A stretch of DNA of 64,000 nucleotides, from NCBI RefSeq assembly GCF_002775205.1, contig NC_036461.1:6919015-6983014 (forward strand), in the 5' to 3' direction. Origin of the DNA: Xiphophorus maculatus. Its lineage: Eukaryota > Chordata > Actinopteri > Cyprinodontiformes > Poeciliidae. The notes beneath the pieces are model-generated. The model was given only the letters and a program-made list of their open reading frames with translations. It was not told the DNA's origin and ran no database searches. Below are positions 1 to 64,000 of this stretch, in pieces. Position numbers and translations under genes: made by a program. Every line of letters begins with the position of its first letter. Position 1 is the stretch's first letter.

Positions 1-3000
1 CCTCTCTGAAAGAACCAGTCTCACTAAACCCAAACTGTATGCGAGTTTGTTCAGTGTGTACTGTGAACTGATCATTCCTGAGGCTTTTATCTGGTGTTTT
101 TATTTGTGAGTCTCACCGATAAATAACCCAAACGCAGAAACTGGTTGTCACACTGCTCTGTATTCAGTCCTCAGCTGCATCTTCATCCGTTAATCTTAAA
201 TCAGAACTTTTCTTTCACAGACAGAGTTCGCAATCAGCCTGCAGTCTAAAAGTTGCCTCTTCCGTCACTTTTCCAGCAATTCTCATTATGAGTCTGGGTG
301 CAGTCTAGTTCATTTTTCTCTACCGGTCAGAGCTCATCTCCTGTGTTGTGTTCAGTTCATACTGTTTTATGTGTGCAAGGGTCTTCAGCGTGACAGGACA
401 CAACAACATAACAGCTGCACTGCCAGGGTTGTTGTAAAAGATAAGTTAGACCACTGTTAGTCCAGCCTGAGGATGACGGGGGCAAAAGCTTGGCAGGAGG
501 CCTGCTTAGCCAGTTCATCTCTAAATACTCATAGCTCTACTTTATGGATATGCCACTACCACCCTTCCCAATGCTGCACCCAGCACCCCAATATGCAGCT
601 ATAAACCAATAAGGCTTGGCCACAGAAGTTTTGTGCATGCAAGGCAATCTGGGATCTATAACACAAGGGCTTTCAAAGATTGCCAACATCCTGGTTTGTT
701 TTTGACATCTTGGCATGGAGAGAAGGAGGCCAAATTCAAGTTTTTTTATGTGAGGTCTTTCTCTTTTCTTGAAACCAACCTTGTCAGTCTCCCAGAGTAA
801 GCTAGAATGGATTGATTCTAGTTGTGGGATTTATGCAAAGATGAAAACTTTTCAAGCATTTTCAAGCATTTTCCTGCCCATGACACTGAAGATATCACAA
901 AATTATTAGGAAAACACAAGATGCCTTATACAGCCTCATACAGGTACAAAAGATGAAAAAAAAAAAAAGCGAAAGTGAATGTCAATAATTATTTTACAAT
1001 GATACTGGTTGATTATAAGCAAGACATTTCAATGAGAGTCCTCTTATTAGCTTTGAAATGGCCTCACCTAAATGTGACTCTTTTATTTGTCAGCTACAGG
1101 CCATTTAGGTCTAACAAATATTTACATGCATAAAATGGATTCTATCCTAACAACTACATACTGTATGTCTCATTAAGCTAGATTTTTGAGCTAGCTTGTT
1201 TCTTCAAATATCACCAACTAACCAAACAGGAAAGCAGACACAAACACTTCTTATATACCTATATTTCTTAGCAGATTCATTGTGTGGGGAAAGTTTGTAG
1301 ATTTAAATTATTTAGGAAAATAACCTTAAAGCAGGTGTGAAATAGACTTTTCATTAAGCCCACATGTTTTGTTTAAAAGCTGAAAAATCAACATAACCTA
1401 ACTGAATTCAAACTCAACTGAAAAATACTTAATGTCAAAGGGAAATTAATTGTTATATTATCAAAGAATCTCCACAGTTGTAGATTTTGTCCTGCAACAA
1501 ATCTGAAGAATCCCAATAAATTGAAGCAATACTTCAACCCAAGAAATTAAACCAATTATTTTGTTATGGCAATACAGGCCTAAAACCGTCTATTCACATC
1601 TTTCTTCTTTCCACCATTATTTCAACTAATGACACCAATATACCTGAACTCATTTGAAGCACAGGTTGACCTCCCTACCTGAAGGTAGAACCCTCCATTT
1701 TTGGTGTGGATAAATGTAGAAAAAAAAAGTGTTTAAACAAAATGTTGTTGAGGCAACCAAATGATAACTTTGCTCTATATTTAAATAAACGTGACCTGGG
1801 AATGGAGGGACGAAGTGGAGAGGAAGAATGCAGACACCATCTATTTCCCCATTGTCTCTGCAGGGCTTGGCGGCGGCAGTTCTATGACAATATCTCTATT
1901 AGGAGAGATGGAAGGTGTGTTGGCTGCACATTATTAACTGCTGCAGGTCTCAGATCAGCGTACGCTGGCGGAGAGTAATGTCTGCTGACATCCAGTTAAT
2001 GCACACTGCAGTGCTGCCACCAGCCTCCTTTTCCTCACAGCACCAAGGTCATCTGACCCAAGTGGTATTAAAAAACCATTTGTTCCAATTAAACAAAAGG
2101 TGTGTTGGCAGAGAGGAGCTGCAGGAGGCAGGTTAGAAGAAGCTTCAATAATACACACAGTGATTACGCCGAGCAAGGTTGTCCTGCAGCAGTTAGCTGA
2201 TGGTACTGAACGCTTTGCATAAGGACAAAACTAATGTGATCCGGCTGCTTAAACTCAATATGCTGCAGCGCAAGTTCTGATGAGAATCAGCGTCTTCCCT
2301 ATTCAGTTTCTTTTGTCAAACTCATATCCTTCCTTCAAGTTCATATTGCTGATAGCCAGGAGCAGTACTGAAGGCAAAACAAACCCTCAATATGCAATGA
2401 GGAACAAGATAACCTGTTAGTTCACTGAGAATATCAAAATGCATCCCTTTGATAAACTCCCAAAAACTGATGTTTAATTATTTATTTACCCCGTGTTCTC
2501 CAAATTTTTAAGTTATCTTTTTATTTTTACAGATTTTCCAGCATTTTTCTGATTTTTGGTTCATTACCCCCCCAGCTAAGGGATTTTCAGATACTTGGTT
2601 GTGCTAATTATTCTAAACCCTAAATGAATTATTGCCTCTATCAAATTAAATGATGGAGATTTGAAGTGTGCCCTAACTCTTTCTCAGGCTGATGAAGGCA
2701 GTCCTATAAAATCATATTTAAATATTTTTCAACACACAGGGACTTGCATGCGAAATCACAGGGAGTGCAGGAGATGGAGCATGACAGGACAACAGGAGAA
2801 ACCAGTAAAGAAATGAAAACCATATACAGTATATAATCTATATACTGAGGGAAGGTGGCCGATGACATTTGAGCCAAGTGAGCTAATCAGGGGAATGTGG
2901 AACAGCTGAGGCAAACAGGAAGGCTGAGGGAAAAGAGACTGATTAACTCAATACCAGTCGGTGGCAGTAATGCACCAATTTCAGTGTTTGCCAAAACACA

Positions 3001-4600
3001 TCAAAGGAGAAGAAAAAGAAAGGACTAATTAAAACAGAGGTGAACTAGAAACAAAAGTAACTACAAACCAAGAGGAAAAAGCCTAACAATGACAGAACAA
3101 ACACATCAGAAATAAGCAAGAGATTAAGCACAAAGGAATTCATTTATGTGGCATAACCACAGCAACAACTCAGAAATGATGAAAAATTCAAATTAAATCC
3201 AAAACCAAAGCACCCAAAGATTATAACATACTCTTTCTTTATAACAGCAGTTGGACCTGGTCCAAAAATTAGTAACTATTGCATAGACTACTTAAGTGTT
3301 TGTGTAACTTTATAATTAATACATTTTTACATTCACTCTGTAAATTTCTCTTTTGCTTGTTCTATTCAATAATATATAAATCAAAATAATTTTGAAAGAT
3401 TTTCTTTCTTTCTTCTTTCTCCAGAAGATTTTCTCTTTTTTACTTTAAGGTTTTTCTCCAGCAGAACTGTTCTGGCATGGAGCTGAAGTTTAGTCTGACC
3501 CAACCTTGTCAGCTCCGTCACACAATCAGCCTGCTGTTTCAGACTTCCAGCATGTGAAAAGCTTTCCCCGTTAAGCAGAGGTTGATTAGACCTCAGCAGA
3601 TAAGAGCTGGGGCATCCTGCCGAGTAGACCTAACTGGGAATGGAGCCGAAGGCAGCACAACACAAGATGAACGATCTGTAATGAACCTCTGCAGAATCTG
3701 CCTCTGCCCCATTCCCCGTCCTGTCCGATAGCTCATCACGGCCTGATCGCTCCTCTCCAGCAGCTAATCGCTCCTCGGGGTCTCCTCTAGCCCCCCTCCA
3801 GCCCTCCTCTAGCCCTGCTTTACCCCTTTGAACTCAGCCGTCACCTCCTCCCACTCCTTCTGTGATGGACGGGTAATGAATCTGGTGCAGTGAAGGCAGA
3901 ATGGACCTGCCTTGATTTTGTTCACTGATTACCTTTCTTTCAGTTGACCAGGAGCTCATTGTTCCAGGTGGAGGAGGGGGAGAGGAAACAGCAGGGGCAG
4001 TTTTAGCTTCGGCAAGGGAAGTGCAGAAGATTTTTTTTTTTTTTTTCATACAACGCAAGCTCATTTCTCTAGAAATGAAAAAAAAAATCAGGTTGAGCTG
4101 ATCTTTACATTCACTTTGCATTCAGGGACAAAAACTTATAGCTATTGAACTCAAGGAATGTAACTGGTACGTTTTTCAGGATGTGAGTTGCTTTCCTTCT
4201 GTTTAGTCAGACTTCCCTTTTCACTTTTAAATGGGCCTTTCTGAACATCTTTTTCCAAATTTCAGGCTTCGCAAACTGCTTTAGGTATGGTAGCCCATTA
4301 CAGTTGTGTTTGACTTTTAGTCAAACTCTGCAGAAGAGTTTTAAAAGTTTTGGGTTGACTTCCCACCAGAGCAAATGCTTAAATGTTGTATGGATTTGTT
4401 CATTTCAGAAAGTTGGACTGATTTAGGTTATTTTCTTACTATATATGAACTTTGTTTAAAAGCCCTCTGCAGAGTTTTTTTCTAACCCGTTTACATAAAA
4501 CATTAATATCCATCTTATTCCTGAAGAACTGTAGTGATAAAAAGGTTTTTTTTTATATTCTCTGTTGTGTGTAACTATGTTACTGTTTTGTGTCTGGAAT
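1..4600. other. Gene-poor stretch, no coding gene recognised
   Basis: Open frames here are short and show no family resemblance or splice-consistent chains that I can defend. The stretch is AT-rich with a poly-A run near 957-969, a pyrimidine-rich patch near 3400-3440 and a C-rich patch at 3700-3830. The segment around 1850-2180 is less AT-rich than its surroundings but I see no exon structure in it. It may be intergenic or a large intron of a gene outside the window. Confidence 0.5.
2951..3030. repeat. Short teleost interspersed repeat remnant
   Basis: The string cggtggcagtaatgcacc, followed shortly by a 'gtttgccaa' block and an agaagaaaaagaa tail, resembles a short repeat I recall as common in fish intergenic DNA (a 'ggcggtaatgcacc...tttgccaaccgcc...agaagaagaag' pattern). 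The class is not assigned, and the copy looks old. The call rests on recalled pattern only. Confidence 0.4.
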
Positions 4601-4739
4601 CTTTCCAGAGTTTTCATTATGCTCAGTCATCATTTTAAAGTCAAGGATTGTATAGAGTCAAAAAATGCACGGAGGTTCATGAGTCTCACAAATAAGTGTC
4701 GGATAATGTTTTAAAAGTTGTACATCTGTTTGAAGTTGT

Positions 4740-4960
4740 CTGCAATTTATTTATTATAAGTCTGAATTCTGTTCAGTATCACCAATCCATTTGGGATGAT
4801 AGTGTTCAAAGTTAGAAGTCTGTTTAGAGTTGGTAATTTATTCAGACTTAAACATGTAAGAGTGATATTAGAGTGAATAATTTGTAAAGAGTTTGATATA
4901 TGAACTGGGTCAGGAATCTGTTGAGAAAATGATCCAGATTTCAGGACCACATTTGGATGC
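4740..4960. repeat. Degenerate ~25-bp repeat, block 1
   Basis: Variants of 'gaatctgttcagagttgg' recur at roughly 24-27 base spacing, for example near 4762, 4805, 4825 and 4915. On the minus strand the repeat stays partly open and gives echoing peptides such as LNKLPTLNRLLTLN. This is decayed satellite-like DNA rather than a gene. The same motif fills 6490-7110 more densely, and the roughly 1.5 kb between the blocks mostly lacks it. Confidence 0.5.
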
Positions 4961-5699
4961 ACCTGCTTAATCAGCAGCCTGATGATTGTCTATGAAACAC
5001 TTATTGATTAGCTGGAACTAGAAAAATTCCCCTTAAGTTTGATCTTCACTTTTGGGATTTAGTCTGCCATAGTCTGGATTTTTCTATCAACACGTGTCCG
5101 TGTTCATGTGCATGACTGCTCGACAGGAACTAGCCTGGTTTTCCATGAATATCTGAGCTTTCTTCAATTCACACCTTGTCCAGAACTAAGCATGTAAGAA
5201 TGTAGGACAGACACCATGAGACCAAGCGTGACTCTGTCAGGGGATCAGCTCAGGTCTCCGACAGAGGAAGAAAATCTGCTTTGGTGGAAGGAGGAAGTCT
5301 TCCCCAAAGGTCTGAGGGTAGCAGCAGATCCTGAAGCTAATTAATCACCAGTCTGTCTGAGTTAAAAGATTCCCTCATGATCCTGATTTGTTTTGGAGGG
5401 TAATTCTTGTCTGGACCTGTGATATCACATCCCAGGGAGGCCTGAAAGGGATGGAAGCAGCGCAGAGCTTCAGGTGATGGTTTTCACCTCCGTTTGTAGT
5501 AGGCTTTTAATCCTGTTTAAACTGTCTCAGGGTGTTATCCGAAGGTAAAATGAGTGTAGAAGTGGAGCATGAGGGCGGAAGCTGAAGGAAAGGACAAACG
5601 ATCCGTCTCAGAAACAAAGAGTAAAGGACAACAAGCTGTCCTCACTGTAGATGGCCTGGGTTAATAGCCGCAAGATGACACTTCAACCTCTGTGATTAA

Positions 5700-5960
5700 G
5701 GTTTCCTGCTGACGTCGCGCTCACTGCCTGGACAGGACAATACTATTTACCCACAATCCTGCAGTCATTTAGACAGCAGGGCCTTTATGTGTCAGGACCG
5801 GACAAGGTCTTACTTCTCTGTGATTGGATGTGGGGGTGTGTTTGCACTCCGATCACGGAGGACAGGACGGTTCGACTCCGCGCTCAGATCTACAGCGCGG
5901 CTCGTAGGTGTGCGCTGATATAAAAGGAGCGTTACAGATGGAGCTGCTAATGTTTCCCAG
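5700..5960 (+). promoter_or_regulatory. Orphan core-promoter-like segment (CRE, CCAAT, TATA)
   Basis: Three promoter elements are spaced as in vertebrate promoters. There is a CRE-like tgacgtcg at 5710-5717, an inverted CCAAT box (attgg) at 5823-5827, and a clear TATA box, tataaaag, at 5919-5926, following a locally GC-rich stretch. Transcription would start near 5950. A good splice donor (gag|gtgagt) lies at 6198/6199, and just before it an ATG at 6187 gives MGKE. I do not recognise the gene it would serve. A small open frame from 5938 (27 codons, starting MELLMFPSSYLL) also lies downstream of the TATA box. The site could equally be a chance cluster. Confidence 0.35.
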
Positions 5961-6489
5961 CAGTTATCTGTTGGCCAGGACAACATGTCGACTGATAATT
6001 AGTTTGGTGCTGCTGGATTAACAAGTGGAGACAGAGCACTCAGACAGCTCATTTCATGCTGTGTGCTTCGGGTTTTATTAAGCAGCAGGTGAAGCTCAGT
6101 CTGTTTACAGGAAGAGGAAACTCGCTGCCTAAAGGAGCAAAACAGTAGCAATTTATGGTAAAAAATTCAATTAAATATGTACAGTCATGGGTAAAGAGGT
6201 GAGTGTGACATTTTTCAGCACCCCAGTTTCTTTCAAACTGTTTTATCTTTAGTATGTTTTACATATTCAAGCAGAGAGGAAGACATTGTGTCTGCAGGAA
6301 ACAATCTATGTGTTTAAACAACACTTGTTGAGTGATTTTATTCCTAGATAATTTACATGTCAATGTTAAGAAGCTTAGATAATGAAAACATTTTTCTAAG
6401 AAGGTCAAAAACAAGACTGAGGCTGTGTGAAAAGCAGCTTTTGAAAGAAAAGTTCTGCAAGACTTCCTCAAATTTATCAAGCTCACAGA

Positions 6490-7110
6490 CGTCTGGAATC
6501 TGCAGCAAGTTTCTGTGCCAGGAATCTGATGAGAGCTGGAATTTTGTTCATTGTTTGGATTCTGTTTAGAGCTGGGAATGTGTTCAGAGACCTGTGTAAT
6601 GATTCAGAAATATGTTCAGACACTGACTCAGGGTCACAGATCTGTTTATATATAGGACATTTCATATAAAAATTCAGAAATTCTGCTGAATCTTTTCAGT
6701 GTGGAATATGTTATTAGGGAATCTTTATGGAGTTTGAGTAAAGAAGCTGCTCAAAGCTAAGAATCTGTTCATTTCTTCTTCCTTTAAAACACACTAATTA
6801 TCCTGTTTATAAATCATCCTATGCAAATAAACTTAATCTGTCTGCTCAAACTCGAGTCTCAATATCAGTCTTTTCAGTCTGGAACCTTTGCATGAATCTG
6901 TTTAAAGTTCAGATTGATTGGAGTCTGGATACAGTGCAGAGTTGGGAAATTATTTTCTCAAATGGGAATCTTTTTTCAGTCAGAACTCTGAGTCTGGGAT
7001 GTGTTCAGGGCAGGGAATCAATTCAGAGTTCAGATAGGGAATCTGTTTAGATTAGCAATCTAGAAAATCTAATCAGACAGCAATGTGTTCAGATTCAGGA
7101 ATGTTTTATT
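6490..7110. repeat. Degenerate ~25-bp repeat, block 2 ('gaatctgttcagag' type)
   Basis: Many imperfect copies of a 'ggaatctgttcagagttg' unit occur here, for example near 6550, 6570, 6760, 6890, 6940, 6985, 7015 and 7035. Spacing is irregular, mostly 25-60 bases. Minus-strand translation again shows the echo LNRIQTMNKIPAL seen in block 1. I infer an old minisatellite that has lost its register. The short open frames here are by-products of the repeat. Confidence 0.55.
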
Positions 7111-7300
7111 AACTGGAAATTGTTTGTTTTTGAGCTAACATTGGTTCTAAGTTTGGAGTTTTCTTTATAGTCATAAATCTTGTCGGAGTTAAGAATGTAT
7201 TTAGAAAGTACGCTAATACCAAAGCATGGAAATCTTATTCGTAACACCTTAAAACTGTCTTCATCGCCATGACAACAGACTGAAATCTGGAGCAAGTTAG

Positions 7301-9653
7301 ATGAACATAATGTAAAAAAATAATCTCATACTGACCAATCAGTTCACTTAGAAAATGACCAAATCAGACAGCTGCAGCATCTGGACAATCGGAGTATTTT
7401 CTGTCAGAATGAAGCAAGCAAGAAATCTGAGCAGAACTGATGCTGATTTCTGTCAATTTCCTACACTGCTTCAGGCAAAGAATAAATAAAACCCTAAGCT
7501 GCGTGACGGTGGTCGGTCATCTGATGTCACCTGTTTTGCATTAATGTGCACTGATCCAGAGTGAGAAAATTGCCTGCCTAATTGAGCTAATACAAGACAT
7601 GGCTTTGGGTTATTTGCCGCTGAATTAGTTTTTAATTTCCTCTGAGAGAACATTGTTTGACCTTCATTTTATTAAAGAGGAGCTGCTGGTGTATGTTCAT
7701 TTGTTTGTTTAGTTTCTACAGATTTCATATTAAACTGAACCACAGAAGCAGCGTAATGGGACTTTAAATGGTCAAACTGTCTCATAATGTGACTTTAATG
7801 AGACTTTCTGACGGAGTTATGAGCTTCTCTGATAAACCACAGCTCTCAGAGGACAGCCGCATCCTCGGCAGAGCCTTACACCTTCACAACTTTAATGGAT
7901 CAAACACCTGTGAGGGTCTGAGCAGGTAATGAGGGTCTTAAAATAAATGAACCCAGACATTATTGGGGTCTGACAGTTCTTATGTGTCTCCAGAGCTCCT
8001 TTCCTGGCTTGCTGCGTCACTTCTTCACCTCCACCTCATTCCCAATTACAGTACCATTTCTCATTTGCCTCAGAGTCGGCTCTCATGGCCCCAGAGCCTT
8101 GCCCCTGCCTGGTGATGATGGAGGAGATGAAAACAATCAGATGAGACAGAAAGGGAATTTTAATTACGAAGTTAGTGTTACCTGTGGAAAAGTTGAAATA
8201 TCCTTTTAAGGCTTAAAGATTCCTGAGTGACATTCTGAGGTTGATCCCCTTTCTTTAGGAAATCGACTCTACCAGACACTCACAGGATTTCACTGTGTTC
8301 ATCTTTCCCACTGTAACAACAGAACAATGACATGAAATATGCTCTTACTGCCGGGAAGCATGTCAGTCTGCAGCTTTGCAGCAGCTATGAGCTGAATTAC
8401 TAAGATTGTGGAATAGGTCTGGATTCGGTCTTTCTGATCTGCAGCTGTCAGTGGGATACGTTTTGTAATCACCAGGTTTTTTTTATTTTTATATTTAAGT
8501 GTAATGTTTACTGTCTTTTATGTTCACACGTGATGTACATGTAAGTGGCTCAGATTTTTAAGATCAAGGAAAGTGGTGTGGACATTATTTATGTCAAAAG
8601 AGAAAAATGAGGAGAACGTTGGTAAATAAAAATGCATATTGAATAATTTAATGATAATATCACCGTTTTAAGTTTTGTCAATACTGTGCATCTGTAGTAT
8701 CATTCCTAGCATAAACACCTTACTCTACTAACTTTATGTGCTATTCTTTTTTTTTTTTAAGAAGATTCTCTTGATTCAGGACTTCTGTGCAACTTCATCT
8801 CCTAGCAGGTCATGGCAAATGGTAGATCTCCCGCTGAGCCTGGTTTTGACTTCTTTCTGTTAAAAGGAAGTTGTTTCTATAACCTGTTGCCATGTACTTG
8901 TTCAGAATAAAGGAAAGATTGATGCTAAGCCAGTGCCTCGATGGAATCGACTGGGCTTCCATATATCATTTTAACAGCTGGCATAATTAGACTTCAATTT
9001 GGTGTAAATCTGAATAAATAACGGGAATAATCTGGCTTGAATGTTGACTGAATTGGATTTTTAACAACTGGATGCGAGTTGGACCTGTTTGTTTATTGCA
9101 AAATATCACTTTCTAAATGTACTGAACTGAACTGGAAGCTCAGTCTTGTTAAAATGTAATTGAAATAAGACAATTATTACCTTTTAAATTCAAAATTATC
9201 CAATATCCTGAACAACATCAGATTTTTGTGCAGATTTAATTTATAACAGCAAATCTGTTCTGTTATTTTTAATTATCTAAAGTTCCTTACACCAGTTTCT
9301 AACACAGATAAACAGGGCTGTGAAATGTCTAAATTAACTGTATTGGGACAGTGCCATCGTTAATGAATCAGAAGCATTTGGACCTGCGCTCCTCTCCGCT
9401 GTCTGAGCACATTCAGATAATAAAGCCCTGTGAGGGCATCAAGTTATATTCAGACTGTCCCGTCTGCAGTGAGACACAGAGGAGCAAGACTGTTAAATCC
9501 TGTAGTGACAACAGGAAACACCCTGAGCACTGAAGACAAGAGGAGGACGAATTTTGATGGATTGTCTGGGTCCTGCTGTCTTACTGAAATGCCGCAGGGG
9601 CTGCAGGTTCTGGAAACAGACCAGAGAGTCTGAGTTCCAAAACATCTCAGGGC
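7301..9653. other. No gene seen; possible conserved non-coding segment at 7480-7680
   Basis: No coding exon is recognisable. The stretch 7480-7680 has balanced composition with homeodomain-like TAAT cores (attaatg, ctaattg, gaattag) and little simple repeat. This is how many vertebrate conserved non-coding elements look, but conservation cannot be tested here. The remainder is AT-rich unique-looking sequence. Confidence 0.35.
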
Positions 9654-10230
9654 TGTTAGACCTCCTGTTGCTGAGGAGGCGCAGAGTACGAAAGAAGATA
9701 CAATGCAGTTTATTTAGACAAGGAGAGACAAACAAACCACTTTATCCACTTTATATATTTGCTTTAATACATATTTGAGGTAATTTTGTGTTTTTATTCC
9801 TTCTCTATATACCTTAGAGACCCGGTGCAGGTTTTAAAGAGATCTTATGAGGTAGTAAAAATGTAAGAGATCTTATCTCCAACTTCATCTATCATTTACT
9901 AATGAGAGTCAGAGACCCTATGTGTTGCTCCAGCAGATAATCCATCCTTGCTGATGAGATAGAGTAGCGGGGTCTTTCAACATTCAACAAAGACTGAGAA
10001 ATAAATTCATTGCAGGCGTCAGATCAATGGGCAGGAGGAATAGATCCCTTTGGCATGAACATTCTTACAACTAGTAACAGCATCAATTTTCCCTCCCCTT
10101 AGTTCTCACAGAGCATCAGAGATCAATCACAAGACGGAGGCCTCTGATTGGCCCAAAGGGCAAGAAGCTGTTCAGTATGGAGAGCATCTACCTCCGAGTC
10201 TCCTTCACCTTTAAGGGCATCATTTTTACA
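9654..10230 (-). mobile_element. LTR-like fossil (solo LTR candidate, endogenous-retrovirus type), reverse orientation
   Basis: Read on the minus strand, the segment starts with TG and ends with CA (terminal TCTAACA). It has a CCAAT-type box (ccaatcag) early and a polyA signal (aataaa) late, followed by a short U5-like tail ending in CTCCTCAGCAACAG and a few more bases. The length of about 577 bp suits an LTR. No internal coding region and no convincing target-site duplication are visible. If correct it is an old solo LTR with no gene content. A non-LTR origin is possible. Confidence 0.3.
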
Positions 10231-11380
10231 ACTTTTGCATTTCAATCATGTTTGTAGTTGCAGCTCACAATGATTATATTTGATTCTGTGTTTGAAATTG
10301 TGAATCACGGAAAAAGACATTAAAGAAAAGAATCAGAGCACAACCGTGAACAAAAAATTGTTTAAGACTGAAATTGAGCATCAAAGAGCAGTGGCCACCG
10401 GTATAAAAACAGATAGTAAAGTCTATTTTTTCCAATGAGGATGAATAAGTCACTAAATCAGTATCTTCAGATATTTAAACTAAAATCTTAGAGACTTTTT
10501 ATCTGCAGCCCCATCTTATCATCTGTACTGAATAAATTTGAACTCACCTGCGTCACTTACCAGGTTAAGAAGAAACCTGGATGTTTTTTGCGTTAGTTTT
10601 CAGATTTGGGAGGAAGCCCAGCCTCTTGGATGAGATGAAATCCCCAGACAAAAGATGTTCCAAATGTCCCAAACAATCAGAAGAAAGTTCATTGGAAAAT
10701 AACTTTTCACCAGTCTTCTGGAATCCTTCCTTGCATTTCTGGGAGAATTTCAATCTGTCCTCAACAGTTACCTTAGACAAGTTGCTAGAGTTCTTGTCCA
10801 GTTGGCATTACATCACTCACTTACTGCAAATACTGAGCAATTTCTGAAGTGGCCACATCATGATTATCTACAGCTCCCTTGTCAGAAGGGAGATGATCCA
10901 GGAATTTGCTCCGCCTGCTTGGTCATCCTTAAACATGTAGCTATGTCTGTCAGCTTGATGATCCAGAAAACAGTTCAATCAACTGGAGCAGTGTCTTATA
11001 TGTGAGGCCAGCTTGATACAAATTTATTATGGCTACATGTTGTTTTTTTTAAAGCTAAGCACTGCTAGCAGAAGGAGAAAGTAATGTCTCTCTCTCTTTG
11101 ATAACAACCAGCCTGCTAATTAGATTTATACTGAGTCCAGCTGGGCACTTTCAAAGATATATACCTCCACTGATGATGAGAGTTAAAATAAAACAAAAAA
11201 CATTAAGTTTGGTTGACAAATGCAGTAATTTTTGTTGTTTGTTTTGTTTTGCTTATTTAGAAAATAATCTTTTAAACTAACAAAACTCTTTGTAATGTAT
11301 TATGTGGTCACTCTCACAATAATCAAGCACAAAACCTAAAAGTTCAAATTCAAAATGTGTGTCTTTGCACTAAGAGAAGT
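10231..11380. other. Intergenic stretch before MGST1, nothing identified
   Basis: No exon, RNA gene or transposon family is recognised. Overlapping short open frames at 10565-10850 on both strands have no family resemblance, and none is flanked by matching splice sites that I can see. Confidence 0.4.
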
Positions 11381-11534
11381 TTTCATTGGCTGAGAAACTG
11401 AGCAGGTCAGCTCCAAACAGGAAGTGTAACTGAATCCCACCCACTGTGTGAACTGGGAGGTGTCCTTATGCAACATGTCCAGACTGCTCCACTTCTGCAG
11501 AGTCACTGCCAAGAGACAACAGAGCAGGAACACT
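11381..11534 (+). promoter_or_regulatory. mgst1: MGST1 promoter / non-coding first exon
   Basis: A non-coding exon ends at 11534 at a strong donor (cact|gtaagt). Upstream lies an inverted CCAAT (attgg, near 11385) and an ETS-like aggaagtg (near 11418). Inside the exon region, gcagagtca at 11497-11505 is the reverse complement of the antioxidant-response-element core TGACnnnGC. Mammalian glutathione transferases are commonly NRF2 targets, so this site is plausible, although short motifs occur by chance. No TATA box is seen and the start site is not fixed. Confidence 0.45.
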
Positions 11535-11827
11535 GTAAGTTTTTTTTATGATTTATGACTTTTGGCTTGTTTGTTCCCTAATTGCTTTGTATTTTTTATG
11601 AACTTCATGTGGGTCAGTGTATAATGGTGAGCGGGTTCACTGAAGCTTGTTTTGTTTCAAGCATTTGGTGACTGTATTTGCTGTGTAAATGCATGAGGTC
11701 TTTGTAAAGTTGCTGCATGAGGTGTTGACAGTACATGAAAAACAGCTTCAGTCTAACAGCTTTTTACAGCTAAAAGTAACACCCTGCTGCCTCCTCTTCC
11801 ACCTTCACCAGGTGTTAATTTGTAGAA

Positions 11828-14498
11828 ATGGCCACAATGGACAATGAGGTATTCCAGGCTTTCGTCACCCATGCTGCTGTTGTCACGCTCAAGATGATGC
11901 TAATGGGTCCAGTGACCTCGTACTTCCGCTTCACCAGAGGGGTAAGTAACACAAATGGGTTACTGTCCTTTTAGAACAGTTTCTTTATTTTAAGGTTTTA
12001 AGTTTTACCATTGGAAAAACTTGAACCATCGTGATTAGTCACTATGGTTTGTGAGATGATATTAGTATTTCTGCCAACCAGTCGGTCCAGTCTGCTGTCG
12101 CCCGAAGTGTCAAAACTCATCATTCAGCGCGAAAGTTTTAGAAGTGAAGACCAATAACAAAAAATGTTTCGGCCTCTTTTTGCAACAGTTTCGACTCAAA
12201 GTGCGCTCTCCCTTTTTTCTGCTGCTGGTTCTGGAATTCCTGGAAAGCAGATATAAAACACTGAAATATGTGCACGTCATCTCTCCTTTCAGTCCTTCTC
12301 TAACGAAGAAGATGTTGCCAGAAAGTCTGACGACGAAAAGAAGAAGTTGCTGAGGAGTCATCCAGATGTGGAGCGAGCTCAAAGGTGAGACGCTCTGCTT
12401 TTTATACCGGCTGCTCCAGATAGTTTTGGCCCTTGACTGGAGTTTTAAAATCCCTCAACTTGAAGGAGTGGAGGAGGGAATCTAATAGAGAAATATTTCC
12501 TTTATAAAACTCCAACACATTAAAAAAAAAAAAAGTCAATTAAATAGACCTCTCCTCATGTGTCTGTAATAAAAACCTGTATGGTTTCAAGTGCACACAC
12601 ATAGATCAGGTCAATGTGGCTGATTTGGTTAGCTTTAATAAAAGCATTATTTAGGGACTTTATTTTGAATTGTTGTAAGAGTGCGAACCATCCATTCAGT
12701 CTCTGGATCAATGCAGCATGAGCTGTGTCAGCGTTTTTGGCTTAAAGGATTTGGGAGGCCAAAGTTCTAAATCTGTGAAGATGGAATGCTCCCTGCAGTG
12801 TAGAAGTGAATCTACAAAAGAGTTCCAATATTTGTTGTTTTTTTTCACATGAGTGATGGTAAAATGGAGCAGGAGATAGATGTACAGATCAGGGCTCTTC
12901 TGCAGCAATGATTTCATTGCTCTGTTTTTTATTGTGGTAAAGAAGCCAAACTGGATGGTGAAGCTCTGGCTTTTCTCGGCTATCCACCGTGTACTCCAAC
13001 CCTTATCTACGGCAATGAGACCTAAACTGTTCCTCCATGTGGAAGTTTTCCAACAGCAAACCCAATGGAAGGATACCTGAGGGCACATCCAGAATTCCAC
13101 GGAGGGATTTTAAATCCCTTCTGGTCTGGAAACCCCTCAGGATTCCTCAGGAGGAGCTGCAGGGTGAGAGTGTGGAGAGGAATGGCTGGGTTCCTTCCAG
13201 AACATGTTGCCTCTGTTATCTGACCTCCAGTAACAGAAAGACGGGAGTGATTATTTACTTAGTCAAGAATACTTAGAGATTATTTGTTTGCATCTTACTG
13301 CGAATAATGTGTTACTCCTGAGAAACTGATACTTTTAGACCATATGAATATCACCATGACTCAGTGACTTATGAGATGTATTCGCATCATTCCTAAACAT
13401 ATTTCAAGTGTGGCATTCTCAGATTTACCTTTGGACTGTTTTTCTTAATCATTGTTTTGGCAGTTACTGTGTCTTTGATATTGCTGACTCATGCAGATGT
13501 TTGTAGAGGGAGCTGCTCGCACATTCTCCACTTCGATTTCAAAATGGTACTTTTATATTATGCAACAGGCAATTAAAAGCACCTGCCAACGCATGCTCAC
13601 CAGGTGTGTTAATGACTTATTTTACAGCTCCTAAAAATCGGAGCATTGGGGGACATCCTCCACTGCCTGTTGGTGTTCCTAGTTTAACACATGATTTCCT
13701 CCTTCCTCTTGAAGATGAAGTTTGAAAGCCTCACAGTGACCTGTGGAGCTGGCACTGTGTTTCATGCTCTTAGTCACCTCTGATAAGAAGGCAACACGCC
13801 ACTCTGCTTGTGTTTGTCCCTCGGGGAACTGATTTGTGTCTGACAAGCCAGTTTCTGACAGTAAAACATAAACTGGTTTGTGTCTGGCAAACCAGAAACT
13901 GGTTTGTGCCTGACAAACCAGTTTTTGACAGTAAAACAGAAATTGTCAGAAACTGTCGGCCATTTGCATCAGACTCCCAGAAAATAAGCAATGTTGGCGC
14001 AGTCTTCCTGTAAAGGTTTATTTCATCTTATAAATTGTTCTGATGAAGAAAAGGTACATTTCCACATACATTATGCGACAAATAGGGCATCAACTGCCAT
14101 TACCAGATCCTGCAACTACTTCCTGAAATGATAAAGGATTTGCTCCTGTATGCAAATCCTTTATGAATGTAAATAGTTGAAATGAAATGCTTGAAAATAA
14201 TCTGTAGTCTTGAAAAGATGTCACTTTTTTTTTTTTTTTTTTATCCTGCAGGTGTCACCGCAACGACCTGGAGAACATCGTTCCATTCTTCTTCATCGGT
14301 CTGCTTTACGCCCTGTCTGGACCCGACCTCTCCTCCGCTTTGATTCACTTCCGTGTATTCACAGCCTCTCGGATCTTCCACAGTTTTGCCTACATCCTGG
14401 CCTTTCCCCAGCCCAGCAGAGGGCTTTCCTACATGCTAGGAATGTTGACCACATTGTCCATGGCATACAACCTGCTCAGTAAAGTTTTCGTCCCATAG
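11828..14498 (+). CDS. mgst1: Microsomal glutathione S-transferase 1
   Basis: Three coding exons, 11828-11941, 12293-12384 and 14252-14498, join in frame to 150 residues (human MGST1 has 155). The protein is a MAPEG-family trimeric membrane enzyme of ER and outer mitochondrial membrane. It conjugates glutathione to electrophiles and reduces lipid hydroperoxides. Family hallmarks are visible: an N-terminal membrane helix with LKMMLMGPVTSYFRFTRG, the basic loop VERAQRCHRNDLENIVPF (human has VERVRRAHLNDLENIIPF), GLLYALSGPD, and the last helices with LSMAYNLL. A second ATG lies three codons in (MATM), and I took the first. The human sensor cysteine context is not preserved in the loop I see, though RCHRND provides a Cys nearby. 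An AATAAA lies at 14607-14612. The single-family match is unambiguous. Confidence 0.93.
12860..13240 (+). mobile_element. LINE 3'-region remnant inside MGST1 intron
   Basis: The text resembles the reverse-transcriptase C-terminal part of a fish non-LTR retrotransposon. It runs from a 'gctcttctgcagcaatga' start, through 'gtggtaaagaagcc' and the 'acccttatctacgg..atgag' block, to 'cctcaggattcctcaggaggagctg' near the 3' end. The middle portion of the usual element is missing, so this is an internally deleted copy. The same family occurs at 17660-18170 and 18780-19030. The clade is not settled. Confidence 0.6.
13800..13960 (+). repeat. Tandem hairpin-forming repeat in MGST1 intron
   Basis: Two to three imperfect copies of a unit containing ctggtttg ... 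caaaccag and 'tgacagtaaaaca' lie head to tail. Each copy can fold through the 8-bp arms ctggtttg/caaaccag with a 7-base loop, so the array is both a direct and an inverted repeat. There is no coding signal. Confidence 0.65.
14131..14164. repeat. Perfect short inverted repeat, 13-bp stem
   Basis: The arms ataaaggatttgc and gcaaatcctttat are exact reverse complements separated by 8 bases. It lies in the last MGST1 intron, about 90 bases before the final exon. It is one of several such perfect hairpins in the window. Confidence 0.85.
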
Positions 14499-15099
14499 GA
14501 AGCATAACACCCCCCACCTTCCTGCGTGAGAGTTCTGTGATTTTTTTTTTAATCTTTTTGCACCTGACAGACCCTTTAAATATTGGGGTTTTGCATGAGA
14601 AAGAGCAAATAAAGTTTTGCATTGACTGTCTGTGAGTCATCATTTCTCCCAATAGTAAAAACTCAGAACACAAGTTAATGGCTGCAATAACTGTGAATAA
14701 TGCATACATGTAGAGCTGAGAGTGTAAAATTTGCAGTGGGAAGAAAAGTGCTTAGAATAAATAAAGTAAATCTCATAGACTTTGCTTGTTGGGAAAACAG
14801 TTTTGGGAGGGAAGTGCTCTGTTTGCAACACATGGAACAAGCAGATCTTTGATATGATTGAAACTTGAGTATTCAGAGGTTTATATTTTAATATTTAATG
14901 ATTGACTTTAGCATGAAGCTTTTTTTGTTCACAGAATTAAAATAGTTCAACCTCAAAATGATCTAGACTATTTTATTAGTTTTTTTTGTTCAATTTTTTA
15001 CTCATGGAGTGAATACTTCTAATTTTGGCAATGTTGCTCAAGTGAAAAATGATGCCCATCCCCATATGTCCAATAAATGCGTCAAATTAACAGTGGATA

Positions 15100-15200
15100 T
15101 TAATTCCATTATGTGCACTAATTTCAGATAGACCAGTCCCAAGCACTGAACCCTGTGGTACCCCATAAGTAATTGTGATGTAGAAACTTGAAAAAATTTA
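15100..15200 (-). mobile_element. LINE reverse-transcriptase scrap (VPQGSVLG motif)
   Basis: On the minus strand, codons through 15170-15130 read YGVPQGSVLG, the signature just before the second catalytic block of non-LTR reverse transcriptases (family form: GVPQGSVLGPLLF). The reading frame decays on both sides. It is a short, old fragment whose clade is not assignable. Confidence 0.65.
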
Positions 15201-17659
15201 ACTATTGGAGAAATATGATCTAACTCCAGCTCAGGGCTGTGATCTGCTTTATCAGATGTACGGATACAGAATATAAACCTAGTTAACTTTAAAAGAAGGC
15301 ACTGTGTTGGTGATTTTAAATATTGTTTTTCTATCTAGTGAAAAGTGCCAGCAGTAAAGAAAATCCGGTCCAAACTTCATTCATCCATTTGAAGTTAAAC
15401 TTTGCTCTTGTTTTCACAACTCACTGATAACCATAATGCTGCTTGCTCCTGATAAGCTCTGAACTGTAAACAGATTTGCTGTTTCCTGTAGAATGCTTTT
15501 ATAGAAAAATGCAACTTTATCTGTAAATTAGATATGTTTTTAGTGGAGATGTCTGCATGGTTAACTCCATGTTTGTATGCTGTAGCTCACTGGCTTTGTA
15601 CAAGTTGCTCGTCAGTTTTAACCCACACCCACAATGAGTGGGTGTGTGGCGCACTCATTTACTCTTCCTGTCATAAGACTTTTGGCACAATTCTTATCAT
15701 TTAGTAGCAGAACAGACAGAGTTTATAGCTTACTTAGCTGTGCTTAAAGATTCCAAATCCTCAGAAATGTTTCCATAGATTTGTCTTAACAAATGGTCTG
15801 ATATTTTTCAGGTAATGGTCTCAGTCAGGGGGATATCAGTAAAAATAATCAAGCAAATTACAACAAGAGCAAACACCGTGAAGTTAAACCTTCCAAAACT
15901 AGTCATGCTCATTAAACTTTTAATCTACTCATTTTCACACATTCCAACCACAAACTATTTTATTGGAACTGTATGTGGTAAAGAAAAAAAAGACATGCAA
16001 GGTTATAAGGTAGAATGAAAACTACACGTTTTTTTTTTTTTTTAAATAAAGGTCTGAAAAGTTTGGCATGCATTTTATTCAGAAAATAGTATTCAAGGGA
16101 ACTGTTTACTATACAAACACTGTTTGCTGCAGTTGCAGTTGTAAGACCTTTGGAGTTCATATCTGCATATCTACAGTACAGACTGAAAACTTTGCCAATT
16201 TGCCAGTTTTTGAGAAATATCTCTACCTCTAGCTGAATATAATTTAAGTGTTGTCAGATATTCCTGATTGGATTTAACTCAAGACTTTGACTACTCCATT
16301 CTTTTCCTCCATTGCTGCTCTAGCTGCGTATATATCTCTGATTTATAGCTTCTATCCACTTTCCCATAAAAAGCAGATTTGCAGAATGCCTGACTATTAA
16401 CAGTTCTCATGACAAATTCTTCTGCATGTTTGTACGCTTACATTTTTTTTCTGATGTTGATTTAAACAAACTCCACCAGATTTCCTAAACTTGTTTTAAG
16501 GATCTACTGCCCTTTAAACTACTTCACAACTTTCTCCCTGACTTGTCTCACATCCCCTCTAACACAACCTTTGAGACATTCACAAAAAATAAGTCAATTG
16601 GTTGCTCTGGGTTTTATTTAAGAGTGTTAGATTAAGTAGGGCTGAATAAAAACACACTATTAAGATTTTAATCTGAACAGCTTTTTGATTAGTCAAACAA
16701 AGTCCCATTAAAATACTTTGAAGTTGTAATGTGACACATTTCCAGGGGAATACGTTTGCAAAAGCTACATCTGCACCTACCTATTCATATCACCATGGTA
16801 ACTGACTCTAAAACATAGTTAGCATTATAGGTGGTTTCTGATCAAAAGAGGATGTGAAGCTTTGGGTGAAAACAATTTTTGCTGCAGAGCAACAGATTTG
16901 CATACTGTTCCACAGTTTCCCCCCTCCTACTGTTTCCTCTCATTAATTCAAAGGCTGATCAGGGCTGAGATGGTTTACCACCCTGTTAGGAGCTCGCCTT
17001 AAGTCAAACTGTTTGACTAACTGCTGCTGACCTAATGTTTATTTTCCTCTGACAAAACAGAAGTCTTGTTTCCCAGGAAAAGTTTTATTTGAAATTGCTT
17101 TGAGCATGGATTTTCTTTTAAATAAAATGAAATTGACCAATGAGGCTCCGATCACTCCTGTAAAACAGCTCACCGCTCTGAGATCTATGAAGGATCCCCA
17201 GCAGTTCTGCTCAGTGGGAAATTATGCTCTGCTGTTCAGAGGAAAGCCATAAAACACTTCTGATTATTGAGAGGCCAAATGAATTGTGCACACCCCCACC
17301 GTTCTCAGCATCATCGGAGTGTTGGTGGCGATAAATAACTTATTGATTTGATTGAGCTGAAACATGAGAGTCTGCACAAGCCCCCAGCCATATGGATGTA
17401 ATCGAAGCAGCAGACCACATTTGTCTTGATTATGGTCCATTTGGTCCAATAAGGAACAGGTAGCTGCAGTGCTGTTTGTCTCAGTCTCAGCAGGGGAACA
17501 TGGAACTTACTTTTCCCTTTTGGCCCATCTACCATATTTACCAGTCCAAACTGGTAATTTGGCGATTAAATGTAGTGTTAAAATATCATCGGCTCAGTTT
17601 GTGTCAGCTCTGCACTTCTAGTTTTTATTTTGCTTGTTAGCATGGTTCCTCTTCTGGAT

Positions 17660-18170
17660 ATCTTACAGCGATGAGCATGTTATTCCAATCTGTGGTGACG
17701 AAAAAGGAGCCAAGCTGAAAGATGACGCTCGGGATTCAGTAGTCCATCTATGGTTCAACCTTCACCATTGTCTTCAGAAAAAAATCACGAGTGAAACGAG
17801 ATTCTGGACAGAAGTGGCTGAAATGAGCTTCCTCTGCAGGGTGGCTGGGCTCTGCCTTGAAGATAAGGAGCTGCATCCTATGAGAGAGCCTCATCAGAGG
17901 AGATTAATTGTAATCAGAATGGCTCCTGGATGCCTACTGGAGGTTCTCCAAGCACGCTCCATTGGGAATTGCACCAGGAACAAACCCGGAACTCACTGCA
18001 AGAATTATGTCTATGTTCTGGCCAGAGGCCACATTGGATGCGAGGTGCTGCTGCAGAAGAGAGGGATGTTTGAGTTGAATGGCCTGGGATGTCCCAGGAG
18101 GTGGAGAGTGTGGTCTGAAGTTTGTTTCTTTGTTAAAAGAAAAAGTTACAAGAGACAACATAGGTGTTGG
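17660..18170 (+). mobile_element. LINE 3'-region remnant, central part
   Basis: The strings 'atgagcttcctctgcagggt' and ggctgggctctgccttgaag, followed by an 'atcagaatggctcctggatg' block, match the C-terminal RT region of the fish LINE family that left the copy at 12860-13240. This copy retains the middle that the other lacks. A fortuitous 183-codon open frame runs through it, but the amino-acid pattern is not a host gene. Confidence 0.65.
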
Positions 18171-18779
18171 TTTGGGGAGTATTGAACTAAACCAGAGAGG
18201 CAAATGATAAGAGAATGAAAGCAGTTACCTGAAGCCTAATCTACACGTCACCAAATATCTAGGAAAACAAATAAATATGTATGTGTTTTGACCTTTCATC
18301 CACAGTAAAACTCAGTAAAAACTATTATTTGTAGAAACTTCCACCAAAGAGGAGATTTTAGCAAACTATTTGTGTTTATGTGTGTATATGGGAAAACAGA
18401 GATTTGGAGTCCCATGCATTAATCTGTGACAAGTAATGTGCTGATATAGTCACATACCTGCTTTAACATGATTCCCAATCAACATTGTCTTGTGTTTTAA
18501 TAACTTTATATTCTAATACGCTATTTAAAAGTAGTTCAGTCTATATATCTGTCTATACAAAATGACTTTCCTGCTGCCATGTGTAATTCCTAACAAGCAG
18601 TCAGATCGGTTGACGTAGCTTTCAGCTTTGCTCTACACTGCACCCAATGCCCACAGCATGTTTAAAACCATCCTCAGGTTTAGATTGGTTAGGGTTAGGT
18701 AGGGGTTTCAAATAGATGAAATCTTATTTGAAACCGATCCCATGTGTAAAATTTAATCTTTTTTAAACAATGTGGCAGA

Positions 18780-19030
18780 GATATTTGTTTTTATAAAAAT
18801 CCGGCTGAGTGTGTGCAATGCCCAAGATGGCTCATCTGATCAGAATTCCTTCTGGAAGCCTCTGGTTGGATGTTATCTGATCACATCCCACTGGAAGGGT
18901 ATCTCTCTAGGGCAGGAAATCACCTGCCCTGTGTAGAAGAGTGATGCTTGGGTTACTGTCCTGAAGCTGTTATGATGTCACCTCAACTAGAAAGAAGGAA
19001 ATAGATAGATGGATGATGGACCAAAGGACA
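18780..19030 (+). mobile_element. LINE 3' end with ATGG/ATAG-type tail
   Basis: Fragments such as 'ctcatctgatcagaattcct', 'tctggaagcctctggttgga' and ccactggaagggtatctc parallel the other two LINE copies. The segment ends in the short simple tail atagatagatggatgatgg, typical of the 3' end of this type of element. It is an old partial copy. Confidence 0.55.
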
Positions 19031-19849
19031 TTTAAACATTTTTATGAGATGAATTACAAATTAAATAGTCTTATTTTCTGATCTCCTAATGTGAACCATG
19101 ATTTTCACCTACTCATCACCCAATTGAATCCAACATCAACAGATGTACAGTATATGAACATCTGGTATAACATGCAATATGTAGGACAAACATTCTTCTT
19201 ATTAAAATTAATCACATTGTTCTGACTTTATTTAAATACACATTTTAATCTGCTTACACTTTCTACACATTAGGTTTAATGTTTAATGAGGATTATGGTT
19301 TGAATCTTATGATTCAAATGTTTGTGTGAAATTGTGCCTAATTTCACATAAACCCTTAAGAAGCTGACATCCATGGAAACTATTCCTCAGGTCTTTAATT
19401 CTGCATTTATACATCAGAGTGAGATGGTCTCGGTTAATAAAGCTCAGCTCCTTGTGGATGTCGAATGCATGAACTGGTGAACAGAGGGAAGCCTCAATGC
19501 TTCTATTGCCCATGCTGGAAGTTACTGTTGTGAATCTGCCAATTACAGCACGCCCATGCACATGTTGCACTAACGATTAACCTCATAAAAAGGGCTATAA
19601 GTGTGTTTAGAGCTGCTGATTTTACTGTGAGAGAAGGTTCAGGGTGCAGCAGTCTGAGGAGATTAAAAAAAGAATCCTTCCAACAAAGCCTGGTTTTAGA
19701 AAACAAAGGATAGTAAAGCCTCAATGAGTAAACAGTTACAACATAAATATCTTTATGTTGTGTTCATCCTCAGGCCTTTGGACATGTGTGCCAAATGTGA
19801 TCACCTGCATAAAAAATTGCATTTACATGATTGAAAAAGACTTGTTCCT

Positions 19850-20350
19850 CAAGGCGTTTGTTGTTCTACGATCCCTACTGGACTTTTCTCTATTGATGCC
19901 GCCATAACACATTGAATTGGAAGTGAGCTTTGCCAAGGGCACTGATAGAAGCCCATAGAGCCTGGATTTGGGACTGGATTCTTCTCTGCTCTGTTAATTC
20001 CAACAAAAAGCTGGAACGCTGATCTATCTGACCACAGTCTGCTTTCCACTGTGTGATGGTTTGTCCCAGATCCCTCTGAGCACAGAGAAGTGGACTCCAC
20101 TTCTGAACAGGGTTAACATAAGGCTTGTTTTTTGGGGGGTTTTCACAGTGAAGTTTGATACGGCATCTGTGTAATTCTGCAATGTCGAGCTTGACTAAAT
20201 TTCCTGAAGTAATCTCTCAATGTGGTTCTGTCAGCTATTGAGGAACAAAGATTTTTGATGCAGGACCGTCTGGGACATTTGAGATGACGCACGTTCAGCT
20301 AAGAGCTGTTCTCAAAAAATACCCCAGTGTCCCTGAAAAGTTTTAAGACA
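19850..20350. repeat. Unassigned interspersed repeat fragment
   Basis: Phrases such as 'tctgaccacagtctgctttc', ccctctgagcacagagaagt and 'tttttgatgcaggaccgtct' resemble a long fish repeat I recall ('gaccacagaa..tttccac', 'gcccagagaag', 'tttttaatgcagtgccgcctgag'). I cannot name its class. It shows no intact open frame. Confidence 0.4.
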
Positions 20351-21179
20351 TTTTTGAACTGTAGGAGGAATATGCACATTCATATTAATATTTCTTAAGG
20401 GACTTTCTAAAAACGAAAAGAAAGATGATAGCAAACACTTTACTCTGATTATACTGTCTGAAAATTAGCAGCAAAGTTCAATGCTCACCTAGTAGTCTAT
20501 GTAGGCATAGCAATACTTTTGTAAATCACAAAGTAGGCCTGAACTACTTCTTCAATAGAAATACACAAAATTTGTAGTAAGGTCTCTGCATCAGAAATGT
20601 ATGCTTTTGTCAGTATTCTGTAAAAATCTAAAGGTTTAAGTATGTACTCTGCATATTTTTAGCTTTTTCTGTTTTGGTTTTTGCATATACTAAATCCAAC
20701 ATGCTGTAAACCAAAACTGCCACCTACGTGTCATCAATTATTGTCTTTGTTTCGCCTCTTTGGGTCCAACGGCCATCAACTTCAGCTGACTTGTTGTAGT
20801 GCACAGGAAAGAAAAAGAAACCAGCCAGCATTAGGATTTGAAGAAGGGGCAGTGGAGAAAGTTGAGAGGCAAACACAAGACTTAATGCTCCCTTGAGGCA
20901 ACCGACATAATTCAAACAGAAAGCTGCTGCTGGCCTTCTGCTACAACTCAATAATCAATCTGAGGCCTTTACAGCGGTAGGAATGGATCCATAACGCATC
21001 CACATGAACTCATCTGTGTCTCTGTAAACACATTACAGGTGAGTCTTAAAAGGGCTGAAAACTCAGGAGATAAATTTGAGCCACGATGTGGAAAATATTG
21101 GTTGGAGTCAGAGGGTCGCTCAGCTGAATGCCCCGCTACAGAGGAATGACTGAAATCTTTCAACAACAGGAAGTGATGA

Positions 21180-22030
21180 GAAATAAAGAGAAGAGATGTT
21201 TGATATAAAAAGATGAGTGGGATGAAAATGGCTGTAGACAAGATAATTAGATTAAGCACAATAAAGACGGATGATGAGGATGAGTGGGATAATAGAGTGC
21301 CTCATTGAGGCATGAGGAGCATTATGGTTATTAAACAGCTTCAGAAATAAAGATGAGAAATAGCAGGAAAGAATATGATCAGAAGAGGTAAAAATGGTGA
21401 AGGGGTTAAGTGGGATTAATAGTTATACGATTGATCATAAAAATGGATGAATGCCATTATGATGATGAGGGTCAGTAAACATAAATGAGAGCCCAAATGA
21501 ATATTGAAAACTGTCTCTAAAAAGGGATGAAGAGAACGACTGGGATGAACAGGAAACATGAAGAGGAATAAGGATGATTAGTGTGATTAAAATACATCTG
21601 AATCAGAGAGACGAGAAAGACAAATGTGAGGAATAGGGATGAAGAGAATGAAGCAAAAACTGATATTAAGGTTTGGGATAAATGTGGTTAAGAACACTAA
21701 GGGGATCAAAACAAGATTTTAGGAGGATGAGTGTGATTAAGAGGAATGAGGAGAGAAGAGGGGTGATAAGAATGATAAATATTGATTTATATTGGGATGA
21801 AAGGGGATTGCAAGGAGTGATGAGGAGGATGTAATGGATAAAACATTGTGTTATACAGAGAGATAATTATATACATATGACGATAATGATCTGTGAAGAG
21901 GAATGAAATGGAAAACAGTGTTGTAGTGAAGAATCAGGGGGAATAATCTGACACAACAGACAATGGATCGTAAATATGAAAAATTGTTATGAACGGCACT
22001 AAAAACTGTCTATAAAGGGTAATCAGGAGG
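21180..22030 (+). repeat. Purine-rich degenerate GATGA-type repeat tract
   Basis: About 850 bases are strongly A/G-biased on the plus strand, with endless variants of 'gggatgaagagaatga', ggatgagtgtgattaaga and 'gaggatgagtgggat'. The spacing is irregular. It looks like an ancient minisatellite with many point changes. No frame stays open, so it is not protein coding. Confidence 0.55.
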
Positions 22031-23639
22031 AGCCATAAGAAAAAGTGTTACATGTGTTTATTCCATTAATTTACAGCTTAATAAAATGAACATGTCACAT
22101 GTTAATATGAATAAAAGTTTTGAATGAAAAGGAGTAGTTAGAAGGACTACCACTTAGATGTGATTGTGCCTGTCATGTGAGGATGACCAGAAGATAAGAA
22201 TTACTGTTCAGGTACCAAAAGTAAGCAGTTCTGTTGTTAGTATGTTGATGTCATAGCAGCTCATTTTATCTCACAGGACCACAACTTCTTTAAGCATCAT
22301 CATATTATGTTAGAAACATGGTGGCAATTCAGAATTGAAAATAGTTAACTGTTTAAACCAGAGTTTCATAAATTGTGTATGTGTAAACTTAATTATGAAA
22401 AGTTGATGTTTTTGTAGATTTAGAGTGTTATTCTATATGCAGTGTGTTTCTCCTTTTAGGCAGCAGAGACACGAGAGAACAGCAGGTTGGACCAAGCATT
22501 CTTGGGCTCATCATGTGGAAAAACCTGCCATACTCAGAGGATTTTCACTTTCCTGGCATCCTCCCAGAGGGAGCAGTGCTTCAGTCAGCTCCGCCTCAGT
22601 AAACCCCTCATCAGGGAGCTGACTAATGCTCTACCAAGAAAAGATCTGATGTTATAGAATAGCATGTATAAGATTTTGTGGGACTTGTCATTTTGTTTGG
22701 CAAAACAAAAAAGAAATCCTCTGCTTTTTGACAAAGATTTTAATAATAAATCCATTTTGTGTAAAGACCAGGCTAGCAGTAAAGCAAGGTGGTGGGAGAA
22801 ACATTGTGGGTTCTTTATAGTCTCTGTCTGCAGAGAAAATGCTGATTCTTTTCTTAATGTACAGACTGCCTAGCAGCTCATTTTGTGCTCTTGTCAGGCA
22901 GCAGAAAGACAAATATAAGTGAGCTGAATTCAACCGGCTGGACTCCGGTTGGTTCCATGAAAAAACTTCAGCCAACTACCTCGTCAACCCTTTCTGACAT
23001 TTGAGCTGAATTGGACATTAGAATAACATGCTGAAGGATTCAGTATTTAAAGTCATAAAAAAGAGAAACAAAGAAAAGTGTAGGTGTAGGTCCAAAGAAA
23101 AAAAAGAAGAAAACAACAAATCACAGTGAAAGGTGAGTCTGAAAGCCTTCGGATTCTTGGCAGGTCCCCAACACACACCAACTGCTGTGAAATGTCACAG
23201 TATGCTAATGATTCATTATTATAACTGGCTGCTCTCAATGCAATGTTCACTCTGAAACCATGAGGGGCATTTTTTTTTTCCATGCTTGGGACTTTAAATT
23301 TAAATCCTTTTATACTTTAACTCATCAGTGTGAAGTAAATGTTTATTACGCAAAGAGAAGGCTGTGCAAAGAGGAGACTATCAGCATTTAGATTGCTTTC
23401 ATCAGGGAGATCTGATTTCCACTGGGGATAAAATCTCTTGGGAAAATTAATTCAGTAAAAGAAAGAGGGCAGGACTGATGTTTTACCTAGGAGCTACAGG
23501 TACACATGCTTCAACTGAATCTATATAAATGGATCAATGAATTTTATGTTCCTTGATTAAATTGTTTTATAAAATGCCTTGAAATAATATTTGCTGGGAA
23601 TTGGCACAACAGAAATAAACAATTATTAATGACATAGGT

Positions 23640-24020
23640 TGTAAATGTAAAAGAGAAACACTAGTGCTAATTTATTAAATGCACAAAGAAAATATTTAAT
23701 GAAAAACAAATCTACAAATAAATAAAATGGATTCTTAATAGTAAATGCATAAAATAGACATTCAAAAGTAAATAAATAAAAAAACGATAAGGAACTAAAA
23801 GTAGACAAAATATATTCATCACTGAAACATTCTGAGACATATGTAGAAAATAACACTCAAAATAATGGATAAATAAGATTATAAATAAATAAGAAAATAA
23901 ATAAATAATATTACCCAAAAGGAAGAAGAAATAAGTGAATAATAATGAAATCAATATCATAATTTCCAATATGTCCGTGATTGCTATTCTTTTCAACAAG
24001 AACAACTGTAAAAAAAAAAA
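23640..24020. repeat. AT-rich low-complexity tract
   Basis: Runs of taaataaataa-type sequence and a poly-A near 24010 dominate. Minus-strand open frames here give Phe/Leu/Tyr-rich peptides expected from AT-rich low-complexity DNA, so they are not called as genes. Confidence 0.7.
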
Positions 24021-24509
24021 AAAAAACAAATGCAAAGTTATCCCGTAAAAAAAATCTTTCATTAAATCTACAACATACAATCAGCATCACTTTTAACTTA
24101 ATGTGCCTATTGAGCCTGAGCAAATACTGGCACCCTGTGGTGATTTGCAGGTATTGCACCAAGCTGAGTAGTATTAATCTAATCTGGTTTCAGCTCCCCT
24201 TACCCTTCGCCCTGTCACCTGTGTCAAACTATACATCATCATTCTTTTCGTTATTTGATGTGGCTTGACCAGAATTAAGGGAACAGTTGCAGGTGCTGCT
24301 TCAGAAAACAAGATACATTTCTGTGTCCAACTTCTAAATATGGTGAGATTTACCTCAGAAAGAAGACAAAAGAAACAGGTTTCACTGCATGCTTTCTGCA
24401 ACTGGATGCTGCTGCACCAATCAGATTTATGAGACAAACCAACTACACAGTGGAAAAACCTGTCAGAGTATAAATTGACGTGTGCAAACAAATGACTGAA
24501 GAAGCAAAT

Positions 24510-24620
24510 AATCATTGTGTTGCAACTGTTCAGTCAAAGTCCAGGTATCAACCTGATTGAGATGCTGGAGAGGATTCATCACAGAATTGATGCCTGCAAA
24601 CATTACAGAACTGTATCCCC
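24510..24620 (+). mobile_element. Tc1/mariner transposase scrap
   Basis: The plus-strand reading SQSPGINLIEMLER echoes the Tc1 transposase motif QSPDLNPIEXLW that surrounds the last catalytic Asp/Glu region. The frame stays open about 60 codons but the rest is not alignable by eye. It is an old, truncated copy. Confidence 0.5.
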
Positions 24621-24988
24621 CAGCCTACCTTTGCCTGACTCCCTGTTCAGTTTTTGCAGAGCTGAAAAGTTCACAAACATCTGCTTCAACCTGATTTTCA
24701 TGTTGTGCTAAGTTTGTAGAAAGGAATGTTTTCAGCTCATTCAGCTCTACAAACCAACAGATCCAGTTTTGGTTCAAGAGACGATCCTTCAGCCCAGTTT
24801 AGTCTGAGCTGACCTGAGGCAAACATAACCCACCAGGTTTTAGGCGTAAAATTGGAGCTTTAACTTTATCGAAATCTGGTTACTCTTGGTTTTTTAAAAT
24901 AGTTCTTTTTGTTTTTTCCTTTTGACTTCAACTTATTCGTGCATATTTTCAGCTAAAAAAAGATACAAAAGGAACGCCCACTTGGAGG

Positions 24989-25068
24989 TATAAGATAGCT
25001 CATGTGTGAGGAAGACAGGCTCATTCAAAAAAAGACAAAGAACGATAGGAACAGCTGGGACTGTCAAC
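24989..25068 (+). promoter_or_regulatory. GIMAP promoter: TATA-like box and 5' UTR
   Basis: A TATA-like tataag at 24989-24994 lies 75 bases before the ATG of the GIMAP leader exon at 25069, a spacing that allows a start site near 25020 and a short 5' UTR. No interferon-response element was recognised nearby. Confidence 0.5.
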
Positions 25069-27495
25069 ATGTCCGGGACAAAATTTGCCGGTAAGAGAAG
25101 ACTCTGAGGAATTTCATTTATTTGCCTTTGGTTTAGGGTCGGGCTGACATTCTTAACTCAGAATGTGTTTTCTGGTTTCTGTTCAAATGCATCCATCTCA
25201 GCAGTACTTTCAGCATGTCAGCTTGAAAAAAGTTGGGATTTTGATTGAAATTAATTGTGCTGGTTTAATGGTAAATCTAAAAATATATTAATTGTTCATG
25301 TTTTAACTTTTTACCAACACTATGCTCTGCAGACATACCTGAAGATCATGTGGTGAACTATTTCTTGACCCAAAAGGAATATTGCTGTCTGATTTATCTT
25401 TTGGAAGTTGATAAATTTAGCAGATGTTTGAGATTTAAAGTTCATCTAAAAAAAATGGTTTGAATTGAAACTCCAAATAGTTTTTTTGGTTTTTGCTAAA
25501 AGAGCATAACTCACTTTTTTAGAGAAGTAAGTATGTTTTATCCAGACTATTGTTACTAATTGTTAAGCACAAGGAAAAAAAGGAAATTATTAATTATTAA
25601 GCTAATTAAAAAGGAAAAAAAACACAAAAAAACAGGAGTACACCTCAAAATTTTAGCAGAAAACTGAAAGGAAAGTGAAGCCTTTTTTTGTCAAATGTCC
25701 AGATTTAGAGTCTATTTTTAGACATTCTTTCTGTTTAAAAAAACAAACAAAAAAAAACATCACAAGCTAAGCATGACACAGCATTTTTGTGGCAGTGACT
25801 CAGAGATCTGAAAGTTGAAGATCCAGCTCATAGATAGAAAAACAAACAAGGTTTACTCAAAACAAAAAAGGTTGTTATAAAATTAGTTAAACTGAAGGAA
25901 TAACAAGAAAAACAAACCTCATGAATCACATTTAAAATATACCTTATTTTAAATCCAGCCTTTAAAGACCCAGAATTACGATTCATTTTTGCTTTGATGC
26001 ACCTAAGTTGTTACTAATCAACCTACCTGACAATATGAAAAAGGCTAGAAAACCTACAAAGAAAAACGTAATACCTGGATATAAATAGGAATAATAGATA
26101 AAAAAAAGGTAGTCACTGATAAAAAGTTAATTGTTTTAACCTGCAAAATAGTGTCTTCCCAAGAGAGAGCAGAAACTGAAAATTTCTTCAAGAGTCAGTG
26201 ATAAACTGGCAAAAATGATCTTGTGGGCCGATGAGACAATAAACTTATTCTTTGCTATTGGCAGTACTTGAAGATGGTTACTGTCGTCAAGGCTGGCAAA
26301 ACCATAAATTAGGTTTAGATTGCACATGGACCAGGTTGGTTTGGATACATATTATCCACTTGATAAATGAATGTAGCATTTGTAACAGCATCTAAATAAA
26401 ACATGTTACTTCTGGTGGTACATTGGCAGAGTATTATCACATTGGAGATCAGTTTTCTTCTGGTGTGTGCACAGTGCAGCCAACAGTGCAGCACTGTTAT
26501 GATGAATGGTGTATTTCTATCCAACAGGGTTCACAAGCGGAATAGACCCAAGGGAGAGGAGAATTATTCTAGTCGGGAAGACTGGAGTAGGGAAGAGTGC
26601 CACAGGAAACACCATCCTTGGGAGAGAGGCTTTTGAGTCAGACCTGTCTCCATCTTCCCTGACGGCAGAATGCCACAAAGCCAGGGGGGTCGTTAACGGT
26701 TGTAATGTGGCCGTTATTGACACTCCAGGATTGTTTGACACAAACTTTACTCAAGAGGACGTGTTGAAGAAAATCAAGATGTGCATCTCTCTGTGCGCTC
26801 CGGGTCCTCACGCCTTCCTGGTGGTTCTTGAGTTGGGCAGGTTCACGCAGGAGGAGAAGGATACCGTCAAGATGATCCAGGACACCTTTGGAGAAGATGC
26901 TCAGAGGTACACAATGGTGCTGTTTACTCATGGAGACCAGCTGAAGAATCAGACCATTGAAAACTTTATTTCAGAGAGCTTAGACCTGCGAGCCCTGATT
27001 GACAAGTGCCAGAGCAGATACCACATCTTCAACAACGAGATCAAAGATCTAAAGCAGACCTACTTGCTTTTAGACAAGATTGAAGAGATGGTTGCGGCCA
27101 ATGGCGGAGGGTACTACACAAATGCAATGTTCGAAAAAGCAGAGGCCGCCATATTGAAAGAAAAGGAGCGAATACTGAAGGAAACAGAAGAACAGCAGAA
27201 GAGGGAGCTGGACCAGCTCAGAGCCAAATACAATGAAACCGTTTACCGCAGAGAGGAGACCAAGGTGATCATGCACTACCACCAGGAGGCACGCAGACGA
27301 GCTGAGAAGTCAAACGAATTCCTCACCGCACCAACAATCGCTGTGGCTACGACCTGCGGTGCCGCCATTGGAGGTGTGCTGGGTGTGTGTGGTGGACCAA
27401 TCGGAGTGGCAGTTGGGATCGCTGCTGGAGCTGCAGTCGGAGCTGCTGTTGGAGCTTTGACAATATCAGTTAGCAAAAATTGTCACATTCAATAA
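25069..27495 (+). CDS. GTPase of immunity-associated protein (GIMAP/IAN family), copy 1
   Basis: A short leader exon 25069-25090 (MSGTKFA plus one base) joins in frame to 26528-27495, giving 329 residues. The AIG1-type GTPase domain shows G1 GKTGVGKS at about 25-31, a G3 DTPG followed by LFDTNF, the conserved GIMAP box (CAPGPHAFLVVL.LGRFT.EE), and THGD at the G4 position as in many fish GIMAPs. A charged, probably helical stretch follows (KEKERILKETEEQQKRELDQL). The C-terminus is a long Gly/Ala-rich hydrophobic segment, probably membrane-inserting, and the last four residues are CHIQ, a CaaX-like box. GIMAPs act on lymphocyte survival at organelle membranes. The AATAAA at about 27995 or 28233 would end this transcript. 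The subfamily cannot be assigned. Confidence 0.9.
26190..26370 (+). mobile_element. Tc1/mariner transposase scrap in GIMAP intron
   Basis: The reading MILWADETINLFF recalls the Tc1 transposase block VLWSDETKIELFG, which carries a catalytic Asp. The reading frame breaks soon after. It lies shortly upstream of the GIMAP GTPase exon. Confidence 0.5.
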
Positions 27496-28669
27496 CACAA
27501 GAGGGGCCAATTCAGCTCTCAGTCTGTCTCTGATTAATGTAGAAATACGTAGAGCTTTCAGCAGCTTCTTTTCTGTCAACTTGATTTTGCATAGATTAAA
27601 TCAGTAAACAAACATGCTCGATAGGATAAAAATAGATTTGTCTAATTAAATGCTACCTTTCTGTTTATTCCTGAAAGGAAATGCTATATATGAGTATGAA
27701 TCTTTTTTTAATTGTCTGGAAGACTGTTGAACTACAACTATGTACTGCAGTTGTGTGTAATCCTGTTCCATATATTGAGAATTCTCTAAATATTAAGGGA
27801 TCCAAATCAGGGGATCTTGGGAAACTGTACATTGTCTCTGAAATCAAGCCACAAACATTAGTCCAGTGATGAATAGATTGGCGAGGGAGCAAATCATTGT
27901 TTCATTGTGTACATCTATTTAATATGAAATGATTTTGTTTCCACTTTTCCCTTTGATTTTAAAAACTGTAACATTCTGACATTTTACAAATTAGAAATAA
28001 AGACAAAAATGACATGAAAATTAAAAGTCTTTCTATTTTAAATATAACAAAACTGTATAGCTTTCGTATTGATTTATTTCACATTAACAATGTTTGATTC
28101 ATGGTCTCAGCACACTAGCTTCTAAATTTGAGGTTTCATGGGTGGTATTGATTCTGATATAGTGACTGTTGGTGACTTTTTTTGTTTTGCTTTTTTAGAT
28201 CAGTTTGCCTTTCTTTTTTTATTGTTTTACACAAATAAAGATCAATTTTTCACCATGATGATCCTGGTTTTCAGTTTCTTTTTAATCTTATGTATGTATT
28301 GTAATCTATAGTCATAAAATAAGTATTTCAAAGATTAGATCAGATGGTAAACTGATGTTTTTTTAATTATTTTTATGTAACCTAGAAATTATATGTTACT
28401 GACTTTCTGTGCTTCTACTGGGATTAGCTTAAATCCCCATGATATTTCCTCCTTGGTTTTCCACACTCGGATTGTTCTGACTGGTGTCTAGTCTTTGTCA
28501 AATCTGAGCCATCCTATTAAAAATGTTCCACATAATGTTAGTCTCATGCTGTTAAATTTGTTTAAGATTATAGTACAGTGATCAAACTGTTTCCTCAGAC
28601 TTCAGACCCATACAGAATCATCAACAAAAGAAAAAAAGACACCAAAGTTGTTGCTGTGCTTTTCTGCAG
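27496..28669 (+). other. 3' UTR of GIMAP copy 1 and gap before copy 2
   Basis: AT-rich sequence with AATAAA signals near 27995 and 28233. I see no convincing separate first exon for the second GIMAP. A minimal candidate (atgggtg|gtattg, about 28137-28143) has the right phase but a weak donor. Confidence 0.5.
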
Positions 28670-29439
28670 GACCTAAGAAGAAGAAGAAGAGCAGCAAGGA
28701 CACACTCCGGATTGTAATGCTGGGGAAAACCGGAGAAGGGAAGAGTGCCACAGGAAACACCATAATAGGAAGTGAAGTGTTCCAGTCGCTGGCGTGTCCA
28801 TCTTCCTGGACACTCGATTGTAAGAAGGTTGATGGAGAGGTCTTAGGCCGAAGCGTTACAGTAGTTGACACGCCGGGACTGTTTGACACCAATTTCCAGG
28901 AGAAGAATGTTCTGAAGAAAATTGAAACATGCATCTCTTTGAGTGCTCCAGGTCCCCATGTCTTTCTGGTGGTCAAGAAGCTTGGAAGATTCACCAAGGA
29001 GGAGGAAGAAACCCTGAAGATAATTCTCAAGATGTTTGGTTCTGAGGCTGCCAAATATTCATTGCTGTTGTTCACACATGGAGACAAACTGAAGAAACAA
29101 ACTATTGAGCAGTTTATTTCAAAGAGTTCAGCCCTTGAAGAGTTTGTCATGGCTTTTTCCGGTAGATATCATGTCTTCAACAACGAAGTGGCAAGTGAGG
29201 AACAAGTCCGCGAGCTGCTGGAGAAAATTGATCAAATGGTTCAGGAGAACCATGGCAAACACTACACCAAATGGATGTTTAGGAGAGCAAAACAGGCCTC
29301 AAAGAGGAGCGAACGAAGAGCTTTAGAGATGCAGAAGAAAAATGAGATGGAGAGGAAGAACACGTTGAAGACAGAGGTGGATCAAGAGATGACGGCATTG
29401 GGTCGAACGAAGAAACAAAACAAGTGTCGTGTGCAGTGA
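28670..29439 (+). CDS. GIMAP-family GTPase, copy 2 (terminal exon; leader exon uncertain)
   Basis: The exon starts after tttctgcag at 28670 in phase 1 and codes about 256 residues to the TGA at 29437-29439. It has G1 GKTGEGKS, DTPGLFDTNF, the GIMAP box (SAPGPHVFLVVKKLGRFTKEEEE) and THGD. A basic tail (KRSERRALEMQKKNEMERKN) follows and the protein ends KKQNKCRVQ, a polybasic stretch plus a CaaX-like box. Unlike copy 1 it begins with a lysine run (PKKKKKSSK) and lacks the hydrophobic Gly/Ala-rich tail. The phase matches the leader exon at 25069-25090, so it may be an alternative last exon of the same gene or a tandem duplicate with an unseen first exon. The ATG at 28648 lies in the intron polypyrimidine region and is probably not the start. 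Confidence 0.85.
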
Positions 29440-30830
29440 GAAACTCGACTTGCTCTTTGGGAACAAAACTATGTAGTTTACCTCTATTTCTTCACTGACG
29501 TTTTTGTCCTGAAATTGTGTTGTATTGTGTGGCACATTCTCAATTTCATCAAGGTGTTTTCTATTTTTGGGGTGAGGGGTTGTTCAAAAATTAATTACTG
29601 TCAATTATCATTTCCTTTAACTTGTTATAAATGGTTGTGCAAGTGAATTTAACAGACTAAGATTGAAGTAAATGCAAACAGGACAGGATCATGCTATATT
29701 TTCAGCCCTCAATAATATAAAAGTTTAAGTAAATTCCTGTTTTAGAGAGTAAATTTAAGCCAACTTTACAAAATCATAATCACAGTACATCAGATATGTT
29801 TAGAAACCTGTTGCAAAAACAAACTAACAGAACTGGAACAATTTGAGACAAATTTGGTTAACATTATTTAAAACTTGGTCTGAGTATTAGTTCTAGATGT
29901 GAAAAAAACAGCTGTGTTATCTGTTGATTATTGACCCCTACATATTGAAAGCAAAATTATTTTTTTTTGAAGGATGATATTCCTTCACAGAATCCTCCAC
30001 ATATTCTATTATATCTTGCTACTGTACAATTTCATGTTCTCTGTTCTGTCGTTTATATTTTAGACTTTTTATTAATTTCAAAATGACTATTATTTTGTTA
30101 TGTATAGTGTTGGAATCTTGTTAATTTAAATTGTTCTTTCTCAGTTTTAGTCATCAAGAAAGATCTCCTTGTTACATAAAAATAACCTTTTTTCTCTATA
30201 AATTGCAAATAAATGATCTAAAAGCATGTGATGATGCTTAATAATGCTTAGTTTGATAAAAGCTGGAGAAATCTAAACATATGCTGCACATTACGCATGG
30301 AATATTTTACAGAATTAACTGTAATAAATTATTTGGTCTCCCAGAATACTGCTGAATGACTCCATACTAATTTGAGTACAGACTTCAGTTGTTAAACCAG
30401 ATTGAATATGGTGTAAACTCAGATTATGTAAGGTCATGTGATTTGTTTTGTAAGTGGTCCTTGTCAGTAACAACATGCTATTAAAGACATATTTTTGACC
30501 GCAATTTCTTTCTGGTTTAAGTAATAAATAACTTTAAAAAGCATGAATTGCTGTGTCATTGCACAATCTAGTAACTATATCACCTTCAGTTGTTATAAAA
30601 ATGCTTATCAAACATGTCTCAAAAAACGTTTCAACTTTTCAAGCTCAAACATTTTCCTAGAAAACTTACGAGTTTTTTTGGGCGAAAATTTCCATCGTTT
30701 TTTTCCTACATGCAATGGCCCTACCACGCCGCCATACTTTTTCTACATCCACGCGTTTGCATTCTACATTTGTTTATTTTAGTCTTTATCACTTTTAGAT
30801 AAAAGAAAAAGAAAAGAACAAACGTGCTCA
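29440..30830. other. Intergenic stretch between GIMAP and GALC
   Basis: AT-rich sequence including the 3' UTR of GIMAP copy 2. No gene, RNA or named repeat is recognised. The open frames at 30543-30802 are Phe/Tyr-rich and look like AT-rich noise. Confidence 0.5.
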
Positions 30831-30845
30831 TCGTCACCTACTCTG

Positions 30846-30943
30846 TCAGCACGTGATCGGCGGCAGTCATGTGACTCTTAGCACGCGGAAGCGCGCTTAT
30901 CAGAGTGAGTCGGAGCGCGCAGGGTTTTGTCCAGACTGACGGC
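30846..30943 (+). promoter_or_regulatory. galc: GALC promoter with E-box and CLEAR-like site
   Basis: Within 100 bases of the GALC ATG lie a canonical E-box cacgtg at 30850-30855 and a palindromic gtcatgtgac at 30866-30875. The second differs by one base from the CLEAR consensus GTCACGTGAC that TFEB/TFE3 bind at lysosomal genes. The surroundings are CpG-rich (gcacgcggaagcgcgc), and no TATA box is seen. The motif logic is established for lysosomal genes. Function here is inferred. Confidence 0.55.
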
Positions 30944-33900
30944 ATGGATCAGCGGGTGTTCTGGGTGTTTGCCTCCGCAGTGTGCCTCCTCTCCCTCACC
31001 CTGCACTCTTCGTCCGGGCAGACCTACCCGCTGACTGATGATGGGGGTCTGGGCAGAGTGTTTGACGGGATCGGAGGGTTGAGCGGTGGAGGGGTGAGTC
31101 CAGTCTTTATCTGCAGCTTCCTGATTCGTTTTATTCTCGACCAGTTCTCCTGTTTGAGGTTCTTAATTTAATTCATTATGTTTTTTAGGCCACATCCCGG
31201 TTACTTGTGAACTATGCTGAGCCGTACCGGAGCCAGATCCTGGACTACCTGTTTAAGGTGAGATTCAGAGGCCGAGCTGCAGGAATGATCAGCTGATTGG
31301 TCTACATAAACAAAGGGAAACAAAGTAGCAGAGTAACTTCTGCTACAAAAGGCTCAACACTGTTGGTCTTTTTGCTTTCAGTCAGGGTTTAGTTTTTAAA
31401 ACAAAGTTCTGTCTGGCGAAATGTAGTTAAACAAACCTCGGAGTTTTTAAGGGAAATGTAGACCTTGTACAATTATGGCGGGTATGAATGTTAAAAATAA
31501 AGCTTAATCAAATCTTCAGGAAGATTTTGTTTACTGTAATCAGGTGACCATTTCCTGCTTCAAGTCCAGGTCGTTTATCTTAGGCTTTACTGTAATAAAT
31601 GGTGTGTTTGGAAACGTGTGACTGGAATACGATCCCATTTCCAATAAATCCTTTTTCAGAAGTAGTTTATGTTTTTGCAACAACCAGCCTATAATATATG
31701 CATGGCACCTGGCACCTTCCACACTGGTTGACCCTGGTGGTAGAGATGAGCACAAAGCCTTAAAATTATATATATATTTTTTTTTTTTACAGTAGGATAA
31801 TTTTTCATTAAAAATAAGAATCCAACTTTGAATTTAAGAACATTAATTCAATGGAGAAAAAAGAGTTTTCTAATTGTGAGATTATGCTACTGTAATAAAA
31901 TGAAGTTTTATGTACAGCCTTTTGACATCGCTTTACTAAGTTTAGTCAATAATTGAGTTCTGCATTTTATGACTGACATGTGGGTCTGCAGCGGCGTCGA
32001 TTCACAACAAATGTTGTCTTCAGGCACTAAACCAAAAAAGAAAAAAATACACACATATATATGCGAGTATATATATATATTTTTTATTTCAATTCAGTCA
32101 TGTATACATTCCAGTTCATCATTGTTATCAAACAGTGCAATATGCTCAGATAGTTATTAATAAAAGCTGAAAACGTGTCTGTCAAAGGAAGCCCAGTAGA
32201 TTGCATCAAGTCACCGATTTGCAACATTCTAGGCAGATTTGTTATTAAGTGTTGAAAGAAAATTTAGCTTTCATGGCATTTTACAAACAAAATGGCATGC
32301 ATGAACTGTTCCTGTTAAACCACTCTGGACAAAGTAAACAGTGTTTAGGCTGATAAGACATCTTTAGTTCTCCACTTGTTTAGTTTCCTCATTGATGAGA
32401 GGTTTTCACCTGAAAGTTCTTTGACAGTCAGCTCTTTGGAGGTAAAAACTCAAATTGTCTCCCTAATGAACTTCTTTTGAGTAAAATAGTCACTTTTCCA
32501 TGTCATTATACTGTCTGTTTTGTTCCTGCAGCCAAACTTTGGAGCCTCTTTGCACATTCTGAAGGTGGAGATCGGAGGAGATGCTCAGACTACAGGTACC
32601 TTGTATAACATTCACACATGTGTCACACAGTGCTTAATTTTTGCAGTTGGAGTGAAAGCATGCGATTTACGTTTTGTTTTTTCAATGGTGGCTTCATCAG
32701 ATGGAACGGAGGCTTCACACATGCACTACGAGAACGACGAGAACTACTTCAGAGGCTACGAGTGGTGGCTGATGAAGGAGGCCAAGAAGAGGAACCCGAA
32801 CATAACGCTAATAGGTGGGGAAGGGTTTCAGATGTACCAACCTGGGAGCTGAAATAGACAAATTTATGACCCAAAAGTGACTTCATGAAGTGTAAAATGG
32901 TGTGTTACACATGGATAAACTCTGTGTTGGTGCAGCGTTACCCTGGGCGTTCCCCGGCTGGGTCGGCCGTGGGAAGAACTGGCCTTATGACTTCCCAGAT
33001 GTTACTGCAGCGTACGTGGTGAACTGGGTCATAGGAGCCAAGAAATACCACGACTTGGACATTCAGTATATTGGGGTGAGTATTACTTATTAGTACAGCA
33101 CTGGTAGATATCCAATCATGGCTGAACATTTTCTGACTCAGGTTTAATCTGTTTCTGTGTTGGACTGACAAGCTTCTGAAAATGTTTGTATGAGCAAATC
33201 AATGAAGTTTCAACCAATTCTCACAGAATTGGGTTTTTGAAAGATCGGTGTTTGTTGGGAGATTATCAAGATTTAGGTCTTAATTCTCAAGATAATACTG
33301 ATCTATCAAGATAAAACTGATATTGATGTTGGAGTGTTATTTGCTACACCTTTCTGCAAAGTGAAAATGACTATTGCTGAGATGGAGAAACAATACCTTT
33401 AATTAAAACTGGCCCAAACCCTACTTTTTTTATCTGTCCAAATGCCAATTAGGATTTCAGATGGATTTACACATAATGAAACAATGATTATTTCTTTTTG
33501 TCATGAATTAAATTTTGAAACTAATAAAACTATTTCCATTGAATTAATCTGCATCTGAACAAAAATCTGAAAGCAATATGAACTGACAGCACAAAAACTA
33601 TAGTTACACAGTACAGGATTCTGTCCAGACATTCACACATTCTTAAATCAAACTCAGTCATTCTTACTATATTTTGCTTATAAATCTTTTGATGGTTAAA
33701 ATGATCCAGTTGGATTATTATGTGAAATATATTTAATTTAAAAACATATTCTTAGGATCTCAGGTGAAACTAGGTTTATTTGAAGGGAAAAAGGGAGGAA
33801 ATTGACAGAAACTGAAACGTTTTGTTGAATTTTTGTTTAGAAAAGGGTCGTCTTGCCGTAAAATGTTTTCTTTTTTCCCACTTAGATTTGGAACGAGCGG

Positions 33901-36900
33901 ACGTTCGACTCAAAGTACATCAAGGTGAGCAGTACTCCATGCATGTGATAAATGTGCATGAGCTCAGTCCACAGTCACCCATTTGGGAAGAACAGCCACT
34001 CACAATGAGCTGAGATCTTGGTGAAGTTCCTCTGAGAAAGTTTTCTTCTCACCAAGGTTCTGCGGAACATGCTGGACAGAGTCGGTCTGACCGACGTCGG
34101 CATCATCGCGGCAGATGGAGACTGGAGCATCGCTAAATCTCTGATCGCTGACCCACACCTTAATGACTCAGTTCAGGTGATTGGGTAAGTAGCGCAGAAC
34201 TCCTCCTGTAAACTCAACCGTTCGGAGTTCGTTCAGACTGATTGGCTAAATTATGACATTTGGAGGGGAAAGCTCAATTTCGTTTGGGAGGTTTATCTCT
34301 GAGATTCCACTTGCTCAGCTGACTGTCAGTGGCTGGTTTTCCGCTCGACTGTGTGAAACTAACAGACTGAACATCGTAACCCCTACAATCATATGAGCAT
34401 ATTTCTGCTCTTAAACTCCATTCTTTCTTTGCTGCCATCATGGAAAACTTTCAACACATACACCTACTGTATCTTCTGCTGTCACGTTTTGATAATAATC
34501 AGTAGTTCGCCTGGCTTTTCAACAAACAGACTGAAAAATACCAAATTAAAATGGAACTCAAATTGGCAGCAGGAGTTTTACAGAATGATGATTTCAGCTT
34601 TGATAATAATTTGTACAAAGAAGTTCGAGATAATTGGTTTGAATCTGTAACATAAGAACTAAAAGCATGATAAACCAAAAGAATTGGGTCATTTCAGAGT
34701 TTGGAAAGCCTCACCTAATGACTCTGCATACTCAGAGAGGAGTGTATAGCTCTATTAGTAAAACAGAAGTGTTACTTGTGTTACTAGAGTTACTGAATAG
34801 CTTCACCTTCATCTGATAAAGGCATGGCTTTCCAGTAAAAGTCTCTGTAGAGTTGATGAAACTCCATGCCTTTTGGTGGCATGTTGGTGACACCATGACA
34901 CCATTATTATTTGCTCTTTGTGAGGCCTGGTTTTATTCAGCTCCTCGTCCAGCTTTGTTTGTCACAGATTCAGTTATTTTAGGAATTTAGTCATTGCTTT
35001 GACTGTAGATGATGGCAAGTTTAGGTCAGCAGCTGTTTTCTTGCTGCCATTTCCAGATTTGTCACTCAAGACAAATCTGAATTACTTCTACGTTGATGGA
35101 GGAAAGGAAATCATTGCTTACAGATAAAGTTCAGAGATGCTATGATCAACTCAGAAAGCCAACGTATATTTATTTTGTTGTGGTTGTAGGGGATTCATTA
35201 GATGTGGTGATGGTCATTTTTGTTAAAGCAAGTAATTCTTATCATGGTCTTTTTTCTCACAATAGATACATTTATTTTAGGGTTTTTAGCTTCAACTTTG
35301 TGTTTTTCCCATAAAGTAAGATGAGTTTTCCATGACGGCAGCAAATCTTTAAAACTGAGCGAGGTGTGAATGTCTTTCTGCTCTCCACCCTGTAACTCCA
35401 CCAGCTGCTGCGGTACACTCTGGACAAGACTGGTTTGGAGTCGGTTCGGATCGTAGCCAGCGATAACCTGTGGGAGCCCATTACCGTGTCGCTGATGCTC
35501 GACCCAGAGCTCAGCAGCGCCGTAGACGTGATAGGGTAGGCCGTAGTCCGATTTGTTCCTGCTTTTCCGCTCCAGGGACTGCGCTAACAATAACCCCACT
35601 TCTGCGTGCCAACATGCATGACATCTCTGTGGAATGTCTCAAGGAAATTCTCATCATATTTCTTTAGTTTACTCGGCATGTTTAAGTTGGAAATCATCTT
35701 GACCTTTTTTTATTTACTTCATTCAATATTACTGTTAATAATCTTGTTTGTTCTGAATCAGGGCTCACTACCCAGGAACTACCACAGTGCCGCAGGCCTT
35801 GACCACAAAGAAAAAGCTGTGGTCATCGGAGGACTACAGCACCTTCAACAATGAGGTGGGAGGAGGCTGCTGGGCGCGGATCCTCAACCAGAACTACGTC
35901 AATGGACAAATGACTGCGTAAGGCACACGGAAAACCCCAGCAATGTTCCAGAGAAGTGAGAATTCATGTGACAAATGCCATCAAGTGACTCTATTGGCAG
36001 CTCCTGAGACATTGTAACACCTGCTGGTTGGTAGAAGTCGGCAGCGGTCTCAATCACACAGTTCAATCTAAAGTTTGTATTAAATGAAAATGTGCCTCAG
36101 TTTATCCAGTAAAACCAGTCCCATTTCATGGTTTCAGTCAAAGGGGATGAAGTCAGGTTTCTATTGCAGCAACTCTGAACCTTGTCATTACTTTACCCTC
36201 CTACTGCTGTCAGGCACATTCTAATTGACTGTTCTCCAATTTTCACTTTATATTTTGCTGCTTGGAGCAAGCATAACACCTGTCATACTTCCGACGAAGT
36301 ATGACACCTGTCATACTTAAAACACCTGTACAGGTGTTTTACAAAGTACAGGTGTTTTAAAACACCTGTACAAAGTACAGGTATTGGAAGAACTTCGTAC
36401 AGATGATCTACTTGTATTTGAAGCCTGTTTGCAGTAATTTCCTCAATTCTCTACTGGATTGCATTACTGCTGCCAAGCAGTGCTTGGACCAGTATTGTTT
36501 GTTTTTTCCATCACAGAAGACTGAATGCATTTTACTTAATGGCAACTTTGATGCAGATGTCATCGCTTTGACTTTTAACTTAAAGAACAGCGTTAGGAAA
36601 TTTGCACTTAAAAATTGACCCAGTCAATCCTAAATGTTCACACCTGTCTTCTGGAGCTCTGGCATCTCGTCCACAAAGCCTAAGATGAATTATGCCCCTA
36701 GCAAATTCAGGTTTCTAGTCATATCTTAATGTTACCAACATATGTCTTCCTGCTGGGATATTAATGTTTGGAATGACTTAACCAGAGTCCAGACAAAGAT
36801 CGGGGTGATGGCCAGGAAGGCTTTCAACCGCAAAGACTTGGAGCTAGTCACCAGAGATAAAGTGCAAAAATAAAATGGAAATAAAAAGTATTTTTCTAAA

Positions 36901-39900
36901 TATATTTCCCTTTTACATTGTTTTACTTTTTGTGAAACATCAATCTCTTTTCATTTTAGGAACTAACGTCTTGGTAGAATGATTGGAAATAATTTAACAT
37001 CCAAGTTTTCCAGGAGGCAAACTGTATCAGATATTGTATAACTGTATCAGATTTTGTATAACTGTCAGATATTGTATAACTGTATCAGATATTATATAAC
37101 TGTATCAGATACAGGCAAACTGTACAATAAATACTTGATTTATTGTACAGCTCTAGCAGTAAGTTAAATGAAATAATGAGCACTTTTAAAATAGTTAATG
37201 TTTGAAAATGCTCAAACTGAACTGCTGCCCTTTTTTTGAAGGAGTTTTTCTCTCCTTGTCACCTTGATGGTATTTTGAATGTGGTGCGTTGTGTCTGCTC
37301 ATGTTATCTGTTCAGGGATTGATTGCACTGACTCAGAGTTTTGCATCAGAATAGTTTGAGGTTCTAGCTGTGCCGCTCCTCCCTTCCTGCTTGCAGTCTG
37401 AACAACTGAAAGGGTTTAACAGATGAGAATAAAAGTATACTCTGTGTCCTGCAGAACCATCTCCTGGAACCTGGTGGCCAGTTATTACGAGGAGCTGCCG
37501 TTCGGCAGAGACGGGCTGATGACAGCTCAGGAACCTTGGAGTGGAAACTACGTGGTGGAGTCTCCAATCTGGATCACAGGTGTGTCACTATTGGATTAGT
37601 ATCCTCCTCATATGAGTCTAGTGACCCATATGAGGAGTTTGGGTTTTTTCACTCCTAAAAGACGAGCTCCCTAACCTTCAATTTTCTGAATTATTTCCAA
37701 TGTATTCCCACTAATCTCAGCCCTGTTCTCATGGAAATGTTCTTGACCTTGCTATAAAATCCATCCAACTTTCTTAGCATCTGGACCTAAAGGAGCTTGC
37801 ATGTTTTGTAAAATCATATCTTATTCTTCCTTCAGTTTCTGTCCTAAAGTTCTCAGATCTGGCCTAGTACTGAATCTAACATTATCCTGCGGTTCGATTG
37901 CTTTTTCCTAACTTCCAGCATTTGTTTCCTGAAGATGTTCAGTTTTATGTGTTCCAGCATTTGCAATGAGATTCCAGATATCATTCCAACTTTTCAGTGT
38001 CGGTTCCTTACAGCCCACAGCACACAGTTCACTCAGCCTGGATGGACATACCTGCAGACTGTTGGACACTTTGCTCAGGGAGGAAGTTATGTGGCCCTGA
38101 CAGACGGGTATGGAAACCTGACTGTTGTCATAGAAACCATGGTGAGTTAGTTCTTGGCCTTTACAGTGATCAGCACCTACACAATGAACGTGTAATCTTC
38201 TGGATGAAAAGTAAAGTCAGATAAAATGAATCGTGTTTTTCTTCCTCAGACTCATGATCACTCCATCTGCATCAGACCTCCTCTCCCTCCCTTCAATGTC
38301 ACGTCCCAGAATGCAACATTTCAGCTGAAAGGGTCCTTTGTAAGTCCTAATGAGCTCCTTCTATGTCTGATGAAACTCACTGAGAGATGCTGGTGCCTTT
38401 ACTCTCTGCTGCCTTTCTTTCTCCAAGGCCTCCATCAAAGAGCTGCAGGTGTGGAGGTCGCACTTTGACTTCAAGGCGAAGAAGCACTCGCTGTTCGAGA
38501 AGCTGCCTCCTGTGAAGGTTAACAAACACAAGCTTTTAATGCTGTGAAGAAATAGATGTTGGGGCCAGTCTGTATCCTGAAATGTTTCTGCCCCCTGCAG
38601 CTTGTAGATGGATCATTTACTCTGAATCTGGCTGAAGATGAAGTTTATACTCTGACCACCATCCGGACTGGACAGAAAGGGAGCTTCCCTGAGCCGCCAC
38701 CTTCAGCCCGCTTCCCTAAAGCCTACAAGGACAACTTTGATATTCGTAAGTTCAGAATCACTCGTAAACAAAGTTAGTTATTCTTTCCCCAGATATTAGA
38801 GTTACATGTCAGAATTTAGTAAGTTGAAATAGAAGCAAGAGAATACATATATATTATATTGCTAAACCATATTTATATATATATTTTTTTTATTTACTCC
38901 TCTTTAATGTTTTACATGTTTGTCCTATTCAGTTAATTTTTGCATTTTTATTTTTATCCATGGAACTGCAACTGAACAATTAGATTTTTTTTTTAATAAA
39001 TTTTTGTTTCATACAAAGAAAGCTGTATGTTTCTTTGTTTTTTGGGGGTGTTATTAAATCGCTTACATTGTTTTTTTTTTAGTTTAGCCAAGTTATTGAA
39101 ATGTATCCTTCAAAAACTTGCACAGTTTTTGAATTATTAGTTATTTCCTTGTTTTTACTAAGGAAAGAGTATTTTTAAAATGGTTTATGTCTTCAATATT
39201 TTTAGAAGGTTTATAAGTATTTCAAATAGAAGTAGCTTTTTAATTAAAAATGAACGATTTCCACTCTTTTCCAACTTTTTTAAAAATAAAATTTTATTTA
39301 CATTGTTCCAATTCACAACAAATGTACTTTGCATTGAAATGTTTTTTTTGTAATGATAAATGCATTCCAATTGGTACTAGTTACCAAATAGTACAGTAAG
39401 CTCAGTTTTCAAAGTAAAAAAAAAATATTTTAGACATGCAAAAATCAGAAAAAAGTATTACTTGAAGTGTAAGTTTAAAAGCTTGCACTGAGATGAAAGA
39501 AGTAAGCTGAAAGTACAGTATATTATCATTATACTTTAAAATGAATTTTTTACTATTCCTATTTAAGAGATTTAAAGATAATTTCTACTGTATAGTTGTT
39601 ACTTTGCGTCCATGCAGGAAACCCTCCGTTTTCTGAGGCCCCTAACTTCGCCGACCAAACCGGTGTGTTTGAGTACTACATTAACCTGACTGACCCCGGA
39701 CCACATGCCTTCACACTACGGCAGGTGGTGATGGAAAGACCGATCACCTGGGCAACGGACGCCGATCAAACCATCTCTGTCGTCGGAGACTACCAGTGGT
39801 AAGACAGCGCTGTGATAGCCACTGCTCTTCTCAGAGACCTGCATCTGGAAATTGAATCCACTAATGTTTGTGTGACAGGCAGGACATGGTGGTTACCTGC

Positions 39901-40474
39901 GATGTATTTATGGAGAACGTAAAAAGCGGCGGTGTGTTCGTGGCAGCCCGGGTGGATAAAGGAGGCCAGTCAGTACGCAGCGCTATGGGAGTCTTCTTCT
40001 GGGTGTTTGCCGATGGATCGTACAAGGTTACCAATGATCTGGGTCAGTTTTCTCCTTCTTCAGTGCAGAACAGAGTCCAAAACACAGGCTGTGATTTTAA
40101 TATTCTTTTTTTTATTCTATCTTTGATTAACAGCTGGACAGTCGGTGCTGGCAGAGGGACTGTCAGGAACCAGACCTTTTGATTGGCACAACTTGTCCCT
40201 TTCTGTAAAGGTGAGAAAATAATTTAACTTCTGATGAGATCTTTATGTAACAGCTTTTTTTTTAGGAGGGAAAGATATGCCAGATGGTTGAATGTCTGTC
40301 TTATTTTATTTTACTTTTTCCATGCTGCAGGGTCAGAGCGCCTCCGGAATGGTGGACGGACGGCAGCTGTGGAAAGTCACTGGAGTTTCTTCACCGAAGA
40401 ACGGCTGGGCAGCAATCGGAACGCACTCGTTTGAACTGGCTCAGTTTGATAACTTTAATGTGTTGGCAGAATAA
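30944..40474 (+). CDS. galc: Galactosylceramidase (galactocerebrosidase), GH59
   Basis: Exons: 30944-31093, 31189-31257, 32532-32595, 32701-32814, 32936-33075, 33886-33924, 7a 34057-34184 or 7b 35405-35535, 35762-35917, 37455-37579, 38014-38141, 38250-38339, 38428-38517, 38601-38745, 39618-39798, 39879-40042, 40134-40210, 40331-40474. All phases fit, giving 667 (7a) or 668 (7b) residues. The lysosomal enzyme removes galactose from galactosylceramide and psychosine; human loss causes Krabbe disease. A signal peptide ([16 protein letters not shown]) precedes [10 protein letters not shown]. The acid/base Glu is in IWNER (E183), the nucleophile in LWSSEDYS (E258 with 7a). The beta-sandwich and lectin-like domains follow ([53 protein letters not shown]). 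The human gene also has 17 exons. An AATAAA lies at 41094-41099. Fish can carry two GALC paralogues, so the a/b suffix is left open. Confidence 0.95.
34057..34184 (+). other. galc: GALC exon 7a, alternative version
   Basis: 128 bases, entering in phase 0 after an AG (ccaag) and leaving in phase 2 at gg|gtaagt. It codes [10 protein letters not shown], then [18 protein letters not shown], then VQVIG. About half of its residues match exon 7b by manual alignment, with a one-residue gap after the Asp-x-x-Trp region. The reading frame is intact and the substitutions are protein-like, so it does not look like a dead copy. It is the less human-like version. Confidence 0.85.
35405..35535 (+). other. 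galc: GALC exon 7b, vertebrate-type version
   Basis: 131 bases, entering in phase 0 after ccag and leaving in phase 2 at gg|gtaggc. It codes [10 protein letters not shown], then [19 protein letters not shown], then VDVIG. This agrees closely with human GALC (IIASDNLWESISASMLLD..VDVIG, recalled). It lies 1220 bases after exon 7a. Including both versions would shift the frame, as would skipping both. Confidence 0.88.
36319..36371. repeat. galc: Two adjoining perfect palindromes in GALC intron 8
   Basis: Positions 36319-36340 form a perfect 22-base palindrome built on aaaacacctgt, and 36346-36371 a perfect 26-base palindrome built on gtacaggtgtttt. They share the same core sequence, so the block is a chain of alternating inverted copies. 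A further imperfect arm pair (catactt..aagtatg) lies just upstream at about 36288-36307. Confidence 0.85.
36740..36890 (+). mobile_element. Tc1-like transposon 3'-part remnant
   Basis: The phrases gggtgatggccaggaaggct, 'ttcaaccgcaaagacttgga' and 'gtcaccagagataaagtgca' match a Tc1-type element end I recall from fish genomes. A more decayed copy of the same stretch lies at 63040-63145. No coding potential remains. Confidence 0.55.
37020..37112 (+). repeat. galc: 20-bp minisatellite in GALC intron
   Basis: About four and a half head-to-tail copies of aactgtatcagatattgtat, one shortened by three bases and others with single substitutions. The perfect hairpin at 37120-37150 follows directly. Confidence 0.85.
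37120..37150. repeat. Perfect short inverted repeat, 13-bp stem
   Basis: The arms ctgtacaataaat and atttattgtacag are exact reverse complements around a 5-base loop, in the GALC intron preceding the exon at 37455. Confidence 0.88.
37604..37637. repeat. Perfect short inverted repeat, 11-bp stem
   Basis: The arms ctcctcatatg and catatgaggag are separated by 12 bases, just downstream of the GALC exon ending at 37579. Confidence 0.85.
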
Positions 40475-41093
40475 AGATGGAATAGGAAAATTATTCTTTC
40501 TTGATTTAAAAAAACTTTGGAAACTTGATTGATTTTTGCACAAATGAAGAGAACAGGAGGTATGTAATGATGGAAAGTACACTGGAGCTCTGAGCTCTAC
40601 TGCTTAATTAATTTTGCACTGCTTTTGTTTTTGATTTTTATGTTTTTTCACGTTTAAGGGAACACAAAGACCACACTATGAGCTTTTTAAGGAACATTTT
40701 GTCTGAACTGCCTCACCATAAATTATGATTCAAAATGAATGTGATGAATCCATTTCATTCTGGAGGAGTACCCCATTAAATGTTACTGTTGGTGTTTTTA
40801 TTAGACTTTTGCCTGAATTTGTTTATTAAATATTTTTACCTGTAATGTTGTGATTAGACAATTAAAAATAATCTGTATTTCTAACATTTTTAGTTGACTT
40901 TTATTTCCATTTAGGCTATACAACTTAAGTTAAAACATGTTTTTTCCTCTTCAGCTTCATTTTATCTATTAAAATCCATCCAGTTCTGCTTGGACACCCC
41001 TGGGAAAGATGTTATTCAAGGCAATTGTTTTTGCTATATATTTCTGCTAATAATGATGTACTGTAAAAAAAAAAAGTAAATGTATTGTTGCCC

Positions 41094-41099
41094 AATAAA
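41094..41099 (+). terminator. galc: GALC polyadenylation signal
   Basis: A canonical aataaa lies 620 bases after the GALC stop codon. A weaker attaaa occurs near 40785 and could give a shorter 3' UTR. Confidence 0.6.
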
Positions 41100-41394
41100 G
41101 TCTAATCTGGCATTTCTTGGTGTACAGAGGATGTGGAAAATGTAGACATTCTTGATACAATTGTATTTTTTATATTTAAAAATAAAAAATCACAAATATA
41201 TTTTCCATCACACTTAACTTGTCGGGCCCCGAAATATAATTTTATTGAACTCATTGTTTTGAAGAGACGATTGATTCTTGTTTTATAACAAATTGAGGAA
41301 GTCTAACTTTGGCTTACGTGGTAGTAGTACTTATTTTAAGTTTGAGAGCCACTGTTCTAACGGTACAACTAGCCAAGTCAAATTGTAGCGATAT

Positions 41395-41900
41395 GACTTG
41401 TTTTTCGTGATGTGACATCTACGAACGATCCAATTCTTTTGAACGGCTCTTCAACATGAACGATAAGACTCGTGTCTGACACTGCAGTAGCTATCATTAT
41501 TCTGTTAGTCAAACTAATAGAATAATAAGTTCTATTATTCTATTAGAATAATATAATACGTTCAAAAAGGGGCTGAACGTATGAGCAGAGCACATTATGA
41601 TGGTTCTACAGTTTTCGTCACGTCGTGGCAGGACGGTTACCTGGCTGCCACACTGATGCAGGTTTCATGTAGCATACAACACTTGTAAAAAATAAAGTGT
41701 ATTTTTTGATTTTCATTTTCTAAAATTATATACAGTTTTTTTTTTTACCTTAAACTGTTTTTTCTGAACTTCACCCGCAACAATAATTAACATGCAACCA
41801 GCATGAAATGTTCTGTCCTCCTTAGAAAGATGTACATTTCAAAAATGGATCATTTGAACGTCTTTTTAACGTAAACGGATCCATGAGCTTCGGTTCCTTT
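41395..41900. mobile_element. Possible non-autonomous DNA element with inverted-repeat centre
   Basis: The strings gaacgatccaattcttttga and 'gaacggctcttcaacatgaa' at the left, and ggatcatttgaacgtctttt plus 'gagcttcggttcctttcaaa' at the right, recall a fish repeat with a 'gaacggctctt..gtgaacgat' pattern. Between them lies a perfect 14-bp hairpin. Ends and target duplication are not defined. It abuts the AK7 promoter. Confidence 0.3.
41514..41546. repeat. Perfect short inverted repeat, 14-bp stem
   Basis: The arms ctaatagaataata and tattattctattag flank a 5-base loop. A third, near-identical inverted copy (attattctgttag) lies just upstream at about 41497, so three alternating copies occur. Confidence 0.88.
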
Positions 41901-41960
41901 CAAAGAGTCCTAAGTCCCAAACGTACTACGCTAGTTAGCGTGTTCACTAACGTACGCTTC

Positions 41961-41974
41961 GTCGCCATGGTAAT
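41961..41974 (+). promoter_or_regulatory. ak7: RFX-type X-box in AK7 promoter
   Basis: gtcgccatggtaat matches the palindromic X-box bound by RFX factors (canonical GTTGCCATGGCAAC) in both half-sites and the 2-base spacer. It lies 28 bases upstream of the AK7 start codon. X-boxes close to the start are a recognised feature of ciliary genes. Confidence 0.7.
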
Positions 41975-42001
41975 AGTCAAACGTCGACTTTATAAAGTAA
42001 T

Positions 42002-45000
42002 ATGCCGCATAAGCGCAGAGCGACTTCTAAACGGGTCTTTATCAACAACATCGACTCGTATTCCTCCAGGAACATCGCCAAGGTATTGAAACACTGACAG
42101 ATGTTGTCTGTTTCTCTTTATTTTATGTTCACGGAAGATTAAACGCCGCTTGCCTTTGTTTTAGCAGAAGTCATACGTGAGCTTGTCCGCCATATTGTGA
42201 GTGTCGACGGCGCCTTGGAAACCTGTTTTTTTCTCCGAATAAGGCACTAAAGTTTACGTTCTGCCAATTTTGACAAATTGGCTTTATATGTAATAGATAA
42301 TTTTAGATCTGGTCTGGAGATAATTTAAAATCTTCAAAAACAGAAATACGAGTCAGGGAAGTGTTTCTAAAATAAAAATAGCCCTTGTTTAAAATAATGT
42401 TACTCAAGTATAACAAAGTGACTCAAGAGCAAAAAAAAGTATTTGGTGAAAAGAAGACCGTTTGACTTGAATGTCTTAATTATTTTTTTGTATTCAGGAG
42501 GATTAAAGCGTATTTTAAAATAGTTCAAAAATAGTGAGGATCTGTTCTTCTGTCTATGATTGCCTGTTGTATAGTTCCTAAGTAAGGTCGTTCTAAGGGT
42601 CATGGATGAAGAGGAGGAGCAGGAGGAGGAAGGGGAGGAGGTCCACCACAATCACGCCTTTCAGATGGTTGGAACTGTCTCTAATCTGTCTGATGAGCCC
42701 CCACCACACATCTTGGAGGAATACTGTGTAAGTGATCTGATCCAAAACTGTCCCGTCAGATGGTTTCATGAGGTAGAACCTCACTGACTGATTCTGATTA
42801 TATTGGGTCTTTCTGAAGCATCCTAAAAAGGAAGAACTGCTGTCAAATCTGATGGAGTGTCAAGTTATCATCTACAATATTAGTCAGGATGCCGATCAGG
42901 TGGAGGAAGCTTCCTGGGCTGTTAAAGGTAACCTTTCATTTACAGTGATGCTGTGTCACGAATGTAATTTTAACACAGTAATTATTACAACATTTTGATG
43001 ATAAAGGGTAAATATCAGAGTTCTTGCTGTGGGACAGAGCAACTTCTTCCAATAATTTAATTGCAATGTAAAAATTTTCCTTTCTGTGACCACGTTACTG
43101 TTTTCCCAACATTTCTTATAAGCAAAACTGTCTCTAAATTGAAATGTTTTTTCTTGTCCCTTTCTCTCTATTTCCCATCTCTCCAGCACACTTGATGTCC
43201 AACATCTCCAGCATCCATTCAAGTTTAAATCTAAAAAAATAAAATCAAATAAAGATTCTTGTTCTACGAAGTTTAATATACGATAACTGATGCAATAATC
43301 AATAAATCCAGCAGGAGTCATTCTTGTGTTTCATTCACAGCCCTCCATGATCAAAAAGAACATTTTACCAGTCTGAAGATCTTTATCCTCATCTCCACTG
43401 TGATGACGTGGGCTGCCAGCATACCATTGGATCCAGTCAGTCACTTTTAATTATGCTTTGCCTCTATTCCTGCTTAAATATTTAATCTAATCTGGATGTA
43501 ATTATCCTGCAGAATCTTGTCTCTGTTTTTTTTTCCATCCCAGGAAGACCCAGAGCTTCCCTTCACTGATGAGATTTTCTACTGCAGAAGAGCTCATCCT
43601 AACTTCAAAAAGCACATTGACCTGGAGAAGATAGTGGTGAAAGCCGGCAAATCTGTGAGTTCCCATTTCATCTGTAAGGTTCTGGTTCTCTTTCCAGAAG
43701 ATGAGTGAGACTGATGGTGTTGGGCGGGTTCTGTTTACAGAACAGAGAGATCTTCTCCACCTATGTGGTGGCATCCGGCCTGCAGTACGGAATGGGGGAA
43801 GGGATCTTTCACTTCTTCTTCAAGGTCCCATCACAAAGGAAAACACAACTCTGCACTGTTTTAACTCAGACATACTTTCAGTCTACTGAGTGAACAATGC
43901 CCCCTCCTGGTTACTGTTAAAAACTTCTCAGCTGGAATTTAAACACAATCCAGATAAATTAAATTAAGACAAAACCAGAGTTGCAAATGTTGATTTATTT
44001 GACTTAATCTGTGAAATTCTGTATGCTTTTAGGAATCGTGGCTGGGAGAGGCATCTGAAATATCCATATATGGACATGGAAAGAACAACATTCCCACCAT
44101 CCACGTCACCGATCTGGCCAGGTAATTCTTCTAAACGGATGTGGACAGACAGGCAGGTCTCCTGATAGCCGTCATTTTGATGACTTGTGAGTTTCCTTTG
44201 TGTTGCAGCGTGGTCCAGAATGTAATCGAATATCAGCCCAGACCCTACTACCTGCTAGCTGTGGACTTGTCACACAACACCTTGGAGCAGTTGGTGAAGG
44301 TGAGAAACAATCCAGAACTGATCCAAGTGAACAGCTTAAGAAACCAACTTGTGTTTGCTGATGATCTGTGAAGGTTATTGCCACTGCATTGGGACCTGCT
44401 AAAACAGTGAACAGGCCTTTTGAGGACATCTACCTCAACCAAGAGTTAACTGTAAGTTATTTTAACATCAGAAAAAGAAGCTTGGATTAAACGTAGACAC
44501 AGAGCCCCTCCCAGGAGGAGTTCTGCTGCTCTCTGGATGTTAGAAATCATTCCTGACGGCTCTTTTCTACCTGACAGTTGATGGAGATTGATTCCCTCCA
44601 AGTCAACCTTCGGATGGAAGCAGTAAATGTTGAAAACCTGCTCTCCGTCTACTGGCATTGTGAGGGTGGTCTGGTGGAAAATGTGGACCTGGTGGTGGAG
44701 GAGTATCGACTGTCTCGAGGGCTTCTGGTGGGCTCGATGTGCAGATTCAACCTCACATAGTGTTTCTGTGATGGAGCTGTGCTTGACGACTTCGTTGTGT
44801 GTTTTTCGCAGCCTCTCCGGGTGTGCCTCCTGGGTCCTCCCGCAGTGGGGAAGACTACCTTGTCTTTACAGATCTGTAAGCACTACAAACTCCATCACAT
44901 TACTGTGAGGGATACCATCTATAAGGCCATGGCCGAACTGGTGAGCCGCTATACCTCACCGTTATTTTCAATTAAAGCTGATCATGTTTGAACTATGTTT

Positions 45001-48000
45001 GTATTCTTGATCAGGAAGGCATTGTGAAGAACCCAGATCCGGATGCTGAGGAAGTCGCAGCAGAGGCTCAAGAGCTGCTCAACAGCCTGAATGAGTCTAT
45101 AGATAGTGAAGGTTCGAGCTTTCTGCTTAATGATCTCATTTGCTTTTTTAGTCAAGTGTGGTAAAACTGATTTATGGCTCATTGTGTTCCAAAAAGCCAT
45201 GTTTATAAAGTGCTTATTTTCTGATTTAAATGGGAGATTAGTGCTGGGAAATAATGAATTGTTTAGATGTTTTTTTCCAGAACTAGAATAATTTGAGGTG
45301 CTTTAATCCAGCACTAAGATTTTTCCTGACTTTTTTTTTTTTTACTGTATATTACGGGCAATTGAACCACCTAAATATAAGTTGCACCCAAGTGCAAACT
45401 TTGAAGAGAGAAAAAACAAGTCGTAGGCCACACTTGCTGCAGGTTTTCACATTATAACATGAGATAATAACACATAAAGATTTTCTAACTTAAAAAAATG
45501 CGTATCTGTGACCTACACAAATACAATCCTTATATGGTTTTTCCAAACAGTACATGTAACGCAACAGCTGAAAAAAGTAAAATACAAAGCCTACCAAGAA
45601 AAATCATTTCTTAGCAGAGATCTTATTCCTTTTTACACAAATCTGAGGACAGTAATATTTTGCCCAATAAGAAACAAGAGATGGTGTGCCGTACCTCTCC
45701 TTTTATCTCCCAGATGTTTCAGAGGAGCAGCTCAAGATGTTGAGGGACAAAATGACGTCCAACCAATGCAAAAACCAGGGTTATGTCCTTGATGCTTTTC
45801 CCAGCACGTATAAGCAAGCCGAGGACCTGTTTGAAGGTAAGAAGGACGTGCTACCTCCACATGCATCTTTACAGCGCCTTGCAAAATATTCATATCCCTT
45901 GAACTTTTTCACATTTGGTCTTATTTAGAAAACTCAGATTTAATTTGAATTTTATGATGGGTAAAGAAGTGCATCATTTTCCATTCTGTTTAGGAAGCAA
46001 TAAATGCAATAATTTCATTTTTTGCAGGAGCTACAAATGAAAACTTGTAAGGTGGTATTTGTCTCTACCAGTTTTGTACATCTCCTGGTTGAGATTTTCA
46101 CTCATTTTGCATGCGACCCATGTACAGAGGCCTCAGTCCAGCTGGCACGGGTTTGAGTCTCGGCTCGTTGTTCTTTGCTGCATGTCTTCCCCCTCACTCG
46201 CAACCCTCTTTCCTGTCAGTCTACTGTGAAATAAAGTCCAAAAAATTCTTGAGGGTAAAAAAAAAAACACTGATTTTTTTTCTCTGGGGATAGGGCACCA
46301 AAACTGGCTCCAGCTCAGAGGCTGTTATTCTTCTAAATACGGCCCTGGTCTTGATGTTGCTATTTGTTCTCTAACAAACCTCTGAGGCCCTCACAAAGCA
46401 GTTAGATTTATAAGACAGAATCCCACTCAAATTGACTCCATTTACTAATTAGACAATGTGGTTGCACTCAGTGGATATGAATACTTGGTCAAGGCCCTGC
46501 ACATGTACAACAAATAAAGAATAAAGAATTTCTTCATCTTCAGACGAGCAGGAGGATTTCTCTGACAAGTTCACACCAGGTACATTTGCTCCATCATCAT
46601 TGGTTTATTTTGTCAGATGACCCTGGATTAACATGGAGCTCCTTGTTTTGGCTGCAGAGTTTGTGTTGGTCCTGGACGCCACCGACTCCTTCCTGACAGA
46701 CCGAGTGATCAACCTCCCCGAGGAAACAGTACAAGACCTCGGCTACGAGCCGGAGAAGTTCCTAAGCCGGCTGGCCATCTACAGAGATAACACCCAGGAG
46801 GAAAAATCGGTTCTCAACTATTTTGAGGAGCTGGATATCAGCACTGTGCTCTTGGGTAATATGATGGAGGACAACTTTCTGTGTAGAGATGCACGATCCT
46901 ATATTTATATTTGTATCAGTTCCGATACTGAACAAAATTCTTGATCGGGTATTGGTGACAATGAGCCCCATTCATAAGGTCAGATCTATTCAGTCTATTT
47001 CCACACTTTGTGCTCTGAGTGATTGTGATGGACCGAGCAGTTAAGGAACAGCCAGGCACCGGTTCAAAGTCAAAAATAATTGTTTTTTATTTAACCCAAA
47101 ACAAAACTTGGGTAAATAATAGAAAAAATGACAAAATTTGGGCCCATAAAAGAGGTCAAAGTAACAGACATCAACTCAGACTAACTCAAAAAACAGACCT
47201 CCCAAACAGAGACAAAAAGGGACTTAAATACTGGCTGATCAGGCCACATACAAAACACAAAGGGGAAAATACACAGAAACCTAACTGAAACTAACATAGC
47301 AAATCCCATTCCCCCCCTCTGGATGATGAGTAATGGTGTGAACCAATTTGCAGTCTCAGCTGGCTTGCTTCACCCCTTCTCCACCTCTCTGCTCTCCTAA
47401 GGATTGGGCAGCCAGCACTTAAACTCAGAAACAAAACAAAGATTAAATCAAGCAAAACACAACAATATAAACTAAAATGTGCGCACTTATTCTAGAATAC
47501 ACTGTGATGTGTTGCTTTCTAAAAAAAACCCAGTTATTCTGTAAATTAAATCCTAAACTTAAAGAAATCCAAATATAAGTGAAATGAACTTATTGCGTGT
47601 GGTGAGAGTGAATATTACCACATTTGGTGTGGCTGTAACTGCAGCCATCACAGTGATGTCATGCTTTATTTAATGTACAATTTGCCCCTTTTGAACCATT
47701 AGAAAAAAAAGTTTGTTGCAGTTTATCTTTACATGTTTGACTAACATAGTCAACCTATTGTTTTTGTCAATTTATTTATTTCACATTGGCTGTTATACTC
47801 CTAATTGTACCAACTGAACAAATTAAAGTTGTTTTTACATGTTTTACCAAGCTTATGAAGCTACTGGTGTATTTAAATATGCTGTACTGGTGCACAGTTA
47901 TAAAATAAATGTGTAATTTAGTACATTTATGTCAGTTTTAAAAGAAACATCTTCAGCCAATCCTGCACTGTTTTTCTGTATCGGATTGCTATCAGACAGT

Positions 48001-49944
48001 ACTAAACCTCAAATATCGGTATTGGGTGTGAAACAAAGTGGATCGGTGCATCCCTAATCTTGTGTGGGTGACTAAAGGAAGGATTCTGTTCAGTTCATTT
48101 CCTTATGTTTCAGAGGCCACCAATGGCGAAGAACCCGCCACCTCGCTCCTGATGCATAAGATTTTCACCACGTTGGGCCCCCCTAGAACGTACAGTCCCA
48201 GCCCTCAGGAAGTTGAGGAGGAGAACAGGAGAATAGCAGAAGAGAGGTTGAAGAAAGAGGCAGAGGAGAGGGCTGTGGAGGAGCAAAAAGAGGAGGAAGA
48301 GACCAGGATCAGGGCTGCACGCTGGGAGGAGTGGGTAGGTGGACATGATTCATCAAGAAGAAATCAAACTGCTTCCTGCCTGATGGTCTATGTGGTGCAC
48401 ATGAGAAGCATCATATGTAAATGTCAGACAGTTGTAATGTGAACAACTTAATACCTCCACATTACTTAGAAACGTCCTGATTGTCACCCTACGTCTGCCG
48501 ACTGTCAACCTTCAGAGCCCTTAAACACCTCCAGTCCGATGTTTGTGTTTCAGACTCAGAGATCAGAGGCATCAAGGATGCTGGAGGAGCTGCACTTGGA
48601 CATCCTGACTAAACAGATGAGAAGCTATCTGATGAAGAACGTCATGCCAACGCTGGGAAAGGGTTTGATCGAGTGCTGCAGAATTCAGCCGGCTGAGCCC
48701 CTGGACTTCCTGGTACTGCTCGGCTTCAAGTCAGTCACTTTTCTGAACGTCTGCTGATATAAGAGAATCAACACGGAAAATGAGCATGGGCAAGATTGTA
48801 GGGAAAAAATTAAATCTAATGGGAGATATTTTCCCCCATTAGATTTCAATTTCCAACTGGTAAGAAAAAAGAAGGAAGATATATTTGTCTACAGTATGTA
48901 CAATTCTTCTCAGCTGCACATTATCTTTGAGGTTGAGTCAGTCTAAAAGACAAAAGCTCCTTTCTGTAAGTAAGCTGGTTGAAAGCTTCAGAGTTGTTCA
49001 TCTGACTTTCAGATGCCAAGAGGAGTCTTATTCTAATGTTCTAACTGAGACTTATATTTTTATAATCTAAGAGTGGAGAATTGGAAGAGAAATTATTTTT
49101 TCAATGATTATGAAACACAAGAGAAACTATCAGCGTTTTCCTAAATACTCTCAGGTTAAGTAAAACGACCTATTTGGGTGCAATATCTGCTGTCGTCGTT
49201 TTCATGAGTCATAAAACCTGCTTACCTAGTACTCATGTCTTTGGCTTAAAGACACATCTGGAATCAGAGGAAGGCACTGATTATGCCACCACTAAGGACA
49301 CATTAAAATAAAAGTTTTTTCTTATGGGTTTTGGACGTCTGGTCCTTCTTTACTTCTGATTTAGGACCAGGTGAAACTCTTTAGAGAGTTACTGAGGACA
49401 TAAATGCACATCTGGGTGATGAAAAACAAAATGAGTGTTACAGAGCTTCACTCAGTAACAGAAAACTCAGAATCTTGTTTATATCAAGCTCTACACTAAC
49501 ACTTCCGCAGTTCATACATGTTGATCAAACTGGGTTCATCTTCTTTCAGACTTTTTCTGCAGTGTCTGTCTCAGGATCACTTTTCCTGTGTTACTTGCAC
49601 TTGATTAGGAAGAAAAATAATACATGGTACGGCATCAGGGAAATTAAACTTCTACAGTTGCAGAGTGTCAGTGGCTGTTTTCAAAATGATACAAAAAAAA
49701 CCTGGAAAGTCAGAAAACATTAATTATTTGAGGAATTTGACAGGGTAGCTGAAGTGAAAAGGAGAGCAAATAATCTTTGTAATTGAAAGGTGAAAAAGCA
49801 AAATGAGGTTTATTTCTGCTCCATGATGCATTTTGGTGTGTCTCGTTCCAGGCGGAGTTCCTGTTCCGGAACAACCCGCATGACCACCCCCCGTGTGGTG
49901 AGGACTCATCTGAGAACTGTGGTTTTCCTGCGCTGTTTGATTAA
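42002..49944 (+). CDS. ak7: Adenylate kinase 7 (ciliary, SDR-like/AK/DPY30 domains)
   Basis: Eighteen exons: 42002-42082, 42575-42727, 42819-42927, 43341-43435, 43544-43654, 43741-43824, 44033-44121, 44209-44299, 44374-44451, 44578-44727, 44812-44940, 45015-45111, 45714-45836, 46544-46579, 46658-46855, 48114-48334, 48554-48712, 49852-49944. All phases agree, giving 698 residues (human 723). AK7 phosphorylates AMP with ATP in motile cilia and sperm tails and is linked to primary ciliary dyskinesia and male infertility. The N-terminus [21 protein letters not shown] matches human. A Rossmann, epimerase-like half follows ([33 protein letters not shown]). The kinase P-loop GPPAVGKT is at 355-362, with [13 protein letters not shown] and [15 protein letters not shown] downstream. 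A charged coiled coil spans ~573-632 and a DPY30 motif ~636-677 ([26 protein letters not shown]). Two donors are weak (aag|gtccca at 43825, gaag|gttcga at 45112). Confidence 0.94.
45870..46507. mobile_element. Tc1/mariner-type non-autonomous element in AK7 intron 13
   Basis: The left end has tacagcgccttgcaaaatat followed by tcatatccc, and the right end reads, in reverse complement, tacatgtgcagggccttgac followed by 'caagtattcatat'. These are the 'cagtgccttgcaaaagtattcata' type inverted termini of fish Tc1 elements, with TA at each edge. No transposase is left. A SINE (46100-46275) sits inside, so the Tc1 copy is the older insertion. Confidence 0.7.
46100..46275 (+). mobile_element. tRNA-derived SINE nested in the Tc1-like element
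   Basis: A polymerase-III B-box-like stretch (gggtttgagtctcgg) follows a tRNA-like head, and the body includes 'ctttcctgtcagtctactgt'. It ends in an A-rich tail. The body matches the SINE at 52125-52325 ('ctttcctgtcaacctacttt'), so both belong to one family. Confidence 0.7.
46884..48056. mobile_element. hAT-type non-autonomous DNA transposon in AK7 intron 15
   Basis: The left terminus tagagatgcacgat and the right terminus atcggtgcatcccta are imperfect inverted repeats of the widespread hAT type (family form: tagggatgcaccgat). Length is 1173 bp. Flanking 8-mers (tttctgtg and atcttgtg) agree only partly, as expected of a decayed target duplication. No transposase frame is visible. It starts 28 bases after the AK7 exon ending at 46855. 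Confidence 0.75.
48812..48846. repeat. Perfect short inverted repeat, 12-bp stem
   Basis: The arms aaatctaatggg and cccattagattt are exact reverse complements separated by 11 bases, 100 bases after the AK7 exon ending at 48712. Confidence 0.87.
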
Positions 49945-50450
49945 ACTGAACATTTATTTGTTGAGGGAAACCTGGTTGAGTCGCAGTGTTTTTCTCTCAT
50001 CGGATGTGAGCAGTGTTTGGACTCCTGAGTACTGGCCGTGACTACAAAACAACCATTTCAATGTGTGCATGAATCCAGAAGCTCATTAGAAAGTTAATTT
50101 GTTTAATGAACTCAGGAGCAACAACGCTCCAGTCATAGCTGCTCGGATTTGGCTGTAGATATCTGGGACGGAGAAACGGTACAAAAGGCAGCTAATTTGC
50201 AGGTCTCTGGAGTTTCCACTCACAGCTCCAAAGTATTCATAATTAGCCGTATCAGAAGCCCAAATAATTTCATTGAACATAATCGCTACGCAGGGAAATT
50301 AGAGAGAAACACTGTGACAAATAACACAACATGAAGAGAAAAGAGCAATTCACTTTCTGTAATAAATATGTTGGCACAATGTTTGAACAGCTTCATGAGT
50401 CTCTGTCATCAACTTGTTCCTATAAAATAAGTGTTTGTTGTAAGCAACAC

Positions 50451-50484
50451 ACCATACATTACCTTTACTGAGGTAATGTATGGT
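50451..50484. repeat. Perfect short inverted repeat, 14-bp stem
   Basis: The arms accatacattacct and aggtaatgtatggt are exact reverse complements around a 6-base loop. Confidence 0.88.
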
Positions 50485-50624
50485 CATTACAGCCAGTGAG
50501 CCAATTCAGCACCTTTAAAATGTTTGGCGTGTCACAGCAAACACCTGATACTAACTGCCAAACTGCCAAGCACTGTGGTGGAGACGTGGTGATAAGGGCT
50601 TGTTCTGTTGCCACAGAACCTGTG

Positions 50625-50690
50625 TGAATAGAATAGAATATACCTTATTGATCCCCAAGGGGAAATTGCTTAATATTATCTTCTATTATC
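50625..50690 (+). mobile_element. LINE 3'-tail repeat
   Basis: gaatagaatagaatatacct followed by 'ttattgatccccaaggggaa' is the recurrent fish repeat ending ('tttattgatccc..ggggaaattg') that I associate with the 3' end of a LINE family. Only this tail is present. Confidence 0.55.
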
Positions 50691-52124
50691 TTGATTAAAA
50701 AAAAAGGACATCCCTGAAAAAGAAATGGTCTGAAAGGTTTCTCTCACCTTCCTCCTGCCGATATCTATACAGTGTAATGGATGTTTTAGATGTGTCCCTT
50801 CTTCAGACGTAACTGATGAAACGAATTTAATGTTTGAATTGACCAGATTTATTCTATGTGTCCACTAGGGGAAGCCACTTGATTTTAACATTCTTCTTGA
50901 GCTCCTTGTAATGCTAATATAAACATTTAGTCCAAGCTTGAACCATCTAAATAAGTAAAAATCTCAAAACACGTTTAAGCATTAAACTTTTCTTTGCACT
51001 TTACAATTCTTCACACTAATCAGACCTGAATGTATTTCTTTTAACCATTTTATTTCCAATAATCAAAAAAGGCTGCATGTTCAGAGAGCTGAAACTCAGC
51101 CGGTTTAATGACCCTCTTGCACCACTAGGTGTCAGTATTAGATCATTTGTTGGGTGTTAGGATTTATGACGACCTGGATAACGTCCTTCTCAGGAGAAGA
51201 TCAAATTGGGAAAACTGGGTAAACTCTTTGCAGATTTGTCTCTATGATATGTGAAATCCCAGTTTTTTTTTTCCATCAGATCATTTACATTCCAATTTCC
51301 TCAGTTGGACTGAATCCAACCTCACTTATGCTGGTTTCTGTTTCCAAATAACACATGAGGAATGAGTAACATCCCTCACTAACATGGATAGAAACCATGA
51401 GCTCAGACTGAAAACATACCAACACCTACATACACACTTGCACAAAAAAAGATGTGTTTGTTGCTTAGGAACAGTTGGCCTGCAGTCGTAACAAGAGCTT
51501 TGTTCCTGAACATCATGTTGTTTCCTCCGTTGTTGAGCATAGAAACGATAAAGTTTTCTACCAATATTCATCCTCAGTTTGACTTCCAGAATCATTAAAT
51601 AAGAAGATTTTAAAGTCAGTGGAAATCAGAACGTTGTTTGTCACACACTTCTCCTTTTCTCATGCCAAAATATCAAAACACTTGCAAGTAAACACATCTG
51701 AAGATAGAGTTTGACTTGCAAGTTCTAAATTATTATAAGTTAAATATCTGTGTTCATGGCTGAATGAACAACTCTGAGGGCAAAAATAGAGTCTAGGTCC
51801 CATCAGTAAAAACCAGACTGTTCATCTGATTCCAACTTATTTCCATACAAAGAAAATAGCATCAAAAGAACAGCAGAAAAAATAAATAAGAGCTTACCAG
51901 AGCAGGAACAATTATTCTATAAAAAAATAAATATGTATTTAAATAAACATCTTGAACCAGAATAAAAGTAGAAAAAACTAGTTTGCACTGCTTTTATGTA
52001 AAAATAGGAATAGGCTGAATATTTTCTGTTAATATTTACGAAAAGACAGAACATGAATATAACAAGCTCATGAGATGAGACAATACACAATACTAGGCTC
52101 AGGTTTAAAAATTCAGATCTGAGC

Positions 52125-52325
52125 ATGCTGTGGTGGGGTAAGGGCTAGCACGACCCACGTTTGGAGTCCTCGAGTCCTCAACACGGCAGTCGCAGGTTCG
52201 ATTCCCGGACCCGGCGACATTTGCCACATCCTTCTCCTTCCCCCTTTCCTGTCAACCTACTTTCATATAACGGACACTAGAGCCTACAAAAGACCCCTTT
52301 AGGAGAGAAATAAAAAAAAAAATTC
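52125..52325 (+). mobile_element. tRNA-derived SINE
   Basis: A tRNA-like head with a clear B box (ggttcgattcc, near 52196-52206) is followed by 'cggacccggcgacattt', the family body ctttcctgtcaacctacttt, and a poly-A end near 52310-52321. It is the same family as the SINE at 46100-46275 in AK7. Confidence 0.78.
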
Positions 52326-53689
52326 AGATCCAAATTCTGTATTAAAATCTAATCACTGTATAATTTTACAATCCATGCTGGATTAGTTTTGATCAATCAA
52401 TTTATGTTTTTACTTATAGCAAAAGGAACTCATGAAGGTTTAACATAAATTAAGACTAAACCCATGAGTTATTTTTTCATAAATTAACAATTAATTTGAA
52501 CAACCTCAAATGATGACCCAATCTGAGCACTAAAATCCATCATGCACTCTGCTGCTGCAGTATCAATGATCAGAGGCAGCTGGATTAAAATCAGATCTTA
52601 ATCCTTAAGATAAAACACTTCTTCCCTTTGAAACTGTTAACCCTTTAAGGGTCTTTACAGCTCTCTGACAGTCAGGCTCTGTCCAGCTCAATCTTTAGCT
52701 CGGTACAAACTTAAATCAGCTGTAGCTCTGCTCTTCTCTAACTTCCTCTCCTGTCAGCTGTTTCTTGAAGGTTGGCAAAGCAACAAGGTGTCTGCAGGGA
52801 TTCCTGCCCTTCTTCTTCACTCCTTATTTTTCTGGTTAATGATTGGCCAGGTGTTACTCCAACAAGCAGGCCAGCAGGAAGAGAAGGAGTCAGCTTCGTC
52901 GTTCCAGGTTGATGGTTTAATGTCCTGCAGAACAGCAGGCCTCTGGGTTAACCTGAGTCACATCTTAGTGGCTGCACGTCATCATGATTTCTGGAAAGTT
53001 TTTGTAAAAGTAATCTTTCATTTTTCCTGCTCAAAATATTGTTTTCCCTCAAAATTGAAACAAAAATGATAAAGTAGCAGTCAGAGACCTTCACAGGGAA
53101 AAAAAAGTCTAAATATGCTACTGGAAATTTCTCCAGCTGCATATCTACATTTCTGGACACTCCAGTGAACACTGTTGAAGCTACAGTCAAATAGAACAAA
53201 CATCATTTTACCATAAACCAGGTTGGGTCACTTCTTCCTTTGCTGGAGTCAAAAGAGTTGTCCAATAGCCAAGGAACATTGGCAGAGAGTTTTAGGAAAA
53301 CATGAAACTAGCATATACAGTTTTTCCCAAGAAAACAATAAATACTGCACCCAACTTCAGTTACCTTTGTGCACACCAACAGGACAAGACTCCACTGCTG
53401 AAGGAAAAGCAGGACAGTCAGTAAAAGCCAGTAGAAAACAGAAAATTCAATGAGTGTGTGCAAACTGTTTCAGAGCTCCTATATGTTTTGAATCACATCA
53501 ATCAAACTTTAAATTACCTGACATCATAATAACACCAACTCAGCTTTGACTGTCCTTTACCATCATTTTCAGCTCTTAATTTTATTTTAAACCCTTTTCA
53601 TCTAACTCCTTTTGTGGTCATTTTTGAGCTATTTGACTGTTAAAACTTATTTACAAGTAAATATCTTCTAATATTAGACAGAACATTTG

Positions 53690-53970
53690 CTGCCACTGCT
53701 CCTAATGTGCAGAATAACTTATCCTTCAATATTAGATCTGCCCATAGTCTTGAACACTTCAAATAAGTCATTAAAACGCATTTTCATTTTTTGGTATTTA
53801 CATAAGGCTTGACATTGTAACCAACCTGTCCCGTCTGTTTAATTGATTGTGTTTTATTTCTATGTGTTTTTATCTGCGGTTTCAAGAATACTGTACAGCA
53901 TTCTTTGGTGCAGTTAATAGCTGTTTTTCAAGTGCTTTATAAATAAATTGACATCAACATCAAATTGTTC
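53690..53970 (+). mobile_element. LINE 3'-end remnant
   Basis: The segment runs from 'cattaaaacgcattttcatt' through 'gtgtttttatctgcgg' to tttcaagtgctttataaata followed by 'aattgacatcaacatc'. This is the common 3' end of a fish LINE (family pattern: 'aaagcactttg...aaatgtgctatataaataaa'). It is decayed and 5'-truncated. Confidence 0.55.
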
Positions 53971-56048
53971 CATCTGATGACATCTAAATGTTTGATGTTT
54001 TGTGTAGAACATCATCAAAACAAATCAGTAAACAAGTAGAGCATCCTACACATGCTTTAAACGGCAACGCAAAATAAAAAGACAACCTATTGGTGAGTAT
54101 TAACTTCCGAATCTTGCAGCACTGTCACCTTGTTTTAAGTTTATATTCACTTTTTGGTTTCTGGTGTTTAGTTTGCCCCTTCATGTGACAGTAAAGTTTT
54201 GAACCCGCTGAGAACACAGATCCAAGCTGTGAGTTTGGAGAACGAATGTAATAAATCAAAGGTCTTCACTGCTGCCCAAAGACAAGTGTGTGAGCACCCA
54301 GAGGACGCTTTGAGGGGCGGATTGGCCCCTGCCGAGCCCCTGCCTCAGGACGGATGGATGGAGGGATTGTGTTGACAAGGGGGAAAGACAAAGAGGAGGA
54401 GTAAGGAGGAGAAGCAGCCACACATTCAGCAGGGAGGCTGAGCGCTGCAGCCAGAAACTCATCAAAGAGCTGGAAACACCTCCAGCAGCCCAGCAAAAGC
54501 AGGATGCTCACATATCTGTGTGTGTGATGGATGGATGGTGTGTCGAGGGGATGTTTGGTTCAAACATTGTTCATTAGTAAACTACATGACTGTCCTGCCT
54601 GATTGTTGAGGCAGAATGTCAGATGGTGATGAGCGATTACTGATCCGACTGTCAGGAAAACTTCACCTTCTCTTCTTGCATGCTGGGATCGCATCTGAGC
54701 CACAGCCTGTGTCGTACAGAAACATTTCATGCACTCAATGTAGGCAGCGCCTTCATGTTTGTACCACAGTCACACGGTCTGGATGTTCAAAACCTCACTG
54801 GTCAGACTGGAGGGAAAAAATATGCCAAGTCCTTAATGTATTTATTCAATACCTTTACCATAATAATGTATTCTTTTTCTCTACTAGTTTAACTTTCAGT
54901 CACACAATTTTAACACGTTGATGTACAAGTTGACTCGATACAGAACTTAAATTTGCTACAAAGTTCTGCATTTATAGTATTAGCAAGACTTTTAAACACA
55001 CTCTGAATAATTAGCCCAATTGGTTGATAATGTGATGGAAAAATGACATTAAGGTCACATCTGCTAATCATGTTATATGAATGATTGTGAACTCTCACCA
55101 AAAGAACTATTTGGGTTACATGTAGAAGGTTGGAAGTTGTTTTCTACAGCTGCATCAGAACCAGAGTGTCTCACCCTTGTTGTTAATTCTTTATCTTTGG
55201 TATAAAACTCATGTGTTGTCTCTGCCTGACAGAGCTTTTCATCCAGACCTGCTTCATTACTGATTGTCCTACAAGCTCTCTGTATTGTGCACAATATATG
55301 AATATCCCTGATTGAGTGATTTCACCTGAACAGTGCTTGGAAATAGTATTTTTGCCACGACAATGACTTGGTCACACCAGTTAACATTGACTGTATTCAT
55401 TACTTATTCATCTAAAAAGGACAATAAAATAACTTTAACTAGTCAACTAGATGCCCTTCTAGACTCACTATATGTTTTACTTATTTTAACTGTACAATTT
55501 TTGTATTGTAATTTTTGTAATTTTTTGAACCCTAGAATTCTTGAAATACTACAGGAGAACTAAACTTGACATCATGGATTTAAATTATATACACAAATGG
55601 CTTGCCCCTTTATCTCCAAATTAGACAATAAACTGTAGTTTCTTTATAAGCATCCAGAAAAACTGCTTTATTTAGCATAAATATCTATCTGTGTCTGGAC
55701 TTCAGTTAAAGGTGGTATGAGTTTTCAAAAAAAAAAAACATTATTGAGCTACACGAGTTAGGTTTTAAAAAATCTTTTAAACTTTTGAAAAATCTCCTTC
55801 CAGAAAAATATATGATAATTCTCACTGGCCTCTTTTAATAAAGTGTGAACTTCTTCTGGAAAATTTTAATTTAGTTACTGTTTCATGAATTCTTATTATA
55901 ACATGTTTTAACTTGTCTCAAATTAGCAGAACTCTACAGCATTTAAAAGCCTTCGAACTTGTGTGATCACAAGAACTTATTTGTGGAAGTCTTCATCCCT
56001 GTATGATGATGAAGGAGTCTTACCACAAATGCTGATTTGCTCCCAGGA

Positions 56049-56267
56049 TCAGGTTGGACTGGGTTCAGGCCCCGCAGGCTTCAGGGAGGATTTGGACTGA
56101 GCAACCAGCTCTGGGGTCAGACTGGCAGGAGGAGAGGGATGTTGGGAAGGTTCCACACAGACACCTCCCACTATGGTGTGGGAGGGCAGTGGAGTGTCAT
56201 GTGGGAGAGAGAGTGAGAATGTTTTCATGTTTAGGTGTGAAGTTCGTAGATCCTCTCGGTCGTTCAT
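56049..56267 (-). other. Pro/Ser-rich minus-strand open frame, uncertain
   Basis: A 72-codon frame starts MNDREDLRTSHLNMKTF and ends with a Pro/Ser-rich tail (HPSPPASLTPELVAQ, GPEPSPT). A possible acceptor (ggctgcag) lies just upstream on the minus strand. The composition is protein-like compared with the surrounding AT-rich DNA, but I recognise no family. It lies downstream of the putative terminal exon at 58137-58238 on the same strand, so if real it would be an alternative end or another gene. Confidence 0.2.
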
Positions 56268-56326
56268 CTGTTCTGCAGCCTTAAAACCACAGCAAGTGTG
56301 ACACAGGCAACCTGATCACCTTATTG

Positions 56327-56356
56327 ACATTCACGTATGATTACATACGTGAATGT
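56327..56356. repeat. Perfect short inverted repeat, 13-bp stem
   Basis: The arms acattcacgtatg and catacgtgaatgt are exact reverse complements around a 4-base loop. Confidence 0.88.
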
Positions 56357-57089
56357 ATTTGGAAGATATATAATAATGTAGAAAGACATGATCTACAAAA
56401 CAAAGATAAAGGAAATCTGATAGAAAACATTGTCATGTTCACACACACACAAAGCACATGTGTAAACACCCTAAGTGCCATTTTATGCGCTGTTTAACAG
56501 GCGCCATAAGAATTTTTTTTTAATTTTTGAGGTGCAAATTTAAATTCAATACAGTAACCATTAATGGAGATTATTTTTTTTAGAATAAATTATTTTGATG
56601 ATTCCCTGAATACTCTGATTTGCCAAGAATTGCAGATTCAGCCACAATAAGCTCAAACATTGTAGATTAAATTAGAAGAATGGTAAAAAGGCTCTTTAAT
56701 TTAAGGCACCAAATCAAGTTTAATTAGCCAACAGTGGTGTAGCTATCCTTTCTTAGTGCGCTTACACTCCATTACACAGGAGGGCGCCTCCGTCCCAATG
56801 ACAAGACATATGAAAAGCAATGACAAATGGATTTAGCTGCAATGAATTTAATGTTTTCCTACTGCTGCAGTGAGCCTGAGTTGGAATGACGAGCCATATC
56901 ACAGGAACAGGCACTGATCATGGGTATTATCTGCAGAAGTAGAAGATATTTTTGAAATCATCACCAGTCTATGATGGAAGAACAAATGAGCAGAAAAAAG
57001 GTGAAACACTGTCAAAGTTTTTAATGATTCTCATTCATCCATATGCATTTACAAGTATATTTTTACATTTATATTTTATGTTTTGTAAC

Positions 57090-57601
57090 TGTTAGGAAAA
57101 TTATCCTCCTGTTCATTTACTCATGAGTTTATTTTACAAGTTATGTTTTCATATTATTCTTTTCATATTATTCTTTTTATATTATTACTCTCATATTATT
57201 CTTCTTTTTATATTTTTACTTAACTTTTCTTTCTTTTGTAGTATATTATTAACTTTGTTTAGGATGGTTGCTTGGAAGCTAAAAACGTTAAACATTCATG
57301 TGTTATTAGTTCCATATGTAACTGATTAGTTGTGGTCAGTCACATGCCCTTGTAAGGGCATGTCCATAGGAGGTTCCAGAATGTAAAGGTTGGTCAATTC
57401 TCTGTGTGACTGTGTGAAGAGAAGCCCAACCTCCTTTTTCTATACAATAAAGAGAAATGCAAAGAAAGAACTGGCAGAATTGAGTCCAGACAGTGTTTGA
57501 CAGCGATTCGTCGTGTCTGTTCTCAATTCTCCTATTCTGCAGAAAAGAAATTAAAAGAAACCTAATCTCTGTCTCTGGCTGATTCTTTGCAGGTTATGAC
57601 A
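57090..57601 (+). mobile_element. Solo-LTR-like fossil (endogenous retrovirus type)
   Basis: The segment begins TGTTAGGA and ends TTATGACA, carries an aataaa at about 57446 followed by a U5-like stretch, and is about 512 bp long. These are the marks of a retroviral LTR. No internal region and no second LTR are present in the window, and no clear target duplication is seen, so an old solo LTR is the best reading. It holds no genes. A perfect 10-bp hairpin (57342-57363) lies inside. Confidence 0.5.
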
Positions 57602-58136
57602 AATAAACCTATCAGTAACATCAGTTTTCCTATTGGACAGATTATTGGAAGGAGTAATTTTGAGTCCACTATTAGGTTTCAATGCAGCTGTTTTGAGATT
57701 AATGTACTCAAACTTTTATAAAGCCCAGAAACAGTGAATCCTTCTCAGTTAACCTTTCGCTATCTTTCAGTAAAAACATGTTGCATTTCACCCTGAGCAT
57801 TTTTACATTTCAGACCGAACTATGGAGAAGAACAACTGGACCATTCATGATGAATTTTAGGAACACTACAGTTTAGCTCAATGGTTATTAAATCTGATTT
57901 AATATAATTATGTGAACCAGAATGTATCACACAGAAAAGAGAAGTATAATTGGGCAGATTCCTCTTTTCCAGCCCATCCACATACGAGTAATATCTTTAT
58001 GTGCTGAATGGCTCAGTGGGAACATTAGGAATATGTTATCATTACTTTTAGTGGAGTTATTATTTGTATATGTGCACGATTCAGTCAGATGTTTAGATTC
58101 TTTCTTGTAATTTCAGATATGAGCATCACTCCATGT

Positions 58137-58238
58137 TCATCTCTCAGACGGGTCTCTCTGGAGCCGGCTGGCGTTGGCTTTGCAGCGCTGGGTGATCTCT
58201 GCTTGAAGCCTCTTCTGAGTCTCTGACAGGAACTCATC
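58137..58238 (-). CDS. Probable terminal coding exon of an unidentified minus-strand gene
   Basis: On the minus strand, an acceptor (ccaccag, preceded by a pyrimidine-rich run) at 58239 opens a 33-codon frame DEFLSETQKRLQ..EITQRCKANASRLQRDPSER ending in TGA at 58139-58137. The peptide is charged and helix-like with 6 Arg and 2 Lys, unlike noise from the AT-rich surroundings. GC content rises exactly over the exon. A possible ATTAAA signal on the minus strand lies at about 57903-57898. The remainder of the gene should lie further right, possibly beyond 64000. I do not recognise the protein. Confidence 0.5.
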   Translation of the reverse strand, partial: DEFLSETQKRLQAEITQRCKANASRLQRDPSER

Positions 58239-58581
58239 CTGGTGGTCAACAGAAAAACAACACAGTCGTTACTGGTTTAAATGGAGGCGCTGTGCTGATA
58301 GTTTAAGGAGTAACCAGTCAGATCAATAGGGAAGATGTTCTTTTGCTCTTTTAACATTCTGTCTGTCCAATTGAAAGTGTCTGTTTTTCACTAGAACTTA
58401 TTGGACTTTTATTAAAATTATGCTGAAGATAAAGCTCAAAAGAAAATCTATTTCAGATGATACTTTTATCTAAATAAGCAGCTGCAATATGATGAAGTGA
58501 TTCTGTCAACTGAAACGATTCATTTCAATGAACGAGCAAAGTGTTTTGTTGGAAACGCCTGATTTCAGTCTATAATATCAG

Positions 58582-58611
58582 GAAAGTGGTTTAATATAAT
58601 GAACCACTTTC
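58582..58611. repeat. Perfect short inverted repeat, 10-bp stem
   Basis: The arms gaaagtggtt and aaccactttc are exact reverse complements around a 10-base AT-rich loop. Confidence 0.8.
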
Positions 58612-59654
58612 ATTAGCTCAAAGAAAGTTAAATGTTTTCTTTTTAAAGACAAAAATTATGTGATTTTTCTTATATCAAATGTTACTGTATAATAAATTGG
58701 TTGTGCTGGACATAAAATAGGATGTAATATCTAATGTCTAGAAACATTTTCGGAACAAAAACTTTTCCATTAATACAATTAGACTTAAAAATCTTGTTTA
58801 TGTAAATCAAGAGATGTAAAAAACAAAACAAAAAAAAAGAACAACCAACATCAACTCTGTTTGAATAATACAATTCTTATCCTCGATGGAAAATTAGATG
58901 TTGAATATTTGTATTTACTTAAATGTAAAAGGCAGATTTTTTTTTTCCACAATTATGCTAAAAATAAACATTTCATTTCTATAAAGCGAAAAAGTCAGTA
59001 TTCAAAACGCAGAATGACGAAAAGCTAAACTCCATGTTATATTGTCAGCAATATGTGTTTTAAGTTCTGGGAATTTCTCCCGTGTAACTGTATGTAAATT
59101 CAGGCAGCATATACTTTCTATGCTCTTTAGCTTTCAAACCAACTTAAGTTAAATCAGAACATGACTGTTCACTCGTAAAGGTCAGCAACAATTTTATCTG
59201 TTCTTTTCACATTCACACAGAAATGTTTGTTTCCATTTGCTGATACTCGACCTGGGTTCAAATGAAAAGCCATTGAAGAGACCCTCAGAAAGCGTGGAGA
59301 ACTAATTGAGACGATGTGAAGAGATTACAGAAACCAGAAAAGATGGAGAGCAGATTAGGAATATTAAACTATAGATTTACTGATTTGAACAGGTTTTAAT
59401 CTCAACTTAGCCTTTCAAAATAAGAGTTTTCTTATGTAAATCAACATCCTGGAGCAAAGCAGAGGTTTGACTCCTGCCTATCCCAAACTCCCCCCCCACG
59501 CCTCCTCCCCGCCTCTCCTCCACCATGGCGGTGGTCTGCAGCAGAGCAGTTAATAAAGAGATTGATTATCAGCCTGTCAGGAAGTGACAGTTGGACAGGG
59601 AGGCTCTGCGTGAATGACAGAGGGCACGCTCACCACGCAGCAGCCAACCTGACG

Positions 59655-59970
59655 CTCACACACACACACACGCCAACACACGCACACGCCCGCACACGCT
59701 CACAAGGCTCTGCCAGCACAGAGGGTAGGTGGAGGATGTGGAAGAAGGCGGAGGGTGGATGGGTGAGAGGCGGGCATGTGGAGAAAAGAGACGCAACCTT
59801 CTGCCGGTAGAAGTGTGTGTTAATGTGTGTGTGTGTAGGTGGAGGTGTTGGAGGGGGTCAAAGTTCACAGTCGCCTCCTTCTGCTGAGAGAGATGCCAAG
59901 CCCTGCAGCCAAACGGGTCAGAGGAGATCCAGGAACACACACACAGTGCTGGGCTCACACACAGACACAC
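59655..59970. repeat. Interrupted CA/TG microsatellite cluster
   Basis: Three dinucleotide-rich patches occur: cacacacacacac-type at about 59658-59703, a tgtgtgtgtgtg-type run at 59815-59836, and a cacacacacaca-type patch at 59935-59970. The first and third are on the same strand, while the middle is inverted. The minus-strand 104-codon frame here is a product of this composition. Confidence 0.8.
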
Positions 59971-61479
59971 ACTGAGTCTGTTTCTATGACTTTTCCTCTG
60001 AAAAACAACAACACAACGAGTATTTAAGGGTCTATCAACAAAAAATCAAATATATTTCTAAATTTAAATATCCTTTGTGGCATTAACTCAATGAATGAAC
60101 CCATTTACTAAACATTACACCTGACCCTAATCAATTATTCTGTTCCGTCAGTGTATAGTCAATGGGTTTCAGTTCCTCTGCTCACAACTTTGTTCTGTTG
60201 TTTCAATTGTTTCTAATTTGTTGTCAGTGCGTTTCTAAACAGAACATCAGGTATAGGTAGGAAAAATCAAAATGGAGGCTCAATAAATTGGTTACCTCAC
60301 TTTGGGAAAGCATGCCTATAGATTTACTACACTGTGTTTTAGCTAATAAGCAAAAGTAATCACCAGACTGCTGCAAAAATGGTTAAACAGATAAATGGAT
60401 GCGTGTTTTAAGCTAATTGGATTTACACAGAAATCAAGATTCTTGAAAATCCAGAGTCGTAGAGAGTTGGCATAAGTTTTGCAACCAGACACACTCTCCT
60501 GCTGTCAACACTGTTTTTCTGTTACTCTGGTTCAGCAGGTGGAACAATCAATATGTTAAGTACACAGAGCCTGAATCTGAGCTGTTTACAGGCGGAGCAG
60601 AGGAGGAGACCTCATATGGGTAGTTTCCCTCTGGTTGGGTGCCACAGACAAACTCTGTGTTTGTTCAGCTCCTCAGCTGATGAAGACAACAGCCTTCTGC
60701 TGGCCTGAATTAGAAAATCAATACAGACTAAACACATTAATGTTGCCAAAGCAGAGGGTCAGGGTCTCACTGTGGCTCTCTTACTGGCAATTGAAAAACT
60801 GCTGCAATTCAAGCTAAATTCTTAACCTACATATATGAATAATGTTTTTATTGCTTTTATTTTTTACATGTTATGATTTTGTATGTTTTGTATGCTGCAG
60901 TTTGTTTTGTAGAAACCAATTTTCTTGCCAAACTTGGAGCATATTTTAATCTGTTGAGGTGATTATTCTGTCTTCCTTCTTGAACATACAAGGCTGCATG
61001 AAGTCTTATTTGATTAGTTCCATGATGGAGTTTTATCATTATTAGTTATTAATTCTTTCTACTGTGTTTCAGTTGACTTTATGTTTTACAAATAAACACA
61101 TCTGAATCATCTGGTTAGGCCCATCAACCACCGCACTCCTCAGATTGTAACACTGCTGAATTTCTCTATTAAGTTCCTCAAAATATGGTTTTGTAAAATT
61201 TTATTCAGAACATGAAAAATTCAAACACCTTTCACTCAACCTTCTTCCACAGTAGCAACAACCTGTCTGCAAAACGAGCTCATTTTCAGACTTTACAGAC
61301 ATTAGCGTGTTAATATCTTGTTCTTTAAAGAGCAACTGGAATAGAAAGCAAGTATGGTTTCTTTGGGAGGATTTAAAGACAAAGCTTCTTCTCTCTGGCA
61401 ACATGACTAAAAACAGCTTGGGCTAAAAGTTTGGCCCAAACTGTCATGAACTGGCAAACACCAGCAAATCTACAACAGA

Positions 61480-61560
61480 ACGTTCAAATGGCCTAGTCAA
61501 AGTCCAGCTCTCAACTTGGCTGAATTGTGTAATGGAGCTGTGCAGAAATAAATATTTTTA
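61480..61560 (+). mobile_element. Tc1/mariner transposase scrap
   Basis: The reading WPSQSPALNLAEL, obtained from caaatggcctagtcaaagtc and the bases that follow with small frame slips, recalls Tc1 WPSQSPDLNPIEXLW. The copy is badly decayed. Confidence 0.45.
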
Positions 61561-62041
61561 AACCTGAAATGAAAGTTGACAGATGTTACTGACAGGGTAA
61601 GTATGTTACTGCAGCTGAAAGTGGTTCAACAAGCAATCTCTTACTGAGTTTATATTGTTGTGTGTAGATAGTTCTCATTTATAAATAGCTCACTCAGAAA
61701 TCTTGATTTTGTTCTTTAAGAGGAACAGAAGAGCATTTTGAATTAAACTGATAGTTCAGGTGACTGTTTTAAATAGAGAAAGGATTCAGGAACTTTTACG
61801 TGGATTTGTTTGAGTTTGATCAAGAGATTAAACCTTTATGTTCCCCTCCCCTCTCTGCTCTTGTGAGAGGAAAAAGATGCAGCTCCTCTCTGCTTACAAC
61901 CAAACAGCAGAAACACAGAACCTGAGAGCCGAGAAGAAATCGATTCTTCTTCCTGTCTGTGAAAACTTATCATCACATAACGAACAAGAGCAGCCATGTT
62001 TCAAACATCCACAAATTCTTATGAGACTGGTAGTCTCTCTG

Positions 62042-62096
62042 TATGCGTGTGTGTGGGTGTGTGTGTGTGGGTGTGTGTGTGTGTGTGTGTGTGTGT
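62042..62096 (+). repeat. (TG)n microsatellite
   Basis: A near-pure TG run with a few TGGG interruptions, which would be polymorphic in length. Confidence 0.95.
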
Positions 62097-62159
62097 TAGA
62101 GAGAGGACGGTGATGATAAAAAAAGATGAGTTTAGAAATTCTCTGATAATTGGAGCCTT

Positions 62160-62320
62160 AAAAGCAGCTCATTTTTAACGATGTCACCACGACTGCTCGA
62201 TGACAATTAATCTGTTTGCTGCTGCTTCCTGGCATCTGTGCCAATTACTTTATATGCTAATGTATGTAAATGACACCTCAGACGCCAGTCGAGCGCCATG
62301 CGTGCTGCGTATCCTCTGTA
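62160..62320. promoter_or_regulatory. Candidate conserved non-coding element
   Basis: The segment is of balanced composition and not simple, with several homeodomain-like cores (caattaatc, ccaattac, tgctaatg) and a long stretch without low complexity between a microsatellite and an AT-rich region. It is a guess from appearance only. Confidence 0.25.
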
Positions 62321-63039
62321 TTTTTCTTTTATTATTTTATTTTTTTTAAATTGTTTTGTTGAGACTGATCATCAAAACATGTCCTTTAAATCTTGATGTG
62401 TATTAACACTCGTGGATATTGTTTTTTCTTCCTTTCTTGAGTTTTTAAATAAAACCTTGCAATTACAGGTAAGTGGACAGTTGGTGCAAATTATCAGAAT
62501 TAAAAAAAATAAAAAATTAAAGTAAAAGAAGTTTTTAAAAATGTGCTGCAAAAGAGCAATTAGTACCAAATAACAAAAACAAAAAGTTTCACACTTTTAA
62601 TAACCAATGACTAAAAGAATATAATGTATTTTTGCCTTACAATAAAACAAATTTTCAGTTTGAAATTTTACCCTGACTTAATTGGATTAAAAAAAAAGAA
62701 AAAAAAGCAATGATTGAGTTTATCCTGACAGTGTTTTGCACACAGCTGTCTGCAAATGAAACTCAATCAGCAGGTGTGAACAATTGCAGGTTTGTACGTT
62801 TGTCTGAATGATGTGTTTTGTTGTAAATGAGAAGATTTTAAAACACAAAAAAAACTAAAAAGATTTTTCAGCTTTAACTGCAACTGGCACATTTAAATGA
62901 ACAAGTTTAACTGGATCAAATATCAGATACATAACAGTATTCATAAATGAAGACATGCACAAAATTAATTACATGCATACATAAGAAAACATCCAGCAGC
63001 CAAGAAATTCCTATTTATGATTTTTACTTTTATGGCTAA

Positions 63040-63200
63040 ATATTGGGGTAATGGCACAAAGGACTTCTAATCTTAAAGACTTGGAGTTCATCAACAAAGA
63101 TAAAATGCTAAAATAGTGGTAGAAATATGCAAAAAGCTGGTTGCCAATGAGATTAGAGTTGGATGAAGAACCTGAAACAGCTGAAGTAGTTTGGACATTT
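63040..63200 (+). mobile_element. Tc1-like transposon 3'-part remnant, second copy
   Basis: The strings ggggtaatggcacaaaggac, 'cttaaagacttggagttcat' and 'caacaaagataaaatgctaa' align with the copy at 36740-36890. They continue with 'gaaatatgcaaaaagctggt', another recognisable Tc1-end phrase. It is strongly decayed. Confidence 0.5.
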
Positions 63201-64000
63201 GCAATGAAGAAATGTAAAGTTTAATAGGCAGCAGCTAGGAAGAAAAAAAAGACAAAGAACACAAGAGGTTGAAAGATCCATTTCTTTTTGACTTCATCAT
63301 TAAGCGTCAGCTAAGAAGTTTAAATTCCACCACACTGCCTTCATAACGACAATGTTTCTCCAAATGTGATACTTAGTTTCATCTGGCAAACTCATTAAAC
63401 AAATGCAAAAGGTAAATCATTAAAAACAAGATTTTAAAAAACAGTTTAATTCCTAAAAAGTATCAAAGTGAAGCTTGGAAGGAGTTAAAACAAAAAAGTA
63501 CTAACAAAAGTGATTCTGTAATGTATCTGTCTGCTATCATGTTCTGGCAGAACTTGATAGCGAAATACTGAATCCACAACATTTAAACTTTCTCTGAAAA
63601 TAATCAGAGAGAAATTCCAGCAGGAAGTCAAATTTCACATTAAAGTTTTTTTTTTGCTCTCAGTGACCACACATTGGAATGCCTTGGAGTCTTATTACTC
63701 CATTCCTGCTTGTAAACATCTACAATGAGATTTCATTAGGAATTTGTCTCAAATTTATGCCATTGTTTTTATGATTTATACTAAAACAAGTGGTTTGAAA
63801 TATTAGAAAATTTACCAAAAAGCTGTTTGCAAAAGAGTTTATTTTTGAGTTTAAGAGCTCAAAAATAACTACAAACTTAAAGTCACAGAACAATCATTCC
63901 TTGTTTCACATTATTACACCACACCAAAGTAATGAAAGTATTAACATTCATCAGTATTTTCTTGCTTTCTTTTTACAAAATTCACATTGTGATGAAGAGA

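What the first reader, a model, noticed from the sequence alone, without database searches (positions are those of the whole stretch)
34057..35535. Two homologous, frame-exclusive versions of GALC exon 7
Exon 7a (34057-34184) and 7b (35405-35535) code homologous segments, 21 of about 43 aligned residues identical by hand. Both enter in phase 0 and leave in phase 2, with good splice sites. Using both, or neither, shifts the frame, so only one can be included per mRNA. This is the arrangement of mutually exclusive exons from tandem exon duplication. I know of no description of this for galactosylceramidase. The segment lies between the acid/base Glu (IWNER) and the nucleophile Glu (LWSSED), in the catalytic barrel, so the isoforms could differ in activity, stability or substrate.
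Basis: partly seen in the sequence, partly recalled or inferred. Interest (0 to 1): 0.92.

Follow-up and report, generated by a model that had tools for sequence, protein, structure and literature searches.

The report
Alternative exon pair in Krabbe-disease enzyme gene
The gene for galactosylceramidase, the enzyme missing in Krabbe disease, carries in this fish two rival versions of one exon in its catalytic core; the second version is found from sharks to birds but was not seen in any mammal, and the swap rebuilds a surface loop next to where the enzyme's helper protein docks.

Summary
Confirmed, and larger than reported. The window holds a 17-exon GALC gene (30944-40474); its 668-aa product equals a protein named Xiphophorus maculatus isoform X1. 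Exon 7b is canonical. Exon 7a is a diverged tandem copy (20 of 43 residues identical) with intact frame and splice sites. Three searches brought in 168 other proteins with 7a, from sharks, chimaera, lungfish, amphibians, squamates, birds and ray-finned fish; no mammal is named among the listed hits. 7a forms one clade (100/100), so the duplication appears to predate living jawed vertebrates. Three 7a proteins of about 660 aa come from 2.2-2.7-kb contigs, best explained as spliced transcripts. In ostariophysan fish 7a and 7b sit in two different GALC genes. 7b has one extra residue, a proline after Glu215, the site of Krabbe mutation E215K beside the saposin A surface; bacterial relatives lack it, as 7a does. 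No description was found in the papers searched, though databases already list the isoforms. Exclusivity is not absolute: another donor inside 7a would join both exons in frame. How the isoforms differ in function is inferred, not shown.

The parts
30944..40474 (+). GALC (galactosylceramidase, GH59) gene, 17 coding positions, exon 7 in two versions
   Evidence: all GT-AG model with open frame of 668 aa (a second exon 14 donor 3 nt upstream is also open); 100% identical over 668 aa to P0264, Xiphophorus maculatus isoform X1; P0264 against mouse GALC 3zr5 E=2.1e-299
33886..33924 (+). exon 6 (IWNER...YIK; carries the acid/base Glu)
33925..34056 (+). 132-nt intron before 7a; holds two TGCATG (RBFOX-type) hexamers at 33940 and 33955
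   Evidence: motif name recalled, function untested
34057..34184 (+). exon 7a, alternative copy, [42 protein letters not shown](G)
34169..34184 (+). end of 7a with two possible donors: CAG|gtgatt after 34176 (would allow both exons in frame) and TGG|gtaagt after 34184 (the one that fits the conserved isoforms)
34185..35404 (+). 1220-nt intron between 7a and 7b
35405..35535 (+). exon 7b, canonical copy (the type in mouse GALC), with the extra Pro after Trp-Glu
35762..35917 (+). exon 8, shared downstream partner (AHYPG...LWSSED, nucleophile Glu)

Best explanation
Exons 7a and 7b are an ancient tandem-duplicated, alternatively used exon pair of GALC. Shown: two intact homologous exons; either alone gives a full-length enzyme frame; both kinds of full-length product occur in other species, some on transcript-sized contigs; 7a is one clade with members in cartilaginous fish, lobe-finned and ray-finned lineages; in ostariophysan fish the two versions are found in two separate genes. 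Inferred: the duplication predates living jawed vertebrates; each mRNA normally takes one exon, because skipping both or joining both by the usual donors shifts the frame and should trigger NMD, with regulated splicing making the choice. Inferred: the swap leaves catalysis intact but rebuilds the loop after barrel strand 5 (7b ASDNLW-E215-P216-I; 7a AADGDW-S-I), which lies beside the reported saposin A docking surface, so the isoforms most likely differ in how, or on what lipid, the activator couples to the enzyme. 7a seems to have been lost on the line to mammals. The confidence given is for the exon pair itself; for the saposin step alone it is about 0.4.
For: Gene model and frames. Homology 20/43, E=8e-11. 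7a-only query: 116 of 122 candidates at E<=0.01, all GALC-family, vertebrate wherever an organism is named; 72 of the 116 are named isoform X2 by my count. Second 7a query: 179 hits, 120 listed, adding sharks, chimaera, lungfish, caecilians, snakes. All 277 retrieved proteins carry a 7a (168) or 7b (119) segment, 10 of them both (gathered by 7a- and 7b-directed queries, so not frequencies). 7a one clade 100/100 with 37 chosen rows. In 21 species with both exons, mean pairwise identity 69% for 7a, 78% for 7b. Transcript-sized contigs: P0007 (2740 bp), P0130 (2250), P0166 (2332) with 7a; P0188 (2566) with 7b. 7a and 7b models on contigs of the same length in Etheostoma, Neolamprologus, Polymixia, Oncorhynchus masou, Trematomus; on contigs of different length in Chanos, Leuciscus, Cyprinus. 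8 ostariophysan 7a proteins form a clade 100/100 apart from 9 ostariophysan 7b proteins. Catalytic NE and SED invariant in 35 aligned 7a isoforms. E215K is secreted and reaches the lysosome (PMC4949656, passages), is said to keep activity and to lie beside the SapA site (PMC5764952, passages). Both zebrafish GALC co-orthologues are reported active and lysosomal (PMC10002607, passages).
Against: No RNA-seq junction counts, tissue data or dN/dS could be obtained, and no transcript from the window's own species. Most 7a proteins are annotation models; a few are labelled X1 rather than X2 (P0071, P0093, P0168). 7a is less conserved than 7b. An alternative donor permits both exons in frame, and 3 of 10 both-exon annotated proteins have that junction. 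No 7b of a cartilaginous fish was read, so the age rests on the rooted 44-column tree. In the tree without exon 7 the closest relatives of the ostariophysan 7a genes are eel-like and bony-tongue proteins with 7b, so the history of the two genes is not simple. PMC5764952 says E215 does not contact SapA directly, and PMC4949656 saw reduced lysosomal cleavage product for E215K; the saposin reading rests on proximity. Which zebrafish gene carries 7a was not read. Absence in mammals rests on listed hits: 59 of 179 were not listed.
Confidence: 0.88

Rival explanations
1. 7a is a decaying, unused exon copy that annotation pipelines pick up from coding potential alone.
For: Most 7a entries are predicted models; 7a is less conserved than 7b (69% against 78%).
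Against: Frame and segment kept from sharks to teleosts; 7a-specific A210 and G212 each in 99% of 143 different segments; transcript-sized contigs with 7a alone; ostariophysan genes whose only retrieved version is 7a.
Confidence: 0.05
2. The two exons are not exclusive in practice: a both-exon protein (708 aa) made through the alternative 7a donor is a real third product.
For: CAG|gtgatt after 34176 matches MAG|GTRAGT at 8 of 9 places by my count, and the 708-aa frame is open; 3 of 10 annotated both-exon proteins (P0003, P0006, P0119) have this junction.
Against: It would insert a second helix-strand-helix unit into a closed barrel; the other 7 both-exon proteins use five other junctions, as gene predictors would; none of the four transcript-sized contigs has both exons.
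Confidence: 0.1
3. The switch changes activity, pH stability or headgroup specificity of the enzyme itself rather than saposin coupling.
For: The segment holds barrel strand 5 and the loop after it (S210A, N212G, L213D, Pro216 missing), between the two catalytic motifs.
Against: PMC4949656 (passages) says E215, in this loop, does not lie near the active site; Asp211 and Trp214 are shared by all 7a and 7b segments.
Confidence: 0.35
4. Exon choice serves mainly to regulate expression: the out-of-frame products feed NMD and the two proteins are equivalent.
For: Both wrong combinations give early stops with the usual donors.
Against: Type-specific residues kept across jawed vertebrates and the two versions found in two retained genes in ostariophysans argue for distinct protein roles.
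Confidence: 0.1

Closest known systems
Mutually exclusive exons from tandem exon duplication in vertebrates (SNAP25 exon 5, OGDH exons 4a/4b, U2AF1 exons; search listings and starts of abstracts only)
   Same: Adjacent homologous exons of nearly equal length and equal phase; skipping or joining both breaks the frame; old and conserved
   Different: Here in a lysosomal hydrolase; no mammal seen with it, and two human surveys have no GALC in their main text (PMC5740500, PMC9741552; term searches); found in two separate genes in ostariophysan fish
Canonical GALC / GH59 (mouse 3zr5, 4ccc, 5nxb)
   Same: Protein outside exon 7, catalytic residues, domains PF17387/PF21708/PF02057, fold (7a model: best match 3zr5, E 2e-82, TM 0.78, rmsd 6.6)
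   Different: 7a replaces residues 192-235 by a 43-residue version lacking Pro216 and with A210, G212, usually D213
Zebrafish galca/galcb (PMC10002607, PMC7218095, passages)
   Same: Two co-orthologues reported active and lysosomal; related ostariophysans have a 7a gene and a 7b gene
   Different: The passages read do not mention the exon difference; the primary paper and the zebrafish sequences were not read
Human intron-6 cryptic exon c.621+758_791 (PMC12731088, section 19)
   Same: Lies between exons 6 and 7, as 7a does; its first codon is Val (from p.Ile208Valfs), as in 7a
   Different: 34 nt, frame-shifting, disease-causing when activated; homology to 7a untested
GALC exon-evolution survey of 110 orthologues incl. 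X. maculatus (PMC12008523, passages)
   Same: Same gene, overlapping species
   Different: Reports one exon duplication, in a fruit bat near the N-terminus; the words isoform and splic- do not occur in its main text

Membership tests
Mutually exclusive exons from tandem duplication | Adjacent homologous exons | tested here: met
   20/43 identical, E=8e-11; 1220 nt apart
Mutually exclusive exons from tandem duplication | Same phases and compatible lengths, proper splice sites | tested here: met
   0/2 and 0/2; 128 and 131 nt; AG/GT
Mutually exclusive exons from tandem duplication | Both-in and both-out products non-productive | tested here: inconclusive
   Met with the usual donors (stops at codons 252 and 223); not met with the alternative 7a donor
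Mutually exclusive exons from tandem duplication | Transcripts with each exon alone | tested here: met
   Transcript-sized contigs of other, unnamed species: P0007, P0130, P0166 (7a), P0188 (7b); none from the window's own species
Mutually exclusive exons from tandem duplication | Rarity of both/neither junctions in RNA-seq, regulated choice | not testable with these tools
   No reads available
Mutually exclusive exons from tandem duplication | Both exons under constraint | tested here: met
   Protein level only: 69% and 78% mean identity over 210 pairs of 21 species; dN/dS not testable
GALC (GH59) | Catalytic acid/base and nucleophile Glu in the right motifs | tested here: met
   NE and SED invariant in the 7a alignment of 35; present in the window
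GALC (GH59) | Fold and domains | tested here: met
   3zr5 TM 0.78, E 2e-82 for the 7a isoform P0008; Pfam PF17387, PF21708, PF02057 listed for P0264
GALC (GH59) | Galactosylceramidase activity of the 7a form | not tested
   Indirect: both zebrafish genes reported active, exon type of each not read

The most novel reading that the evidence does not exclude
The exon switch is a saposin switch. 7b, with its added Glu215-Pro216, is the form tuned to saposin A and to galactolipid in membranes. 7a keeps the loop length seen in bacterial enzymes, which act without saposins (recalled), and works with another activator or without one. Mammals lost 7a, and the 34-nt cryptic exon in human GALC intron 6 that causes Krabbe disease when activated is its fossil. 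In ostariophysan fish the switch became two genes.
Probability: 0.25. Interest if true: 0.9.

Novelty: new member of a known kind. Interest (0 to 1): 0.74.

Why it matters
GALC is the Krabbe disease gene, studied for decades as one protein. An alternative exon for its catalytic barrel, found in lineages from sharks to birds and apparently missing in mammals, means that many non-mammalian models may make two GALC enzymes, and that knockdowns or assays in them may mix the two. The swap falls on the loop hit by E215K, a Krabbe mutation thought to disturb saposin A coupling, so natural isoforms (and the separate 7a and 7b genes of ostariophysan fish) offer a ready-made test of how saposins select their hydrolase. 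A relic of 7a in human intron 6, if there, would explain a pathogenic pseudoexon.

Tried and rejected
Chance resemblance of intron sequence: rejected. Ab initio artefact: rejected as the main account, because of transcript-sized contigs and clade-wide constraint.

7a as simply 'the ancestral exon': only partly kept. For: none of 40 bacterial segments has the Pro (one of the 40, L043, is not a clean alignment; 6 of 46 loci gave no usable segment), and 34 of 40 score higher with the 7a profile. Against: 6 of 40 score higher with 7b; bacterial residues at columns 1 and 35 are more 7b-like; the rooted tree puts the long stem on 7a (0.9 against 0.046). I therefore claim only that the extra Pro of 7b looks derived.

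One 7b row (Etheostoma) falls beside the 7a clade in the 44-column tree (92/75); I take this as noise. RBFOX hexamers before 7a: two in 132 nt, in 16 of 5000 shuffles and in 271 of 63868 132-nt stretches of the window, but picked after looking and in one species, so only a lead. Structure models from 35-row alignments were middling (mean pLDDT 72.5 for 7a, 61.2 for 7b) and serve only for secondary structure. Failed first attempts: one search used wrong exon borders (mended), extracted only part of the bacterial segments (replaced), one search found no segments because of my pattern (replaced). The rest of the assembly could not be searched. No lamprey or invertebrate GALC was obtained. Rows dropped: one search used 231 of 277 proteins (length 620-760, one exon 7 only); one search used 43 chosen proteins and left out P0157, an ostariophysan 7a protein fused into a 1263-aa model; one search used a chosen 71 vertebrate and 16 bacterial rows.

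Full report
WHAT IS THERE. The + strand carries a complete GALC gene. Requiring GT-AG introns and an open frame gave 17 coding exons from 30944 to 40474 and a 668-aa protein (a model one residue shorter, by another exon 14 donor, is also open). The 668-aa protein is identical over its whole length to P0264, named galactocerebrosidase isoform X1 of Xiphophorus maculatus, so the window is platyfish or a very near relative. Exon 7b (35405-35535) is the canonical exon: by itself it matches mouse GALC 4ccc/3zr5 at E=4.6e-10, whereas 7a finds no PDB chain at 1e-3. Exon 7a (34057-34184) is homologous to 7b (20 of 43 aligned columns, E=8e-11) and has proper borders; replacing 7b by 7a gives a 667-aa open frame. 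With both exons the frame stops at codon 252, with neither at codon 223, with 10 and 9 junctions downstream. tblastn of the GALC protein against the window shows no second copy of any other exon (four further matches have E 0.20 or more).

A CORRECTION. Exclusivity by frame is not airtight. Eight bases inside 7a, after 34176, stands CAG|gtgatt. Using it, 7a is 120 nt and joins 7b in frame to give 708 aa. Three of the ten annotated proteins that contain both exons (P0003, P0006, P0119) have this junction; the other seven use five other junctions. The 7a-only proteins keep the last codons of 7a (V-I-G or alike), which fits the downstream donor.

HOW OLD AND HOW WIDESPREAD. A search scored on 7a with three residues before it and five after gave 116 hits of 122 candidates at E<=0.01, all GALC-family and, wherever an organism is named, vertebrate; 72 of the 116 are named isoform X2 by my count. 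A second query with gecko, frog, sturgeon and bird 7a units gave 179 hits at E<=10, of which 120 were listed; it added sharks (Hemiscyllium, Chiloscyllium, Heptranchias), a ray (Narcine), Callorhinchus, Protopterus, caecilians, snakes and ostariophysan fish. A third query, aimed at 7b in a cyprinid-like context, gave 720 hits, 120 listed. All 277 proteins so collected carry a 7a segment (168) or a 7b segment (119), ten of them both; they were gathered by 7a- and 7b-directed queries and fitted without gaps to 43- or 44-residue segments, so these numbers are not frequencies. No mammal is named in the three listings. That is weak for mammals as such: 59 hits and 600 were not listed, and one search listed no mammal either although mouse has 7b. 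The full listing, which reaches birds, frogs and geckos but no mammal, is the best evidence for loss.

TWO CLADES. On 143 different 7a and 84 different 7b segments, seven columns besides the indel separate the versions almost completely (overlap under 5%): residues 192, 195, 200, 210 (A/S), 212 (G/N), 213 (mostly D/L) and 226 (mostly Y/E) (numbering from E182 of mouse GALC, alignment, E182 named in PMC12731088). 7b has one more residue, Pro216, in all 84. In a tree of the 44 columns with 16 bacterial rows, 7a is one clade at 100/100 (37 rows, cartilaginous fish to birds and teleosts); 33 of 34 7b rows, mouse included, fall together with weak support (83/68), and one falls beside the 7a clade. 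This puts the duplication before the split of cartilaginous and bony vertebrates, with the reserve that no 7b of a cartilaginous fish was read. Where both exons are known for one species (21 species, 210 pairs), mean identity is 69% for 7a and 78% for 7b (some rows come from both-exon models with clipped ends, which lowers both figures). dN/dS could not be computed for want of DNA from other species.

IS IT EXPRESSED. Four full-length proteins of 660-667 aa come from 'lgn' contigs of only 2.2-2.7 kb: P0007, P0130 and P0166 with 7a, P0188 with 7b (segments). The coding part of the gene spans 9.5 kb in the window, so these contigs are best explained as spliced RNA (intronless retrocopies are the less likely alternative). 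7a and 7b models of one species sit on contigs of identical length in Etheostoma spectabile, Neolamprologus, Polymixia, Oncorhynchus masou and Trematomus. No reads from the window's own species were available.

A NATURAL EXPERIMENT. In ostariophysan fish the two versions are in different genes. Chanos chanos has a 7a protein on a 53.9-Mb contig and a 7b protein on a 63.1-Mb contig; Leuciscus waleckii and Cyprinus carpio likewise have them on contigs of different length. In a tree built without exon 7, the eight ostariophysan 7a proteins included form a clade at 100/100, away from the nine ostariophysan 7b proteins included, which group with two herring relatives (91/83) and then with percomorphs, cod, smelt and salmonids (96/95) (the larger quick tree, agrees for 7 and 19 proteins). 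In one search a protein with the flanks of the 7a gene and a 7b segment should have been the top hit, and none was listed. Two teleost GALC genes that each kept one exon would give this. A complication: the nearest relatives of the 7a genes are bony-tongue and eel-like proteins with 7b, some named isoform X1, so those lineages may still have both. Reviews report that zebrafish has two GALC co-orthologues, both active and lysosomal, each contributing part of the activity (PMC10002607, passages; PMC7218095, passages; the primary paper was not read). If zebrafish follows its relatives, the 7a form is an active galactosylceramidase; the zebrafish sequences were not read here.

WHERE THE SWAP FALLS. 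In the AlphaFold model of a 7a isoform (P0008) the exon covers the latter part of helix 188-200, strand 207-212, helices 217-223 and 225-230 and the start of strand 233-237, with mean pLDDT of 75-92 per block of ten; the poorer 7b model has the same elements shifted by one residue after the loop. The 7a model's best PDB matches are mouse GALC, including the saposin A complex 5nxb. The two catalytic motifs lie outside the exon and are invariant in the 7a set. The clearest change is the loop after strand 5: 7b A-S-D-N-L-W-E215-P216-I, 7a A-A-D-G-D-W-S-I. Counting from E182, Glu215 is the Glu of LWEP. E215K is a Krabbe mutation that is secreted and reaches the lysosome, with reduced but detectable cleavage product, and lies on the surface; its authors suggest it may disturb partners such as saposin A (PMC4949656, passages). 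The GALC-SapA paper says it retains activity and lies adjacent to the SapA site without direct contact (PMC5764952, passages). Of 40 bacterial GH59 segments none has the Pro, and 34 of 40 score higher with the 7a profile than with the 7b profile. Against a simple 'ancestral 7a': columns 1 and 35 are more 7b-like in bacteria, and the 7a stem is long.

HOW IT MOST LIKELY WORKS. Shown: two intact, conserved exons, either of which completes the enzyme frame. Inferred: splicing factors choose one; the usual wrong combinations are removed by NMD. Inferred, with moderate support (about 0.4): the choice tunes the saposin-facing loop, hence activator dependence or lipid range, while catalysis is kept. 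Direct effects on activity or stability are a serious rival.

WHAT IS KNOWN. Searches for GALC together with mutually exclusive, alternative or duplicated exons found no description (one search listed 40 of 195 papers; the library lacks most subscription journals). Two large human surveys have no GALC in their main text (PMC5740500, PMC9741552; term searches; supplements not read). A study of GALC exon evolution, with platyfish among its 110 orthologues, uses neither 'isoform' nor 'splic-' and reports an exon duplication only in a fruit bat (PMC12008523, passages). The kind (tandem-duplicated alternative exons) is well known; this member seems undescribed. A human lead: a 34-nt cryptic exon in intron 6, present in two NCBI transcripts, beginning with a Val codon (from p.Ile208Valfs) and pathogenic when activated by c.621+772G>C (PMC12731088, section 19), stands where 7a would be; whether it descends from 7a was not testable here.

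Noticed in passing
33940-33960 (intron before 7a): Two TGCATG hexamers (RBFOX-type, name recalled) 15 nt apart just after the exon 6 donor; 16 of 5000 dinucleotide shuffles have two. Possible regulator sites for 7a.
   Followed up: partly
34162-34170 (7a codons N-D-S): A glycosylation sequon in the 7a version; N-x-S/T at this place in 47 of 143 different 7a segments, and no sequon in any of 84 different 7b segments.
   Followed up: partly
34176/34177 inside exon 7a: Alternative donor CAG|gtgatt that would join 7a and 7b in frame (708 aa).
   Followed up: yes
37020-37111 (intron 8): Short tandem array, 20-bp unit, 4.7 copies.
   Followed up: no
P0142 Microcaecilia and P0151 Geotrypetes, 7a segment: Two caecilian 7a exons read ASDN instead of AADG, the 7b-type tetrapeptide in a 7a frame, while Rhinatrema (P0143) keeps AADG: convergence or short gene conversion between the exons.
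   Followed up: no
[quoted passage not shown]
   Followed up: partly
L001-L046: GALC-like genes in bacteria whose record titles name Bacteroidia, Verrucomicrobia, Acidobacteria, Planctomycetia, Ktedonobacteria, Streptomyces and others, most with a longer loop between strand 5 and the Trp than in vertebrates.
   Followed up: no
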